Assembly: GCF_008329945.1 (NCBI RefSeq) | Contig: NZ_CP035807.1 | Coordinates: 2,232,001 to 2,296,000 of the forward strand | Direction of reading: 5' to 3' | DNA: 64,000 nucleotides | Source of the DNA: Thiospirochaeta perfilievii | Lineage (GTDB): Bacteria > Spirochaetota > Spirochaetia > DSM-2461 | Made by a program: the position numbers and the translations under genes | The notes under the pieces: model-generated | What the model saw: the letters and a program-made list of their open reading frames with translations, nothing else | Database searches by the model: none | Told to the model about the DNA's origin: nothing | Shown here: positions 1-64,000 of the stretch, piece by piece | Layout of the letters: every line of letters begins with the position of its first letter | Numbering within the stretch: the stretch's first letter is position 1

Positions 1-1
1 T

Positions 2-706
2 GATGATGTAGGTGTTGGAGTCTTATTTGGTTTAGCAGATTATAAATTTGAGATTTTAGCCCTGTTAGAACACGCTAGTTCCCTAGAAAAGGAATTTGGT
101 TGTGGCCCCCACACAGTAAGTGTTCCAAGAATAGAGAAGGCAAGTGGTGCACCATTAACCGAGAATATTCCATTTCCAGTAAGTGATGATGATTTTAGAA
201 AAATTGTTGCTATTATTAGAATGGCAATGCCATATACAGGGATAATTCTATCTACTAGGGAATCTACAGAGCTACGGGAAGAGTTAATGCATTACGGTGT
301 ATCCCAACTATCTGCAGGTTCAAAAACTAGCCCAGGAGGTTATTCCGACTCTGAGGATAATAGCCAGTTTAGTCTAGGGGATCATAGAAGTTTGGAAGAG
401 GTTATTTCTAATATGAGTGATGCTGGATATATACCTTCTTTTTGTACAGGGTGTTACAGAAAGGGACGAGTTGGAAATGATTTTATGGATCTTGCAAAAC
501 CGGGATTAATTAAAAAGTTCTGCGTTCCTAATGGACTTACATCCTATGCTGAATATCTACATGACTTCTCATCTAATGAGGTTAAGGAAAAGGGATTAAA
601 ACTAATTGATAAGTTAGCCGAAGAGATTCCCTTTCCTGAAATAAAAGAGATGACTAAAAAAAGTCTACAGGAGATAAATGTAGGCAAAAGGGATGTCTAT
701 TTATGA
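2..706 (+). CDS. hydG: [FeFe]-hydrogenase maturase HydG (C-terminal part, 5' end outside window)
   Basis: The reading frame is open from base 2, so the gene begins upstream of the window; 234 codons are visible. HydG is a radical-SAM tyrosine lyase that makes the CO and CN ligands of the H-cluster on an Fe-Cys synthon. What is visible is the end of the TIM-barrel and the C-terminal auxiliary cluster domain, with the diagnostic CX2CX22C motif (CTGCYRKGR, then KKFC). The radical-SAM CX3CX2C motif must lie upstream. The stop codon overlaps the start of hydE by 4 bases, so the genes are translationally coupled. A start at base 221 would be internal: homology continues upstream of it. Confidence 0.95.
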   Translation, partial: DDVGVGVLFGLADYKFEILALLEHASSLEKEFGCGPHTVSVPRIEKASGAPLTENIPFPVSDDDFRKIVAIIRMAMPYTGIILSTRESTELREELMHYGVSQLSAGSKTSPGGYSDSEDNSQFSLGDHRSLEEVISNMSDAGYIPSFCTGCYRKGRVGNDFMDLAKPGLIKKFCVPNGLTSYAEYLHDFSSNEVKEKGLKLIDKLAEEIPFPEIKEMTKKSLQEINVGKRDVYL

Positions 707-1719
707 TAGATAGAACAGTGGAAGAGATAATCGCCCTATATAAAAATGAGGATCCTACAGAGCTATATAAAGCTGCATGGGATGTTACTACAGAGTTTCA
801 TGGGGATAGTGTCTATTTAAGAGGACTTGTAGAGTTTACAAATAAGTGTGTAATAAACTGTGAATATTGTGGTATTAGAAGGGATAACACCAATGTTTCA
901 AGGTATAGCCTAGATAGTAAAACCATTGTGGATACCTGTTTGGAAGGCTTTAATAAAGGGCTTAGAACCTTTGTGTTACAAGGAGGAGAGGATAAGGATA
1001 TCTCTGTTTCCTCTCTATGTGATACTGTAAAAAAAATAAAAGAGTCCACAGATCATAAGGCAGCTATAACCCTAAGTTTTGGCTCTAGGAGTCTAGAAGA
1101 GTATAAGATGATGAAATCCGCTGGGGCTGATAGATATCTTTTAAGGTTTGAAACTAGCGACCCAGAGTTACACTTTAAATTAAGGGGTATTTCCCTAGAA
1201 AAGAGGCTTAAAAACATTGAGGATATTAGGTCTGCAGGACTTCAGGTTGGCTCCGGTTATATGACAGGGCTTCCAGGGGAAACAGAGGAGACAAGAATTA
1301 ATAATGCTCTACTGTGTAAAGAGTTGGACCTGGATATGGTAGGTATTGGACCTTTTATCCCAAGTGATGAGACTCCATTAGCTGGATCAGCCCAGGAGCC
1401 AATTGACTACGCATTAAGGGGTACTGCTCTATTAAGGCTTCTTCTTCCTAAGGCACATATACCTGCTACTACTGCAGCAGGTTCTCTAAAACCTACAGGT
1501 AGGGAGGATATGATAAGGGCTGGGGCAAATGTATTAATGCCCAACCTTACTCCTGTTAGCGTAAAAAAGGACTACCTACTATATCCTGGTAAAATCTGTT
1601 TAGATGAAACAGGTTCCCAATGTATCGGTTGTATGGGAATGAGGGTAAAAAGTGTTGGAAGGAAGATCGATTTCTCAAGGGCTGATGCCCTAAGATTAAT
1701 GGGCATAAGTTATGCCTGA
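703..1719 (+). CDS. hydE: [FeFe]-hydrogenase maturase HydE, radical SAM
   Basis: HydE is the radical-SAM maturase that acts on the HydG-made Fe(CO)2CN cysteine synthon to build the dithiolate-bridged diiron precursor. The 338-residue protein has the radical-SAM motif CX3CX2C at C49, C53 and C56 (KCVINCEYC). It also has the optional second-cluster motif CX7CX2C near the C-terminus (CLDETGSQCIGC), which only part of the family keeps. Length matches known HydE (about 340-350). The ATG overlaps the hydG stop, and the end overlaps the next gene's ATG by 8 bases, so the set is one operon. Confidence 0.95.
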   Translation: MIDRTVEEIIALYKNEDPTELYKAAWDVTTEFHGDSVYLRGLVEFTNKCVINCEYCGIRRDNTNVSRYSLDSKTIVDTCLEGFNKGLRTFVLQGGEDKDISVSSLCDTVKKIKESTDHKAAITLSFGSRSLEEYKMMKSAGADRYLLRFETSDPELHFKLRGISLEKRLKNIEDIRSAGLQVGSGYMTGLPGETEETRINNALLCKELDLDMVGIGPFIPSDETPLAGSAQEPIDYALRGTALLRLLLPKAHIPATTAAGSLKPTGREDMIRAGANVLMPNLTPVSVKKDYLLYPGKICLDETGSQCIGCMGMRVKSVGRKIDFSRADALRLMGISYA

Positions 1720-3036
1720 TTTTATAGGGGAACAGACGGCTAATGCTATACATAACTGGGGGGAGGGGGTAACCCCACCCTGCTTAGTTAAAGCCTACGC
1801 CCAGGTAAAAAAAAGTGCACTATTAGCTGTAAACGATGTAGACCCATCTCTGGGAATAGAAATTTTTAAGAAGGTAATTGAAGTTTTAGATAGAGTGATA
1901 GGTGGGGAGTTTAACCATCTATTTAAACTTCCATTAAAACAGGGGGGGCAGGAACTAGTTTAAATATGAATATGAATGAAGTTATAACTTTTTTAGTTAA
2001 TAAAGAGTTAGGTGGAGATTATGTTGAGTATTTAGAGGATATAAATAAGTTTCAGTCAACAAATGATACTTTTAATACAGCTGTAACCGTAGTATTTCTA
2101 CGCCACCTTGAGAGTATAGAGAAGATGGTTATTGAACTCCAGGAGATTTTAGTTGAAAAAGAGACTTTTTATTCAAGCCTACTAATAACAGGTCGAACAG
2201 AGATGGTTAGTGCCCTTCCAATAACCCTTGGCCAGGTATTTTCGTCCTATGCCGGGGCTATAGAGAGGGACAGATGGAGATTTAATAAGATAAAAGAGAG
2301 GGTTAGACCTTCAGTTTTAGGTGGAACAGCTATGGGCACCTGTTTTGGAGCCCCATCTAAATATCTTTTTTCTGCAGAGAAACATCTTAGGGCTATAACC
2401 GGACTATCCCTACCTCGGAGTCAAAACCTCGTTTCTGATATCTCCATGTGTGATAAGTTTGTAGAAGCTGGAGCCGTGTATGATGTTCTTTCTAATACCC
2501 TTTTTAAAATGGCCTCCGACTTTACATATTATGTCTCTAGAGGGGAGTTTATTCACCCTAATTTACAGTATGGGTCAACAATTATGCCTATAAAAACAAA
2601 TCCTGTTTTATTAGAGTTTGTAAAGGGCTTAGCTATCGATATAAGCCTAGAATCTAGAAAAATCGGTGAGTATTCCAGGAATGGTCAGCTTCAATTAAAC
2701 CCATTTTTACCCTTTATTTTAGACGCTGAGATATCTATTTTTAAATCTTTAATAAAAGCAATGGATAGCCTAATGTTATTTATAGCAAACCTTAAGGTTG
2801 ATAAAGAAGTAATAAACAATAACTTAATAAACTCCAATGCTATGGTAAATAGTTTAAGACCCTATTGTGACTATACTACCCTTAAAAACATTGGGGAGAT
2901 TTTAAAGGATGTAAAAGTTAAAGATATTGAAGAGTTAAAAGTTGTAATAGTAAATAACTGCGACTTAACCATGGAGTTTTTAGACGAGTATCTAAAACCT
3001 GGAGGTTTTACATCATTCCTAAAGGAGAATATATGA
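1712..3036 (+). CDS. aspA: Aspartate ammonia-lyase homologue of the hyd operon, reading frame broken by one missing G
   Basis: Two consecutive frames together make one aspartase/fumarase-superfamily protein of about 441 residues. Bases 1712-1963 give the N-terminal part (ANAIHNW, VKKSALLAVN) and the frame holding 1948-3036 gives the rest, with the superfamily signature GSTIMPIKTNPV near the C-terminal half. The break is in a run of seven G (1942-1948). With eight, the peptide would read QGGAGTSLNMNMNEV, as in ordinary aspartases (E. coli: QGGAGTSVNMNTNEV). The N-terminus is about 15 residues shorter than E. coli AspA. Aspartase would release ammonia from aspartate; placement between hydE and hydF suggests it supplies nitrogen for the H-cluster bridge (inference). 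Possible readings are sequencing error, pseudogene, phase variation, or slippage on G_GGG_GGG. Confidence 0.85.
1942..1948 (+). other. Seven-G tract at the aspA frame break
   Basis: Frame-0 codons are CAG GGG GGG CAG and lead to TAA at 1961-1963. A -1 shift on G_GGG_GGG makes base 1948 the first base of GCA and restores the conserved aspartase sequence. The tract also fits the X_XXY_YYZ form of ribosomal slippery sites. No strong hairpin is visible immediately downstream, so a plain one-base undercall or deletion is at least as likely. Confidence 0.8.
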
Positions 3037-4217
3037 GTACAGCCCTTGCAGAATCTAAAAGAGTAGTTATTACAGGATTAAGAAACGCGGGTAAGAGTTC
3101 TATAATGAATAACCTTTTTGAGAGAGGAGTTTCTATTGTTTCAGATACCCCAGGGACAACCACAGATCCTGTTACTAGAAAAATTGAACTTGGTAATTTA
3201 GGACCCTGTGCTGTAATTGATACCGCAGGATTAGATGAGTTTGGTGAACTTGGTCTTAAAAGGAAAGAGAAGAGTCTCCAGCGGGTTAAAACCTGTGATA
3301 TAGCCCTATTTGTAACAAGAGCTGATATCCCATCTACTAAGGAAGAAAAGAGTATATTAAACCAGTTAGTTGCTTTAAAAAAGCCATTCTTGTTTTTATT
3401 AACCTGTGTGGATCTAGATAAGAATGAGGATAAATTAAACTGGGCTTCCGACTACAACCCTATTGAGATTAATAATATAACAAGTTTTGGCCTTAAAAAG
3501 GTTAGAGATAGGCTAAGTAGTTTAAAAGTGGCTTTAAACCACGAAATTACCCCTGTAGAGGGACTAGTAAACGAGGGAGACTTTGTAATTCTTGTTACAC
3601 CTATAGACTTAGCAGCACCAAAGGGTAGGTTAATTATGCCCCAAGTAGAAACTATAAGGGATCTCCTGGATAGGGATTGTGCCACCCTAGTTGTAAAAGA
3701 GAGGGAGTTAAAACAGTTTTACGACAATCTAGGGATAAAACCAAAGCTCGTAATTACTGATAGTCAAGCTTTTGCTCAAGTTGCTGCAGATCTTCCAGAA
3801 GATCAACCTTTAACATCCTTCTCCATCCTTTTTGCAAGGAAAAAAGGGGATTTAGACCTATTTATCGAGGGGGTAAATGTTATAAAAGATACCCCTAAAA
3901 ACGCAAAGATTTTAGTTATGGAGTCATGTGCTCATCATAGACAGGCCGATGATATTGGGACAGTAAAAATTCCTAGACTATTTAAGCAGTTAGTTAGAGA
4001 GGATGTTGTATTTGATTTTACCAGAAAAATGCCTACGGATCAGGAGTTAAAGGAGTACTATTTAGTAATCCACTGTGGTGGATGTATGATTACATCAAAT
4101 GTTATGTTGGACAGAATGAGCATTTTTAAGAGAAATAACACTTATATAACAAACTATGGGTTATTTTTAGGATGGGTTAATGGTGTTTTCCCAAGGGCTA
4201 TAGAGCCTTTACAGTAG
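3033..4217 (+). CDS. hydF: [FeFe]-hydrogenase maturase HydF, GTPase scaffold
   Basis: HydF is the GTPase and [4Fe-4S] scaffold that carries the diiron precursor to apo-hydrogenase. The N-terminal GTPase domain shows a P-loop (GLRNAGKSS, about residues 15-23), the switch segment DTPGTTTDP and DTAGLDE. The C-terminal half has the family's metal-binding pattern: CAHH (CXH) followed by HCGGC (HCXXC). Its 394 residues match HydF. The ATG overlaps the preceding aspA stop (ATGA at 3033-3036), which couples hydF translation to the downstream aspA frame. This makes the aspA frameshift relevant to HydF expression. Confidence 0.94.
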   Translation: MSTALAESKRVVITGLRNAGKSSIMNNLFERGVSIVSDTPGTTTDPVTRKIELGNLGPCAVIDTAGLDEFGELGLKRKEKSLQRVKTCDIALFVTRADIPSTKEEKSILNQLVALKKPFLFLLTCVDLDKNEDKLNWASDYNPIEINNITSFGLKKVRDRLSSLKVALNHEITPVEGLVNEGDFVILVTPIDLAAPKGRLIMPQVETIRDLLDRDCATLVVKERELKQFYDNLGIKPKLVITDSQAFAQVAADLPEDQPLTSFSILFARKKGDLDLFIEGVNVIKDTPKNAKILVMESCAHHRQADDIGTVKIPRLFKQLVREDVVFDFTRKMPTDQELKEYYLVIHCGGCMITSNVMLDRMSIFKRNNTYITNYGLFLGWVNGVFPRAIEPLQ

Positions 4218-4253
4218 AATCCTACCCTATAACGGGTAATTATTTATATATAG

Positions 4254-4282
4254 TTGTTATATACTTTTATTGAATCTATTAT
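4254..4282 (+). promoter_or_regulatory. Promoter of the LacI-family gene, probably near-leaderless
   Basis: TTGTTA (4254-4259), 17 bases, then TATTAT (4277-4282). The start codon ATG at 4291 follows by 8 bases and no ribosome binding site lies before it, so transcription would begin within a few bases of the ATG. Confidence 0.45.
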
Positions 4283-4290
4283 TTATGTTA

Positions 4291-5313
4291 ATGAGCGCAA
4301 CAATAAAAGATATAGCTAAACTTGCAGGAGTAAGTATTTCCACAGTCTCTAGGGCATTAAATAATAATCCACGGGTAAAAAAGGGGACAATGGATAAAAT
4401 ACAGGATATAGCAAAATCCCTTAACTTTGAATTTAATGCAGGGGCTAGAAGTCTAAGTAGTAAGATTACTGGAAATATAGCCCTGGTTTACGATGCCCAT
4501 ATAAATGGTTTTGAAGTCTCCCTATATATAAATCAACTCTTTCTTGAGGTTAGGTATATCTTGGAGCAGATGGATATGGATACGATACTGCTAACAGGAT
4601 ACGATGTTAATACTGGGGCAAGTAATATAAAACGAATTGTTCATAAAAAAAAGGTCGATGGTTTTTTAATAGTCCATGACTCAATTACAAATGATGATTA
4701 TAAAACTATTCAAGCCGCAGGCCTTCCAATTGTTCAACTACATATGGTTCCAAGAAATGACATTAGTGTCCGTTTTGACTCCTTCTATTCTGATAACTTT
4801 ATGGGGGGCCAGATGGCCACAAACCACCTAATTAGCCTAGGCTGTAGAAGTATTTTAACTGTTTTGCCCTTTGCAGAGGAGTCTAAAGAGTACTCTCAAA
4901 GGGTTTTAGGGTATAAAAAAGCTCTTGAGGATAGTGATCTACCCTTTAATAAGGAGCTTGTTGTCTCTGTAGAGTGTGCCTACTTAAGTGGTTATAATCT
5001 ATTTAATTCAATACCTAAAATAATTAAACAGGTTGATGGGATATTTTTCCAAGCTGACATTCAAGCCTTTGGGTTTTTAACAGCTGCGAGGGAGAGGGGG
5101 ATTGATATTCCTGGGGATATAAAGGTTATTGGATACGATGATGTCCCTATGTGTCAAACTGTAATACCTAGCCTATCCTCTATTCATCAGCCTAGAAAAG
5201 AGCTTGCAGAGCTAGCTTGTAAAAGGATTATCCAACGAATCAACTCTCCTATAAACCTTAAGCCTGAGTGTCGATATCTTTTACCCTCAATTGTTCTAAG
5301 AACTTCATCGTAA
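4291..5313 (+). CDS. LacI-family transcriptional regulator
   Basis: A one-component sugar-responsive DNA-binding regulator of about 340 residues. The N-terminal LacI helix-turn-helix and hinge are clear (IKDIAKLAGVSISTVSRALNN), followed by a periplasmic-binding-protein-like effector domain ending in the usual VIGYDDVP and SSIHQPR motifs. Frame-compatible starts exist at TTG 4270, ATG 4285 and ATG 4291. The last is preferred because it gives the usual short lead into the HTH and sits next to a promoter; none has a ribosome binding site. Two LacI-type operators lie just after the stop, upstream of the glmS unit. The effector cannot be told from sequence. Confidence 0.9.
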   Translation: MSATIKDIAKLAGVSISTVSRALNNNPRVKKGTMDKIQDIAKSLNFEFNAGARSLSSKITGNIALVYDAHINGFEVSLYINQLFLEVRYILEQMDMDTILLTGYDVNTGASNIKRIVHKKKVDGFLIVHDSITNDDYKTIQAAGLPIVQLHMVPRNDISVRFDSFYSDNFMGGQMATNHLISLGCRSILTVLPFAEESKEYSQRVLGYKKALEDSDLPFNKELVVSVECAYLSGYNLFNSIPKIIKQVDGIFFQADIQAFGFLTAARERGIDIPGDIKVIGYDDVPMCQTVIPSLSSIHQPRKELAELACKRIIQRINSPINLKPECRYLLPSIVLRTSS

Positions 5314-5329
5314 TACAAACGTTTGTATT
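5312..5329. promoter_or_regulatory. LacI-type operator, perfect 18-bp palindrome
   Basis: AATACAAACGTTTGTATT is a perfect inverted repeat with the central CG typical of LacI-family sites. It overlaps the last codons of the LacI gene and is followed by a T-run, so it may double as that gene's terminator (7-bp stem, ACGT loop). Confidence 0.6.
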
Positions 5330-5345
5330 TTTTTTAAATTATTGA

Positions 5346-5359
5346 TGCAAACGCTTGCA
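5346..5359. promoter_or_regulatory. Second LacI-type operator half-site pair
   Basis: TGCAAACGCTTGCA has one mismatch between its arms and a central CG. Its centre is about 32 bases (three helical turns) from the first operator, so two dimers would bind on the same face of the DNA. Confidence 0.55.
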
Positions 5360-5434
5360 GGATTTAAAAAGCCGTGCTAATATTTCTCTAGATTGATAAA
5401 TTTTAAGTTTCCAAATTAAAAAAGACTTGATTTC

Positions 5435-5452
5435 TTGCCCGAATTCGGGCAA
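5435..5452. promoter_or_regulatory. GC-rich perfect palindrome upstream of the glmS unit
   Basis: TTGCCCGAATTCGGGCAA is a perfect 18-bp palindrome in an otherwise very AT-rich leader. It can form a 7-bp stem with an AATT loop but no T-run follows, so it reads better as an operator than a terminator. A possible -10 (TATAGT) follows closely. The binding protein is unknown. Confidence 0.5.
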
Positions 5453-5542
5453 ATTATAGTCAAATTTGGTTGATTTTAAACTTTTTTCTTAATTTTAGTA
5501 GAAAAAAGAGAATATTGTGTTCATATTATTAGGAGAAAACGA

Positions 5543-5815
5543 TTGAGCGATATCAGACTTGATGAAGAATTTGAAAAGTATCTTTTGTCGTCATACTCTT
5601 TAGGAGAAAATGACCTATACAGACTATTAGACGACTTAACTGGAGCCTTTGACTCATCTGTAGAGGACTACATACAAAAACGGCATACGTCCCTACAGAA
5701 AGAGGGCAAAAAAAATGTTGTAATTTATGATATACTTCAAAAGGAGATAAGAACCCATCGTTTTCTTGGTCCTGACCTTTCGGTTAGGCAGATTCGTAGA
5801 GCAATCTATGGCTAA
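5543..5815 (+). CDS. Small hypothetical protein preceding glmS
   Basis: A 90-residue soluble protein starting at TTG 5543, chosen because AGGAGA (5531-5536) sits at good distance and no ATG is suitable. I do not recognise the family. The C-terminal half has the look of a conserved core (KNVVIYDILQKE, then DLSVRQIRRAIYG), mostly predicted helical, with no signal peptide or membrane segment. It ends 15 bases before glmS and so is very probably co-transcribed with it. A role linked to glucosamine-6-phosphate supply is only a guess from position. Confidence 0.75.
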   Translation: MSDIRLDEEFEKYLLSSYSLGENDLYRLLDDLTGAFDSSVEDYIQKRHTSLQKEGKKNVVIYDILQKEIRTHRFLGPDLSVRQIRRAIYG

Positions 5816-5830
5816 AAATAGGAGAACAAA

Positions 5831-7654
5831 ATGTGTGGAATTGTCGGTTATATCGGACCAAGGCAGGCTGTCTCTGTATTAATGCAGGGTTTAAAACAGC
5901 TAGAATATAGGGGTTATGATTCGTCGGGTATTAGCGTATTAAATGCTAGTAGTATTAAGACATTTAAAAAAATAGGTAAGTTAGTGAACCTAGAGTCTAT
6001 AGTCCCTGAAAAAAATAGAGCCAAGGTTGGTATTGGTCATACCAGGTGGGCAACCCATGGTAAGGTAACCGATGAAAATGCCCACCCCCACGTATCAAAC
6101 TGTGGGAAAATATCCTTAGTACATAACGGTATAATCGATAACTATGTATCACTAAAAGATGAGCTAATAAAGAAGGGGTATACTTTTGATAGTGATACAG
6201 ACTCTGAGGTGTTAGTTCACTTAATTCACTATTATTTAAACGGTGATCCTGTCTCTGCGGTTCAAAAAGCCCTAGAGAGATTAGATGGCACCTATGGTGT
6301 AGGTGTTCTATTTGCAGATTACCCGGATTTATTAATTGGTGCAAGAAATGGTAGTCCTCTAATTGTTGGAGTAGGAGAGGGAGAGATGTTCCTAGGTTCC
6401 GATGCCTCAGCATTTATAGGTCTTTCAAAACAGGCTATCTACCTAGATGATGGTGAGATGGTAGTTCTTACGTCTAAAAACTATAAAACAATAAATAGGC
6501 ATAACAAGATTGTTGATAAAAAGGTTGAGCAGGTAGAAATCGATACTACCGAGAACCTTAAAGGTGACTATCCCCACTTCTTTTTAAAAGAGATCCATGA
6601 GCAACCGGACTCTATTCGTCGTGCTATTGGGGGTAGACTGCTTCCTGATTTTGGTACTGCAAAATTAGGTGGCCTAAATCTTGATAAAAGAGATTTTTTT
6701 GATATAAAAAGAATACATATAATTGCTATGGGATCAGCTCTATACGCTGGTCAGATTGGTGCAAGTGTTATAGAAACTTTAGCAAGAATCCCAACCCAGG
6801 TTTTTGATGCTTCAGAGCTAAGATACTCTAACCCAATTGTTGATAAAGAGACTCTTTTTATAGCTGTAAGTCAGTCAGGGGAGACTGCTGATACTATTTT
6901 AGCTGTAAAAGAGATACAGAATAAGGGTGGTCGAGTCCTAGGTGTAATTAATAGTGTTGGATCCACATTGGCAAGACTAACCCATGGTGGAATGTACATC
7001 CATGCAGGTCAGGAAGTCTCTGTTGCATCAACTAAGGCATTTACAAACCAGGTTATGTTGTTAAATATGTTTGCCCTTGTCCTAGGTAGAATGAGGGATG
7101 TCCCATTAAGCCGTGGAAAGGATCTGGTAAAAGAGATTATGGCTATGCCAGAGAAGGTTGAAGAGGCTTTAAAGTGTGGCGAAATTGTAAAAGAGATTGC
7201 ATATAAATATAAGGATGCAAATAGCATTCTGTTTTTAGCTAGGGGAACAAACTATCCAGTAGCCCTAGAGGGAGCACTTAAGGTAAAAGAGGTTAGTTAT
7301 CTCCACGCGGAAGGTTTCTCCGCTGGTGGTTTAAAACATGGTCCCCTTGCTCTAATCTGCCCTGAAACTCCATCGATATTTGTAATAACCGAAGGTGAAT
7401 ATTTTGAAAAGATGATAGGAAATATTATAGAGGTTAAGGCTAGAGATGGTAAGGCTATAATTGTTACTACCTCCTCGGATGAGAGATTAAAAGAGCTTGC
7501 TGATGACTATATTAAGGTCCCTGAGGTTGATGAGTTATTATCTCCATTAGTTACAATTATCCCAATGCAGTTTTTCTCCTACTACATCTCCCTGGCCCTA
7601 GGTCGGGATATTGACCAACCAAGAAACCTTGCTAAAAGTGTAACAGTAGAGTAG
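5831..7654 (+). CDS. glmS: Glutamine-fructose-6-phosphate aminotransferase (isomerizing)
   Basis: Makes glucosamine-6-phosphate from fructose-6-phosphate and glutamine, the first step toward UDP-GlcNAc for peptidoglycan. The protein is 607 residues (E. coli 609). It begins MCGIVGYIG, with Cys2 as the amidotransferase nucleophile, then GHTRWATHG and the two SIS domains (ALYAGQIG, SQSGETADT, STKAFTNQ), and ends in the usual LAKSVTVE. A ribosome binding site (TAGGAG) precedes the ATG. No glmS ribozyme leader is apparent; control may come from the operators and palindrome upstream. Confidence 0.97.
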   Translation: MCGIVGYIGPRQAVSVLMQGLKQLEYRGYDSSGISVLNASSIKTFKKIGKLVNLESIVPEKNRAKVGIGHTRWATHGKVTDENAHPHVSNCGKISLVHNGIIDNYVSLKDELIKKGYTFDSDTDSEVLVHLIHYYLNGDPVSAVQKALERLDGTYGVGVLFADYPDLLIGARNGSPLIVGVGEGEMFLGSDASAFIGLSKQAIYLDDGEMVVLTSKNYKTINRHNKIVDKKVEQVEIDTTENLKGDYPHFFLKEIHEQPDSIRRAIGGRLLPDFGTAKLGGLNLDKRDFFDIKRIHIIAMGSALYAGQIGASVIETLARIPTQVFDASELRYSNPIVDKETLFIAVSQSGETADTILAVKEIQNKGGRVLGVINSVGSTLARLTHGGMYIHAGQEVSVASTKAFTNQVMLLNMFALVLGRMRDVPLSRGKDLVKEIMAMPEKVEEALKCGEIVKEIAYKYKDANSILFLARGTNYPVALEGALKVKEVSYLHAEGFSAGGLKHGPLALICPETPSIFVITEGEYFEKMIGNIIEVKARDGKAIIVTTSSDERLKELADDYIKVPEVDELLSPLVTIIPMQFFSYYISLALGRDIDQPRNLAKSVTVE

Positions 7655-7671
7655 TTCTATATTATTTTAAT

Positions 7672-7698
7672 AGCCCGGTGTATAGTGCCGGGTTTTTT
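7672..7698 (+). terminator. Rho-independent terminator after glmS
   Basis: CCCGG (7674-7678) pairs with CCGGG (7688-7692) across a 9-base loop, with an extra A-T/G-T extension, followed by six T (7693-7698). Confidence 0.85.
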
Positions 7699-7727
7699 AT
7701 TTATAAAATGTAATCTAAAATGAGTTC

Positions 7728-9638
7728 ATGGATATAAAAAGTGTTTTAAAAGATAAGTTTGGTTTTGACAATTTTAGGGATGGTCAAGAAGAGGTTGTAG
7801 AGAGGGTTTTAGATGGTAGATCTGTAGCCGCTATTTTTCCTACAGGAGCTGGAAAGTCCCTATGTTACCAACTACCTGCCACACAATTTAAAGGCCTAAC
7901 GCTAGTTGTATCACCTCTTATTTCTTTAATGCATGATCAACTAAAATTTCTACAGAAAAATGGAATCCCATCAGCAGTATTAGATTCTACCCTAACTAGA
8001 GACCAGTATCAGGAGACACTTAATAAAGCTATAAATAATAGCATTAAGGTATTAATGATATCCGTTGAAAGGTTTAAAAATGAGAGATTTAGAAACTACT
8101 TATTTAGAATGGATATCTCTCTATTAGTAGTAGATGAGGCCCACTGTATATCTGAATGGGGACACAATTTTAGACCAGAGTATCTAAAACTACCTAAGTA
8201 TGTAGCTGAGTTTAATATTCCACAGGTACTACTTCTTACTGCAACTGCTACAGAAAATGTAGCCATTGATATGTGTAAAAAACTTAATATTAAGAAAGAA
8301 AACCTAGTTAGAACAGGTTTTTATAGATCAAATCTTCATTTAGAGGTAACACCAGTTGATAGTGATAAAAAAAATGAACTGCTTCTTAATAGATTAGCTG
8401 AAGAGAACGTACCAACAATTGTATATGTTACCCTTCAAAAAAGTGCGGATTCTGTAGCTAGTTACTTACAAGAGAGGGGTGTTTTAGCACTATCATATCA
8501 CGCTGGATTAAAAAGTGAAGAACGAACCCAAATTCAGAACGATTTTATGGATGGACATGTAAACTGTATAGTTGCCACTATAGCCTTTGGAATGGGTATT
8601 GATAAAAGCGATATTAGACGGGTTATACACTATGACCTGCCAAAATCCATAGAGAATTATAGCCAAGAGATTGGACGGGCTGGAAGAGATGGTAGGGATT
8701 CTGTTTGTGAGGTATTTGCAAATAGAAGTGGAATTACAGTGTTAGAGAACTTTATATATGGTGATACACCTGGTTTAGACTCTATAAAACAACTATTAGA
8801 GGATATTCAATCGTCAAATGATATATGGGAGGTAAAAATATTGTCCCTGTCAAATAAGGTCAATATAAGAGCCCTTCCTCTAAAAACTCTCATTGTCTAC
8901 TTAGAGATTAGGGGGATTATTACTTCATCATATAGCTACTTTTCCCAGTACCGTTTTAAAACAGAAAAAACCAGTAGTGAGATTTTTAGTAATTTTGATA
9001 ACAATAGACAGAACTATTTAAAGTCCCTATTTAGCTATAGTAATAAAAAAAGAACTTGGATAGATTTAAGGTTAGAAGACTTCCTTATAGAAACCAATGG
9101 GGATCGGTCTAAGGCTATAAATGCCCTTGAGTATTTGGATTCTAAGGGCTTTATTCAACTAGAATCTAAGCAGGCTGTAGAGGTCTATAAAATAATTGAC
9201 AACTCATATAGTGTTGAAAATCTTAGCTTAGAGTTATTTAATCTCTTTAAAAAGAAGGAGAGTAGTGAAATTTTAAGGGTTAATAAGATGATAGAGTTTT
9301 TTGAGTCAAAGACATGTCTATCATCTAGACTCTCTAGCTACTTTGCAGAGGATAGGGGAGTAACCAAGTGTGGACATTGCTCGGTTTGTTGTGGCAGAGT
9401 TGCTGTAATGGGTAAGGCAGAGAGTTTGGAGACATTAACATCTGATATGGTTCAGAAGAGTAGTGCCGAGATTCTTTCAAATATTGGGGATAAGGGTAGT
9501 AGTCAAATAGTAGCAAACTTTTTATGTGGGATTTCTATGCCACTATTTACTAAAATTAAAGCTAGATCAATGTATGGTTTTTCAAGTTTAGAGAAGTATC
9601 CATATAAGGACGTTCTAGGAATTATTACAAATAAATAA
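7728..9638 (+). CDS. recQ: RecQ-family ATP-dependent DNA helicase
   Basis: A 3'-5' superfamily 2 helicase for recombination and repair, 636 residues (E. coli RecQ 610). Visible motifs in order are the RecQ motif 0 region (FGFDNFRDGQEEVV), Walker A (PTGAGKSLCYQLP), DEAH box (VVDEAHCISEWGHNFRPEY), TATAT, IAFGMGIDK and QEIGRAGRDG. A zinc-binding cysteine cluster follows (CGHCSVC). The HRDC domain is not evident and the C-terminus is divergent, so a RecQ paralogue is possible. There is no ribosome binding site; TAAAAT (7716-7721) ends exactly 6 bases before the ATG, hinting at a leaderless message. Confidence 0.88.
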   Translation: MDIKSVLKDKFGFDNFRDGQEEVVERVLDGRSVAAIFPTGAGKSLCYQLPATQFKGLTLVVSPLISLMHDQLKFLQKNGIPSAVLDSTLTRDQYQETLNKAINNSIKVLMISVERFKNERFRNYLFRMDISLLVVDEAHCISEWGHNFRPEYLKLPKYVAEFNIPQVLLLTATATENVAIDMCKKLNIKKENLVRTGFYRSNLHLEVTPVDSDKKNELLLNRLAEENVPTIVYVTLQKSADSVASYLQERGVLALSYHAGLKSEERTQIQNDFMDGHVNCIVATIAFGMGIDKSDIRRVIHYDLPKSIENYSQEIGRAGRDGRDSVCEVFANRSGITVLENFIYGDTPGLDSIKQLLEDIQSSNDIWEVKILSLSNKVNIRALPLKTLIVYLEIRGIITSSYSYFSQYRFKTEKTSSEIFSNFDNNRQNYLKSLFSYSNKKRTWIDLRLEDFLIETNGDRSKAINALEYLDSKGFIQLESKQAVEVYKIIDNSYSVENLSLELFNLFKKKESSEILRVNKMIEFFESKTCLSSRLSSYFAEDRGVTKCGHCSVCCGRVAVMGKAESLETLTSDMVQKSSAEILSNIGDKGSSQIVANFLCGISMPLFTKIKARSMYGFSSLEKYPYKDVLGIITNK

Positions 9639-9699
9639 CTTGCAGGTGATGGATCAAATGGTTAAACTGTAATTATTTATTATTAGAGAGGACGAATCA

Positions 9700-11676
9700 T
9701 TGGATATAAAGAGAAGTATAGAGCAGGTTTTAAGACCCCAGGATGGTGGTAATAATAAGTGGTTTTTTATTCCCCTTATTCCAATGGTACTATGGGTAGT
9801 ATTCTCTTTTATCTCACTATTTACTATTAACTTTAGTATTATTTTAGATCCATTTGTTCTAGTTTCTATTGTTGCTAGGTTTCTAATTCCTATTTTCTCA
9901 ATACATCTTATAAAGGTTTTTTATATTAAAAGAGAACTTAGTAAGCTAGAGTATAGTCATTGGTTAAATTTTATAGGGTATGCCATATCCTTAACCTATG
10001 TTGCCTATATGGTTCCTGCAGTTGTTTTAGATTTTCAAAATAGTGGTGCCACATCAACACTGTTTACTGTTTTTGTAATACTCTCAACCCTTTGTCCACT
10101 CTCTCTTTATATATTATTAAGGAGTTCTGTTGTAAAGTTAGCCTCTGGGTATTTTAAACAGGTTGATATAGAAAATGAGAAGAAGAGAAAAAAGGATAAA
10201 AAGCTTAAGAAAGAGCATCAGCGAAGCCTAAGAAAGCAGAGAACTTTTTTACAGAATTTATGGTTTGAAGTTTTTGACCCCCTAATGTGGGCAATTTTAT
10301 GGGTTTTAATCATAAATAATACGCTTTTTCAACTATACCAAATTCCATCTTCCTCTATGGTTCCTGAATTTTTAGAGAAGGATAGAGTTGTTGCTAGTAA
10401 GCTTTTTAGTGGACCAGGACTTCCTTTAACAAGGTATAAATTCCCTGAAATTGGTTCCCCTAAGGCTGGTGATATAGTAACTTTTAATAACCCAAAAGTT
10501 GATGATCCTAATTCTGAACTACACTATAAAAATGTCTTTACTCGAATTTTTCAACCCTTTGTTTATATGCTCTCATTTTCCAAGTTAGATATAGATGCAG
10601 GGGATGATGGTTATCCAAAGGCCAGGCAGCTGGTAAAAAGGGTAATAGGTGTCCCTGGAGAGAAGCTGTGTATGGTTAATGATAAGGTTTATAAAAAGAG
10701 AGCTGATAGTGACTGGGTTTTAATGTCCGAACTTCCAAATGAGAAGGAGTGGGGACATAATGACCTTTTCTCCTTAAATAACCCCAATAGTGGAGCACAG
10801 ATTATAAATCCAGCACTTAGAGAGAGTTTAGATCTAGGGGCAAAACTAGCATTAGATTCCAACCTAGATGAACTTAATAGAGAGCTTAAAATAGAAAAGA
10901 CAAACCTACTATATAATTTGGATAAGATAGATACCATATCATTTCTAAATACTCTTATGTCTTATAATAGAAGAAGTGCAAGTAGTGTTATCGATGTTGT
11001 TGAGCATTTAGAAGATTCTTATCTAGGAATGATGCAGGTTAATAGGTTAAATATATCCGATAGAAGTAAAAATGATATTGTAGAGAACTTCTCTAACAGT
11101 TTAGAGAATTACAATACATTTATACTCTTTGATAAGATTAATGATCTTAAAGAGATTATTCAGATGGATAGAAAATTATTAAATGATGAACTAAAGATTA
11201 ATCTATCTTTTCCAGATGATGCCTCTCCATACCAAGAGTTTGTAACTAAATTAGATGGTATTATTAAGTTAAACTCTTTGAAATTATATAACAAAATCCT
11301 ATCAACTGGAGAGTTTTCAATTGATAAAGAGTTATTAAATGATATTAAATATCTCTCTCTATACACAACAGGTCTACAGTTAAAATCAAGAGTAGAACCT
11401 GTCTCATTTTATGGTGCAGGAAATCTTCCTGAATTCCCAGCTGATAAAAATAGTTATATTCCTAAGGGAGAGTACTTTCTACTTGGTGATAATAGATATA
11501 ACTCTTTAGATAGTAGGATGGGGGATGTTGATTATAGTATACCACTTAATCCTAATGGTGGAGAGTTAACAGAGTCCCTAACTGTAAGCTGGGAACCCCA
11601 CACTATAAGCGACTACTATATCCATGGTAAAGTGCGTTTAATTCTATGGCCATTAAGTCACGCTAAGATTTTTTAA
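9700..11676 (+). CDS. lepB: Signal peptidase I with extra membrane segments and a large insertion
   Basis: Cleaves signal peptides of exported proteins at the outer face of the inner membrane. The start is TTG 9700, preceded by AGAGAGGA. Residues 1-160 hold three or more hydrophobic segments, followed by a highly basic stretch (KKRKKDKKLKKEHQ). A further membrane segment leads into the catalytic box IPSSSMVPE (Ser219 before Met). The general-base Lys is in LVKRVIGVPGE (Lys313) and box E is GDNRYNSLDSR near residue 597. Between Lys313 and box E there are about 150 more residues than in E. coli LepB, hydrophilic and helix-forming. At 658 residues it is about twice the usual length. Confidence 0.88.
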   Translation: MDIKRSIEQVLRPQDGGNNKWFFIPLIPMVLWVVFSFISLFTINFSIILDPFVLVSIVARFLIPIFSIHLIKVFYIKRELSKLEYSHWLNFIGYAISLTYVAYMVPAVVLDFQNSGATSTLFTVFVILSTLCPLSLYILLRSSVVKLASGYFKQVDIENEKKRKKDKKLKKEHQRSLRKQRTFLQNLWFEVFDPLMWAILWVLIINNTLFQLYQIPSSSMVPEFLEKDRVVASKLFSGPGLPLTRYKFPEIGSPKAGDIVTFNNPKVDDPNSELHYKNVFTRIFQPFVYMLSFSKLDIDAGDDGYPKARQLVKRVIGVPGEKLCMVNDKVYKKRADSDWVLMSELPNEKEWGHNDLFSLNNPNSGAQIINPALRESLDLGAKLALDSNLDELNRELKIEKTNLLYNLDKIDTISFLNTLMSYNRRSASSVIDVVEHLEDSYLGMMQVNRLNISDRSKNDIVENFSNSLENYNTFILFDKINDLKEIIQMDRKLLNDELKINLSFPDDASPYQEFVTKLDGIIKLNSLKLYNKILSTGEFSIDKELLNDIKYLSLYTTGLQLKSRVEPVSFYGAGNLPEFPADKNSYIPKGEYFLLGDNRYNSLDSRMGDVDYSIPLNPNGGELTESLTVSWEPHTISDYYIHGKVRLILWPLSHAKIF

Positions 11677-11678
11677 GC

Positions 11679-11703
11679 AAAAGTTGATTAATTTCAACTT
11701 TTT
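11679..11703 (+). terminator. Terminator after the signal peptidase gene
   Basis: AAAAGTTGA (11679-11687) pairs with TCAACTTTT (11694-11702), a 9-bp AT-rich stem with a 6-base loop, continuing into T. Confidence 0.65.
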
Positions 11704-11779
11704 ATTAAAATATTAGTTGACGATGGAAACTTATTCCCTCATTATAGACGTATAAAATAAAATATTGTGGGGAGGATAC

Positions 11780-14284
11780 ATGAGTATTCAAGAAAAGAGT
11801 GATTATGGCTTTTTTGACGATAAAAATAGAGAGTATGTAATAACAAGACCAGATACACCACTACCTTGGTTAAACTACCTAGGACAGGATGACTATTTTG
11901 GACTTTGCACTAACACAGCAGGTGGTTATACATTTTGGAAAGATGCAAAACTTAGAAGGTTAACCCGATATAGATATAACAACGTACCCTACGATCTAGG
12001 TGGAAGGTATCTATATATTAATGATAATGGTTCAGTATGGAATCCTGGGTGGAAACCAGTTAAAGCTAGTGATGTTAGTTATGAGTGCCGGCATGGAATG
12101 GGGTATTCTAGGATTACAGGAGAGAAAGATGGCCTTGAAGTAGAGACTACATACTTTGTTCCAGTTAAAGAGAATTTAGAGATTTGGAAGGTAAAAGTAA
12201 CAAATAACTCTAATGTTAGGAAGTCTCCATCTATCTTCTCCTATCAAGAGTTTGCATTTTTTGATGCAGCTAATGATATGAATAATTTACAAAGAACCCT
12301 ATCAATTGGTGAAGTTGAAGTTGAAGGAAATGCTGTTTACCATAAAACAGAGTATAGAGAGAGGAGAGATCACTACACTCTGTTTGCATCAACTAGGGAT
12401 ATTGCAGGTTTTGATACAAGCCGGGATGCATTTGTTGGGGTTCATGAAGGTCTTCATGAGGCTAAGGTTCCATTTTCCGGAAAGTGTACAAACTCTAAGG
12501 TTTTTGGTTGGAATCCAATCGCATCTTTACAACATGATTTTGATTTATCCCCTGGGGAGAGTGTTGAATACTCATATATTCTAGCCTATGTAGAGCAGGG
12601 AGATGAGCCTAAATTTGACTCTCCAATGGTGATGAATAAGAGTAAAGGAAAGGCTATTATTGAAAAATGGTCTAAGCCAGGAGCTGTTGATGAAGCTATA
12701 AAAACCCTAGCTAATACATGGGATGACCTTTTAAATAAGTTTCAAGTAGATACTCCTAACGAGCATGCATCTAGAATGGTTAATGTTTGGAATCAGTATC
12801 AGTGTATGGCTACATTTAACATGAGTCGATCTGCTTCAATGTTTGAGGTAGGTATTGGGCGAGGTATGGGTTTTAGGGATTCTAATCAGGACCTACTAGG
12901 TTTTATTCATCTTGTACCTTCTAAAGGAAGAAGAAGAATCCTTGATATTGCTGCGACACAATTATCAGATGGTACATGTTTTCATCAGTATCAACCCTTA
13001 ACAAAAGAGGGAAATGCTGAGATCGGTGGGGATTTCTACGATGATCACCTATGGTTAGTTCTATCCACAGCAGCCTATATTAAAGAGACAGGGGATCTAA
13101 CTATATTAGATGAACCAGTTGGATATGCAGATAAAGAGTATAAAATTGGAGAGCTTGGAGAAGATGGAGAGCCTAGAAAGATAAATGCAGAGACTCTGTT
13201 ACACCACCTTGAAACTTCTATATCATATACAATGAAAAAAAGGGGACCTAATGGTCTTCCATTAATAGGACATGCTGACTGGAACGACTGTCTAAACTTA
13301 AATTGTTTCTCTACAGAGCCTAATGAGAGCTTCCAATTAGCAGGTGATGTTGATGGATCAAAAGCTGAATCGGTACAAATTGCTGGTCTATTCTTGTATG
13401 CAGCTAAAGAGTTTGCCGACCTTTACTCCTTTATGAAACGGGATGAGGATGCTAAGAGAATAATGGCAGACTATAATGAGATGTTAGAAACTGTTGAAAC
13501 AAAGGCGTGGGATGGTCAGTGGTATACAAGGGCCTTTGATGCTGCAGGAAACCCTGTTGGATCTAAAGATAATGAAGAGGGTAAAATTTATATCGAGAGT
13601 CAGGGATGGTGTGTTTTAGGTGGAGCTGGAGCAACTGGAAAATATGCCGGTAGGGCTAAAGAAGCATTAGAGAGTGTTCACCAACATCTGTACACAAAAA
13701 ACGGTATTGTTTTACAACAACCAGCTTACTCTACATATAACTTAAATCTAGGTGAGGTTACATCATATCCACCAGGAGTTAAGGAGAATGCTGGTATCTT
13801 CTGTCATAATAATACATGGATTCATCTTGCTTGGTGTCTAATGGGTGACGGAGATAGGGCTCTGGAATACTACTTATCAATTTGTCCAAGTGCTAAACAG
13901 AATCAGATTGAAACATATAGGTCAGAGCCATATGTATATGCTCAGATGTTAGCTGGAAAGGATGCCTCTTGCTTTGGTGAGGCTAAAAACTCTTGGTTAA
14001 CAGGAACAGCAGCTTGGACTTTTGTATCTGTTAGTCAGGGTATTTTAGGGGTTAAGCCCCAGTATGATGGATTAAAGATTGAGCCTTGTATTCCAGGATC
14101 ATGGGATGGATTCTCTGTTCAGAGAGAGTTTAGAGATGCTACCTACCAAATTAAAGTAGAAAACCCAAATGGAGTATGTACTGGAGTTAAAAAATTAGTA
14201 GTTGATGGGAATGAGATTCCTGGGGATGTTATTCCAGCCTTTGCTGATAAAAAAGAGCATAGTGTTGTTGTTACATTAGGGTAA
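11780..14284 (+). CDS. Cellobiose phosphorylase (GH94)
   Basis: Splits cellobiose with phosphate into glucose-1-phosphate and glucose in the cytoplasm, saving ATP. The product is 834 residues, in line with family GH94 (about 810-830). The start ATG 11780 is preferred over upstream TTG 11765 because GGGGAGG lies just before it. The N-terminal beta-sandwich opens GFFDDKNREYVITRPDTP. The (alpha/alpha)6 barrel contains GRGMGFRDSNQD and HADWNDCLN, whose second Asp (Asp503) corresponds to the family's general acid. A GNAT-like or signal sequence is absent. It appears monocistronic, ended by a strong terminator. A related beta-glucan disaccharide phosphorylase activity cannot be fully excluded. Confidence 0.93.
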   Translation: MSIQEKSDYGFFDDKNREYVITRPDTPLPWLNYLGQDDYFGLCTNTAGGYTFWKDAKLRRLTRYRYNNVPYDLGGRYLYINDNGSVWNPGWKPVKASDVSYECRHGMGYSRITGEKDGLEVETTYFVPVKENLEIWKVKVTNNSNVRKSPSIFSYQEFAFFDAANDMNNLQRTLSIGEVEVEGNAVYHKTEYRERRDHYTLFASTRDIAGFDTSRDAFVGVHEGLHEAKVPFSGKCTNSKVFGWNPIASLQHDFDLSPGESVEYSYILAYVEQGDEPKFDSPMVMNKSKGKAIIEKWSKPGAVDEAIKTLANTWDDLLNKFQVDTPNEHASRMVNVWNQYQCMATFNMSRSASMFEVGIGRGMGFRDSNQDLLGFIHLVPSKGRRRILDIAATQLSDGTCFHQYQPLTKEGNAEIGGDFYDDHLWLVLSTAAYIKETGDLTILDEPVGYADKEYKIGELGEDGEPRKINAETLLHHLETSISYTMKKRGPNGLPLIGHADWNDCLNLNCFSTEPNESFQLAGDVDGSKAESVQIAGLFLYAAKEFADLYSFMKRDEDAKRIMADYNEMLETVETKAWDGQWYTRAFDAAGNPVGSKDNEEGKIYIESQGWCVLGGAGATGKYAGRAKEALESVHQHLYTKNGIVLQQPAYSTYNLNLGEVTSYPPGVKENAGIFCHNNTWIHLAWCLMGDGDRALEYYLSICPSAKQNQIETYRSEPYVYAQMLAGKDASCFGEAKNSWLTGTAAWTFVSVSQGILGVKPQYDGLKIEPCIPGSWDGFSVQREFRDATYQIKVENPNGVCTGVKKLVVDGNEIPGDVIPAFADKKEHSVVVTLG

Positions 14285-14294
14285 TAAAAGCAGG

Positions 14295-14317
14295 CCGGAG
14301 ATTTTTCTCCGGTTTTT
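14295..14317 (+). terminator. Strong terminator after cellobiose phosphorylase
   Basis: CCGGAGA (14295-14301), TTTT loop, TCTCCGG (14306-14312), then five T. Confidence 0.93.
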
Positions 14318-14378
14318 ATATAAATATGTGATTTTTATCTTTTCTTATACCGATAATAAAAACTTAAGGAGTTAGATT

Positions 14379-14561
14379 ATGTTAAAAAGAAGTATTAGCA
14401 AATTTAAAGTAGCTCTGAATATGTTTAAACAAGAGCTATCAGTAATGAGGTTCTCAAAAAAATACAAGGTTTCTAGACGAGAAGCTTTAGAATTTAAAAA
14501 ATGGTGTTATGAGGTATATTATTATCAGTCATACAAGACCTCGGATAGTTACTCTTTATAG
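14379..14561 (+). CDS. Small basic hypothetical protein
   Basis: A 60-residue protein rich in Lys, Arg and Tyr (SRREALEFKKWCYEVYYYQ), with no signal peptide. I do not recognise it. It is supported by a good ribosome binding site, AAGGAG at 14366-14371, placed 7 bases before the ATG. It stands alone between a terminator and the polyferredoxin gene. The SKKYKVSRREALEFKKW stretch could form a short helical DNA- or RNA-binding segment, but this is speculation. Confidence 0.6.
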   Translation: MLKRSISKFKVALNMFKQELSVMRFSKKYKVSRREALEFKKWCYEVYYYQSYKTSDSYSL

Positions 14562-14662
14562 GTGGGACAAACTCTTTACGGAATCTTTACTATATAGAGA
14601 GAGATAATTTACTTGAATTATAGATAATTATAACTAAATATTTATTTGTAGGAAGGTAAATT

Positions 14663-16168
14663 ATGAAGTTAAGAAAAATAATACAGATACTCTTTTTTGT
14701 TCTGATCTTGTTAACATCTATTGGGCATGGTTTAGAGGAATCAGGAGTATCTATTCCTCTTATATCGTCAGCATCTTTACATGCTGTATGTCCCTTTGGT
14801 GGTGTTGTTTCAATCTATGAGTACTTTGTTTCCGGTAGTTACGTAAAGAAGGTTCATGAGTCATCATTTATATTAATGTTCATAGTTTTTGGTCTTGCTA
14901 TAGTTTTAGGACCTGTTTTTTGTGGATGGATATGTCCTTTTGGAACATTCCAAGAGTGGGTATCAAAAATAGGAAGAAAGGTTTTTAAAAAAAGATTTAA
15001 TACTTTTATTCCATACAAAGTTGATAAATATCTACGTTTTATCCGTTACTTTATACTTATTTTAGTTTTGGTAAAAACAGCCCAATCTGTGGAGTTACTT
15101 TTTGCGAATATTGACCCATACTACGCTCTTTTTAATATATGGTCAGATGAAGTAGCTATAACAGCATATATTGCACTATTAGTTGTTGTCATATTATCAC
15201 TATTTGTAGAGAGGCCTTTTTGTAAGTATGCCTGTCCCTATGGAGCCCTACTGGGAATTACTAATCTATTTAGACCTGCTAAGATTAAAAGGGAAGCCTC
15301 TACGTGTATTAGTTGTTCTGTCTGTGACAAAAAATGTCCTATGAATATCCCATTATCAAATATAGATGTTTCAAAAGATCATCAGTGTATTTCCTGTATG
15401 GAGTGTACCTCTGAAGCAAATTGCCCAAAGGCTGATACAATGACATTCTCAATTGGGAAGAGGGTCTTAAGTTATAAAAACGTAGCTATAATAACAGTTT
15501 CTCTATTCATAATTGGTATTGGTGGATCAATGGCATTAAATTTATGGAAAACAGAGAGTAGTAAGATTCCAGTTAAGTTTAGCTCAGGAGAGTTTGAAGG
15601 TATTAATAATCCAGCAGATATTAGGGGCTCCTACACTTTAGAGGATGTTAAAAATGCTTTTGATGTTCCTGTTGATGATATAGTTAGAGCTTTTGCTCTT
15701 TTAGATATTAAAAATCCTGAAAGCTTTATGATTAAAGAGTTAGAGGGGAGATATATTTTTGAAGATGATATTGAAATTGGAACAGATGCTGTAAGACTTT
15801 TTGTCGCTCTATATAGAGGCCTTCCATATACACCGGAAGAGGATACTGTTTTATTAAGACCAGCTAACTCGGTTTTAAAAGATATTATTTCCAGTGATAA
15901 AAAAGAGTATCTTAATTCTATTCTTGTAGATCTACCTATAATGACCAACGATAGCTTAATTGAGCATCAGGATGAGTCTACTGATATCTTTGAAATTAAG
16001 GGAAAAACTACCTTTAAAGAAGTTATAGACCAAGGGGTTTCAGAAGATGACTTAATTAAAATTATAGGAAGTATCCCAGACAATTTAAATATGACAATAA
16101 GGGACTATTCTATAGAGATCCAAAAGGAATTTAGCTTAATTAAGAGTGAGCTTGAGGGATATCTATAG
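14663..16168 (+). CDS. Membrane-bound 4Fe-4S polyferredoxin, NapH/CcoG-like, with duplicated C-terminal domain
   Basis: An electron-transfer membrane protein of 501 residues. About five hydrophobic segments are visible (near residues 7-25, 67-88, 120-137, 165-187 and 272-295). The family's CX3CP motifs sit at membrane borders (CGWICPFG and CKYACPYG), followed by two cytoplasmic [4Fe-4S] sites, CISCSVCDKKCP and CISCMECTSEANCP. After the last membrane segment come about 190 residues with two related units (RGSYTLEDVKNAFDVPVDD and KGKTTFKEVIDQGVSEDD). No partner oxidoreductase is encoded beside it, so donor and acceptor are unknown. The ribosome binding site is TAGGAAGG. Confidence 0.85.
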   Translation: MKLRKIIQILFFVLILLTSIGHGLEESGVSIPLISSASLHAVCPFGGVVSIYEYFVSGSYVKKVHESSFILMFIVFGLAIVLGPVFCGWICPFGTFQEWVSKIGRKVFKKRFNTFIPYKVDKYLRFIRYFILILVLVKTAQSVELLFANIDPYYALFNIWSDEVAITAYIALLVVVILSLFVERPFCKYACPYGALLGITNLFRPAKIKREASTCISCSVCDKKCPMNIPLSNIDVSKDHQCISCMECTSEANCPKADTMTFSIGKRVLSYKNVAIITVSLFIIGIGGSMALNLWKTESSKIPVKFSSGEFEGINNPADIRGSYTLEDVKNAFDVPVDDIVRAFALLDIKNPESFMIKELEGRYIFEDDIEIGTDAVRLFVALYRGLPYTPEEDTVLLRPANSVLKDIISSDKKEYLNSILVDLPIMTNDSLIEHQDESTDIFEIKGKTTFKEVIDQGVSEDDLIKIIGSIPDNLNMTIRDYSIEIQKEFSLIKSELEGYL

Positions 16169-16386
16169 TATTAGACCTTAATAATTAAGGGGGAATAGAG
16201 TTATTTTAGTTAATATTTTTACTAAAACTAAATAATTCATAGCATTTAAAGGTTATATTGTATGATTCTTACATTATATTTTGTATTGACCTTTGTTTGT
16301 TTATCTTTTACTAATAAAATTTGTTTATTATTGTTTTTACCTTATTTTTAAGATATTATGCTGTAATAAAATAATAAGGTGAGTAG

Positions 16387-17388
16387 ATGAGTAATATAGT
16401 TGAAGAGACCGTAGAGATACAGCGAAAGGGGACCTGGCTTACTGTTCGGGACGATGTAAAAATAGTTGATTGTACAGTAAGGGATGGGGGATTAGTTAAT
16501 GATTATCACTTTAGTGATGAATTTGTTAAAGCAGTTTATGATACCTGTGTCATTAGTGGTGTAGATTATTTTGAGATTGGTAAAATAGTATCTAAAAAGG
16601 TAATGAGCCCTGATGAGTATGGTGTTTGGAACTTCTGTGATGAGGAAGATATAAGGCGTATTGTTGGTGATAATAATCAAGATATAAAAATAGCAGTTAT
16701 GGCGGATATTGGTAGAACCTTTAAAGAGGAGATTAAACCAAAATCCGAAAGTGTAATAGATATGATTAGAGTTGCATGTTATATACATCAAATCCCTGCG
16801 GCACTTGATATTATAGAAGATGCCCATCAAAAAGGTTATGAGACTACAATTAATATAATGGCTATATCTAAGGTTTCAGGTATTGTGTTAGATGAAGCCC
16901 TGGAGTTGGTTAAGGGATCAAATGTAGACGTAATATATCTTGTAGATAGTTTTGGAACATTTTATTCAGAACAGATTAGGGATTTAACAGTTAAATATAC
17001 AGCATTGGCAAAATCCTGTAATAAGAGTGTAGGAATTCATGCCCATAACAATCAGCAACTAGCTTATTCTAATACCATAGAGTCTATGATAGGAGGGACT
17101 AGTTATTTAGATGCTACTATTGCAGGTCTCGGTCGTGGTGCTGGGAATTGTCCTATGGAACTACTTTTTGGTTTTTTAAGAAATCCTAAATTTAGAATTT
17201 TACCAATCCTTGATTTTATCCAAAAACACATTATAGCCCTAAGAAAAGAGATAACATGGGGTTATGACATTCCATATATGATTACTGGCCAGTTGAATGA
17301 GCATCCTAGATCTGCTATAGGTTTTAATAAACAGAAGAGATCGGACTATAGTAGGTTATACAATGAATTAACCGATGCAGAGGAGTAG
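16387..17388 (+). CDS. DRE-TIM metallolyase family aldolase
   Basis: A 333-residue enzyme of the HMG-CoA lyase / 4-hydroxy-2-oxovalerate aldolase type. The N-terminal metal-binding signature reads VDCTVRDGG (DCTxRDGG) and the second metal site is the HAHNN motif (VGIHAHNNQQLAY). The glycine-rich GLGRGAGNCPMELL loop matches bacterial 4-hydroxy-2-oxovalerate aldolases. The reaction should be a retro-aldol or Claisen-type step on a 2-oxo acid using a divalent metal. No aldehyde dehydrogenase or hydratase partner is next to it, so the substrate cannot be named. ATG 16387 follows AAGGTG. Confidence 0.82.
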   Translation: MSNIVEETVEIQRKGTWLTVRDDVKIVDCTVRDGGLVNDYHFSDEFVKAVYDTCVISGVDYFEIGKIVSKKVMSPDEYGVWNFCDEEDIRRIVGDNNQDIKIAVMADIGRTFKEEIKPKSESVIDMIRVACYIHQIPAALDIIEDAHQKGYETTINIMAISKVSGIVLDEALELVKGSNVDVIYLVDSFGTFYSEQIRDLTVKYTALAKSCNKSVGIHAHNNQQLAYSNTIESMIGGTSYLDATIAGLGRGAGNCPMELLFGFLRNPKFRILPILDFIQKHIIALRKEITWGYDIPYMITGQLNEHPRSAIGFNKQKRSDYSRLYNELTDAEE

Positions 17389-17389
17389 A

Positions 17390-17881
17390 TTATTTTACTA
17401 CTGGTATTATAGGAGTTGGTTTGTTGGGAATTTTTACCCAGCTTGGCAGCTCTGATCTTTTTTTCAATGGAATCCATATTTGCTCCCTACCAAAGGGACC
17501 GATTTTACCCTTTACTATAAGATTATCCCCATCTATCCACATATCGCAGGAGTAAATCTTTCCACGAAGGGGATCTAGAATCTTTCCTCTACTCCATTTT
17601 TTACCCCTATCTTCTAGATCCCAGATAAAGTCCAACCCAATAAAAGTTGGGTCTCCAACAATTTTATCTGCAACTCCTTTAGGGTCAGATAGTTTTCCAT
17701 CATCTTCATAGGTTACTAATAAACGGCCAAAAACTTTACTATTATACTCATAAATTAGGGCTATTGATTGTACAAAACCTGTCTCCTTAGAAATAATCTT
17801 CCATATCCCTGTTATTTTCTCCGCAGCTTGTAAATTCATATAGAATAACAAAACTCCAATTATAATAAAAACTTTTTTCAT
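17390..17881 (-). CDS. Exported DUF2147 protein
   Basis: A 163-residue secreted or periplasmic protein. A signal peptide covers about the first 19 residues (MKKVFIIIGVLLFYMNLQA). The rest fits the DUF2147 pattern: GIWKIISKETGFVQSI, then VFGRLL, KGKIGPFGREQIW and a DPLRGKIYSCDM segment. Family function is unknown; it is often encoded near envelope or stress genes. It is transcribed divergently from pstS. Its start has no ribosome binding site but a promoter ends 6 bases upstream. It is convergent with the aldolase gene and separated from it by one base. Confidence 0.85.
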   Translation of the reverse strand: MKKVFIIIGVLLFYMNLQAAEKITGIWKIISKETGFVQSIALIYEYNSKVFGRLLVTYEDDGKLSDPKGVADKIVGDPTFIGLDFIWDLEDRGKKWSRGKILDPLRGKIYSCDMWIDGDNLIVKGKIGPFGREQIWIPLKKRSELPSWVKIPNKPTPIIPVVK

Positions 17882-17887
17882 ACTAAA

Positions 17888-17916
17888 ATTATTATTTTTT
17901 AATATATATACGTCAA
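17888..17916 (-). promoter_or_regulatory. Promoter of the DUF2147 gene, leaderless arrangement
   Basis: On the minus strand TTGACG (17916-17911), 17 bases, AATAAT (17893-17888), then 6 bases to the ATG at 17881. There is no ribosome binding site. Confidence 0.6.
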
Positions 17917-17925
17917 ATCTTTTAA

Positions 17926-17953
17926 TTTAACCAAAGTTTAACACTACTTTAAT
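17926..17953 (+). promoter_or_regulatory. Pho-box-like direct repeats upstream of pstS
   Basis: Three direct repeats, TTTAAC (17926-17931), TTTAAC (17937-17942) and TTTAAT (17948-17953), are spaced at exactly 11 bases. This is the geometry of PhoB/PhoP binding sites, and the Bacillus PhoP repeat (TTAACA-like) is very similar. It lies between pstS and the divergent DUF2147 gene. Confidence 0.75.
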
Positions 17954-18009
17954 GATCTCCTAATTTACAGAATCTAATGTTTACATATCAATTAGATAGG
18001 AGTTTTTAA

Positions 18010-18999
18010 ATGAAAAAAATTATTTTATTAAGCGTTATGTTTGTTTCAACTTTAGCTGTTTTTGCATCAGCTAATAGTGAGAATTCAGAAGCTAGTAGTT
18101 CTTCAGCTAGCAATAGTTGGATGGTAGAGTCTGAGGATGGAATTTTGCCAGGTGTAAACCCAATAAATGTTAAAGGTGATATAATAACAGCAGGATCATC
18201 TACAGTTTTTCCTCTCTCAGAAGCCATGGCTGAAAGATTTCAAGACGAGGGTTATGCAGGAAATATAACTGTGGATTCTATTGGTTCAGGTGCAGGATTT
18301 GAAAGATTTACAGTAACAGGAGAGACTGATATTTCTAATGCTTCTAGACCTATTAAATCAAAAGAGATCGAAGCTGCTAAAAAGATTGGACGAAACCCAA
18401 TCGAGTTTAGAGTAGGAACAGATGCACTAGCTGTAACTGTTGCAAAAAGTAATACATTTATTAAAGATGCATCAATAGATGAACTTGTAAAGATATTTAC
18501 AGCTGAAAAATGGAGTGATGTTAACCCAAGCTGGCCAGATGAAAAAATATTAAAGTTTATACCTGGAACAGATTCTGGTACATTTGACTACTTTGTTGAA
18601 GAAGTTTTTGATAAAGATTCTGCACCACTATTAAGTGCAGCAAACGTACAGATGTCCGAGGATGACAACATTTTAGTTCAAGGAATTACAGAATCTCCAT
18701 ATGGAATAGGGTTCTTTGGGTATGCATATTACAGTGAGAATAAAGATATCCTAAATATTCTTAGTATTGATGGTGTAGAACCAATAAAAGAGAATGTTGA
18801 TGCAGCGAAATATCCCCTTGCTAGACCTTTATTTATCTACTCTGATGCAGAAGTTATGAAGAGCAAACCACAGGTTGCAGCTTTTATCAACTTCTACTTA
18901 ACTTATGTAAACGAAGAAGTTACTAGAGTTGGTTATTTCCCTGCAGATGAAAGTGTTATTGCAAAAGGTAAAGCTGCATGGTTAGAGGCTATGAAGTAA
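18010..18999 (+). CDS. pstS: Phosphate ABC transporter, phosphate-binding protein
   Basis: Periplasmic or lipid-anchored high-affinity phosphate receptor, 329 residues. An N-terminal signal sequence (MKKIILLSVMFVSTLAVFA) is followed by a Ser-rich linker, then the PstS signature AGSSTVFPLSEAMAERF. Phosphate-binding loops are visible (DSIGSGAGFERF, PGTDSGTFDYFVEE). No clear lipobox Cys is present, so it may be soluble in the periplasm. The ribosome binding site TAGGAG precedes the ATG. It is separated from pstC by its own terminator and a second Pho box, allowing higher expression of the receptor. Confidence 0.95.
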   Translation: MKKIILLSVMFVSTLAVFASANSENSEASSSSASNSWMVESEDGILPGVNPINVKGDIITAGSSTVFPLSEAMAERFQDEGYAGNITVDSIGSGAGFERFTVTGETDISNASRPIKSKEIEAAKKIGRNPIEFRVGTDALAVTVAKSNTFIKDASIDELVKIFTAEKWSDVNPSWPDEKILKFIPGTDSGTFDYFVEEVFDKDSAPLLSAANVQMSEDDNILVQGITESPYGIGFFGYAYYSENKDILNILSIDGVEPIKENVDAAKYPLARPLFIYSDAEVMKSKPQVAAFINFYLTYVNEEVTRVGYFPADESVIAKGKAAWLEAMK

Positions 19000-19023
19000 A
19001 AGTATTATTAAAATGATCATAAA

Positions 19024-19049
19024 GTCTGCTATATGCAGGCTTTTTTTTT
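19024..19049 (+). terminator. Terminator after pstS
   Basis: GTCTGC (19024-19029) pairs with GCAGGC (19035-19040, one G-T pair) across TATAT, followed by nine T. The T-run merges into the next Pho box. Confidence 0.85.
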
Positions 19050-19074
19050 AACCAAATCTTAACAGAACATAAAC
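19047..19074 (+). promoter_or_regulatory. Pho-box-like direct repeats upstream of pstC
   Basis: TTTAAC (19047-19052), CTTAAC (19058-19063) and ATAAAC (19069-19074) again lie at 11-base steps. The TTTAACCAAA core is shared with the pstS box. AT-rich -10-like sequence follows about 10 bases later, as in Pho promoters that lack a -35. Confidence 0.72.
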
Positions 19075-19132
19075 ATAATCCTAAATAATAATTTGTATTG
19101 TAGACTTATAAAAATTATTTAGGAGTTTCTTA

Positions 19133-20044
19133 GTGACAAAATCTAAGAGGGAGTGGTATGTGGGGAAACCCAAATATCATGAAAAAATAATACAGACCAT
19201 ACTTGCTGTAAGTGCAGTTTTAAGTGTTTTAATAACATTTGGGATTGTATATATATTAGGTAAAGAGTCTCTGTTATTTTTTAAAGAAGTTAGTATTGTA
19301 GAGTTTTTTACTTCAACTAAATGGCAACCCTTAATTAATGAGTTTGGGGTTCTTCCCTTAATTAATTCTACTTTAACTACAAGTTTTATTGCAATGTTAG
19401 TCGCTGGACCGTTAGGTTTATTTGTTGCCATATACCTAAGCGAGTATGCCAGTGAAAAAGCTAGAAGTATCTTAAAGCCAATTTTAGAGGTTTTAGCTGG
19501 AATACCTACAGTTGTATACGGTTATTTTGCTTTAACTTTTATGACTCCTCTTTTAAGGTTAATTTTTGGTAAAGATACTGTTGACATTTATAATACTGCA
19601 TCAGCAGGGCTTGTAATGGGTATTCTAATCCTTCCTTTAGTTGCCTCAATAACAGAAGATGCATTAAAAGCTGTTCCAAGTTCTTTAAGGGAGGCTGCTT
19701 TTGGCCTAGGTGGAAATAAATTACATACTAGTATGACTATTGTTGTTCCTGCAGCATTTAGTGGAATATCCGCAGCATTTATTTTAGGTTTAAGTCGGGC
19801 CATTGGTGAGACTATGATTGTAGCCCTAGCAGCTGGAGCTGGCTCAAACTTTACTTTTAATCCATTTGAAGCTGCTGAAACATTAACAGGATATATAGTA
19901 AGAATATCAGGTGGAGATGTTAGTTATAATACAATGGATTATAACAGTATCTTTGCTCTTGGACTATTACTATTTTTTATTACACTTAGTTTAAATGTAT
20001 TAAGTAGAAAACTTGTTAGAAAGTATCAGGAGGAGTATGATTAA
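19133..20044 (+). CDS. pstC: Phosphate ABC transporter permease PstC
   Basis: Inner-membrane permease half, 303 residues with about six transmembrane segments. The start is GTG 19133 with AGGAG 8 bases upstream. The ABC-interaction loop is visible as EAAFGLGGNKLHTSMTIVVPAA (EAAxxLG type), and the conserved ALSRAIGET-like segment reads LSRAIGETM. It is the first gene of the pstCAB-phoU unit and overlaps pstA by 8 bases. Confidence 0.95.
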   Translation: MTKSKREWYVGKPKYHEKIIQTILAVSAVLSVLITFGIVYILGKESLLFFKEVSIVEFFTSTKWQPLINEFGVLPLINSTLTTSFIAMLVAGPLGLFVAIYLSEYASEKARSILKPILEVLAGIPTVVYGYFALTFMTPLLRLIFGKDTVDIYNTASAGLVMGILILPLVASITEDALKAVPSSLREAAFGLGGNKLHTSMTIVVPAAFSGISAAFILGLSRAIGETMIVALAAGAGSNFTFNPFEAAETLTGYIVRISGGDVSYNTMDYNSIFALGLLLFFITLSLNVLSRKLVRKYQEEYD

Positions 20045-21212
20045 TACACTTTTTAAGTCAGCAACAATATTGGCAATTTTCATTTTATTTATCCTACTTG
20101 TAAATATTATAAATGATGCCTTTGGTTATGTAGCAATAGAGAATAGTATCGAACCTACAATTTTTATAGAATCAGGGAACTTAGATGATCTTAATAGTGA
20201 TGATATTATTGAAATATTAGAAGAAAGACTCTCTAAGGGATTAGTTAGAAGATATAACTCTGAAAGTCCTCTTAAAGAGAGAAGTCAGAAAGAGCTAATG
20301 GAGCTTCTTTTTAATAGGGTTATAGAGCCTAGGGTTAAACAGAGCTGGAGCTTAAAAGAGTCTATCTTTAATAAAAAAGAGATTTTAGAGTTAACTACAA
20401 AAAAGTACCCTAATGCGTATATAGACTTTAGAGCTTGGCTAAATTTAGAATTTATTACTAAACCCCAATCTAGTATACCAGAATTTGCAGGTATTAGAAC
20501 GGCAATACTAGGTAGTTTAATGATAATATGTATAACTATCTTTTTTGCCTTTCCTGTAGGAGTCGCTTCTGCTATATACCTAGAGGAGTATGCAGGGAAT
20601 AATAGGTTTACAAGATTTGTACAGGTAAATATCTATAACCTATCAGGAGTGCCATCAATTATTTTTGGACTTTTAGGTTTAGCGGTTTTTGTTAGGGGCA
20701 TGGAGCCTTTTACAAGTGGTTCAATGTTTGGTTACGGAGATCCAGCAACTGCAAACGGGAGAACAATCCTTGCGGCTGGACTAACTTTGGCTATACTAAT
20801 TTTGCCTATAATAATTATTAACACCCAAGAGGCCCTAAGAGCTGTTCCTCAGACTCTTAGACAAGCTGGTTATGGTATAGGTGGTACAAAATGGCAGATT
20901 ATTTGGTCACATGTTCTACCTGCATCCATTGAGAGAATAATGACAGGTACTATATTAGCTGTATCGAGGGCAATAGGTGAAACAGCTCCAATTGTTGTTA
21001 TTGGTGCTTCTACTTTTATATCTGTAGATCCATCAAATATATTTTCAAAGTTTACAACTTTGCCAATACAGATTTATCAGTGGACTTCAAGACCACAGGC
21101 TGAGTTTAGAAATGTTGCAGCAGCAGCAATTATCGTTCTACTTCTAATGTTATTATCAATGAATACATTTGCAATTTTAATTAGAAATAGAATAGGTAAA
21201 AATAGGAGTTAA
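20037..21212 (+). CDS. pstA: Phosphate ABC transporter permease PstA
   Basis: Second permease half, 391 residues from ATG 20037. This start is preferred over TTG 20013 because AGGAGG sits directly before it. The first membrane segment (about residues 6-28) is followed by an extracytoplasmic stretch of roughly 120 residues not found in the short PstA of E. coli. The standard membrane domain comes next, with the EAA-like loop [21 protein letters not shown] and [11 protein letters not shown]. It overlaps pstC by 8 bases and ends 2 bases before pstB. Confidence 0.94.
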
Positions 21213-21214
21213 TT

Positions 21215-21982
21215 ATGAGTGATATAGCAGTAGAATTGAAAAATCTAAATGTTTTTTATGGAGATTTTCACGCAGTTGACAGTGTAAATTTATCTCTAAA
21301 AAATAAAAAGGTTACAGCGTTAATTGGGCCATCAGGTTGTGGAAAGAGCACGGTTTTAAGGTCAATAAATAGAATGAATGAGTTGATATCTGAAACTAAA
21401 GTAACTGGAGAGATAATTTATGGTGGTATAAATATAAACAGGTCAAATGTAGATCCTGTAGAAATAAGAAAGCGAATTGGAATGGTTTTTCAGAAGCCTA
21501 ACCCATTTCCAAAAAGTATTTATGATAATATAACCTGGGGTGCTAAAATTCATGGTCATAAAGATGATCTTGATGAGCTTGTAGAGCGAACTTTAAAGCA
21601 AGCGGCCTTATGGGATGAAGTTAAAGATAAATTGAAACAGAGTGCTCTTCGCCTTTCTGGTGGACAGCAACAAAGGTTGTGTATTGCTAGAACAATTGCT
21701 GTAAAGCCTGATGTAATATTAATGGATGAGCCAGCCTCCGCTTTAGACCCTATTGCAACTGGAAAAATAGAGGAGCTTATAGCAGAATTAAAGCATGACT
21801 ATACAATTGCTATTGTAACCCATAATATGCAACAGGCGAGCAGAGTTAGCGATTATACGTCTTTCTTTTTAGTAAATGATGAAAGGCGGGGACACTTAGT
21901 TGAGTATGGTAAGACGGATGACCTGTTTTTTAATCCAAAGGATAAAAGAACAGAGGATTATATTAGTGGAAAGTTTGGTTGA
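21215..21982 (+). CDS. pstB: Phosphate ABC transporter ATPase PstB
   Basis: Cytoplasmic ATPase, 255 residues. Walker A is GPSGCGKST, the ABC signature is LSGGQQQRL and Walker B is [13 protein letters not shown], followed by the H-loop THNMQQA. Length and the [18 protein letters not shown]-type ending are typical of PstB. It powers PstCA and, with PhoU, signals phosphate status to the Pho two-component system in bacteria where this has been studied. Confidence 0.96.
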
Positions 21983-21993
21983 TAGAGGGAAAA

Positions 21994-22647
21994 ATGGATA
22001 TTAGAACGCACTACCGTGAAGAGTTAAATGGCATAATGAATGATGTTGTTGTAATGGGAGATATGGTAATATCATCCCTACACAAAGGTTTAGAGAGTCT
22101 ACTGGATAATAACAGTGAATTAGCTAAGGAAGTTATTGTTAACGATCAATTAATTGATGATTTTCAATTACAGATTGAAGATAGATCTACCCTACTTATA
22201 GCAAAAGAGAACCCTGTAGCTACAGATTTAAGAGAGATTTTAACTGTTCTTAAAATAGTTGTTGAGTTAGAAAGACTAGGGGATCACGGTAAACATCTCG
22301 CTGAAAAAGCTGGTAAAGTTAGTAATGAAGGTTTAAAGATTGCAGCTCCATACCTATCGGATATGACAGAGTTTGGTTGTCAAATGGTTAAAGAGTCTCT
22401 AGAGTCATTTATCCAGCAGGACTCAAAATGGGCAGAGGAGATAGCTGCTAGAGATAACTATATAGATGACAAATACTCTATTTTATATGGTAAGTTAATA
22501 GACATAATTAAGGAGAAACCCCATAAATCAGAAAACCTTGTTCCTCTACTGTTTCTTAACAGATTTTTAGAGAGAATAGGGGATAGGGTTACAAATATTT
22601 GTGAATCGGTTGTTTATGTAATTACCTGTAAGCATAAGTCCCTATAG
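21994..22647 (+). CDS. phoU: Phosphate-signalling protein PhoU
   Basis: A 217-residue all-helical protein with two PhoU repeats. The metal-binding E/DxxxD signatures are at VVELERLGDHGKHLAEKA and FLERIGDRVTNICE. It acts as a negative regulator linking the Pst transporter to the Pho kinase. ATG 21994 is chosen over TTG 21979 because the usual PhoU N-terminus (RTHYREELNGI) follows at once and GAGGGA precedes it. The 3' end overlaps the convergent GGDEF-EAL gene by 6 bases. No PhoR/PhoB pair is adjacent; the OmpR-type pair near 40 kb is a candidate at most. Confidence 0.93.
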   Translation: MDIRTHYREELNGIMNDVVVMGDMVISSLHKGLESLLDNNSELAKEVIVNDQLIDDFQLQIEDRSTLLIAKENPVATDLREILTVLKIVVELERLGDHGKHLAEKAGKVSNEGLKIAAPYLSDMTEFGCQMVKESLESFIQQDSKWAEEIAARDNYIDDKYSILYGKLIDIIKEKPHKSENLVPLLFLNRFLERIGDRVTNICESVVYVITCKHKSL

Positions 22648-25600
22648 TAGTTTTTCACGGTCAATAATGCCTAATATTTCATCTATTGGCATTGGCTTAT
22701 AATAATAGTAGCCTTGGATTAGTTGGCAGTTTGCCTTTGATAAGTAATCAACCTGAGCCTTTGTTTCAGCTCCTTCGGCTACTATTTTTTTCCCTAGGGA
22801 GTGGGCTAGGGATATCATTGTATTTAAAATTGTTAGATTGCTCCCTTTTATTTCTAGGGAGTCTACAAATGACTTATCAATTTTCATAGTATTAAAAGGC
22901 AGGGATATTAAGTATTGTAGGGAGGAGTACCCTGTCCCAAAGTCGTCTATAGATATACTAAAACCGTAGTCTGATAGTCTAGTTAAACTCTCAATTGTGT
23001 TAAATATTTTACTAGCAGTTATACTCTCTGTTATTTCTAGATCTATAAATTTAGGGTCTATGCCCTTAGAGTTAACAATATTAATTAGGTTATCTATAAA
23101 CTTAGGATCGCTAAACTGTTTCGCAGATATATTAACCCCTACATGAAACTGGTTATATCCTCTTCTTTTAAGGTCTATAACAAAGTCACAAGCCTTAGAT
23201 AAAACAAAGTAACCAATCTCTATAATAAGTCCATTTTCCTCTGTTATAGGTATAAAAACCTGGGGAGATATCCACTCCTGTTTCCTTCTATGCCATCTTA
23301 CAAGAGCTTCAAACCCCTCAATTTTACTGTTATTAGGGTTTACTTTAGGTTGATAGAATACATCAATCTCTTCTAAAACCAGGGCTCGTTTTAAGTCTAG
23401 TTCTAGCTCTAAGTTCATAATCTCTGTTTTATCTAATTCAGAATTATAAAAACTAAAGGAGCCTTTTTTATTACTCTTTGCTCTTTTTAAAGCTGTGCTG
23501 GATTTTGATAAAAGATCATCCATTTCTAACCCATCAAATGGAAATATTGATACTCCAATACTTACAGAGAACTCAATAGAATTACCATCTATTTTTATTG
23601 TTTGAGTTGTGTTTTTAATAATTCTTTTTACAACACTTTTAATCTGATTTTTATCGGTAAATCTAGGGGCCAAAATAGCAAACTCATCACCACTAAAACG
23701 GGAGACTATATCCTCGTCTCTTAAGCAGTTTTTTAAATTTGAGCTAAACTCTTTAATTACTTCATCTCCTACAATAAATCCGTACTTTGCATTTATGCTT
23801 TTAAGTCCATCAATATTAAGTAAAAGTATTCCACACCACTCCCCACTTCTACTCGATTTTTTTAGTTCTGTTTTAAGCATTTCTAAAAAGTAGGATCTAT
23901 TTGAGAATCCAGTTAAAGTATCATTCTGTGACATCCATTTAAGCTCTTTTTCCTGCTGTTTTTTATCGCTAATATCACTAAAAACACCAATATATTTTTT
24001 CTCTGTAACAGAATCTTTATTTAAAATTGATAGGTTTAGAAGCATGGAAAAAAGTTCTCCCGATTTTCTTCTAGCTAAAAGTTCCCCACACCACATGTTA
24101 TTTTTAGATATAGATCTTATAATTTCAAAGTCCAACTCCCTATTCTGATATTCGGACTTAAACTCATTTAAAACTTTGTTAAGTGTCTCTCTAGAACTAT
24201 ATCCTGTTATTTTTATAAAACTTTTATTTACCCTTTCAATCTCCTGTTTTGAATTAAAAACAAAAATTGCTTCTGATGAGTTTTCAAACATAGTATCCCA
24301 GAGGTTTTGTAGATATTTATGCTCCTTTTCAGCTTTCTTCTGATCAGATAAATCCCTAATTACCTCCACTCGAGCATGAATCCCATTATAATCAATATGT
24401 CTTGTTCTTATTTCTACCGGTACAAGTTCTCCGTTTTTATTAATACCTATGGTATCATAAAACTCAACTTTGTCTTCTTTTAATATATTTTCTACCTTCT
24501 CTATATAGTTAGGGGCAATTATCTTATCTAAAAAATTACCACCTTCTAACTCTTTTCTTGTATACCCAAAAATTTCTGAGAATCTTTTATTCATCTCTAA
24601 AATTGAGTTTTCACTATGTATAATTATTCCTTCCCAGGTGGAATCGGAGAACTGTCTTAGAGTATTTTCAATCTGGTTTTTCTTAATTATGTTTATAACT
24701 AAAAATATAATTAATATAATAAGAATTATAAAAGAAGTTATAGATATCCAAATTATATATTTATACTCCTCATATATTGAGTAGGGTCTATTTATAATTT
24801 CACTATCCAAGGGTAGTTGTTTTATATCAATTCCATATTTTTTTAGTCCTAAGTAGTTAAAGACGTATTGGTTATACTCCTTATTCTCAATTGGGATATC
24901 TCTAGGGGCTATACCTTCTAAAAGCTTAAGTCCAATATTTCCAATAGCTTCTCCATGTTTAAAACCACTAATGACCTTTCCACCAATAATATCCTTCTGT
25001 ATATTAAACTTAACCAGGGTATAAAATGGTCTATTTGCACTATTGGCAAGATTTTTTGCCATATCTTCATAGGTTGAGTAGATATTGTTTTTATCCGAAT
25101 AATATACACCTAAGAATATTAAACTATTTTCAGGGAGCTTTGATATTGTCTTTTTTAGATTTTCTATGGTAACATTTTCTGAGTATGTAATTTTAAGATC
25201 TTTTTCTAGCTCTGCTAAATCATTTTTAAACTGTTTGTCCCAAGCTCTACCAGTTGTTAAATAGTCATTAATTACAAATATCTCTTTTGTATTAGGGTGT
25301 AAGCTTAGGGCAAGGTCCACAGTCTCTCTAATTGACGATACCTCTTCCATTCCTGTTATTTCAGGGTGGTCTACTAAAATACTTCTATCTAAATCATTTA
25401 CCCCAGAGAAAACAATAGGAATATTAGGGTATAACTCCTTGTGGTTATTTACTAAAAAATCAAATGCGTTATTATCTGAAACAAGTATAAGGGAGAAGTT
25501 GTAACTCTTATATTTATTTTTTATATAGGCTTTAAAATTATTAAAGTCAGACTCTCTATTAAACTCCTTTGAGTCCATAGCTTCATAATATATTTTAATA

Positions 25601-25776
25601 CTCTGGGAGGGGTGTATAACATCTGTTATTCCCTTATAGACCTCTTTAGACCAGGTCATTTGGAAGTCGTAGGAGTTTATATAGAGTATATGGGTAATGT
25701 CATTATTATTTGAATAGAGACTAATTGTAGTTAAAAATAGTAGGTAAAAGGGAATAAATTTCCTAAAGATTGTCAT
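22642..25776 (-). CDS. Membrane sensor with ABC-type binding domain, two PAS domains, GGDEF and EAL
   Basis: A 1044-residue c-di-GMP signalling protein. After a signal sequence, residues about 25-330 resemble ABC-transporter substrate-binding proteins (HILYINSYDFQMTWSKEVYKG), a periplasmic sensor type. A membrane segment lies near 340-362, then two PAS domains (about 370-605). A GGDEF domain with the signature SGDEF follows (first Gly replaced by Ser, a common active variant). The EAL domain (about 785-1035) keeps EALVRW, NISAKQF, LEITES, DDFGTGYSSLQYL and VAEGAE, so phosphodiesterase activity is likely. The ligand is unknown. There is no ribosome binding site; a promoter abuts the start. Confidence 0.92.
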   Translation of the reverse strand: MTIFRKFIPFYLLFLTTISLYSNNNDITHILYINSYDFQMTWSKEVYKGITDVIHPSQSIKIYYEAMDSKEFNRESDFNNFKAYIKNKYKSYNFSLILVSDNNAFDFLVNNHKELYPNIPIVFSGVNDLDRSILVDHPEITGMEEVSSIRETVDLALSLHPNTKEIFVINDYLTTGRAWDKQFKNDLAELEKDLKITYSENVTIENLKKTISKLPENSLIFLGVYYSDKNNIYSTYEDMAKNLANSANRPFYTLVKFNIQKDIIGGKVISGFKHGEAIGNIGLKLLEGIAPRDIPIENKEYNQYVFNYLGLKKYGIDIKQLPLDSEIINRPYSIYEEYKYIIWISITSFIILIILIIFLVINIIKKNQIENTLRQFSDSTWEGIIIHSENSILEMNKRFSEIFGYTRKELEGGNFLDKIIAPNYIEKVENILKEDKVEFYDTIGINKNGELVPVEIRTRHIDYNGIHARVEVIRDLSDQKKAEKEHKYLQNLWDTMFENSSEAIFVFNSKQEIERVNKSFIKITGYSSRETLNKVLNEFKSEYQNRELDFEIIRSISKNNMWCGELLARRKSGELFSMLLNLSILNKDSVTEKKYIGVFSDISDKKQQEKELKWMSQNDTLTGFSNRSYFLEMLKTELKKSSRSGEWCGILLLNIDGLKSINAKYGFIVGDEVIKEFSSNLKNCLRDEDIVSRFSGDEFAILAPRFTDKNQIKSVVKRIIKNTTQTIKIDGNSIEFSVSIGVSIFPFDGLEMDDLLSKSSTALKRAKSNKKGSFSFYNSELDKTEIMNLELELDLKRALVLEEIDVFYQPKVNPNNSKIEGFEALVRWHRRKQEWISPQVFIPITEENGLIIEIGYFVLSKACDFVIDLKRRGYNQFHVGVNISAKQFSDPKFIDNLINIVNSKGIDPKFIDLEITESITASKIFNTIESLTRLSDYGFSISIDDFGTGYSSLQYLISLPFNTMKIDKSFVDSLEIKGSNLTILNTMISLAHSLGKKIVAEGAETKAQVDYLSKANCQLIQGYYYYKPMPIDEILGIIDREKLL

Positions 25777-25782
25777 GGTGAA

Positions 25783-25811
25783 ATTCTAAGTTAATATTGA
25801 TAAAAACACAA
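25783..25811 (-). promoter_or_regulatory. Promoter of the GGDEF-EAL sensor gene, leaderless arrangement
   Basis: On the minus strand TTGTGT (25811-25806), 17 bases, TAGAAT (25788-25783), then 6 bases to the ATG at 25776. There is no ribosome binding site. Confidence 0.5.
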
Positions 25812-25921
25812 CCTAATTTAAAGATAGTCTTTATATAGTAATATATATAACTTTAAATAAAAAAATATCTTTTAATAATTATTTACCTATGATAATCTAC
25901 CTTAATTAAAGGTAAATATAA

Positions 25922-27211
25922 ATGTCAGAAAAAGAAACTATAATTCAAATAAAAAACGTAAAAAGGCCTGGTTATAAAAAGAAAATTACAAATGCTATAA
26001 TATCTGTAATTTTTTTTATACTTCTAATTATTATCTCCTTCATATTCTTATATCCAAAAAATAGAAAGTATACTTTGGAAGATTTCGATAAGGCTACAGT
26101 TAATTTAAGTGATTTAGATAACACTATTAGTCTAACTGGAGTTATTGGATTAAAGAAGAGTATTAACCTATTTTCTCCTGAAACAACCTTTTGTAAGCAG
26201 GTACTAAAAAAATCAGGAGATAGTATAAAAGAGGGAGAATTACTAATTATTTTAGACTCTTCAACTCTTTTATTAGAGAGGGATTCAATTTTAGATGAGT
26301 TAAAAAAAGTTGAAAGAGAGGTATTAAAAAATGATATTGTGTATAAAAGAGATAAACGAGTTATAGAGTCCAATATTAGTAAACTACAAAGGGCAAATTT
26401 AAGAGCTAAAAAAAATATGGATAAAATCCATGAACTATATAAATTAGGTTCAGCCACACTTCAAGAGTATGAAACTGCCCAGGATGAATTTTTAGAGTTT
26501 AAAGAGGGGTATAATGAGGCAAAAGAGAGTTTAATAAACTTAGATGAAGATTTAAAGGCTCAAAACTTTTTAATCGAATATGATCAAAATAATTTAAATG
26601 AGAAGCTTAAACGAAAGGAGAATGAGATAGAGAAATTATCAATAAAATCTCCAATATCAGGAACAGTTATCTCTATTAATATTAAAGAGGGTGAACTAAT
26701 TAACTCCAACATACTATTAGCATCAGTAGGAGATTTAAATACACCATATATAGAGTTAGAAATTCCAGAAAAAAATAGACAATATATAAATAATAATCAG
26801 AGTTTAAACATAAAAGTTGATAAAAAAGTATATAAAGGGAAGCTATTCCAAATAGACGCTTCTGCATTGATAACTAGTAAGGGTAATGCTGTTGTAAAGG
26901 CTAAAGCTGATTTTATTGAAGCTCCATCTAATATTATTCCTGGATCCCAGTGTGGTGCAGAACTAATTATTAGTAGTGTAGAAGACTGCTTAACCCTCCC
27001 TAGGGGTACATATATAGTCTCGGGTAAAGACAGGTATCTATTTAGAATATCGGAGGATGGGAAGATGGCTAAACGTATTAAAGTCCAATATGGCAATATG
27101 AATAGCTCATTAGTCTCCATTAAAGATGGTGTTGAAATTGGAGATGAAATAGTAATATCTAGTTATAGTGATTTTGTTGATAATGAAGAGATATATTTAA
27201 AAACAAATTAG
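25922..27211 (+). CDS. Periplasmic adaptor (membrane fusion protein) of an ABC efflux system
   Basis: A 429-residue HlyD/MacA-type adaptor linking an inner-membrane ABC pump to an outer-membrane channel. One membrane anchor lies near residues 22-45. A lipoyl/barrel-sandwich half (SGDSIKEGELLIILDSSTL) follows, then a long coiled-coil hairpin (about 110-230). The second lipoyl half reads IKSPISGTVISINIKEGELI, followed by beta-barrel and membrane-proximal domains. It is first in a five-gene operon ending with the TolC-like gene. AAAGG lies 9 bases before the ATG. Confidence 0.9.
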   Translation: MSEKETIIQIKNVKRPGYKKKITNAIISVIFFILLIIISFIFLYPKNRKYTLEDFDKATVNLSDLDNTISLTGVIGLKKSINLFSPETTFCKQVLKKSGDSIKEGELLIILDSSTLLLERDSILDELKKVEREVLKNDIVYKRDKRVIESNISKLQRANLRAKKNMDKIHELYKLGSATLQEYETAQDEFLEFKEGYNEAKESLINLDEDLKAQNFLIEYDQNNLNEKLKRKENEIEKLSIKSPISGTVISINIKEGELINSNILLASVGDLNTPYIELEIPEKNRQYINNNQSLNIKVDKKVYKGKLFQIDASALITSKGNAVVKAKADFIEAPSNIIPGSQCGAELIISSVEDCLTLPRGTYIVSGKDRYLFRISEDGKMAKRIKVQYGNMNSSLVSIKDGVEIGDEIVISSYSDFVDNEEIYLKTN

Positions 27212-27220
27212 GAGGAAACG

Positions 27221-27904
27221 TTGATAAAGTTAACTAATATTAAAAAAAAGTATGACCTTGGAGGAACTGAGGTAGAAGCTTTAAAGGGTGTAGATTTAGA
27301 AATTAATAGGGGGGAGTTTGTAACAATAATGGGCCCCTCTGGTTCCGGGAAATCAACACTCCTACATATTTTAGGTCTTTTAGATGTCTCATCTGAGGGA
27401 AGTTTTTTATTAGAAGGGCATCCTATTGATTCTCTACCAGATAAAGAGTTAGCAAGAATAAGAAATAAACATTTTGGTTTTATATTCCAAAGTTTTAACC
27501 TTTTCCCAGAGTTAAACTCCCTCGATAACGTAATTATGCCTCTAATGTATAGCCAAGTTCCTAGGAAGGATAGAAAAAATCTCGCTATAAAGTTACTAAC
27601 TGATGTAGGTCTCTCCCATAGGATATATCACTATCCAAATATGTTAAGTGGAGGGGAGCAACAGAGGGTTGCAATTGCAAGAGCCCTTGCTAATAATCCG
27701 GATGTAATATTAGCCGATGAACCTACAGGGAATCTCCCAAGCGAAAAGGGGTCTGAAATAATTGAGATGCTTAAAGAGTTAAATCGTAAGGGGGTAACTA
27801 TAATTATGGTAACCCATGATAATGACCTCGGGAGATGTGGTACCAGGAAAATATCTTTTACTGATGGTAAATTGGTTAGTGATGAGAGTATGGTATGTTG
27901 TTAG
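27221..27904 (+). CDS. MacB/LolD-type ABC transporter ATPase
   Basis: A 227-residue ATPase. Walker A is GPSGSGKST, the signature is LSGGEQQRVAIARAL and Walker B is VILADEPTGNLP. The start is TTG 27221 with AGGAGG 6 bases upstream. It is of the lipoprotein-release or macrolide-export class that works with FtsX-type permeases rather than classic importers. It overlaps the first permease gene by 10 bases. Confidence 0.93.
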   Translation: MIKLTNIKKKYDLGGTEVEALKGVDLEINRGEFVTIMGPSGSGKSTLLHILGLLDVSSEGSFLLEGHPIDSLPDKELARIRNKHFGFIFQSFNLFPELNSLDNVIMPLMYSQVPRKDRKNLAIKLLTDVGLSHRIYHYPNMLSGGEQQRVAIARALANNPDVILADEPTGNLPSEKGSEIIEMLKELNRKGVTIIMVTHDNDLGRCGTRKISFTDGKLVSDESMVCC

Positions 27905-29178
27905 ATCAATTGATTTTAGCCAAAAATAGAATTAAAGATCGTCTACAAGAGTCCTTGATGGTTATTATAGGGCTTGGTTTTGGTATTGCTGTTGTATCTA
28001 TAGTTATAACAGTGGTATATAACTTTAATAATATGATTAACCAAGAGTCAGAGAGTGAATGGTACAGAAATATTTTTGTTATTCCAAGTGAATATATGTA
28101 TAACAACGACTCTTCGATTCAGAAAATTGGTAACCTGGACAGCCCGAAAATTAATTTTTCTATGGGTTATATGGAGGAGATAAAAAAGTTCTGTCCTACA
28201 ATAGACTTTGCTTTTTATCGACTGTGGATAAATTTAGAACCTTCAAATTTTGAGGAGTATAGTGAAAACAGACCATGGTGGGAGTCCTCTTTAAGTGGTA
28301 TTGGTATCTCAGAAGATTATCTTAAATTCTTAGGGATGGAGATTGATAAAGGAAGTTTTTTTTCACAAGAAGATTTTGAGAATGGATCAAATGTTATTAT
28401 TATTGGTGGTAATCTAGCCCATAAACTCTTTCCAAATGGTAATGGATTAGGAAAAGTACTTTCCTATAATAACCTTGATTACACTATTGTTGGTATTTTA
28501 AAAGTTGACTATGGGACAGCATCTCCATCGGAGATAGAAGATCTTAAAGAGAGCCCTTGGGATAACAATAATGGGATAATGCTCCCTTATACCAATGTTA
28601 TTAATGTAAATGAGTGGAACACTATAGACCAGATGACATTTGGTGTTTCTAGTAATAAGGATTTAAAGAAAGGTGTAAAAGAGATCTCAACATATCTTAA
28701 GAGAGATTTTCCAAATAATGAAGTGTATATAGAGAGTAGTCTAGATTGGAGTGGTAATGATGAGGAAACTTTCATAAAAGTTCTCTATGTTATTGGTTTA
28801 ATTGCTTTTATATGTCTAATTATTGCGACCTTAAATAATCTAAATCTAATGTTAGCCAGGGTTTTAAGGCAAAAAAAAGGCCTAGGAATATCTATATCCC
28901 TTGGTGCAACAAAGAGAGATATTTTTACTAGTGTTTTTATAGAATCCGCTCTATTAGGTGTTCTTGGCGGTATCTTAGGTATATTGTTATCCATAATTTT
29001 TGGAGCAGTTATAGGAAACATTATATCTTCTTTTGATACATGGGCCAGTATGGATCTCTCTATTGTGTCAATTTTTGCATCATTGATTCTATCATTAATA
29101 TTGACAATTATATTTTCGATATATCCTGGAATCGAAGCAACAAGGATTTCACCATCCATGGTTTTAAGAGAAGAGTAG
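27895..29178 (+). CDS. FtsX/MacB-type ABC permease, first
   Basis: A 427-residue permease with the MacB topology. One membrane segment near the N-terminus (LMVIIGLGFGIAVVSIVITVVYNF) is followed by a large periplasmic core of about 240 residues and three C-terminal membrane segments. The cytoplasmic FtsX loop reads RQKKGLGISISLGATKRDIF. The end (YPGIEATRISPSMVLREE) is typical of MacB-like proteins. It pairs with the next gene as a heterodimer (inference from two adjacent, diverged permeases and one ATPase). Confidence 0.9.
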   Translation: MLLDQLILAKNRIKDRLQESLMVIIGLGFGIAVVSIVITVVYNFNNMINQESESEWYRNIFVIPSEYMYNNDSSIQKIGNLDSPKINFSMGYMEEIKKFCPTIDFAFYRLWINLEPSNFEEYSENRPWWESSLSGIGISEDYLKFLGMEIDKGSFFSQEDFENGSNVIIIGGNLAHKLFPNGNGLGKVLSYNNLDYTIVGILKVDYGTASPSEIEDLKESPWDNNNGIMLPYTNVINVNEWNTIDQMTFGVSSNKDLKKGVKEISTYLKRDFPNNEVYIESSLDWSGNDEETFIKVLYVIGLIAFICLIIATLNNLNLMLARVLRQKKGLGISISLGATKRDIFTSVFIESALLGVLGGILGILLSIIFGAVIGNIISSFDTWASMDLSIVSIFASLILSLILTIIFSIYPGIEATRISPSMVLREE

Positions 29179-29187
29179 GAGGATTTT

Positions 29188-30441
29188 ATGGGCATATTAT
29201 TAAAACAAATTATTAGTAGGTTACTTCTTAATCCTGTAAAGTCAGTATTAACAATACTAAGCATATCCCTAGGTGTTATGATAATCTCCTTAGTTCTGAA
29301 TATGAACTTCAAATTAGATGATATCCTTCGAGATGAAGAGGATGTAACTGTTTTTTATGCAAGGAACGAAGTAGAAAACCATGAGTATGATGAGTCAAAT
29401 ATGTTATTAGGCTCTTTTGATGTTATTACTAAACTTAAAAACAGTATAGAAAATGTAGAGGATATCATTCCAATTATTCCATATGGAGATAATCTTTTTT
29501 TTTATAATAAGGAGAAATATAGGATAAATAGTGCGTTTCAAACTACTTCTGGATATACACTATATAACAACATAAAACTGATAAAAGGAGATAATATTTC
29601 AGACTTCTCAGAAACAAGAGAGTGTATTATCTCTATGGAAGTATATGAATCACTATTAGCAGATAAAAGTATAAAAGATGAAATAATATCACTTAAATAT
29701 ATTGATGAGTTTGAAGATGGAACAACTTCGACTAGTTTTGAGGATATTAAAATAGTTGGAGTCTTTGAAGATAGTACTCCCTTAGAAAAAGAGAGGTATA
29801 GCTTCCCAGATATTATTTATTCTATTCCTAGGTTTGAAGAGGGTTTATACAATACTTCAACAATTTTATTAAAAGTATCTCCATTAACTGAGAATCCTAA
29901 AGTTAAAATTTTAGAGGGAATAAAAAGTATAGATGGTAGTTTAAAGGATATAAAAGTTTGGAGTGGATCTCCAAGAAATAGTGATGAAAATCAGTGGTAT
30001 AAGAGTATTGTATTATTGATTAAGATTGTATTTACTATTTTTGGAATAATATCCCTTCTTATAAGTTCATTTGGTGTTTTTAGTATGATAACAGTTTCGA
30101 TTTTAGACAGAAATAAAGAGATAGGTTTAAAAAGAGCTCTTGGTGGAGCTAAAACAGATATTATTATACAGTTTTTATTAGAAGCAGTTGTTATTATAGT
30201 TTTAGGCTCAATAATTGGTATTTTGTTAGCAATGTTATTTTCCCCTCTTTTTATTATGAATGTTGTCCCATCTATAACTGGGGGTGCCATTGATATGTTA
30301 GTTGGAGTTAATCTTTCCCTGCAACCAAAAGCCGCTTTTGTCGCATTTTTATTCTCCTTGGTTTCTGGTGGGTTATTTGGACTTTTCCCTTCCCTGTCTT
30401 CTGCGAAAAGTAATCCTATAGACGCCATAAGGGAGAATTAA
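29188..30441 (+). CDS. FtsX/MacB-type ABC permease, second
   Basis: A 417-residue protein with the same one-plus-three membrane topology and a periplasmic domain. The FtsX loop reads DRNKEIGLKRALGGAKTDII and the end is FGLFPSLSSAKSNPIDAIREN, classical for the family. AGGAGG-type ribosome binding site (TAGGAGG) before ATG. The last base of its stop overlaps the ATG of the TolC-like gene (TAATG). Substrate could be a peptide, lipid or drug; nothing in the sequence decides. Confidence 0.9.
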   Translation: MGILLKQIISRLLLNPVKSVLTILSISLGVMIISLVLNMNFKLDDILRDEEDVTVFYARNEVENHEYDESNMLLGSFDVITKLKNSIENVEDIIPIIPYGDNLFFYNKEKYRINSAFQTTSGYTLYNNIKLIKGDNISDFSETRECIISMEVYESLLADKSIKDEIISLKYIDEFEDGTTSTSFEDIKIVGVFEDSTPLEKERYSFPDIIYSIPRFEEGLYNTSTILLKVSPLTENPKVKILEGIKSIDGSLKDIKVWSGSPRNSDENQWYKSIVLLIKIVFTIFGIISLLISSFGVFSMITVSILDRNKEIGLKRALGGAKTDIIIQFLLEAVVIIVLGSIIGILLAMLFSPLFIMNVVPSITGGAIDMLVGVNLSLQPKAAFVAFLFSLVSGGLFGLFPSLSSAKSNPIDAIREN

Positions 30442-31709
30442 TGAAAAAACTACTGTTTATTACTTTTATACTTCTTACAATATCTCTGTCATCAAATGAG
30501 TTAGACTTTAATAGCTTATTTGATTTGGCTAAGGAAAATTCCAAAAGCTTAAAACAGCTAAGTAATGAGTTAAGGGTTAGCGAGATTTCAAAGAATAGAA
30601 CTGAATTTCCTGACTATATAGATTTTGGTTTAAGTGTTCGTCCAATGTTAACCTTCGATAGTCATGGAGATTGGGGCATATCGAAGGGAGAGATCACTCT
30701 TGATTTTAACCCTCTACATGATCTTACCACGTCAATAAGTCATGAGTTTGATGGTGGTACATCTCTATCCTTTTTATATACTCTATTCCAGTCAGATAAG
30801 GATCGTTTAATTGTAAGAAATACATACGACTTAAAAAAACTATATATACAAGAGGAAATTAAGAGTTTTAGAATTAATCTACAAACCCAGTATTCTAATA
30901 TTTGCTATTTAAGATCCATGCTAAAAATAACTAATTTAGAGATAGACCTATATAAAAGAGAGCTAGTTATTTATGAAAATAGAGTGAAATCAGGTCTAGA
31001 GTCTCAGTTTAGTTTCGATCAAGCTAAAGAGACACTACTTGATAAAGAGTTCTCTATGATAAATTCAGAAATAGAACTTTTAGAGTTGGAGTCAAGACTA
31101 TCAACTCTTGTAGGTATAGATATCTCTGAAGTAGAGTTTAAGCCATTAGAACTTCCTGGTATAGATGAAATATCAACTCCAAATAGGGATGAAATATTGG
31201 CATTATATAGGGATTCCTTTAGGTTTAACTCTTTAAAAGAGGTTGTTAGAATAAGAGAAAAAGAGTTGAAGGATGAGTATGCTAACTATTTTCCAAAGAT
31301 CTCAATAGGGTCTGCTTTGTATACTGATGATTTTAGTCAAGTAAGTGGCTCCATTCTTCTTAATTTAAATCTATCAACTATATTTAATAAAAAAGAGAGT
31401 ATTGAGTCTATTAAGATCGGAGTAGAGGAAGCCAAGGCGAGTTTAGAAGATGATATAAAAGAATTTTCCGATGAAATAGATTATCAATTCAAGAGAGCAG
31501 AATTGATTTTAAAAAAAATTGACCTACTAAATTTTACCCTTGATAAAGCTAATAAGGAGCTTGAGCTTATTGAGTATAAATTAAATTTAGGAGAGGTGCT
31601 TCCTGAAAGTTTAGATAGGCAGCAAGTTCTTATAGATAGCTTGAAACTACAATTAAGACATGAGATTGAGGTATATATTTTAGAAATACATTCTTTAGTA
31701 AGAATCTAG
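30441..31709 (+). CDS. TolC-like outer-membrane efflux protein
   Basis: A 422-residue outer-membrane channel candidate. A signal peptide covers about the first 18 residues (MKKLLFITFILLTISLSS). Two long helical regions resemble outer-membrane efflux protein repeats, with the characteristic RVKSGLESQFSFDQAKETLLDKE and KLNLGEVLPESLDRQQVLIDS segments preceding beta strands. It completes a tripartite pump with the adaptor, ATPase and permeases upstream. Homology is by pattern rather than by a signature residue, so a divergent family member is meant. Confidence 0.82.
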   Translation: MKKLLFITFILLTISLSSNELDFNSLFDLAKENSKSLKQLSNELRVSEISKNRTEFPDYIDFGLSVRPMLTFDSHGDWGISKGEITLDFNPLHDLTTSISHEFDGGTSLSFLYTLFQSDKDRLIVRNTYDLKKLYIQEEIKSFRINLQTQYSNICYLRSMLKITNLEIDLYKRELVIYENRVKSGLESQFSFDQAKETLLDKEFSMINSEIELLELESRLSTLVGIDISEVEFKPLELPGIDEISTPNRDEILALYRDSFRFNSLKEVVRIREKELKDEYANYFPKISIGSALYTDDFSQVSGSILLNLNLSTIFNKKESIESIKIGVEEAKASLEDDIKEFSDEIDYQFKRAELILKKIDLLNFTLDKANKELELIEYKLNLGEVLPESLDRQQVLIDSLKLQLRHEIEVYILEIHSLVRI

Positions 31710-31837
31710 ATTATAATGTACAATTAAAATGTGAAAATTATAAAAATTGGAATTTTACTCCTAATTCAGGGAAAAATGCAGCTAAGTACTTTCTTAGTAA
31801 TAAACTTCCTCAAGCCATAATCTGTTTAAATGATGAT

Positions 31838-33292
31838 ATGGCAATAGGAGCCATTGAAGTATTTAAAAGTAGTGGCTTAGTAATTCCTGGGGATATAGCT
31901 GTTACAGGTTTTGATGGTAGCAACTTGTCTAACTATCTTTTTCCATCTTTAACCACAATAGAGCAACCCCTTGAGAGTATTACAGTAAATGGTTTAGAGA
32001 AACTTCTCTCAATAATTAATGGTTTTAAAGTGGAGGAGAAGTTAAGTAATGACTGTACTTTTATAACTAGACAATCCTGTGGTTGTTTATCTCCACAGAG
32101 GCACAATTTTAGGAATAGATCCTTTTCTCAAAATAGTATAGAGGACCATTATCATTACCTTAATTCAATTATTGAGGGTGAAGAGGATAAAAGTTCCCTC
32201 CATAACATGTTTATTGAACAACTTAATAAGGAGCGTATTAAAAAAGAGTTATTAAAGGATATCTACTTCATAGATTGCTTAGCTTCAAGACAGATAGAGT
32301 ATAATAAATCCCATAACTATTTAGTTGACCAGTGGAAGTTAAGAACTATAAGTAACAAAATATCTGGTAGAATCTATTTTAGGGATATTTTAAATGAGAT
32401 TTTAGACTCTTTAGCCCAATTGGATATTAATTATTTTAAACTTTACCTAATCCAAGAGGAAGTAATATATAATAATACACTAAATCTTGAAGATTTTACT
32501 ATAAACTTGCATCTACACTACCAAGATGGAAGTAAAGTAATAAATAGTGTCGAGGGAATAAAAAAAGGGACATCAGACCTATTTAAATCTGATGATTCGG
32601 TTTTGGTTTCCACATTAAACTGGAACAATATTATTCTTGGTTTTTTTGAAATATGTTTTATTGATATGGCTGAGAATACCTATGATATTTTGGGAGATGT
32701 AATTAGTAACTCTATCTACACATCAAAAATTCATTTACAAATGCAGGATAGTCAAAGAAAGTTAGAGATGAGTCTAGCTGAAACCAGATGTTTAAATGAG
32801 AAATTAAAAACTCTCTCAATTAGGGATGAAATGACAGGACTCTTAAATCGCCGGGGTTTTTTTGAACTCTCCGAGACACTTCTAGAAGAAGCAAAAGATA
32901 ATAGTTTATATCAGATCTTCTTTATTGATATGGATGGCCTTAAGAGTATAAACGATAACTATGGTCACGATTTTGGGGATACCGCTATTATTGAACTAGC
33001 AAATACTCTTAAAAAGTGTTTTAGATCCAATGATGTTGTGGCAAGACTAGGTGGGGATGAGTTTACTGTATTAATTAAAAGTGATGATAACTACGATTTT
33101 GATCATTTTAAAGAGCGGTTAAAACTAGAGCTTAATAAGTTAAATATAACAAGAAAATATAGATTTAAAATATCTGCAAGTATTGGAACAACATCATTTA
33201 ATAAATCATCAAAGAGTGACCTCTATAAACTTTTGAAAGAGGCTGATAATGAACTGTATAGAGTTAAGAAAGATAAGTTTAGGGAACCTTAG
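31838..33292 (+). CDS. 5'-truncated LacI-sensor GGDEF protein
   Basis: From ATG 31838 the frame encodes 484 residues: the last about 90 residues of a LacI-type sugar-binding sensor, a linker and coiled region, and a GGDEF diguanylate cyclase with intact GGDEF (ARLGGDEFTVL). Sensor homology continues upstream of the ATG in the same frame (NFTPNSGKNAAKYF, then PQAIICLNDDMAIGA) back to about 31725, with no start codon, and the frame is closed by TGA at 31667. So roughly the first 200 residues of the sensor are missing, cut off next to the tolC-like stop. There is no ribosome binding site before 31838. Probably a pseudogene, or expressed by read-through of the efflux operon. Confidence 0.78.
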   Translation: MAIGAIEVFKSSGLVIPGDIAVTGFDGSNLSNYLFPSLTTIEQPLESITVNGLEKLLSIINGFKVEEKLSNDCTFITRQSCGCLSPQRHNFRNRSFSQNSIEDHYHYLNSIIEGEEDKSSLHNMFIEQLNKERIKKELLKDIYFIDCLASRQIEYNKSHNYLVDQWKLRTISNKISGRIYFRDILNEILDSLAQLDINYFKLYLIQEEVIYNNTLNLEDFTINLHLHYQDGSKVINSVEGIKKGTSDLFKSDDSVLVSTLNWNNIILGFFEICFIDMAENTYDILGDVISNSIYTSKIHLQMQDSQRKLEMSLAETRCLNEKLKTLSIRDEMTGLLNRRGFFELSETLLEEAKDNSLYQIFFIDMDGLKSINDNYGHDFGDTAIIELANTLKKCFRSNDVVARLGGDEFTVLIKSDDNYDFDHFKERLKLELNKLNITRKYRFKISASIGTTSFNKSSKSDLYKLLKEADNELYRVKKDKFREP

Positions 33293-33312
33293 AATAGTCG
33301 AGGATAGTATTT

Positions 33313-35301
33313 CTAACTATGGAATTCTACATCTATAATACCATCTTTTACTGCTATATATACAAAGTTGCTACTGCTTTTAATATCTATATCTGGGAGC
33401 TTACCTAGTTTTTTATTCCCAATTTTTGAGAAAAAGTAATACTGCTTTTGATCCACTCTTTCAGTATAAAACCCTCTCCACTTCTCATTTTCTAAAAAGT
33501 GAGGTTTTATATACTCTCCTCCTCCTGTCTGAATTAGAGTTAAAAAGTGATTCATCTTGTAGTTATTCTCTATATGCAGCCCAAGGTTAACCATCTTTCT
33601 TCTGGTTTTTCGATCTGGATCCTGCTTATTTAGTATGGCACTTATGACTTTTGTCTCAGTTGTTATATGATAATCATGCTCTATTATCGATGTAAGCCTA
33701 AAGTTCTGGTCCATTGAGCTAAAGTATCCATTATTAAAGGATAGATGCTCCTCTGAATGGATTTGCCATGTTATTGTTTTAGAGGACTCACTTAATAGTT
33801 CATCAAAAATCAGTAGTGAGTTGGCTCCAGTATAAAAAAAATGCCTTTTAAAGTGGGTTACACCTAAACTTCTATCGTAAACATTTTTTAAATTAGCACA
33901 AAAATAGGTAAACTTATCTTCTATTTTAATCTTTTCAATAAAAGCGTGTTGATCCTTCTCTATCTTTTTAAAGATGTTGTGTCTTCCCTCGTTATTATAC
34001 CCCTTCCCATCAAAAAGGATCATATTATGATCAGAGGCCTTAACTTCTCTATTGTAGCCATCATCAATTATGTAGTTGTTTGCCCCTTTCCATAAAATAG
34101 GAGAGCCATCATCTGGGTGTTGGTGACAGAGGCTTCTTCTAGTAAAACCTTCTATTTTTTGCAGGCCCCAGGACTTTTCCCACTGCCTTTTACCTCCTGG
34201 AAATCCCGCTTTAACAGAAAAGGCAAAGGCATCAGGCCCCCAACCGGATCTACAGGATAGTAGTCCTAAGTCTGGGAAAAACCGGGTTGTAGGCATGTTT
34301 TTAGGGTTTCTTTTTTTTATCTCGGGGTTGTACCATAACATTTCAAGAAATGCCTCAGGTAAAATCCCTGGTTGAACACTACTCTCAAAAGCCTCTTTAT
34401 AGAGGAGGTTGTTTAGTACATGTTCTCCCATCCATTGGGCTTCAGTTATGTTGTATTCTGATGCTAATTTAAAATAAACAGCAGAAGAGTGACCACTTCT
34501 TGTATCATGACAATCTCCAAAGTTGTAGTTTTTCTCAAAAATAGGAGAGCACTGATAGAGTCTATAATAGAAGGTGTTTCTAAGGAACTTAGAGTTTTTG
34601 AATATATCAATACCCTCTTCTAATTTTACAAGTTCAGCATACTGTAGTAACCAGATAATTCCATATCGCCAATATACAACACCCTCATAGTCACTTCCAT
34701 CATCTGGAAGAAGAGAGAATATCTTTTTAAAATTCTCCTCAGCCCCTTTAAGCCAAACCCTGGAATCTATTGGGTAGTCATCCATTAATGCGTAGGCAGC
34801 AGTTGCTAGACCTGTGAAATTTAACCAGTTGTGATTTTGCCAATACCGTACAGGCCATCCTGTTTTACTATGTTTCTCTTTATAGGTCCACTTTTTATTA
34901 GCCTGAATATATACCCTTTTTTTATAATACTCCCTCTCTGTCTCTGTTAAGAATTCATTAAACCAGTTGTAACTTAAAGAGAGTCCAAAAAGAACCCAAG
35001 AAGAGTTTATATCTGCATGTACTAAATTTGTATGTCCCCAATGGTCGTAGGAGAGGGCAGTAAATATCCACCTTTTTGCTTCATCTATCCATCTTGGATC
35101 ATGACTTAACAGGGAGAGTAGGGATAAATTAGCAGCAGCCATTCCCATATAGGATGAACTACCCTTTGGGTGTTTATCTGATAAAATAACATCCTCATAT
35201 CTTTTACACTGCTCTAAGAGTCTAATATATAAAGGGTTATGTTTTTTTACTTTTAGTTTTAAGGAGTCTAGGTCCTTAATAAATAGATATGTTTTAGCCA
35301 T
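33313..35301 (-). CDS. Heparinase II/III-family polysaccharide lyase, cytoplasmic
   Basis: A 662-residue protein lacking a signal peptide. It has an N-terminal (alpha/alpha) toroid (NHNWLNFTGLATAAYAL, PDDGSDYEGVVYWRYG) and a C-terminal beta-sandwich with HQHPDDGSPILW and YIIDDGY, the usual heparinase II/III arrangement. Such enzymes release unsaturated uronic acid from oligomers of alginate, heparan or related acidic glycans by beta-elimination. Being last in the iclR-eda-kdgK operon supports a uronate oligosaccharide as substrate, with products entering the KDG route. Which glycan cannot be told. The enzymes converting the unsaturated uronate to KDG are not in this window. Confidence 0.82.
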   Translation of the reverse strand: MAKTYLFIKDLDSLKLKVKKHNPLYIRLLEQCKRYEDVILSDKHPKGSSSYMGMAAANLSLLSLLSHDPRWIDEAKRWIFTALSYDHWGHTNLVHADINSSWVLFGLSLSYNWFNEFLTETEREYYKKRVYIQANKKWTYKEKHSKTGWPVRYWQNHNWLNFTGLATAAYALMDDYPIDSRVWLKGAEENFKKIFSLLPDDGSDYEGVVYWRYGIIWLLQYAELVKLEEGIDIFKNSKFLRNTFYYRLYQCSPIFEKNYNFGDCHDTRSGHSSAVYFKLASEYNITEAQWMGEHVLNNLLYKEAFESSVQPGILPEAFLEMLWYNPEIKKRNPKNMPTTRFFPDLGLLSCRSGWGPDAFAFSVKAGFPGGKRQWEKSWGLQKIEGFTRRSLCHQHPDDGSPILWKGANNYIIDDGYNREVKASDHNMILFDGKGYNNEGRHNIFKKIEKDQHAFIEKIKIEDKFTYFCANLKNVYDRSLGVTHFKRHFFYTGANSLLIFDELLSESSKTITWQIHSEEHLSFNNGYFSSMDQNFRLTSIIEHDYHITTETKVISAILNKQDPDRKTRRKMVNLGLHIENNYKMNHFLTLIQTGGGEYIKPHFLENEKWRGFYTERVDQKQYYFFSKIGNKKLGKLPDIDIKSSSNFVYIAVKDGIIDVEFHS

Positions 35302-35330
35302 TATTTCTCATATTATATTAAAAGAAACAA

Positions 35331-35349
35331 CTCCAGGTAACACCTGGAG
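35331..35349 (-). terminator. Hairpin between kdgK and the lyase gene
   Basis: An 8-bp perfect stem, CTCCAGGT and ACCTGGAG, with a 3-base loop, followed on the minus strand by a T-rich run. It lies within the 87 bases between kdgK and the lyase gene, so it may be a partial terminator that lowers lyase expression. TATAAT follows on the minus strand (35317-35312), possibly an internal promoter. Confidence 0.65.
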
Positions 35350-35388
35350 CTGAGTTTTAGGAAAACATTTGTATAATATATCAATTAA

Positions 35389-36420
35389 TTATCTTTGAAC
35401 CCTTCCTGATCCGTCACCCTTTAGTAAGTTAAGAACTTCATTCTCTGTTACTAATGCAACATCACCTGGAATAGAATGTTTTAAACAAGAAGTTGCTACT
35501 GCAAAATTTAAAGCCTTGTTATCATCCGTTTCAAAGGTAGTTAAACCATAAATAAGACCTGCAGCAAAGGAGTCCCCTCCACCTACACGGTCGATTATAT
35601 TTTTAATCTCATACTTTGTAGAGATATAAAAATTCTCTCTATTATTAATAATTGCTGACCATGAATTATGATCCGCTGAGTGACTCTCCCTCATTGTAAT
35701 TGCAATTTTTTTCATATTTGGAAACTGCTTTAATACTAAGTTGGATATCTCTTTATATCTATCTGTCCCAAGGTCTGCCTTTGTTACATCTGCTTCAGAC
35801 TCTATGCCTAGACACTTTTGACAATCCTCTTCATTAGCAATTGCAATGTCCACATATTTAACTAACTCATTCATTACTTCAGGGGCCGTTTTTCCGTAGT
35901 TCCAAAGCTTTTTCCTATAATTTAAGTCGCAGGAGACTGTTACTCCCCTTTTTTTTGCCTCTTTAACAGCTTCTAGGGATAGTTCTGAACTTAGAGCAGA
36001 TATTGCCGGTGTAATCCCTGTTATATGAAACCATGTAGCATCTTTAAAAACAACATCCCAGTCAAAGTCCGATGGTTTAGCCTCACTTATAGAGGAATTA
36101 GCCCTATCATAAACTACTGCAGAGGGTCTCTGGTTTGCACCTGTTTCTAAGTAGTAGGTCCCAACTCGATCTCCCTGTCTTAATATTCTAGACGTATCAA
36201 CACCTCTAGCTCTTAGTGCCGTAATCGCTCCATCCCCAATTGGGTTTGAAGGTAGGGCGCTAACAAAAGCAGTACTCTTTCCTAATAAAGATAGGGCGGC
36301 AGCAACATTAGACTCGCCACCCCCAAAGGTTGCCTCTAACATAGGACTTTGAAAAAATCTCTCATTTCCTGGTGATTTAAATCTTAGCATTATCTCACCC
36401 ATTGTAACTATTGTTCCCAT
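35389..36420 (-). CDS. kdgK: 2-keto-3-deoxygluconate kinase, PfkB family
   Basis: Phosphorylates KDG to KDPG, the substrate of the neighbouring aldolase. The protein is 343 residues from ATG 36420. This start is preferred to GTG 36432 because GGAG lies 7 bases before it and it overlaps the eda stop as TAATG. The N-terminus [19 protein letters not shown] is typical of KdgK, and the PfkB signature 2 is visible as [17 protein letters not shown] with the catalytic Asp. A related fructokinase activity is possible, but the eda neighbour favours KDG. Confidence 0.9.
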
Positions 36421-37070
36421 TATTTTCTCCACTCTTTAATTAATTCTACTGCGTCTTTGCATAATTTCTCTATCATTTCAAACTTACCGTCTCGAATAAG
36501 GTCTGACTTAACCATCCAAGACCCTCCACAAGCTACAATATATGGAGACTCAAGGTAGGACATTACATTGTTAAGGGAAACACCCCCAGTGGCCATAAAT
36601 TTAACTCTTCCGTAGGGTGCTCCCATAGCATTAACCATTTTTACTCCGCCAGAGGCTTCTGCCGGAAAGAATTTTAAAACATCTAACCCTCTCTCTAAGG
36701 CAGCTTCAACTCCTGTAGGGTTGTTAACACCTGGATATATTGGAATATTGTTTTCTATACAGTAATCAACAACTGTTGGGTTAAAGCCTGGGCTAACAAC
36801 AAATTTCGAACCTGAATCAACGGCAGCTTTTGCTTGATCTATTGTTAAAACAGTTCCAGCACCTGTTAATATTTGTGGGTATTTCTTACTAATAATTGAT
36901 ATTGCCTCTTCAGCTGCAGCTGTTCTAAATGTTATCTCTGCAGCTAATAACCCTGAATTTACAAGAGCTTTTGCCAGTGGTTCTACATCTTTTACGTTAT
37001 CAATTGCAATTACCGGTATTATGGCAATTTTTTCAATCTCTTTAGCTATTTCATAGTATTCTTTAGTCAA
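36420..37070 (-). CDS. eda: KDPG/KHG aldolase
   Basis: Cleaves 2-keto-3-deoxy-6-phosphogluconate to pyruvate and glyceraldehyde-3-phosphate. The product is 216 residues, class I aldolase. It shows the family's EITFRT (catalytic Glu), GAGTVL, SPGFNP, PGVNNPT and the Schiff-base Lys in [11 protein letters not shown]. The start is TTG 37070 with AAGGAAG upstream. It sits 18 bases after iclR and overlaps kdgK by one base. Confidence 0.94.
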
Positions 37071-37088
37071 ACTGTACTTCCTTCTATT

Positions 37089-37862
37089 TTATTTATTATA
37101 ATATCCCATGGATAGGGAGATCTCTTCTGCACATTTTAGTAATATAGGTAAATATCTCTCTTTCTTCTCATTATAGTCTCCAAAAAATGGGATACTTAAT
37201 GCTCCTATAACCTGACCTGTTGAGTTGTAAATTGGAGCTGCAACTGCATAAATACCAACTGACTCCTCTTGATTATCTGTGGCGTAGCCTAAAGTTTTTA
37301 TTTCAGAAATAGCCTCATCTAATCTGTTCATATCAACAATGGTATTTTTTGTATATTTAACCATCGAAACATTTGGTAGAATGGTGTTGTAATACTCCTT
37401 TCCTTCATCTGTTAGGCTTAGTAATAACTTTCCCGCTGCTCCAATGTATGGTGGATAAACAGTTCCCGAATCCAGGGTTATCCTTATGGCTTTTTTACTC
37501 TCAATACTTACAAGGGGGTAAATTATGTTTCCCCTCATAATACTTAGTTTTACCATCTCGTTTAGGGAGTTGCAGAGTCTCTCCATAATTGGGGTTGCAA
37601 TAGTATTAAGATTTAGTCTCTTGTTTACTATATTCCCCAGTGTTAACAGTTTTGCCCCTAAAGTATATAAACCAGCTTTGTTTTCCTGCTCTAAATAGCC
37701 CATACCGTGGAGGGTGTTTATTAGCCTGGATACCGTCGCTTTTGGAAGATCAAGGAGAGAACTTATAGTCGACTGGCTTAAACCTTTAGGCTCTAAAGCA
37801 AGAAGATCAAAGATTTGGTTCATCTTATTTATCGCAGGGACATCCCCGTTTTTTTCAATCAT
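37089..37862 (-). CDS. IclR-family regulator of the KDG operon (KdgR-like)
   Basis: A 257-residue regulator with an N-terminal winged helix (NKMNQIFDLLALEPKGLSQSTISSLLDLPKATVSRLINTL) and a C-terminal IclR effector domain (GAAGKLLLS, GYATDNQEES, GALSIPFF). It leads the operon iclR-eda-kdgK-lyase and probably responds to KDG or a uronate intermediate, as KdgR does in enterobacteria (inference). The ATG at 37862 has no ribosome binding site, and a consensus-like promoter ends 6 bases before it. A KdgR-like box lies directly upstream of the -35, which suggests autoregulation. Confidence 0.9.
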   Translation of the reverse strand: MIEKNGDVPAINKMNQIFDLLALEPKGLSQSTISSLLDLPKATVSRLINTLHGMGYLEQENKAGLYTLGAKLLTLGNIVNKRLNLNTIATPIMERLCNSLNEMVKLSIMRGNIIYPLVSIESKKAIRITLDSGTVYPPYIGAAGKLLLSLTDEGKEYYNTILPNVSMVKYTKNTIVDMNRLDEAISEIKTLGYATDNQEESVGIYAVAAPIYNSTGQVIGALSIPFFGDYNEKKERYLPILLKCAEEISLSMGYYNK

Positions 37863-37868
37863 GTTTAA

Positions 37869-37897
37869 TTAATAAACCTACTTTATTTATCTGTCAA
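37869..37897 (-). promoter_or_regulatory. Promoter of the iclR-eda-kdgK-lyase operon, leaderless arrangement
   Basis: On the minus strand TTGACA (37897-37892), 17 bases, TATTAA (37874-37869), then 6 bases to the ATG at 37862. The -35 is a perfect consensus. Confidence 0.7.
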
Positions 37898-37909
37898 CAT
37901 GTTTCATAT

Positions 37910-37926
37910 ATTAAACTATGTTTCAT
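37910..37926. promoter_or_regulatory. KdgR-box-like operator upstream of the KDG operon
   Basis: ATTAAACTATGTTTCAT is an inverted repeat with one arm mismatch and resembles the enterobacterial KdgR box. A second GTTTCAT copy lies at 37901-37907, over the edge of the -35, and TTTCATGTGTGAAA (37921-37934) is a further inverted repeat. The cluster suggests IclR-type regulation of the promoter. Confidence 0.55.
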
Positions 37927-38073
37927 GTGTGAAATTAGGGGTTTTTTATCTAATTTTACCTAAAAATAACAATTTTCCAAGGGAAAAATTAATTTTCCAG
38001 CTTGCTTATTTGTCCTATTTCTATCATGCTACACCTTGTATATTTTAAAAATATAGAAGTAAAGGAGCATAAA

Positions 38074-38403
38074 ATGGCTGAAGGTACAGGATTAAATAAG
38101 AAGGTAACTTTAAAGAGTGAACTAGCTTCATTTCTTGGTGAAAAAGAGTTACCACGAACAGAGATCACAAAAAAATTATGGGACTATATTAAAGCTAATG
38201 GTCTTCAAACAAAAACTGAAAATGGTGCACCAGAGAACGCTGGTAAATATATTGTAGCAGATGCTAAGTTATTACCAATTTTCAAGAATACTAATTCTAC
38301 AAGCAAGTCTGGAAAATTAACTGACTTAACAAATTTAAGTGAAGGTCAAACTGTAAACATGATGCAGATGGCTGCAATTGTTAGTGCAAATATAGAGAAG
38401 TAA
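38074..38403 (+). CDS. SWIB/MDM2-domain protein
   Basis: A 109-residue protein that is almost entirely one SWIB/MDM2 fold (LASFLGEKELPRTEITKKLWDYIKANGLQ, then the divergent second half). SWIB is best known from eukaryotic chromatin remodelling, and small bacterial copies occur in chlamydiae and several other phyla. Its bacterial role is not settled; chromatin or topoisomerase association has been suggested. The start ATG 38074 is fixed by AAAGGAG (38061-38067); an upstream frame opening at 38002 is not supported. It stands alone, followed by a strong terminator. Confidence 0.85.
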   Translation: MAEGTGLNKKVTLKSELASFLGEKELPRTEITKKLWDYIKANGLQTKTENGAPENAGKYIVADAKLLPIFKNTNSTSKSGKLTDLTNLSEGQTVNMMQMAAIVSANIEK

Positions 38404-38419
38404 TTTTTTTAATTATTGT

Positions 38420-38450
38420 AAATAGTCCTCAATTGAGGACTATTTCTTTT
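38420..38450 (+). terminator. Strong terminator after the SWIB gene
   Basis: An 11-bp perfect stem (38420-38430 with 38435-38445), AATT loop, then CTTTTT. It lies between two convergent genes but has a T-run only on the plus strand. Confidence 0.88.
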
Positions 38451-39238
38451 TATAAGTTTTCAAATATATTACCTAGACCACCTAAGACTGATCCTTCACC
38501 CTTAGATGTCCCAGCTGCCCTTGGTGCATGTTTAATAATTCTATTAGCCATTCTAGAAAAAGGTAGACTCTGTAAATATACAGTTCCATGACCTTTAAGA
38601 GTGGCAAGGAATAATCCCTCTCCCCCAAAAACCATAGATTTTAGATTTCCAGCCTGTTGGATGTCATAGTCTATTCCAGATGTGAAACCAACAATACACC
38701 CTGTATCAACCTTTAAAGTCTCCCCATTTAGCTCTTTTTTTACAATAGTACCACCAGCGTGGATAAATGCCATGCCGTCACCTGTTAGGGTTTGTAGAAT
38801 AAAACCTTCCCCACCAAAAAAACCTGCTCCAAGTTTTTTATTAAAAGCTATATCAACCTTGGTTCCCATAGCAGCACATAAAAACGCATCTTTCTGACAA
38901 GTTATTCTGCCCCCAATTTTTGATAAATCCAAGGGAATAATTTTTCCTGGGTAAGGGGCTGCAAAAGCGACTCTTTTTTTCCCAACACCTCTATTGGTAA
39001 AGTGAGTTAAAAATATTGTCTCTCCACTAATTGCCCTTTTCCCTGCATTTAGTAACTTATCAAATAGGCCCTTCTCTGGTTCAGACCCATCACCCATTTT
39101 GGCTTCATATTCTATACCGTCATCCATCCAGTTCATTGCCCCTGCTTCTGCAATAACAACCTCACTTGGGTCTAGTTCAACCTCAACAACCTGCATATCA
39201 TCGCCATATATTTCGTAATCTACCTCATGACTTCTCAA
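38450..39238 (-). CDS. TIGR00266/AIM24-family protein
   Basis: A 262-residue soluble beta-sandwich protein. Characteristic segments include [45 protein letters not shown] and [23 protein letters not shown]. The family is widespread, shares its fold with the mitochondrial AIM24 protein, and has no established bacterial function. The start is TTG 39238 with AAGGAG 5 bases upstream. Its relation to the downstream two-component genes is only positional. Confidence 0.88.
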
Positions 39239-39308
39239 AACAACTCCTTTTGTAATACTTTTTTATGAAAATAAGTATATCCTAGAGTTATAAATAATCA
39301 TACTTTTT

Positions 39309-40670
39309 TTATGTTACAGGAAGCTTTATTACTATTTTTGTACCTTTGTCTATTTCAGATTCAGCATAAATTGAACCCCTATGCAACCTTATTATCTCTC
39401 TACTTATGGCAAGGCCTAGTCCACTCCCACCCTTGTTTCTGTTTCTGGATCTATCAGTTCTATAAAATCTTTCAAATATTTTTTCCAGTTCATCTTTAGC
39501 TATACCACAACCGTTATCTTCAATTATTATAGATACTTCCCTGTTTTTTAAATGGGATGATATTTTAATTTCACCCCCTATAGGAGTATGCCTGTAGGCG
39601 TTGGCTAATACATTTGTAACTACTTGCTTTAGTTTTTGCCAATCACCATCTATAAGTGGAATATTTTTATTAATCTCAGTTTTTAAAGCAACTTCTTGGG
39701 AATCACCCGCTTTAAATGTTTCAGATGTATTCTTAATTAGTTTATTAATATCTAATTTTTCAATGTTTAATTTCATAGATCCTGATTCTGCACTAGAAAG
39801 CTCTTGTAACTCTTGAATCAGTTTTGTTAAAACCTTAGTTTCATTATATATACTCTCTATATGTTTTTTATCAGGCTTATATACCCCATCAATTATCATC
39901 TCTAAATGTCCCTGAATTAGGGTCGTGGGTGTTCTTAATTCATGGGCAGAGTCCGCAATTATCTGTTTTCTCCATGAATCACTATCCTCTATAGACTTAG
40001 CCATGTTATTAAAGGCCACCCCTAACATGGATATCTCATCATTTCCATTAACATCTACTCTTGTTGTATAATCTCCACTGCCTATTTTCTTTGATGCAGA
40101 GGATAATTTAGAAATGGGTTTTGTAAGCTTGTATGAAAATAAGTATGAGATAATTATTGAGATTATTAAAATAAATAGGGTAACAATTATTATAATATTG
40201 GTAATCCTTCCAAGAAAGTACTCCTCTTCTAGGGTTAGTTTCTCTACCAACATTGATCCTGAGAAGATGTAACCTATTACCTTATTTTCAATGTTAATAT
40301 TTACACCTAGTTTTAGTTGCTCTTTAGAAACTCTTTTTATATCTATATTAAGTGTATTTAATACAATTTTTCCATGCTGATCAGTAATCATTATAGGTGG
40401 AGTTGGAGCTCTTCCCCTTCCATCCATCATATCTCCCATTCTTCCCCTAGGAATTTGTATAATACTTTCAATGCCCTCCCAGCTGTTATTCATCTCATAA
40501 TATGCTTTTATATAAGGGACTAATCTATTTGAGTAAGTAATATCATTTTTATGGGCAAACTCTTTATAACCTGTTCTTGTTGAGTAATTTATAATTGAAA
40601 CCATAATAATTGAGCTTAAAATAATTATTACAGAGAATAATAAAACAAACTTTGATCTTAATTTAAACAC
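39309..40670 (-). CDS. Sensor histidine kinase of an OmpR-type pair
   Basis: A 453-residue transmembrane kinase. Membrane segments lie near residues 10-30 and 155-180, flanking a periplasmic domain with a Met/Arg/Gly-rich stretch (RGRMGDMMDGRGRAP). A HAMP domain follows (SYKLTKPISKLSSASKKIGSG), then the phospho-acceptor His in SAHELRTPTTLIQGH and an ATPase domain (IEDNGCGIAKDE, GGSGLGLAISREI). GTG 40670 is preferred to TTG 40688 because AGGAAGAGG precedes it; it overlaps the regulator stop by 8 bases. The signal is unknown; the Met-rich loop could fit a metal or envelope-stress cue (speculative). Confidence 0.85.
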   Translation of the reverse strand: MFKLRSKFVLLFSVIIILSSIIMVSIINYSTRTGYKEFAHKNDITYSNRLVPYIKAYYEMNNSWEGIESIIQIPRGRMGDMMDGRGRAPTPPIMITDQHGKIVLNTLNIDIKRVSKEQLKLGVNINIENKVIGYIFSGSMLVEKLTLEEEYFLGRITNIIIIVTLFILIISIIISYLFSYKLTKPISKLSSASKKIGSGDYTTRVDVNGNDEISMLGVAFNNMAKSIEDSDSWRKQIIADSAHELRTPTTLIQGHLEMIIDGVYKPDKKHIESIYNETKVLTKLIQELQELSSAESGSMKLNIEKLDINKLIKNTSETFKAGDSQEVALKTEINKNIPLIDGDWQKLKQVVTNVLANAYRHTPIGGEIKISSHLKNREVSIIIEDNGCGIAKDELEKIFERFYRTDRSRNRNKGGSGLGLAISREIIRLHRGSIYAESEIDKGTKIVIKLPVT

Positions 40671-41385
40671 TGTCCTCTTCCTCTGCAAATTTGTACCCTA
40701 CACCCCAAACAGTTTCGATAAATTTAGGCTTTGAAGGCTCCCTCTCTATTACTTTACGTATATTTTTTATATGAACATCTATAGTTCTTTCATATCCTTC
40801 AAAAACATCCTCTTGAAATGAGTTTAATATCTGAATTCTAGTAAAAACCCTTCCTGGGCTTAACATTAAGTTTTTCAATATTGTGAATTGAACAGAGGTT
40901 AGGCTAAGCTTTTCACTCTTTCTATATACAGTCATTTTTTCTGTGTCAATTTTTAAATCTTTTATTTTTATTATTGGATCAATTTTTACTTCTTCCTCTT
41001 CAACTTTAGAGAATGAGACCCTTCTTAAAAGAGCCCTCACTCTTGCTGCTAACTCTTTTAGACTAAATGGTTTAGTTATGTAGTCATCAGCCCCCATTTC
41101 AAGGCCTAGGAGTTTATCCCCTTCTTCAGCCTTAGCTGTTAACATAATAATGGGAACATTAGATCTCTCTCTTATTCTTCTTGTACTATCTATCCCATCA
41201 ATACCGGGCATCATGACATCCATTATAATTAGATCTGGTTGTTCTTTTACAAAGATCGAAACAGCGTCTACCCCATCTTTAGCAGGGATTGTAAGAAACC
41301 CCACCGCCTCAAGATAGTCACATATCATTTTTCTTATCTTCTCTTCGTCATCTACAACTAAAATCTTTTTACTCATGTCCATCAT
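40663..41385 (-). CDS. OmpR/PhoB-family response regulator
   Basis: A 240-residue regulator with a receiver domain (ILVVDDEEKIRKM, phospho-acceptor Asp in DLIIMDVMMPG, Lys in ADDYITKPF) and a C-terminal winged helix (RVFTRIQILNSF, GYERTIDVHIKNIRKVIE, ETVWGVGYKF). It lies between the exported small protein gene and its kinase in one operon on the minus strand. Targets are unknown; with no PhoB near the pst genes, a Pho role is conceivable but unsupported. Confidence 0.93.
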   Translation of the reverse strand: MMDMSKKILVVDDEEKIRKMICDYLEAVGFLTIPAKDGVDAVSIFVKEQPDLIIMDVMMPGIDGIDSTRRIRERSNVPIIMLTAKAEEGDKLLGLEMGADDYITKPFSLKELAARVRALLRRVSFSKVEEEEVKIDPIIKIKDLKIDTEKMTVYRKSEKLSLTSVQFTILKNLMLSPGRVFTRIQILNSFQEDVFEGYERTIDVHIKNIRKVIEREPSKPKFIETVWGVGYKFAEEEDSV

Positions 41386-41399
41386 AATACCCCTGTTTC

Positions 41400-41900
41400 T
41401 TAATTTCTGAAACCTTGGCCTCTAGGTTCTTTTTGCCCCATTCCAAAACCCATCATTCCTGTTCTTTCATCATGATCAATCTCAGTACTCTTTCCATCAA
41501 TAGTAATTTTTGTAACTACAAACATTTTTTCTGACTGGTCCCAAACCATTGGTGAGTTCCACTCTGCACCCTCTATTGTAACCTTCATTCCATCTTTTAC
41601 ATTAAGAGCTATTAGTTGATCCCATGGAGCCATAATTGTATATGTTGTTTTACCACTTACAAGCTTTGCAGGTTCCCCGTTTACTAGTTCTAATTTCCCC
41701 TCTAGAGTAACTATTGTCGCATCATCTAATAGTTCAATCATTCTACCGCCACGGTCATCCCTCATTCTTCCGTAATTACTCTCTTGGTTGTTATTTCTGT
41801 TGTAGTTATTACGAGTATCATTATCTCGTCCTCTTGTTCCTGCAAAAACCATAGTTCCTGTACTTACTAATACTAATAATACTGCTATTCCTTTTTTCAT
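41400..41900 (-). CDS. Exported small protein in a two-component operon
   Basis: A 166-residue protein with a clear signal peptide (MKKGIAVLLVLVSTGTMVFA), then an Asn/Arg/Asp-rich linker (RGRDNDTRNNYNRNNNQESN). A compact domain follows that looks like an OB-type beta-barrel (TLEGKLELVNGEPAKLVSGK, MKVTIEGAEW), and the C-terminus is Gly/Met-rich (GMMGFGMGQ). I do not recognise the family. It is first in the operon before the OmpR-type regulator and kinase. The kinase's own periplasmic domain has a similar Met/Gly/Arg-rich stretch, so the two may act together in sensing (inference). AAGGAG precedes the ATG. Confidence 0.8.
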   Translation of the reverse strand: MKKGIAVLLVLVSTGTMVFAGTRGRDNDTRNNYNRNNNQESNYGRMRDDRGGRMIELLDDATIVTLEGKLELVNGEPAKLVSGKTTYTIMAPWDQLIALNVKDGMKVTIEGAEWNSPMVWDQSEKMFVVTKITIDGKSTEIDHDERTGMMGFGMGQKEPRGQGFRN

Positions 41901-41978
41901 GTTAAATCTCCTTAACCTTTGATCTGATTAAAATCTAAACCTTAAATGTGAAGGAGATATGAACAGAGTCTGTTTCTT

Positions 41979-42755
41979 TTAGAATTTTGCTATAACCCAT
42001 CTATTTATATCTTTAAAACCAAGACTTTTATAAAGTTTTCCAGCATCTGGATTGTTGTAAAATAGTAAAACAGATTTGTCCTCTTTTATCATCTCTAGGC
42101 ACAGCCTTCCAACACACTCCTTTGCAAAACCTTTTTTTCTAAAATCAGGGGCGGTGGCAACACCAATTATCATTCCATTTAAACTATTCTCCGCGGTTAA
42201 CCCAGCTGTAGAGACTACTCCTTTATCATTTTCAATAAAGTATATTCTTCCTGTATTTGTTATAACCTCTTGACCAAATGATTCACGACTAGATTCATCT
42301 AGGGAGAACTCTTCTATAGAGGATTCGAAGTCAAAAAGTTTTTCTAAGTCATCCTTGGTTGCTCTTTTAGGCTCTTCTTTAGGAGAGAATCCTGTAAAAG
42401 AAGTTTTATTTAGTTCAGCTAAGTAGAGCCGTTTAATATCAGATAAGGGTTTTAATCTATTTAAATCATCAATAACACTTTCCAAACCAGATATCCCCAA
42501 TGCATTTTTATTAAGTTTTACTGTATCTAATATCTCTGGGTAATCTTTTTTATCCGTAGAGTGAACTACGTAATAATTGTAGTATCTTAGTAGTATAGAA
42601 GTTATTAAATTATCATTTTTTATATACCAGACATCCATAAAGTCTGAATCAAGACTAAAATTTTCTATATCACCATATAAAAAACAGTTCTCAGAGGCGC
42701 TATCTTGTAGAAAATCTAGAAGTTCTTTTTTGTGATTTTTACTGCATTTTTCCAT
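41979..42755 (-). CDS. GNAT-family N-acetyltransferase
   Basis: A 258-residue protein with a recognisable GNAT domain in the C-terminal half. The acetyl-CoA loop is visible as VATAPDFRKKGFAKECVGRL, followed by LLFYNNPDAGKLYKSLGF. The N-terminal half (about 120 residues) is an additional domain found in some larger GNAT proteins. The acceptor cannot be named. AAGGATG lies before the ATG. It is a single gene, head-to-head with the small gene at 42843. Confidence 0.83.
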   Translation of the reverse strand: MEKCSKNHKKELLDFLQDSASENCFLYGDIENFSLDSDFMDVWYIKNDNLITSILLRYYNYYVVHSTDKKDYPEILDTVKLNKNALGISGLESVIDDLNRLKPLSDIKRLYLAELNKTSFTGFSPKEEPKRATKDDLEKLFDFESSIEEFSLDESSRESFGQEVITNTGRIYFIENDKGVVSTAGLTAENSLNGMIIGVATAPDFRKKGFAKECVGRLCLEMIKEDKSVLLFYNNPDAGKLYKSLGFKDINRWVIAKF

Positions 42756-42842
42756 ATAAACATCCTTTTTTTAAATAAGTTTATATTTTTTTGAATTAAT
42801 ATAAAAGAAATCACTATATAATTTAATTAAAGGAGATGTTTA

Positions 42843-43085
42843 ATGACAGAGAATGACTTAAAAATTGAGCTAATGTGTTATAAGGAGTATGTAAATCCAG
42901 ATTGTGATATTGATAATATGACAAAGGATGAGTTAGAAGAGTTTTACAATCTTTATGTTAAATCAGAATCCTATATGGCTGAAGTAAACACTGCTTCTTC
43001 TCTTAATAATAAATCGGCAAAAGTTTTAAAAGAGCAGGATGTTGAGATACCTCAAAAAAGAGAGGGTGCAATATATAAATACTAG
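42843..43085 (+). CDS. Small acidic hypothetical protein before a NarL-type kinase
   Basis: An 80-residue acidic protein with no signal peptide or membrane segment; the first half is predicted helical (NMTKDELEEFYNLYVKSES). AAAGGAG lies 7 bases before the ATG, supporting translation. It leads the two-component genes, so it may modulate them, but I do not recognise the family. Confidence 0.65.
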   Translation: MTENDLKIELMCYKEYVNPDCDIDNMTKDELEEFYNLYVKSESYMAEVNTASSLNNKSAKVLKEQDVEIPQKREGAIYKY

Positions 43086-43101
43086 TATTACAATAGATAA
43101 A

Positions 43102-44316
43102 ATGAAGAGAGATAAGCTTAGTATCTATATATTACTATTTGGAGCATCATTAGTTGTTCATCTATTTGTATTTTTTGATTATAAGTTTCTGCTTGAGAGT
43201 TGGAGCCAACCTAAAAACTGGCATCTTCAGAGTTATATATTAATATTAGTCTCATTTTTAATATCAGCATTATTGATTTTTACTAAAAAATTGAGACTTC
43301 TTCTATTAAATATTAAATTCGCTACTCTAGTTTTAATTGGGTATCCCCTAGGGGAGTATTTAAATATAGAGACCATTTTACTAGCTTCAATTATTTTAGA
43401 AGCGGTCTATTATATTCCTAAGTTGTATGGAGGTTTTTTATCTATTCTATTTATACTAATTACCTTTTTAAATCAAAAACCGGTTACAACCTGGGGAGTT
43501 TCGCTTAATAAGCCTGATACCCACCAACTGCTGTTTTTTATTTTTACCTCTCTATTAATATTATCCATTGCAATATTTCTAAAGACAATTTTTAAAAAGT
43601 TTGAAGATAGTAGTTTTAATGTAAACCGACTAGATAATGCGGTAAAAGAGTTGACAGATATTAATCTTGACTTTCAAAACTATGCAGCAGCAGTTGAGCA
43701 TGAGGCTATTGAGAAGGAGAGAAAGAGAATATCCAGGGAGATGCATGATATAATAGGTTATACCCTAACTAACCAATTAATGATTATTCAAGCAGTATTA
43801 AGTTTGGGAGAGGATCTCTCCCCTGAGATTAAAAAATTACTTCTTCAATCCCAGCAGCAAACTAATGATGGAATGGCCCAAGCCAGAAATGCACTTTATA
43901 AACTTAGAGAGTTCTCCCCTGATAGTGAGGTCGGGATTAAGTTAATCTATAAGCTTGTAAGAACCTTTGAGCAGATAACGGGGATAGATATAAAAATTGA
44001 TTTCTCCAATACTCCTGATACCTTTGGAAGAGTTATCGATATGGTTATTTATAGACTTACACAGGAGAGTTTAACTAACGCATTTAGACACGGGAAAGCT
44101 ACAAAAATATCAATCATAATGGCACTAAGGAATGAGGAAATTTTAATTAGTATTTGGGATAATGGTAAGGGGGCTAGTAAAATAAATGAAGGTATTGGGC
44201 TTAAGGGTATGAGGGAGAGGCTTAGTTCTATAAATGGAACCTTTCAAACAATGACATTAAATAGTGGGTTTACTATTAGAGCTAGAATTCCCTATTCTAT
44301 AAAACAGATGGAGTAA
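43102..44316 (+). CDS. NarL-type sensor histidine kinase
   Basis: A 405-residue kinase (from ATG 43102) with about six membrane segments in the first 170 residues and little periplasmic sequence. A coiled linker follows, then a HisKA_3 domain with the phospho-His in RKRISREMHDIIGYTLTNQL and an ATPase domain (IWDNGKG, GLKGMRERL). Start choice is uncertain: an ATG in frame exists at 43039 inside the preceding gene. TACAAT (43089-43094) 7 bases before 43102 and the absence of a ribosome binding site favour 43102 with a possible leaderless message. It pairs with the regulator directly downstream. Confidence 0.85.
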   Translation: MKRDKLSIYILLFGASLVVHLFVFFDYKFLLESWSQPKNWHLQSYILILVSFLISALLIFTKKLRLLLLNIKFATLVLIGYPLGEYLNIETILLASIILEAVYYIPKLYGGFLSILFILITFLNQKPVTTWGVSLNKPDTHQLLFFIFTSLLILSIAIFLKTIFKKFEDSSFNVNRLDNAVKELTDINLDFQNYAAAVEHEAIEKERKRISREMHDIIGYTLTNQLMIIQAVLSLGEDLSPEIKKLLLQSQQQTNDGMAQARNALYKLREFSPDSEVGIKLIYKLVRTFEQITGIDIKIDFSNTPDTFGRVIDMVIYRLTQESLTNAFRHGKATKISIIMALRNEEILISIWDNGKGASKINEGIGLKGMRERLSSINGTFQTMTLNSGFTIRARIPYSIKQME

Positions 44317-44319
44317 TAA

Positions 44320-45018
44320 ATGAATATTTTATTGGTTGATGATCAACTACTATTTTTGGAAAGTTTAAAAATTGTCTTAGAGAATTTAGATAAAACCTTT
44401 AAGGTGGTTGGGCTTGCAGGAAATGGTGAAGAGGCTGTTAAATTAGTTCAAGAACTAAGTGTTGATCTAATTTTAATGGATGTAAGAATGCCTGTAATGG
44501 ATGGTGTTGCAGCTACTAAGATTATTAAAGAGAAGTTTCCAAAGATTAATATAATCATGTTAACCACATTTGAAGATGATGAGTATGTAAAGGATGCTTT
44601 GCATAATGGGGCGGATGGTTATATGCTCAAAAATATTCCTCCTGAGATGTTAGTCTCATCAATTCAGGCAGTTAAAGATGGGGCTGTTTTAATCTCTCCC
44701 TCTGTGGCAGGCCACTTAATTGACAGTATGTATGTGAATAATAAAAAAGCAGCATCAAATTTAAAAAGAGATATTCCTGATTGGTACAACCTTCTTAATT
44801 CAAGGGAAAAAAATATAATAAAACTACTAATAAAGGGAAGGAGTAATAGTGAAATAGCAGAAGAGATCTTTGTTGGCTCCCAAACTATTAGAAACTATAT
44901 AAGTGTTATCTACTCTAAATTAGATGTAGGAAATAGAACCGAGGCAATAAGAAAAGCCCAACAGATAGACTCTTTTTTTACGATTAGTTACAATGTGATT
45001 TATAAAAGTACATTTTAG
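44320..45018 (+). CDS. NarL/LuxR-family response regulator
   Basis: A 232-residue regulator with a receiver domain (ILLVDDQLLFLESL, Asp in DLILMDVRMPVMDG, Lys in DGYMLKNIP) and a LuxR-type helix-turn-helix (LNSREKNIIKLLIKGRSNSEIAEEIF, split here only by reading order). It begins 3 bases after the kinase stop. Its likely target is the sugar ABC operon 70 bases downstream, whose promoter has a weak -35 as expected for activator dependence (inference). Confidence 0.92.
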   Translation: MNILLVDDQLLFLESLKIVLENLDKTFKVVGLAGNGEEAVKLVQELSVDLILMDVRMPVMDGVAATKIIKEKFPKINIIMLTTFEDDEYVKDALHNGADGYMLKNIPPEMLVSSIQAVKDGAVLISPSVAGHLIDSMYVNNKKAASNLKRDIPDWYNLLNSREKNIIKLLIKGRSNSEIAEEIFVGSQTIRNYISVIYSKLDVGNRTEAIRKAQQIDSFFTISYNVIYKSTF

Positions 45019-45032
45019 AGTACATTTATAAC

Positions 45033-45061
45033 TTCAATTATGGTCCCCCGTAACCTACAAT
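45033..45061 (+). promoter_or_regulatory. Possible promoter of the sugar ABC operon
   Basis: TTCAAT (45033-45038), 17 bases, TACAAT (45056-45061). The -35 is weak, which would fit activation by the NarL-type regulator encoded just upstream. The gene's ribosome binding site (AAGGGG) follows. Confidence 0.35.
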
Positions 45062-45091
45062 TTAATTAAATTATTAAAAAAGGGGATTAAA

Positions 45092-46368
45092 ATGAAAAGA
45101 ACACTTTGTCTATTTATTGTTTTTGTTTTAGCTGTAAGTGGTATTATGGCAAATGGAAATGGTGAAGCTAAAGTCGAAAATGCTAGTAACAGTGTAGAAC
45201 TTATTATGGGGTCTTGGAGAACTGATGATACAGCTCAGATGAAAGCTGTATTAGGTGAGTTTACAAAACAACATCCAAATATTAAGGTTGTTTTCCAACC
45301 TACTATACCTGCAGAGTATAATACTACTTTAAGAATGCAGTTAGAGGGGGGATTGGTCCTGACGTTATGTATGCAAGATCCTTTGCTACAGGAAATCAAT
45401 TATATCAAGATGGCTTTTTTGCAGACGTTTCTTCTGTAGAAGGTTATGCTACAAACTACAGTGGTAGTAATAAAGCTCCATGGTTAGCAACTGATGGTAA
45501 GGCTTTTGGTATTCCTTTTGCCGCTGTATCCCACGGAATTTATTACAATAAAGAGATTTTTAAAGAGTTAGGACTTACTAAACCTAAAGATTGGGATGAA
45601 TTTTTAGATTATTGCCAAAAAATTAAAGATGCAGGGTACATTCCTTTAGCAAACAGTTTAGGTGATGAGTGGGATATTACAGAAGTAGTTTTTATGAACA
45701 TTGCTCCTAACTTTATAGGTGGAATGGAGGGACGATTAGCCTATGATAAAAAAGAGAAAGCTTTTAATGGTCCTGAAGTAGTAGCTCTATTTGAGGCTAT
45801 GAAGTCTTTAGCTCCATATCTTCCTGGTGGATTTGAAGCTCTTGGATATAATGATAGTAATGCCCTATTTGCAACAGGTCAGGCTGCAATGTATTTTGAT
45901 GGTTCTTGGTCTATTAGTACTTTTGATGATGTAGACTTCGAGTGGGGTATTCTTCCTCCTCCTGCTCCAAAGGGTGCAGAAAAAGAGTATATAACATTCC
46001 ATGCTGATGCTGGTATGGCTATGAATAGTAAAACAAAACATCCTAATGAAGTAAAAACTCTATTAGCTTGGTTTGGTTCTAAAGATGGTGCCGCAGCCCT
46101 AGCTAAATACCTTCCTACAGGGTTTTTCCCAATGTCAGAAAACTCGGTTGTTATAGAGGATGTTCATGCAAATGAGTTTTTAAGCCTTAATAACGGTAGA
46201 GGAACAGATGTTAGATGGGCATGGCCTAAATTATTAGGTGGTGAGCCAAGTGGTTATACTTTAATGCAGGAAGGCTCAATAGCTGTAATAAATGGGGATA
46301 AAACTCCTAAAGAAGCAGCAGATGATTTTAAATCAGGTCTTGCAGAGTGGTATCCACCAGCACAATAG
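45092..46368 (+). CDS. Sugar ABC transporter substrate-binding protein, frame broken by one missing G
   Basis: Two frames together encode one family-1 sugar-binding lipoprotein or periplasmic protein of about 425 residues. Bases 45092-45351 give the signal sequence (MKRTLCLFIVFVLAVSGIMA) and first lobe (IKVVFQPTIPAEYNTTLRMQLEGG). The frame from 45346 gives the rest (GPDVMYARSFATG, WDEFLDYCQKIKDAGYIP, ALFATGQAAMYFDGSWS). The break is at six G (45346-45351); seven would restore the expected GGIGPDVMY junction. The two permeases follow. If the deletion is real, the importer has no receptor. Confidence 0.88.
45346..45351 (+). other. Six-G tract at the binding-protein frame break
   Basis: Frame-0 codons are TTA GAG GGG GGA TTG. 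A -1 shift on G_GGG_GGA puts the ribosome at ATT (45352) and restores homology. The heptamer is of the X_XXY_YYZ form, like the one in aspA. Confidence 0.8.
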
Positions 46369-46378
46369 AATAAAAAAT

Positions 46379-46398
46379 ACGGTGGGTTCTCCCACCGT
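46379..46398 (+). other. Intercistronic hairpin after the binding-protein gene
   Basis: ACGGTGGG and CCCACCGT form an 8-bp stem with a TTCT loop but no T-run follows. Such hairpins commonly protect the 3' end of binding-protein mRNA and lower permease expression. Confidence 0.75.
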
Positions 46399-46415
46399 AA
46401 TAAATAAAGGAGTGA

Positions 46416-47372
46416 ATGGTGGATAATCTTATAAGAAGCAGAAACAGTACATTTTTTAGTAAACGTGGTTTTAAATGGTTTTTATACCTACTTCCAGCCT
46501 TAGTTTTTTATACAGGATTTATGGCATATCCAATTCTAAACTCAATCAAATTAAGTTTTTTTTCAGAAACAGTACAAAGTGGTCAAGACTTTGTTGGTTT
46601 TAATAACTATATAAAACTTTTTACCCACCCGGGAACTTCAGAGAGGTATTGGTCTGCATTTAGAAATACATGGTTATTCTTTGGAGTACACATGGTTGTT
46701 CAAAATGTGCTAGGTATTATTTTTGCAAACTTTCTATCTGATAAACTACTAAGAGGAAGTGGCTTTTTTAGGACAATTATTTTCCTACCTGCTACGCTTT
46801 CAATTCTGGTTACAGGTTATATATGGAAACTAATTTTAAATCCACAATGGGGTGCAGTTAACCTACTTTTAAAAAATATTGGGTTTGAGGATTTTTCAAT
46901 TGCATGGTTAGGTGAACCTAAAATTGCTCTAATTGTAATTAGTCTTGTGTCGTCGTGGCAGTGGGTTGGAATGCCAACTATGATGTTTTTAGCTGGTTTA
47001 AATAATATTCCAGAGGATTTATACGAAGCTGCAGAGATATCCGGAGCTACAGATTGGCAGGTTTTTTGGTTCATAAAGTTGCCTCTTTTGAAACCTGTTA
47101 TAGGAATTATAACAATATTAACCTTTGTAAATAACTTTAACGCTTTTGACGTTGTTTTCTCTATGGCCAATGTTAATGGAGCTCCAGCATATTCTACAGA
47201 TATTTTAGGAACTTTTTTCTACAGAGTTGGTATTGCAGGTCAGCACCCTGTGGGTATCCCTGATAAGGGGTTAGGAGCAGCAGTTGCTACAATTACATTT
47301 ATTCTGTTATCTATTGGTGTTGCACTAATAATGAGGGCTACTGGTTCAAATAGAGGGGGATCAAATGATTAA
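46416..47372 (+). CDS. Sugar ABC transporter permease, MalF/UgpA type
   Basis: A 318-residue inner-membrane permease with about six membrane segments, the first at LYLLPALVFYTGFMAYPIL. The EAA loop is visible as LYEAAEISGATDWQVFWFIKLPLL. AAAGGAG lies before ATG 46416. It works with the next permease and the upstream binding protein. No ATPase gene is present in the operon, so a shared MsmX/UgpC-type ATPase encoded elsewhere is expected. Confidence 0.93.
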   Translation: MVDNLIRSRNSTFFSKRGFKWFLYLLPALVFYTGFMAYPILNSIKLSFFSETVQSGQDFVGFNNYIKLFTHPGTSERYWSAFRNTWLFFGVHMVVQNVLGIIFANFLSDKLLRGSGFFRTIIFLPATLSILVTGYIWKLILNPQWGAVNLLLKNIGFEDFSIAWLGEPKIALIVISLVSSWQWVGMPTMMFLAGLNNIPEDLYEAAEISGATDWQVFWFIKLPLLKPVIGIITILTFVNNFNAFDVVFSMANVNGAPAYSTDILGTFFYRVGIAGQHPVGIPDKGLGAAVATITFILLSIGVALIMRATGSNRGGSND

Positions 47373-48186
47373 AAAGAAGCAAATCCTACCATATACGGTT
47401 TTAAGTATATGGAGTTTAGTTGTATTGTTCCCAATTTGGACAATGGTTATAAACTCGTTTAAGTTTAAATTAAGTATATACAAAGACCCTTTTGGACTAC
47501 CAACAAAGTGGAACTTTGGGAGCTATTTAACAGTATTTAGCGATAGTGATTTTTTTGTTTACTTTAAAAATAGTCTAGTAGTTACTATTGGTTCAATTAT
47601 ATGTATTTTAGTTTTTGGGTCCCTTGCGGCTTACGCTATGGCTAACTGGAAAAGTCGATTCTCTAAGTGGATATATCTATTTTTTATTGCAGGGTTAATG
47701 GTTCCGCTTAGGATTGGTAGTATAAATCTACTTCAGATAGTTAAGAGTTTAAACCTACTAAATACATATGTTAGTCTGTTTCCTATTTATATCGCAATGG
47801 GACTACCTATGGCAACATTTGTTTTAACTGAGTTTGTAAGACAGATTCCAGAGTCTCTTACAGAAGCTGCGTTAATTGATGGGGCTAGAAGATCAAGGAT
47901 CTTTGTCACTATTATTGTTCCCCTATTAAGACCAGCTTTAGGAACTGTTGCAATTTTAAACTTAGTTCCCCTATGGAATGATCTTTGGTTTCCCCTGCTT
48001 TTTATTACAGATGAGAAACAAAAAACACTTATTTTAGGGGTTACAAGGCTGTTTGGTCAGTATCAAACTGATTGGTCGAGGATTTTGGCTGTATTAACTC
48101 TATCGGCTATACCTGTTATGGGTCTATATCTATTAATGTCTAAACAATTTATTAAAGGATTAACTGCGGGGTCTGTAAAAGGATAA
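47365..48186 (+). CDS. Sugar ABC transporter permease, MalG/UgpE type
   Basis: A 273-residue permease. Its EAA loop reads LTEAALIDGARRSRIFVTIIVPLL, typical of the second permease of family-1 sugar importers, and it ends in the common QFIKGLTAGSVKG motif. It overlaps the first permease by 8 bases, so translation is coupled. It is the last gene of this operon. Confidence 0.93.
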   Translation: MIKKKQILPYTVLSIWSLVVLFPIWTMVINSFKFKLSIYKDPFGLPTKWNFGSYLTVFSDSDFFVYFKNSLVVTIGSIICILVFGSLAAYAMANWKSRFSKWIYLFFIAGLMVPLRIGSINLLQIVKSLNLLNTYVSLFPIYIAMGLPMATFVLTEFVRQIPESLTEAALIDGARRSRIFVTIIVPLLRPALGTVAILNLVPLWNDLWFPLLFITDEKQKTLILGVTRLFGQYQTDWSRILAVLTLSAIPVMGLYLLMSKQFIKGLTAGSVKG

Positions 48187-48192
48187 TAAATA

Positions 48193-48222
48193 GTAACAAA
48201 CTCTTACCCTATGTTATATAAT
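48193..48222 (+). promoter_or_regulatory. Promoter of the periplasmic binding protein gene, leaderless arrangement
   Basis: GTAACA (48193-48198), 18 bases, TATAAT (48217-48222), then 6 bases to the ATG at 48229. There is no ribosome binding site. An inverted repeat CTTACC (48203-48208) / GGTAAG (48231-48236) spans the -10 and start codon. Confidence 0.6.
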
Positions 48223-48228
48223 TAATTT

Positions 48229-48990
48229 ATGGTAAGGGTTCTTTTTATTGTTTTACTAACAGCACTCTCTTTTTTAAACTACGGACAAGATAGTATTAGG
48301 TTAACAAATGGAGAGTGGGAGCCCTATCTTTCTAAAGGGTCCTACCATTTTGGACTGGCATCCCATATAGTTGAAAAGGCCTTTGCCCTTGAGGGTATAG
48401 ATGTGGAGTGGGGTTTTTTCCCATGGGTTAGATCCTATAATTTAGCAAAAATTGGAGCCTGGGATGGATCTGCTATATGGTGGGAAACATTAGAAACAGA
48501 AAAAGATTTTTATCTCTCTGATAAAGTTTTAGACTCTTCCTTAGTATTTTTCCATCTAAAGACTTTTAATTTTAAATGGGACTCCTTCGAAGATTTAAAA
48601 GGGTTAAAGATTGGAGTTACAAGAGGGTATGATTATGGAGAAGAGTTCACTAAGGCTTTAAAAGATAAAATCTTTGAGGTTTTAGAAGTTTCAACTGACG
48701 AGCAGTTATATAAGCTTCTTATATCTAAAAGAATAGATTTAATGCCTAATGATAAAGTTGTTGGTTATGCTCAAATTAAGAACTCTTTAGATATAGAGGA
48801 GCAACTGCTTTTTACAAACAATCCAAAAACCTTTGGATCCCGAAGCCTACATCTTATATTATCAAAGAATAGTCCTAAAGGGTTAACCCATTTAGAACTG
48901 TTTAATCGAGGATTATCAAAGTTAAGATTAAGTGGTGAGATAGATGATATGATTGAGAATTTAGAAATTGGACTATATGATAAAAAATAA
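48229..48990 (+). CDS. Periplasmic solute-binding protein, family 3-like
   Basis: A 253-residue exported protein with a signal peptide (MVRVLFIVLLTALSFLNYG). The fold is that of amino-acid-type binding proteins (LTNGEWEPYLSKG, GLASHIVEKAF, LKGLKIGVTRGYDYGEEF, ISKRIDLMPNDKVVGY). No permease or ATPase lies beside it, so it may be a sensory or orphan binding protein, as in other stand-alone members. The ATG is retained because the signal peptide needs it, though it has no ribosome binding site. Confidence 0.83.
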   Translation: MVRVLFIVLLTALSFLNYGQDSIRLTNGEWEPYLSKGSYHFGLASHIVEKAFALEGIDVEWGFFPWVRSYNLAKIGAWDGSAIWWETLETEKDFYLSDKVLDSSLVFFHLKTFNFKWDSFEDLKGLKIGVTRGYDYGEEFTKALKDKIFEVLEVSTDEQLYKLLISKRIDLMPNDKVVGYAQIKNSLDIEEQLLFTNNPKTFGSRSLHLILSKNSPKGLTHLELFNRGLSKLRLSGEIDDMIENLEIGLYDKK

Positions 48991-48994
48991 TTTC

Positions 48995-49022
48995 TTGACA
49001 CATTTCATTAGTGTGTTACAGT
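48995..49022 (+). promoter_or_regulatory. Promoter of the YibE/F gene, leaderless arrangement
   Basis: Consensus -35 TTGACA (48995-49000), 16 bases, TACAGT (49017-49022), then 6 bases to the ATG at 49029. There is no ribosome binding site. Confidence 0.65.
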
Positions 49023-49028
49023 AATAAA

Positions 49029-50210
49029 ATGGTAGTTTTTCAGAAAGTTTCAGCAATATTACATAAAGTTTTACATGAAGATATTTTTCCCTGGTTAATT
49101 CTACTATTATCCGCTTTTATTATAATAATCTCTCTTAATTATATTAAAATAGATAAGTATTTCTCTTCTGATTTTGTAATAGGTCGGGTCTTATCGGTTC
49201 TTGAGTCTAATTTAGATGATGACCCCTATGTTCCTGGACGAAAACTTGGTAAACAGGAGCTAGTGGTTAATATCCTTTATGGAGAAGATGCCGGTAAAAA
49301 GTTTGAAATATATAATACCCTAACTAAAGGGCACAATATTCTAGCCCGGGAGGGTTACACATATGTTTTTTCTATTAGAGAAGAAATGTCTGGTGATAAG
49401 GTCGTCTGGTTATATAGCTATAACAGGGTCCCTCTTTTAGCATCACTACTACTACTTTTTATAGTATTAGTTCTATTTATTGCAGGGAAAAAAGGTTTTA
49501 GATCCCTTGTTGGTCTACTTTTTACAGGTGTTATTATTCTGTTTGTTCTTGCCCCTCTTATTCTAAGGGGGATAGATCCTATTTTTATCTCAATTATATC
49601 CCTCTCCCTTATTACAGTTGTTAGCTTTTTACTTATTTCCGGTTTTAATAATAAATCCTTAATATCCATATTAGGAACTCTTGGTGGTATTATTTCAGCA
49701 GGTATTATCTGTTATATCGCTTCAAAATTAGCCCACCTATCTGGAATTAATATGGAGAAGGGTGAACAAATACTATATATTGCTGAGGATTATGGTATTA
49801 GGATAAATGGGTTTCTATTTATATCCATATTAATTGCCTCATCTGGGGCTGTAATGGATGTTGCCATGAGCATTACCTCCTCTTTAATGGAGATAACTAA
49901 ACATAATAGGGATATCTCTTCAAAGGATCTATTTAGTTCTGGTATGGATATAGGAAGAGATTTAATTGGGACTATGATAAATACTCTTATTTTAGCCTTT
50001 GCAGGCAGCTCTTTTACCCTTCTATTAATGGTTGTAGGACTCTCTATGAGTTTTAATCAATATATAAATATTCCACTAATCTCTATAGAGATTATTCAGG
50101 GTATTGCAGGGAGTATAGGTATTATTTTAACTGTACCCCTTACCAATATAGCTTTTATCATTTTAGAAAAAAGGAGAAACAAAAATGAAGAAGAGATTTC
50201 TAAGAGCTAA
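49029..50210 (+). CDS. YibE/F-family membrane protein
   Basis: A 393-residue multispanning protein. A first membrane segment (about residues 20-40) is followed by a roughly 90-residue extracytoplasmic domain (VIGRVLSV, KQELVVNILYGEDAGKKFEIYN). Seven or so membrane segments follow, containing the family motif GAVMDVAMSITSSLMEI and GRDLIGTMINTLILAFAGSSF. The family is found in many bacteria and its function is unknown. ATG 49029 is chosen over GTG 49011 because the promoter would place transcription start there. Its 3' end overlaps the nucleotidase gene by 26 bases. Confidence 0.87.
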   Translation: MVVFQKVSAILHKVLHEDIFPWLILLLSAFIIIISLNYIKIDKYFSSDFVIGRVLSVLESNLDDDPYVPGRKLGKQELVVNILYGEDAGKKFEIYNTLTKGHNILAREGYTYVFSIREEMSGDKVVWLYSYNRVPLLASLLLLFIVLVLFIAGKKGFRSLVGLLFTGVIILFVLAPLILRGIDPIFISIISLSLITVVSFLLISGFNNKSLISILGTLGGIISAGIICYIASKLAHLSGINMEKGEQILYIAEDYGIRINGFLFISILIASSGAVMDVAMSITSSLMEITKHNRDISSKDLFSSGMDIGRDLIGTMINTLILAFAGSSFTLLLMVVGLSMSFNQYINIPLISIEIIQGIAGSIGIILTVPLTNIAFIILEKRRNKNEEEISKS

Positions 50211-52047
50211 GACAATATTTATTTTAGCCCTTCTATTGGTTCTGTCCAGTTGTTTAAACAACAGAGTGGCAAAACCAGAATCAACAGCTAGTGGAATTAG
50301 TTCCTATGACCTTAAAACAGGTGAAATTACAAAAAAAGGTGATAAAGATCTTATAGAACAGACCATTGCCATAGGTGCTACAGCAGATGTTCATGGACGT
50401 ATTTATGCCTATGATTATGCAATTGATGAGGTTGATTCTGATGCAGGTTATGCAAAGGTCTACTCAGCAATTATTGAAGAGAAAAAGAGTAATCCAGATA
50501 TGATCCTAATGGATGTTGGAGATACAGTTCAAGATAACTCAGCGGAACTATTTAACGATTTAGATACACACCCAATGGTACAGGCTCTAAATTATATGAA
50601 TTTTGATGTATGGGTTCTTGGTAACCATGAGTTTAACTTTGAAAAGTCATTTTTAGATAGAAATGTTTTAGCTTTTAACGGAGCTGTGCTCTCTGCAAAT
50701 ATAAAAGAAGAGATGGATGATAGTTACTACGCTCAACCATATAAAATATTTGATGTAAATGGGTGTCGAGTTGGTGTTATTGGTATTTTACCTCCCCATG
50801 TTGCTGAGTGGGAAGCCTCTTCTCCCTCCCATTTTAAAGGTTTAAGATTTGAACCTACTCTAGCTTCAGTAAAAAAGAGCATAGAGAAGATGGAAGGGCA
50901 GTATGATGTTTTAGTTGGTGCTTTTCATATAGGTAGAACTGATGATCGAGGTGCTGAGGCTATAGTTGAAATTGCAGAAAACATTCAAGAGTTTTCTGTT
51001 ATCTTTGGTGGGCATGAACATTCTACATATGTAGAAAAAGTAGGTGATGTAACAATTATTGAACCAGGTAAGTATGGAGCAAACTTGGCAAGAGCCGATA
51101 TTAAAGTTGTAAAAGATGGAGATAAGTGGTTAGTTAAAGGTGTTGAAGCTAAAAATATTGGAACTAAAGAGCTTGATGAAAATAGTGAAATTACTAACGA
51201 GTTTAAATTTGTTCACGATAAATCTGTAGCTGATGCAAATATGGTTGTTGGTGAGATTAGTGGTGACTTTGTAGATGGTGTAGATTATTTAACTGGTGAT
51301 TATAAAGTAACAACAATGCCAAGGGCTCAAATTGAGGATACAGCAGTTCTGGATTTAATAAATAGCGTTCAGATGTATTTTACAGAAGCAGAAGTTTCAT
51401 CGGCAGCTCTATTTAACTTTGGTTCTACATTAATAGAGGGTGTTTTTAAGAAAAAAGATGTGGCTTATATCTATAAATATCCAAATACTCTTGTAGGTGT
51501 AAATATAACAGGTGAGAATCTAGTTAAGTATATGGAGTGGTCAGTTAGTTATTATAACCAATCTGTAGAAGGAGATTTAACAATTAGTTTTAACCCAGAT
51601 ATTAGAGGTTACAACTATGACGTTTTCCAAGGTGTTTCATACGATATTGATATTTCTAAACCTGCTGGTCAAAGAGTAGAAAATATAATGTTTAATGGAA
51701 AACCTTTAGATCTTAATAGAGTATATAAATTAGCTGTTAATAACTATAGATTTGGAACTTTAACAGGCCTTGGTTTAGTAACTCAAGATGATATGTATTA
51801 TGACTCCTACACCTCCTTACAGGATGCAGGACGTATTCGAAGTCTGATTATTAAATATGTTGAGGACGTTAAAAAAGGTGTTGTCTCCCCCGAGGTTGAT
51901 AACAACTGGAAAATAGTTGGATTTGATTTTGAGAATCCTGAGATCCAGAATGTTATAAAAAAAGCATTAGCTGGGGAACTAGAAATACCTAGATCCGAAG
52001 ATGGAAGAACTATGAATGTACGATCAGTAAGAGCATCTGATCTATAA
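50185..52047 (+). CDS. 5'-nucleotidase / 2',3'-cyclic phosphodiesterase lipoprotein
   Basis: A 620-residue surface or periplasmic lipoprotein with a lipobox (LVLSSC, Cys near residue 23). The metallophosphatase domain shows GATADVHGRIY, MDVGDTVQDN, GNHEFNFEKS and FGGHEHSTY, the two-metal centre of the UshA/CpdB group. The C-terminal 5'-nucleotidase domain (about 360-560) has YKYPNTLVGVNITG and YKLAVNNYRFG. It would free nucleosides and phosphate from external nucleotides. It is probably co-transcribed with the YibE/F gene; AAGGAG lies before the ATG inside that gene. No Pho box was seen. Confidence 0.92.
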   Translation: MKKRFLRAKTIFILALLLVLSSCLNNRVAKPESTASGISSYDLKTGEITKKGDKDLIEQTIAIGATADVHGRIYAYDYAIDEVDSDAGYAKVYSAIIEEKKSNPDMILMDVGDTVQDNSAELFNDLDTHPMVQALNYMNFDVWVLGNHEFNFEKSFLDRNVLAFNGAVLSANIKEEMDDSYYAQPYKIFDVNGCRVGVIGILPPHVAEWEASSPSHFKGLRFEPTLASVKKSIEKMEGQYDVLVGAFHIGRTDDRGAEAIVEIAENIQEFSVIFGGHEHSTYVEKVGDVTIIEPGKYGANLARADIKVVKDGDKWLVKGVEAKNIGTKELDENSEITNEFKFVHDKSVADANMVVGEISGDFVDGVDYLTGDYKVTTMPRAQIEDTAVLDLINSVQMYFTEAEVSSAALFNFGSTLIEGVFKKKDVAYIYKYPNTLVGVNITGENLVKYMEWSVSYYNQSVEGDLTISFNPDIRGYNYDVFQGVSYDIDISKPAGQRVENIMFNGKPLDLNRVYKLAVNNYRFGTLTGLGLVTQDDMYYDSYTSLQDAGRIRSLIIKYVEDVKKGVVSPEVDNNWKIVGFDFENPEIQNVIKKALAGELEIPRSEDGRTMNVRSVRASDL

Positions 52048-52072
52048 TCTTTGATTTTAAAAAGATAAAAAG

Positions 52073-52116
52073 GGGTTGTTGCAAGAGTCGATTAGATTTT
52101 CAACAGCCCATTTTTT
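52073..52116 (+). terminator. Terminator after the 5'-nucleotidase gene
   Basis: GGGTTGTTG (52073-52081) pairs with CAACAGCCC (52101-52109, one G-T pair) across a 19-base loop, then ATTTTTT. Confidence 0.8.
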
Positions 52117-52124
52117 ATTTAAAT

Positions 52125-52153
52125 TTGTAAAGAGAATTTGAATATAATATACT
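52125..52153 (+). promoter_or_regulatory. Promoter of the hybrid-like kinase gene, leaderless arrangement
   Basis: TTGTAA (52125-52130), 17 bases, TATACT (52148-52153), then 6 bases to the GTG at 52160. No properly spaced ribosome binding site is present. Confidence 0.55.
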
Positions 52154-52159
52154 TAAAGA

Positions 52160-53593
52160 GTGATAGATAGTAAAAAAAATATATTTAAAAAATTAAAAGT
52201 TAAACTTACTTTATTGATAATATTATTCTGTTTCTTAATAGTTATGTTTCATATATTGTTCTTATATTTTGTCAATATTCGTATATTTCTCTTAGTACTT
52301 CTCTTATTGGTTTTCACCCTAATTTACCACTTCTTTTTAAGGCCTATACTTAGTCTGATTAGAAAGCATATTCACATATATGATAGTTATGCAAAAGAGT
52401 TAGAAGACCATATGGAGCTAACAGACTACCTTATGAAAAAAGCTAATATTGCTGCTAATGTTAAGTCTGAGTTTTTAGGTAACATGTCCCATGAGATAAG
52501 GACTCCTTTAAATGGTGTTATTGGGATGACAGAGTTATTGTTAGATACAGAGTTAGATGATACTCAGAAAAGGTATTTAGATGTTTTAAATAAGAGTGGT
52601 GGAGCTCTTTTATCCCTAATTGATGATATTTTTGACTATACAAAAATTGAAGAACAAACATTGAAAATTGAGTCCATGGACTTTAATATAAGAAGTTTAA
52701 TAGAGGAATTTATACGATCCATCTCCTATAGGGCAGAGGATAAGGGACTAAAAATTAGTTCTAACATAGAGAGTGTTATTCCTGAAAATGTTAATGGAGA
52801 TCCTAGGCGTTTAAGACAGATACTATCAAATTTAACAGCGAATGCAATTAAGTTTACTAAAGAGGGTGAGATTATAATAGGTTGTGAAGTAATTGATATA
52901 GGTATTGGGGAGAGTTCTTATAAATTCTCTGTAAGGGATACAGGCATAGGGGTTGATCCATCTAGCAGTAGTAAATTATTTGATGAGTTTACCCAAGAAG
53001 ATTCCTCTTTAACAAAGGAGCAGGGTGGTCTTGGTTTAGGTTTAACTATATCAAAAGAGTTAATACAGCTTATGGGTGGGGAGATAGGAGTAAAAAATAT
53101 ACCCTCCGGTGGTGCTAACTTCTGGTTTACTTTGAAGTTTATTAGATCAAAATCTAGAAAGAGTTATACAGAACATGGTGATATTAAAGGTGCTAGGGTT
53201 CTATGTATAGGCCATAAATATACTGATATGGCTGTCTTAAGCGGAATGTTTGAAAGCTGGGGAATTGAGTTTAAAATAGTCTCAGATATAAATGTAAATT
53301 CCTCTTTTAAGTATAATATAATAATATTAGATATAAATAGTAAGGATATTAAGGAGCATAAGAATTATAGTTTTTCAGATGATGTTAAAGTTGTATTGTT
53401 AACATCCTCCATTTCTACTTTGGAGACTCAGCGAATAGAGAGTTTAGGATATGATGCCTGCTTAATAAAACCTATAGTTCAAGTTGATCTATATGACTGT
53501 ATTAGCCAACTGTTAGGTGATATAAAGGAAGGTTTTCATCAAAGTATAATAACTAATGTAACACTAAGAGAGAGAAGGACTTTTATGAATTAG
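52160..53593 (+). CDS. Membrane histidine kinase with a degenerate receiver domain
   Basis: A 477-residue kinase, GTG start. Two adjacent membrane segments (about residues 15-60) leave almost no periplasmic loop. The kinase core has the phospho-His in [33 protein letters not shown] and [14 protein letters not shown]. The last 130 residues resemble a receiver. The phospho-acceptor region ([11 protein letters not shown]) and Lys (CLIKPI) are recognisable, but the acidic pair of the first strand is replaced ([10 protein letters not shown]), so phosphorylation may be lost. No partner regulator is adjacent. It overlaps the convergent ROK gene by 11 bases. Confidence 0.87.
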
Positions 53594-54743
53594 ATATATA
53601 ATTAAATAGATCTATACCCTTTAAGCTATTTCTATCCCCATTAAATGAGATGTCTGGAGTAGTAAATAGTTTTTCTACAATTAGTCCTGCTGCACCATAT
53701 GATACATCATAGTCTCCAAATGTGGAAAAGTTAATATTTGTATTTTTTTGTAAGTCATATCCCCAGTTATTTTCAATCTCATTTTCTAGGATTCTTTTTG
53801 TATCCAGTTTGTAATCAGTAAAAAAACCAGTATAAATTACTTTTGTGATATTAAATGTATTAACAAATAGGGCTATCTGCTTCTGTAGTTCTTTAATAAC
53901 CTTTAATGTTATATCCATATTATCTATAGCATTTTCAGCTTCATCATCAGTTATTGAAAATTGAGTATTATTAGAATTATTCCAATATATACTTCTAAAT
54001 TCCCCAGCTGAAAAGTTATCCCCTATTAGCACCTTTCCATCAATTACAATACCTATACCAACAACAATACTTCTCTGTTGTTTATCATTTATATTTATTG
54101 GTCTTTTTTCACCTAATACCACAAGAAAATTATTATCTCTCTTGCCAAGGCTAAAAGTCAGTTCACCCCAACAGCAGCAGTTTGCATCATTATCTATAAA
54201 AATAGGATAGGTATATTTTTTATTTAGATAGCTGTATAACTCTAGGGATGTATTAATATTTAATGGTTTAGATTGGATTATAATACCTTTATAAGGGTCT
54301 ATAAGACCTGGGATACCAATTCCTATACCTAATAATTTATCAAACTCATCCTCAGTTTTCTTTATTACTTTTTCCAGTAGTTTATCAATAGATGTTAAAA
54401 GGTCACCTTCTGGTAACTCTTCCCTGTAATTTAAAAGAATATCACCGTGGAGGTTTATTATAACTGCATTAAAATACTCTGTTTGGATCTCTAACCCTAA
54501 AATAACCCCATAGTTATTATTTAAACTAAGACCTATTCTTCGTCGCCCTGCATGGTTAAGCTCTTCCTCTGTTTTTTTATCAATAATTAAACCTTCTTCT
54601 AATAGGTCCGAGGTTATTTTTGAAATTGTAGATTTATCTAAGCCAAGAATTTTCGAAATTTCGATTCTACTAATCCCTTTTTCCTTTCTTATCTCTTGCA
54701 AAACTCGAGTTTTATTTATAGAATTTTTTATTGATGGATGCAA
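53583..54743 (-). CDS. ROK-family transcriptional repressor (NagC/XylR type)
   Basis: A 386-residue regulator. An N-terminal winged helix ([32 protein letters not shown]) is joined to a ROK sugar-kinase-like domain ([30 protein letters not shown]). The catalytic zinc motif of active kinases is not apparent, as expected for a repressor. The start is TTG 54743 with AAAGGA upstream. It is divergent from the ROK glucokinase, with a palindrome between them, and so probably controls that gene and itself. Confidence 0.9.
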
Positions 54744-54779
54744 ATCTTAATCCTTTATATTACGTTGACATTGAAAACT

Positions 54780-54797
54780 AATTAAATTAACTTAATT
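54780..54797. promoter_or_regulatory. Candidate ROK-repressor operator
   Basis: AATTAAATTAACTTAATT is an 18-bp inverted repeat with one mismatched pair, in the 102-base divergent region between the ROK repressor and the ROK kinase. AT-rich palindromes of this kind are typical for NagC/Mlc-type regulators, but the surrounding sequence is also AT-rich. Confidence 0.4.
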
Positions 54798-54845
54798 ATA
54801 ATATATTTGTAATTTAAGATAAATACAATTGTTAGGAGAGAAAAA

Positions 54846-55775
54846 GTGATTATTGGTATAGACGTTGGTGGAACAAATATTAAATCGGGACTTATGGATC
54901 TTGATAATAAACTTGTATTTGATGACTCCAGACCTACAGGAACAACCCAGGATGAGATTGTAAATAATCTCGCAGAAATTATTAATGAACTTAATGATAA
55001 AGCTAAAAGTGATTTTGGTGCAGATGTTTTAGGAGTCGGTATAGGGGTTCCGGGTGTTGTAAGTAAAGAGCTTGATCATGTTTTTAAGTGTACAAATCTG
55101 GGTTGGTTTGATGTTCCCCTAAGAGAAATATTAAAAGAGAAAACTTCCTTTTCTGTTTATATCGATAATGATGCAAACTTAGCAGCCCTAGCAGAGCATT
55201 ATGTAGGTTCATTACAAAATGTTGATTCAGGTATTTTGTTAACCTTAGGTACAGGTGTTGGTGGTGGAGTTATTGTTAATAACAAGCCATTTAGAGGTGG
55301 AAACGGTTTAGGGTTAGAAGTTGGACACATGGTAATTGGAGAGAACTTTTTTAACTGTTCATGTGGTAAAAACGGATGTTTTGAGACTTTTGCTTCAGCC
55401 ACTGCAATCGTTAGGCATTTTGAAAAAATGTTGGCTGATAACAATATAACTGTTGATCATGAGATCTCTTCTAAAGAGATTTTTGATCGGGCGGCAAAAG
55501 GTGAAGAACTACCTCTTAAGGCTGTTGATAGATATACAACTTATTTAGCAATTGGTATTAATAATGTTATAAATGTTTTAGATCCTCAGGTTATATCCCT
55601 TGGTGGTGGAGTATCCGCTGCTGGTGATTTTTTAATGGATATGTTAACTAAGAAGGTTACTGAAAATTTATTTGTTAAAGGTTTCCCATCAGCAAAAATT
55701 AACTACGCTTCTGCTGGTAATAAGGCTGGAGTTATAGGTGCAGCTCTTCTAGTTAAAGAAGAGATGACTAAATAA
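54846..55775 (+). CDS. ROK-family glucokinase
   Basis: A 309-residue sugar kinase phosphorylating glucose or a close analogue with ATP. Visible are the phosphate loop GIDVGGTNIKSGL, the catalytic Asp in YIDNDANLAALAE, and LTLGTGVGGGVI. The ROK zinc motif is GHMVIGENFFNCSCGKNGCFE (CXCGXXGCXE). The start is GTG 54846 with TAGGAGAG upstream. It fits with cellobiose phosphorylase, which leaves one free glucose per cellobiose. Mannose or N-acetyl sugars are alternative substrates. Confidence 0.9.
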   Translation: MIIGIDVGGTNIKSGLMDLDNKLVFDDSRPTGTTQDEIVNNLAEIINELNDKAKSDFGADVLGVGIGVPGVVSKELDHVFKCTNLGWFDVPLREILKEKTSFSVYIDNDANLAALAEHYVGSLQNVDSGILLTLGTGVGGGVIVNNKPFRGGNGLGLEVGHMVIGENFFNCSCGKNGCFETFASATAIVRHFEKMLADNNITVDHEISSKEIFDRAAKGEELPLKAVDRYTTYLAIGINNVINVLDPQVISLGGGVSAAGDFLMDMLTKKVTENLFVKGFPSAKINYASAGNKAGVIGAALLVKEEMTK

Positions 55776-55776
55776 A

Positions 55777-56298
55777 CTACTCATTTGTTAATAAATTATT
55801 AATCAGGCTGTCTATATCAGCCTGGTTAAAATCTGACTTTCTTTCGTAGGCTAACTCCCTGTTAGCTTCTTTTAGTTTTTGTAATAAGCTATAAATCATT
55901 ATCATAAATATTTTATTACTTGCTATAGGGTGTTTGTTTACAAACTTAAGCATGTTTTTCCTAGAAATCCTAAGAACTATAGCCTTATCCATTGCAACTA
56001 CGTTTGCAGTTCTTTTAGCATTTAAAAATAGACCAGCCTCCCCAAAAATTTCAGAAGCTCCCAATGTACATATATAGGACTCCCCACTCTGATTATCTAC
56101 TGTAACTTTTACACTACCTTTTAAAACCGCATATAGGCTCTTTTCTACAACTCCTTGCTTTATTATAACTTCATCTATATACCTGTGTACTGTAATTAAA
56201 TCCATAAAATCTTCAATCTCATCCTCCTGTAAATACTGTAGAGGATTTATCTTCTTTATATAGGGTTTCATTGATTCATTTATTTGTAGTCTCTCCAT
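55777..56298 (-). CDS. Cyclic-nucleotide-binding domain protein without a DNA-binding domain
   Basis: A 173-residue protein consisting of one cNMP-binding beta-barrel (about residues 20-140: VIKQGVVEKSLYAVLKGSVKV, ASEIFGEAGLFLNAKRTANVVA). A short helical tail replaces the Crp helix-turn-helix. Such free-standing domains act as regulatory or docking modules. The FGEAGLFLNAKRTANVV phosphate-binding cassette is near-canonical (usually FGExAL...RxAxV), so nucleotide binding is plausible. Its stop is one base from the kinase gene's stop (convergent). TAGGAG precedes the ATG. Confidence 0.85.
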   Translation of the reverse strand: MERLQINESMKPYIKKINPLQYLQEDEIEDFMDLITVHRYIDEVIIKQGVVEKSLYAVLKGSVKVTVDNQSGESYICTLGASEIFGEAGLFLNAKRTANVVAMDKAIVLRISRKNMLKFVNKHPIASNKIFMIMIYSLLQKLKEANRELAYERKSDFNQADIDSLINNLLTNE

Positions 56299-56401
56299 AG
56301 TTACTCCTAATCTATATTTTAATAGTTAAATTTTACAATATACAATAAAAAAAACTTAGACAAACTCTTTTTATAGCTCTATATTTAGGGTAGGAGTTAA
56401 A

Positions 56402-57712
56402 ATGAATATTATTGTGGGACACTCTAATATGGACTTAGATTGTATCGGTTCCATGGTTCTTGCAGGCTACTTATACCCTGATTATACAATTATACGAAGT
56501 CGTTTGGTTCATCCAGTAGCTAAGAATGTTCTTAATTTATATAAAAATCAACTTAATTTTCAGTATGGAAAAATATTGAAGGGTGAGCATATTGAGAAAG
56601 TTGTCGTTGTGGATACAAGAACCTCAAATAGGATTAAAGAGTATTTTGAATTTGCTGATTATAATATTGGGGATGTAGAAGAAGTTATTATATATGATCA
56701 CCATGAGGCTGATTGTTGTGATATAGAAAAAGCAATACTTAAAACCGAAGCAATAGGAGCAAATGTTTCTATTATGGTTAAGGAGTTAATTAAAGAGGAT
56801 ATTACTATTACCCCGGAGGATGCCACCATTGCCCTTGCTGGGGTATATGCTGATACAGGTTCCTTTACCTTTGATAGCACTACCTCTGACGATCTAAATG
56901 CAGCTAGTTGGCTAATTTCCCAGGGGGCAAAACTTGGTATTGTAAGAAAACTTCTAAAACCTATGAAGGAGGAGTCTCAAATAGACCTCTTTCATAATGT
57001 TATGAATAAATTAGAGGTTAAAAAAATTTTAGGCCACTATATACTGCTCTCTTATATTGAGATACCAAAACATGAGCCTGGTATTGGTGCTGTGGTAGAG
57101 AAGATTATGGATGTGGAGAATCCTGATGCATTCTTCCTAATTGTAGGGATTGTTAAAGGGAACCAGACCCTTATTATTGGCCGTAGCCAAAAGCAGTCAA
57201 TAAATATAAGTAAGCTTCTTAAAACATATGGTGGTGGTGGGCATACTATGGCTGGTTCTGCAAAGGTTAAGGAGCTATATAGCCTAAGTTTTTTAGATGA
57301 ATTTGTATGGTATTTACGTTGCTCTCTAATCCCATCAATATCTGCTGGAAGTTTAATGACTGACAATGTCTTTACTATTAATGAAAATGCAACTTTAATG
57401 GATGCATCTATCTATCTAGAGCAGATAGAACATACAGGTTGTCCTGTTGTAAATAGAAATAGTGAGTTAGTAGGAGTTATTACGCTACGGGATATTAGTA
57501 AGGGGCGTATGTCTGATTTAATGATGTCCCCTGTTAAAAGTTACATGGCGAGGAAGGTTGAAACCTTTACCATAGACTCATCTGTTCGTGATATAGAGAA
57601 GACTTTTTTTAGTAAAAATATAGGGCATATCCCTGTTGTTAAAAATAAAAAGGTTGTAGGTATTGTTACTAGGCAGGACTTCCTGGATCATATTAATGAA
57701 GCCAGGAAGTGA
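56402..57712 (+). CDS. DHH-family phosphoesterase with two CBS domains
   Basis: A 436-residue protein. The DHH domain shows GHSNMDLDCIGS, VVDTR, YDHHEAD and GVYADTGSFTFDS, the manganese-binding motifs of RecJ/NrnA-type phosphoesterases. A DHHA1 domain (YGGGGHTMAGSA) and two CBS repeats (SLMTDNVFTINENATL and YMARKVETFTIDSSV) follow. This is the N-terminal architecture of the long bacterial poly(A)/CCA-adding enzymes, but the protein stops right after CBS, so the nucleotidyltransferase is absent. Likely role: nanoRNA or cyclic-dinucleotide hydrolysis controlled by an adenine nucleotide (inference). TAGGAG before ATG. Confidence 0.88.
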   Translation: MNIIVGHSNMDLDCIGSMVLAGYLYPDYTIIRSRLVHPVAKNVLNLYKNQLNFQYGKILKGEHIEKVVVVDTRTSNRIKEYFEFADYNIGDVEEVIIYDHHEADCCDIEKAILKTEAIGANVSIMVKELIKEDITITPEDATIALAGVYADTGSFTFDSTTSDDLNAASWLISQGAKLGIVRKLLKPMKEESQIDLFHNVMNKLEVKKILGHYILLSYIEIPKHEPGIGAVVEKIMDVENPDAFFLIVGIVKGNQTLIIGRSQKQSINISKLLKTYGGGGHTMAGSAKVKELYSLSFLDEFVWYLRCSLIPSISAGSLMTDNVFTINENATLMDASIYLEQIEHTGCPVVNRNSELVGVITLRDISKGRMSDLMMSPVKSYMARKVETFTIDSSVRDIEKTFFSKNIGHIPVVKNKKVVGIVTRQDFLDHINEARK

Positions 57713-57717
57713 TCTGT

Positions 57718-58749
57718 TTATATCTCTAGTGAGTTAATAATACCACAAATAGAGTTAATATCCTGCTTGGTTACCGATAGGCTAGTTACAAATCTAATGG
57801 TGTTTTCCCCTGTTGCAAAACATAAGATCCCTCTTCTTGCTAGTTTTCTCTCTAATTTAGATGCAGGGATGCCCACTGTATCAAAAAAAAGAATGTTGGT
57901 TTCTATTGTATTTGGATCAACCTTTGCCCACGCCTTACCGTTTAGACACTTAGCCAAGGTTTTAGCATTTATATGGTCTTCAATTAATCTAGGGATGTTA
58001 TGCTCAAGGGCGTATAATCCCCCTGCTGCTATTATTCCTGATTGTCTTAGTCCTCCACCAAGCATTTTCCTAACAATCTTAGCCTCATCAATAAACTCCT
58101 TGCTTCCAGAGAGGATAGCTCCAACTGGAGCTCCTAAACCCTTTGCAAGACAGAATGTTATTGTGTCTGCATAAGAAGAGATCTCTTTTACACTTAAACC
58201 AGTGGCTATAGACGCATTAAAAATTCTAGCACCATCAATGTGTAGGGAAAGACCATACTTATGGGCGAAACTTTGTACGTCCTTTAAGTTTTCTTTGTAA
58301 TAGCAGGTCCCTCCTGCAAAATTATGGGTGTTCTCTATAATAATCATAGAGGTTTTAGCATCGTGGTATGCACCACTTTTAGGGTTTACATACTCTTGTA
58401 GTATCTCTGACCTTAAAATACCCCTCTCCCCGGGAACACCTATAGGATTGACCCCTGCAATAGCAGCGGGTGCACCAAGTTCATGATGAAGAGAGTGGGC
58501 TTCGTTATGCATCAAAACATCTTTACCTCGGCCACCATTTATAAATAGAGTTATTAGGTTTGCCATAGAGCCACTAGAAACAAAAAGGGAGGATTTTTTC
58601 CCTGTAATCTTATTAGAGAGCTCTTGTAGCTTGTTTACTGTTGGATCTTCTCCATAAACATCATCCCCGACCTGGGCTTTATACATAGCTTTTCTCATTG
58701 CCTCTGACGGCTTTGTAATTGTATCACTTCTTAGATCGTAGATGTTCAT
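57718..58749 (-). CDS. ltaE: Low-specificity L-threonine aldolase
   Basis: A PLP enzyme cleaving threonine or allo-threonine to glycine and acetaldehyde, 343 residues. The N-terminus LRSDTITKPSEAMRKAM, GDDVYGEDPTV, the His-rich HNEAHSLHHELGAPAA and the PLP Lys in FCLAKGLGAPVGAIL match the family. AGGAG lies before the ATG, and it starts 8 bases after the aroA stop, so both share a transcript on the minus strand. It is convergent with the DHH-CBS gene (5 bases between stops). Confidence 0.93.
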   Translation of the reverse strand: MNIYDLRSDTITKPSEAMRKAMYKAQVGDDVYGEDPTVNKLQELSNKITGKKSSLFVSSGSMANLITLFINGGRGKDVLMHNEAHSLHHELGAPAAIAGVNPIGVPGERGILRSEILQEYVNPKSGAYHDAKTSMIIIENTHNFAGGTCYYKENLKDVQSFAHKYGLSLHIDGARIFNASIATGLSVKEISSYADTITFCLAKGLGAPVGAILSGSKEFIDEAKIVRKMLGGGLRQSGIIAAGGLYALEHNIPRLIEDHINAKTLAKCLNGKAWAKVDPNTIETNILFFDTVGIPASKLERKLARRGILCFATGENTIRFVTSLSVTKQDINSICGIINSLEI

Positions 58750-58757
58750 GTTCTCTC

Positions 58758-60005
58758 CTATTTTTTTAATCTGTCTAAATGTTCAAAGAAACCTGGAAAT
58801 GTTATATCAACAGCTTCTGCTGTATCTATCTTGTTAATACCTTCGGCTCCAAGGGCTGCAACTGCAAGGGCCATTACAACTCTATGGTCGTCATGACCAC
58901 AGACTTCAGCACCTTTTAATGGTCCTCCAGTAATCTCCATACCATCTTCTAACTCAACAATGTTTGCACCCATTTTTCTTAGTTCTGCAGTCATAACAGC
59001 TATTCTATCTGTCTCTTTCATTCTTGCTTGGGGCACATTTAATAGTCTGGTAGTTCCCTGGGCGTAACAAGCACATGCTGATAGGGCGGGTAGTGCATCT
59101 GGTGTTGCATTTATATCTAAATCGCAACCAGTCATCCCCTTTCCTACTATTGTCATATTATCACCATCTATGTTTATTTCACATCCCATTTTTCTTAAAT
59201 ATTCCACTATTGCCTTATCTCCTTGAGAATCGGACATATCAAGACCCTGTAGGGTAAGTGTTGAACCTGTTACTGCTGCAGCTGTAAAGAAAAACGCTGA
59301 GGATGAGAAGTCCGCTGGTATTGACCTATTAAAGTTTTTATATTTTTTACCACCATCTATTACAAAGTGTGAATAGTCTGTGTCATCAATTTTAATTCCC
59401 TGTTCCTCCATCCATCTTACTGTCATTTCTGCGTATGGTTTTTCGTGGAGTAAAGGTACATTTATCTCTGTTTTTCCTTCAGAAAGTGGTGCTGCTAATA
59501 ATAGTGCTGAGAGATATTGGCTTGTAGGACACTCTATTGTTGTAGTTCCACCCTTTATAGGCCCTGTTATAGTAAAAGGAGCGCAACCGTTATTGGATTC
59601 TACCTTAACCCCTAAATCCTCCAGGCTATTAAGCAGATTAGCTGCTGATCGTCTTTGGATTTGGTAGTCCCCTGTAAAAGTTATTGGAAGATGAGATAGG
59701 GCTGCAACAGCTGCAGCAAGATATAGTGTAGTTCCTGAATTCCCTACATCTATGGCCTCTTTTGGCTGTGTAAGTTTTCCTCCAGTTCCTTGAACAATCC
59801 ATTGGGAATCTGTCTCTTTTATTTTAGCTCCCATAGCAATACATGCGTCTTTACATGCTCTAGTATCTGCGGAGTTAAGAGGATATGATATCACACTCTC
59901 TCCTTCTGCCAGTGTAGCGATTAAAAGTGCTCTTATTGTGTGGGATTTTGATGCGGGAATTCTAATGTTTCCCTCTAGTTTTCCCTTAGAAACTTCAATT
60001 TTCAT
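58758..60005 (-). CDS. aroA: 3-phosphoshikimate 1-carboxyvinyltransferase (EPSP synthase)
   Basis: Shikimate-pathway enzyme joining PEP to shikimate-3-phosphate, 415 residues. Visible motifs are IPASKSHTIRALLIATLA (shikimate-phosphate-binding Lys-Ser), DVGNSGTTLYLAAAVAAL, the catalytic region RMKETDRIAVM and HDDHRVVMALAVAALG. AAGGAG lies before the ATG. No other aro genes are next to it. It is divergent from the giant exported protein gene. Confidence 0.94.
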   Translation of the reverse strand: MKIEVSKGKLEGNIRIPASKSHTIRALLIATLAEGESVISYPLNSADTRACKDACIAMGAKIKETDSQWIVQGTGGKLTQPKEAIDVGNSGTTLYLAAAVAALSHLPITFTGDYQIQRRSAANLLNSLEDLGVKVESNNGCAPFTITGPIKGGTTTIECPTSQYLSALLLAAPLSEGKTEINVPLLHEKPYAEMTVRWMEEQGIKIDDTDYSHFVIDGGKKYKNFNRSIPADFSSSAFFFTAAAVTGSTLTLQGLDMSDSQGDKAIVEYLRKMGCEINIDGDNMTIVGKGMTGCDLDINATPDALPALSACACYAQGTTRLLNVPQARMKETDRIAVMTAELRKMGANIVELEDGMEITGGPLKGAEVCGHDDHRVVMALAVAALGAEGINKIDTAEAVDITFPGFFEHLDRLKK

Positions 60006-60142
60006 GTTTTAACTCCTTGGTTGGCCATAATAATATCGGTTTTTTACTCTGATTTCAATCGGGGTATATATTTATAATCCTTTATTTGTCTAAGTAAAGT
60101 TGAAGATATTAGAAAAAGCAACGATAATAGATGTAGGAAATT

Positions 60143-63100
60143 ATGAAAAAATTAAAGTTCTTATTTTTAACTCTATTTATGGTTCTCGCAGTTGTAGTAT
60201 TTTCTCAAAGTAGAATACCAGGAAATAGTTCTAATTATATAAGTGTTACAGGTGCCGCAAATTTAGGGAATCATGATACTATTACAGTATTCTTTTTTGA
60301 GGTTCCAGATACATATACTCAAAAACTTTATTTTTCTATCTATGACCCGGACATATCAGGTGGAGCACCTGATAATGGTACTGGGGCGAGTACCTTTTAT
60401 CTATATGGGGGCTCAGGGGCTTTAAGTGCTTCAAATGCTAGAAATATAGACTACACTTCTCTAGTTGAAGCACAAACAGGGACTCTGCTTTCACAATTCA
60501 CAGATAGTTCCACGTATAATGGTGAATGGAAATCTTTTGATGGAGTGTATCCATCCCAGGGAGAGCACATTGGTAATAAATATTACTTTAGAGTAGTGGC
60601 TACAGCTGACGCCAGTAAAAATGGGTTCCAGGCAGATGTTTCATACTCCAGTATAAATGGAGGATCAAATGTTCCTACAGGAGATTCAAATATTTTAGCA
60701 TTTTCATATAACTGGTCAGTTATTTTTCAGAATGTTAATACGTGGAATCTCTATCCGTATGTTCCTAAAGATTCTGCAGGAAATATAGAAGTTTATACTT
60801 GGGATTTTGATAATGGAGAGTCTACTACTGGACCCAGACTATATGATATCTCTAACAAAATTAGAGAGAGTGCTGTAACAACTAGTGGTGATGGTGCTAA
60901 TTACGTTTATGGGGGAGCTAATTCCATTTCTGTAGACTCTACTCCAATAACTGATACTAATGGAACGTGGAGACTTGAAGTTATAGAGGATAATACCGGT
61001 ACTGGAGGGGACATAAATCCTGCTGAGATCTGGTTCGGTCAAACTAATGCTTCAACTGTTTTTAGAACTTATTCATCTTATTTTGTTGCAAATGACCCTG
61101 ATCATATCACTATAAATGTAGATGATGCCCAAGCAGATACAGGTTCAGCCAATGGAGATGGAGAGTATGTTACTTTACAAGTTGTTGATAGTGCTGGTGC
61201 CGCCATACCTTATGTTCTTGATCTCTATATATCTGTTACAGGAAGTGCTGAAATCTCTTTTGATCCAGGGACTGGTTGGCAGAATGAAAATCAAGCTTAC
61301 TTAGCAACCACTGACAATAGTGGTATGTTCTCATTTTATCTTAGAGATGGTTTAGAAGAGGATGTAACATTAACCATCTTAACTGACGGTACAAATGGAA
61401 CTACTACACTATCAGGAACTAATGATTCTCAAATTATATCTTTTAATGATACAGCTCCACCTACTGTTTCAATTCCCTCGGATTTACAGTTAGATATTAA
61501 TTCTGCTGGAGACGCTCTTGGTAATTTAATAATAACTGATGTGGGTGGTGGAAATATAACTGCTGCCAATGATATAAGAATACTTCTACCAGCAAGCCTT
61601 GTTTATAATGAAATTGCCTTAACAAACGCTGGAAATAAAGTTTTATCAGGTGGAACAGTTGGAGATGTAAATTTAGAATCTGTAAGTACAGTTTACAGCA
61701 ATGGAGGATTAGCAAATAATCTTTTAACTATAGATGTCACTGCAGATTTTGATGCAGGCAGAGTTTTAACAATTACTGGCTTATTAGTAGACTCTAGTAA
61801 TTCAGAGGGACTAGGAAATATAAAAATTTCTGTTAACGGTGGAGTAAGTTATACAGTTATTGATTCACATTTTATAGAAGTTAAAGATTTAAGTACAAAT
61901 AGATGGTATGGAACAGTTAGTTCTGATTGGGAGACAGCAGGGAACTGGAGTTTAGGATTAGTCCCAACAAATGCCCATGATGTAATTATTCCTGATGCTG
62001 TTAATGATCCGCTATTTGGAGCAAGTCATACTGATGTTAAATCTTTAACTATTGAAAGTGGTGCAACTGTTTATACTGCAGGATTTAATTTAACTGTTAC
62101 AGGAGAAGTGTCTGGTGAAGGTTATATAGATTCTACAGGGGGAGGTTTAAGTTTTTCGAATATTACCTCTTTAGGCGGATTTTCCATATCTGGTGGAAGT
62201 GTAAATTTTACAGGGATTGAAGAGTTTGAAGATTTTGATATAAGTGGGGCTACTTGTAATGCTTCTGGTACCAGTCTAACAATAAATGGAACTATCTCAG
62301 GTAGTGGAACAATAAGTAGTTCCAACACAGATGTATCCATAAATGAAATAGCATCTTTAGGGACATTGGATATTAACAGTGGAACTTTAGATATTATTTC
62401 AGATTCAACACTAACAAATTTAGAGTTAGATAATATTACTTTTACACCTACTTTAAACATTACTACAACTAATACAACGCTAACTACAAATTCTGTTTTA
62501 AATATAGGAAGTGGAAAAGAGTTCTATGTGACTAATCAGCTAGACGATTGGTTTGACTCAATAATAAACCTAGATGGTGGGAATCTGTATGTAGATAATA
62601 CCAATGGAAATTTTGCCGAGATAAATTTAACTAATAATTCAACCTTATACGTTTTAGGTAGTAGTGTCGTTGGATTTGGTTCATTAACAACTTCTAATAA
62701 TTGTACTATTGATATTGGTAGTGGAAGTATTAATGTTCCTGCAGGTTTAACAGGTTCTCCTCATATTAACTCTAGCGGAGGTAGTTTTGAAATTAATCAG
62801 AGTATAAACGCTACAATTACTGGATCTTTTTCAAGTATAAGTCTACAAGCTGGAGGTACGATTACATATGCAGGAGATATTGAATTTTTAGGAAATGCAA
62901 TATTTACAAATGTAGATTCTAATGGATATAAAACTTTTTTTAATGGAACTGGAGAATTAACCGGTTCATTATCAGCAGTCTTTGATGATATAGAAATTGG
63001 GAGTTCAGGAAATCTCACCCTAGGATCAGCTATTTCTATTTCAGGTGACTGGATAAATAATGGTGTTTTTATTAATAATAATAACGATGTTACTTTTGAA

Positions 63101-64000
63101 GGTTCTGCAAAAGCTTCAGCAATTTATGGTGATAATAGTTTTAAGGGTTTTTTATGTGCAACTGATAGTAAAAAGCTTATTTTTGAAGCTGGAAAAACAC
63201 AAACCATTGCAGTATTAGACTTAAGTGCATCAGATAATGATAATGCAATAACTCTTTCTAGTACTATCCCTGGAACAAAATGGAATTTAATTAATACTGA
63301 ATCTCATACTACCCAAAGACTGCTGGTTATTGATAGTGATGCTACTGGAAGTGCAGCAACAATAGATGCGTGTACTTTAGTTGGAGCAAGTTATGATGGT
63401 GGTAATAATACTAACTGGAATGGATTTACTACTCAAAATACTTGGCTTGGTGGTGCTATAGGGAATGAAACTAATTGGAATGAACCTTCTAACTGGAGTG
63501 AGGGAGTTGTCCCTCCTGGAGGTTCAGATGTTTTTAACGTTAATGACAGAGCTTTAATTCCTACTGGGAAGCCTTATTATCCTGTATTAACAGGTCAAAC
63601 AAAAGTTGCCTTTTTAATTGTTAGTGCCGGTGCTGAGATTGATTTAGCAGGTAATAATTTACAGGTTTATGCTAATTTTAGAAATCAGGGTACTATTAGA
63701 ATTAATGGCTCTGCTTCTATAACGGATTATGCGTTAACTCCAATTTCAGATATAGGTTCTGGTACTGTAGAGTTTTATGGTTCAGCCACTGATACATCAG
63801 GATGGGGACAAGATTTTTATAATTTAGTAATTTCATCCTCTGGAGCTGTTACTTTAAATTCTGCAAGTACAGTATATGGAACCATGGATATCTCTTCTGG
63901 TTCTCTAGATATTGGAGCAAATACACTAACATTAAAAGGTGATATCTCAAATAGTGGTTCAGGTATATCTACTACCGGGGTTGTTAATATCGATGGAAAT
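60143..64000 (+). CDS. Giant exported beta-strand-rich surface protein (3' end outside window)
   Basis: The frame is open from ATG 60143 to the last base: 1286 codons without a stop. A signal peptide is clear (MKKLKFLFLTLFMVLAVVVFS), and AGGA precedes the ATG. The rest is rich in Gly, Ser, Thr, Asn and Asp and nearly free of Cys, with many short strand-turn units (INSGTLDI, IGSGSINVPAG, ISSGSLDIGAN) suggesting a long beta-helix. Two related modules begin with an NWS-x-G-x-VP motif: around residue 587 (WETAGNWSLGLVP) and around residue 1099 (NEPSNWSEGVVPPG). A role as adhesin or cell-surface structure is likely; no membrane anchor is visible in the part seen. Confidence 0.88.
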   Translation, partial: MKKLKFLFLTLFMVLAVVVFSQSRIPGNSSNYISVTGAANLGNHDTITVFFFEVPDTYTQKLYFSIYDPDISGGAPDNGTGASTFYLYGGSGALSASNARNIDYTSLVEAQTGTLLSQFTDSSTYNGEWKSFDGVYPSQGEHIGNKYYFRVVATADASKNGFQADVSYSSINGGSNVPTGDSNILAFSYNWSVIFQNVNTWNLYPYVPKDSAGNIEVYTWDFDNGESTTGPRLYDISNKIRESAVTTSGDGANYVYGGANSISVDSTPITDTNGTWRLEVIEDNTGTGGDINPAEIWFGQTNASTVFRTYSSYFVANDPDHITINVDDAQADTGSANGDGEYVTLQVVDSAGAAIPYVLDLYISVTGSAEISFDPGTGWQNENQAYLATTDNSGMFSFYLRDGLEEDVTLTILTDGTNGTTTLSGTNDSQIISFNDTAPPTVSIPSDLQLDINSAGDALGNLIITDVGGGNITAANDIRILLPASLVYNEIALTNAGNKVLSGGTVGDVNLESVSTVYSNGGLANNLLTIDVTADFDAGRVLTITGLLVDSSNSEGLGNIKISVNGGVSYTVIDSHFIEVKDLSTNRWYGTVSSDWETAGNWSLGLVPTNAHDVIIPDAVNDPLFGASHTDVKSLTIESGATVYTAGFNLTVTGEVSGEGYIDSTGGGLSFSNITSLGGFSISGGSVNFTGIEEFEDFDISGATCNASGTSLTINGTISGSGTISSSNTDVSINEIASLGTLDINSGTLDIISDSTLTNLELDNITFTPTLNITTTNTTLTTNSVLNIGSGKEFYVTNQLDDWFDSIINLDGGNLYVDNTNGNFAEINLTNNSTLYVLGSSVVGFGSLTTSNNCTIDIGSGSINVPAGLTGSPHINSSGGSFEINQSINATITGSFSSISLQAGGTITYAGDIEFLGNAIFTNVDSNGYKTFFNGTGELTGSLSAVFDDIEIGSSGNLTLGSAISISGDWINNGVFINNNNDVTFEGSAKASAIYGDNSFKGFLCATDSKKLIFEAGKTQTIAVLDLSASDNDNAITLSSTIPGTKWNLINTESHTTQRLLVIDSDATGSAATIDACTLVGASYDGGNNTNWNGFTTQNTWLGGAIGNETNWNEPSNWSEGVVPPGGSDVFNVNDRALIPTGKPYYPVLTGQTKVAFLIVSAGAEIDLAGNNLQVYANFRNQGTIRINGSASITDYALTPISDIGSGTVEFYGSATDTSGWGQDFYNLVISSSGAVTLNSASTVYGTMDISSGSLDIGANTLTLKGDISNSGSGISTTGVVNIDGN

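Follow-up and report, generated by a model that had tools for sequence, protein, structure and literature searches.

How does a solute-binding protein gene of Thiospirochaeta perfilievii come to be read in two frames, when everything around it has the appearance of a working transport locus? The gene lies in a stretch of 64,000 nucleotides of contig NZ_CP035807.1 (the window, whose own coordinates are used unless another locus is named), and its coding frame switches at a run of six G at 45346–45351 on the plus strand. Such a switch could reflect recoding, a recent mutation of the strain, or an error in the assembled sequence. We have compared these possibilities using the window, homologous loci from other genomes and a larger sample of the same assembly.

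The interrupted gene and its neighbours

The upstream part of the gene as assembled is an ORF of 115 aa (45092–45439, plus strand), in which about 85 residues are genuine and the remainder is an out-of-frame tail. The downstream part (45349–46368, plus strand; SBP_bac_1 / SBP_bac_8) is intact, with a frame that stays open until the stop ending at 46368 and an ATG at 45367 as its first listed start. Both parts were assigned from their ORFs, Pfam matches and relatives, and the switch point from the coding signal and relatives. The codon-based coding signal changes frame at the G6 tract, with the offset expected if one base were lacking there. The initial annotation had described the gene as split by one missing G in this tract, with the zero frame ending soon afterwards; both statements hold, the zero frame stopping at 45439. 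The two pieces match adjacent parts of a single Pfam SBP_bac_1 model, the upstream piece covering profile positions 5–47 (21.8 bits, which alone is below the curated cut-off of 26) and the downstream piece positions 46–306 (107 bits), and together they match the profile across the protein. The ORFs and translations of the two halves show no further stop or change of frame. The observation of a split SBP_bac_1 gene at the G6 tract is confirmed.

Directly downstream, two plus-strand genes recognised from their ORFs and Pfam matches encode ABC permease subunits of the BPD_transp_1 family (46416–47372 and 47365–48186). The gene thus placed resembles those of family-1 extracellular solute-binding proteins of ABC importers in its profile matches to SBP_bac_1 / SBP_bac_8, in the adjoining permease genes and in a start that, by eye, resembles a putative signal peptide; the sole difference is the assembled frame break. 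Presumably this family-1 sugar-binding protein is of the CUT1 type. On the upstream side, ORFs and Pfam matches identify a sensor histidine kinase (HisKA_3, HATPase_c; 43039–44316, plus strand) followed by a LuxR-type response regulator (Response_reg, GerE; 44320–45018, plus strand), which are possibly the regulators of the adjoining importer genes. Judged from its components, the locus is an ordinary ABC importer cluster in which the gene for the binding protein is split on paper.

The junction in homologous loci

A homologue search covered 61 genomes including the organism's own, 24 of which had a match at the limit used, and a separate scan of named genomes added three MAG loci. The junction comparison consisted of 22 loci from other genomes (L004–L025), taken from 33 listed matches (20 of them as loci, one being the organism's own) and from the MAGs. 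In all 22 the junction is crossed in a single frame, and none of them carries six consecutive G at that point. The same-genus orthologue, 83% identical over the downstream part, has GAA GGA GGA ATT at the junction and reads LEGGIGPDVMYARSF in one frame there, as anticipated by the earlier suggestion that one added G restores the expected junction. Identity over the downstream half is 46–83% in eight loci and only 29–37% in the other 14, so the latter are family members more than certain orthologues. One in-match stop was flagged in three loci (L008, L010 and L011); the open frame of L010 and of L011 nevertheless attains the usual length, and that of L008 ends early, well past the junction and close to the contig end.

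Relative to the orthologue from the same genus, dN is 0.21 for the upstream part (85 codons) and 0.12 for the downstream part (339 codons), with corresponding dS values of 2.96 and 1.25 that are near or at saturation. Divergence is mainly synonymous in both halves, which shows that purifying selection acted on each of them at least until recently. This pattern, with no further stop or switch, agrees with the initial view that the halves are otherwise intact and do not represent an old pseudogene.

Frame switches elsewhere in the assembly

The genome comprises 3.70 Mb in two contigs. Contig 2 (L046, L047; 32844 bases) may be a plasmid or a phage; no near match to its first 20000 bases was found in a plasmid collection that may omit records of this genome. 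The assembly was sampled as 40 stretches of 20 kb which, with the window, amount to 864 kb, and controls of 400 kb each came from two single-contig genomes, one belonging to the same family and the other to the same class. Coding G/C tracts of at least six bases switch frame in 5 of 40 cases here versus 0 of 48 in the two controls (one-sided Fisher p = 0.017, uncorrected for four tract classes). Among the five, L083:18953 has the opposite phase and L096:6735 resembles a natural stop; with the latter removed the count becomes 4/39 (p = 0.037, uncorrected). The raw rate is not significantly higher here for G/C tracts of 4–5 (16/1485 versus 13/1096 in the controls), A/T tracts of 5–6 (57/3360 versus 10/769) or A/T tracts of at least seven (12/431 versus 4/72), raw counts that include natural gene junctions and may let these swamp rare mid-gene events. 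A statistical excess over the controls is therefore confined to one of the four tract classes, G/C of at least six. Across the whole genome there are 32 G/C tracts of 7–8 bases, of which 11 are coding and in frame, three switch frame and the other 18 lack a clear coding signal on at least one side. Because 11 of the 14 clearly coding tracts keep their frame, the homopolymer errors of the assembly are not uniform, and the idea that all long G tracts were under-called alike is rejected. The genome-wide list also contains a further frame switch at a seven-base G/C tract, L061:1501.

The tract survey yielded 90 switches, of which those at A/T tracts of at least six and all those at G/C tracts were inspected, leaving aside 38 at A/T tracts of five. 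A dynamic-programming frameshift detector gave 253 events, mostly evidently false among those listed, and was dropped; a windowed detector was also noisy, and the detectors, the coding signal and the tract survey were used solely to propose sites. Twenty-three proposed sites in the 864 kb were then read by eye in three frames, and 15 were judged to be mid-gene switches at homopolymers, 14 of them one base short and one (L083:18953) of the opposite phase. The other eight (L085:15695, L028:5297, L082:8253, L031:16301, L080:8641, window:656, L027:9107 and L097:19224) were dropped as natural gene junctions or unclear. The switches of the controls (11 rows for G005, 16 for G050) were inspected by eye over shorter stretches, which makes their comparison with the mid-gene calls an unmatched one; many resemble natural junctions and some are ambiguous (L105, L114, L136).

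Both halves fall in one Pfam model at four of the 15 sites: the SBP_bac_1 gene, a MoxR ATPase (L038:10749–11725; AAA_3 profile 1–104, then 105–131 in successive pieces), FliR (L080:11477–12258; Bac_export_1 profile 4–43, then 60–227) and a LacI-type regulator (L090:13960–15080; Peripla_BP_1 profile 3–124, a weak match of 16.6 bits, then 142–278). At five more it is the downstream piece that enters a model internally, from position 14 of Cellulase in an apparently split GH5 gene (L034:3054–4240), 78 of Lyase_1, 49 of Glycos_transf_1 in a glycosyltransferase gene (L078:18533–19707), 13 of DUF2161 and 4 of AzlC. The Lyase_1 case, an aspartase/fumarase-type lyase gene within the window (1709–3036), is split like the binding-protein gene, here at a G7 tract (1942–1948). 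The remaining six sites have Pfam support in one piece or none: those in L089, L037 and L087 in the upstream piece only, and L078:5888 and two L083 sites in no piece. On the minus strand of L083, a candidate gene at 18759–19400 changes frame twice in opposite directions, at a C5 and a C7 tract some 340 bases from each other, and none of its three pieces has a Pfam match.

For these other split genes, 26 genomes were searched per gene, the organism's own included. The downstream half of the aspartase-type gene has matches in 14 other genomes, none with internal stops, and open frames of 415–575 aa in relatives compare with 369 here. FliR has matches in 20 other genomes, again none with stops. 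The best MoxR match in each of 21 other genomes is free of stops (a weaker paralogue in another genome carries a TGA), and the protein measures 325–326 aa in the same genus versus 191 here. For GH5 a single relative, with 35% identity, came within the limit used. In each of the two same-genus genomes the counterparts of the aspartase, FliR and MoxR genes have an open frame, and codons run continuously across the position of the break in the relatives inspected (four for MoxR, four for FliR and five for the aspartase). At the MoxR break, one same-genus gene has seven T versus six T in this assembly.

Origin of the split

Recoding would mean that the two halves are joined either at G_GGG_GGA, by programmed −1 ribosomal frameshifting, or by transcriptional slippage along the run of G. 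The initial annotation had pointed to the X_XXY_YYZ form of this heptamer, which is present in the right phase at 45346–45352, and a −1 slip there would yield the expected junction. In this respect the locus is like programmed −1 frameshift genes such as dnaX (GeneTack survey, PMC3711429), whereas here the shift is not conserved and a stimulatory structure was not found: the RNA at and after the tract, folded without pseudoknots, does no better than shuffled sequences (z = +1.38 for 45346–45425 and +0.76 for 45353–45420). Both the site and the frame break are absent from the 22 homologous loci compared; every one of them reads in a single frame without the G tract, so there is no conserved programmed frameshift at the junction. 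In the 864 kb sample, eight stretches of 200 or more codons free of stops also contain this heptamer in the zero phase, other split genes of the assembly carry A, T or C tracts, and an abundant binding protein would seem to have no obvious gain from such control. With no counterpart in the relatives compared, no RNA fold better than that of shuffles and the occurrences in eight long open frames, the hint of a working slippery heptamer is not sustained, and we regard recoding as very unlikely. Still more improbable is that the six G are real and that this lineage puts up with many homopolymers one base short in its genes, its polymerase or ribosome slipping on them so efficiently that split genes are expressed genome-wide.

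A genuine loss of one base from the G tract, recent in this strain, would give a young pseudogene or a slippage variant able to revert, with sugar uptake switched off; this appears unlikely. G tracts are prone to slippage, the halves are without decay as a young event predicts, and most coding G7–G8 tracts of the genome are in frame, which indicates that the consensus is often right. The defects in MoxR, FliR and the aspartase-type gene would, however, need several independent recent losses. Six G is also short for a contingency tract, and MutS and MutL both score over the cut-off and read without stops, which makes a mismatch-repair mutator unlikely; neither the mutator background nor the long tract of a phase-variable pseudogene was found here.

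The split is instead very probably a residual homopolymer-length error of the assembly. The length of the homopolymer would have been under-called, the G tract thereby assembled one base too short and the ORF split on paper only, and the real gene would be an ordinary intact family-1 sugar-binding protein gene heading the ABC importer cluster. What points to a sequence error is that unrelated genes are affected in a like manner at other homopolymers, mostly by deletions (one base short at 14 of 15 sites, judged by eye). The assembly probably derives from long reads, and we infer that the cause lies in the read or consensus step and not in the cell.

Comparable errors have been described. Residual errors in long-read-only bacterial assemblies are mostly homopolymer indels that lead to frameshifts (PMC8812927), and in one benchmark false deletions, associated with homopolymers two to eight long, made up most of the indel errors (PMC12007338). 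The present case shares with these reports the single-base deletions that split otherwise intact genes of one assembly. With 15 judged sites in 864 kb, their frequency here appears to be well below that of the Kastor example. For curation, homopolymer-split genes of this assembly, such as the solute-binding protein gene and the aspartase-type gene of the window, FliR and MoxR, call for a check against the reads before they are taken for pseudogenes or for cases of recoding, and they should not count as gene losses.
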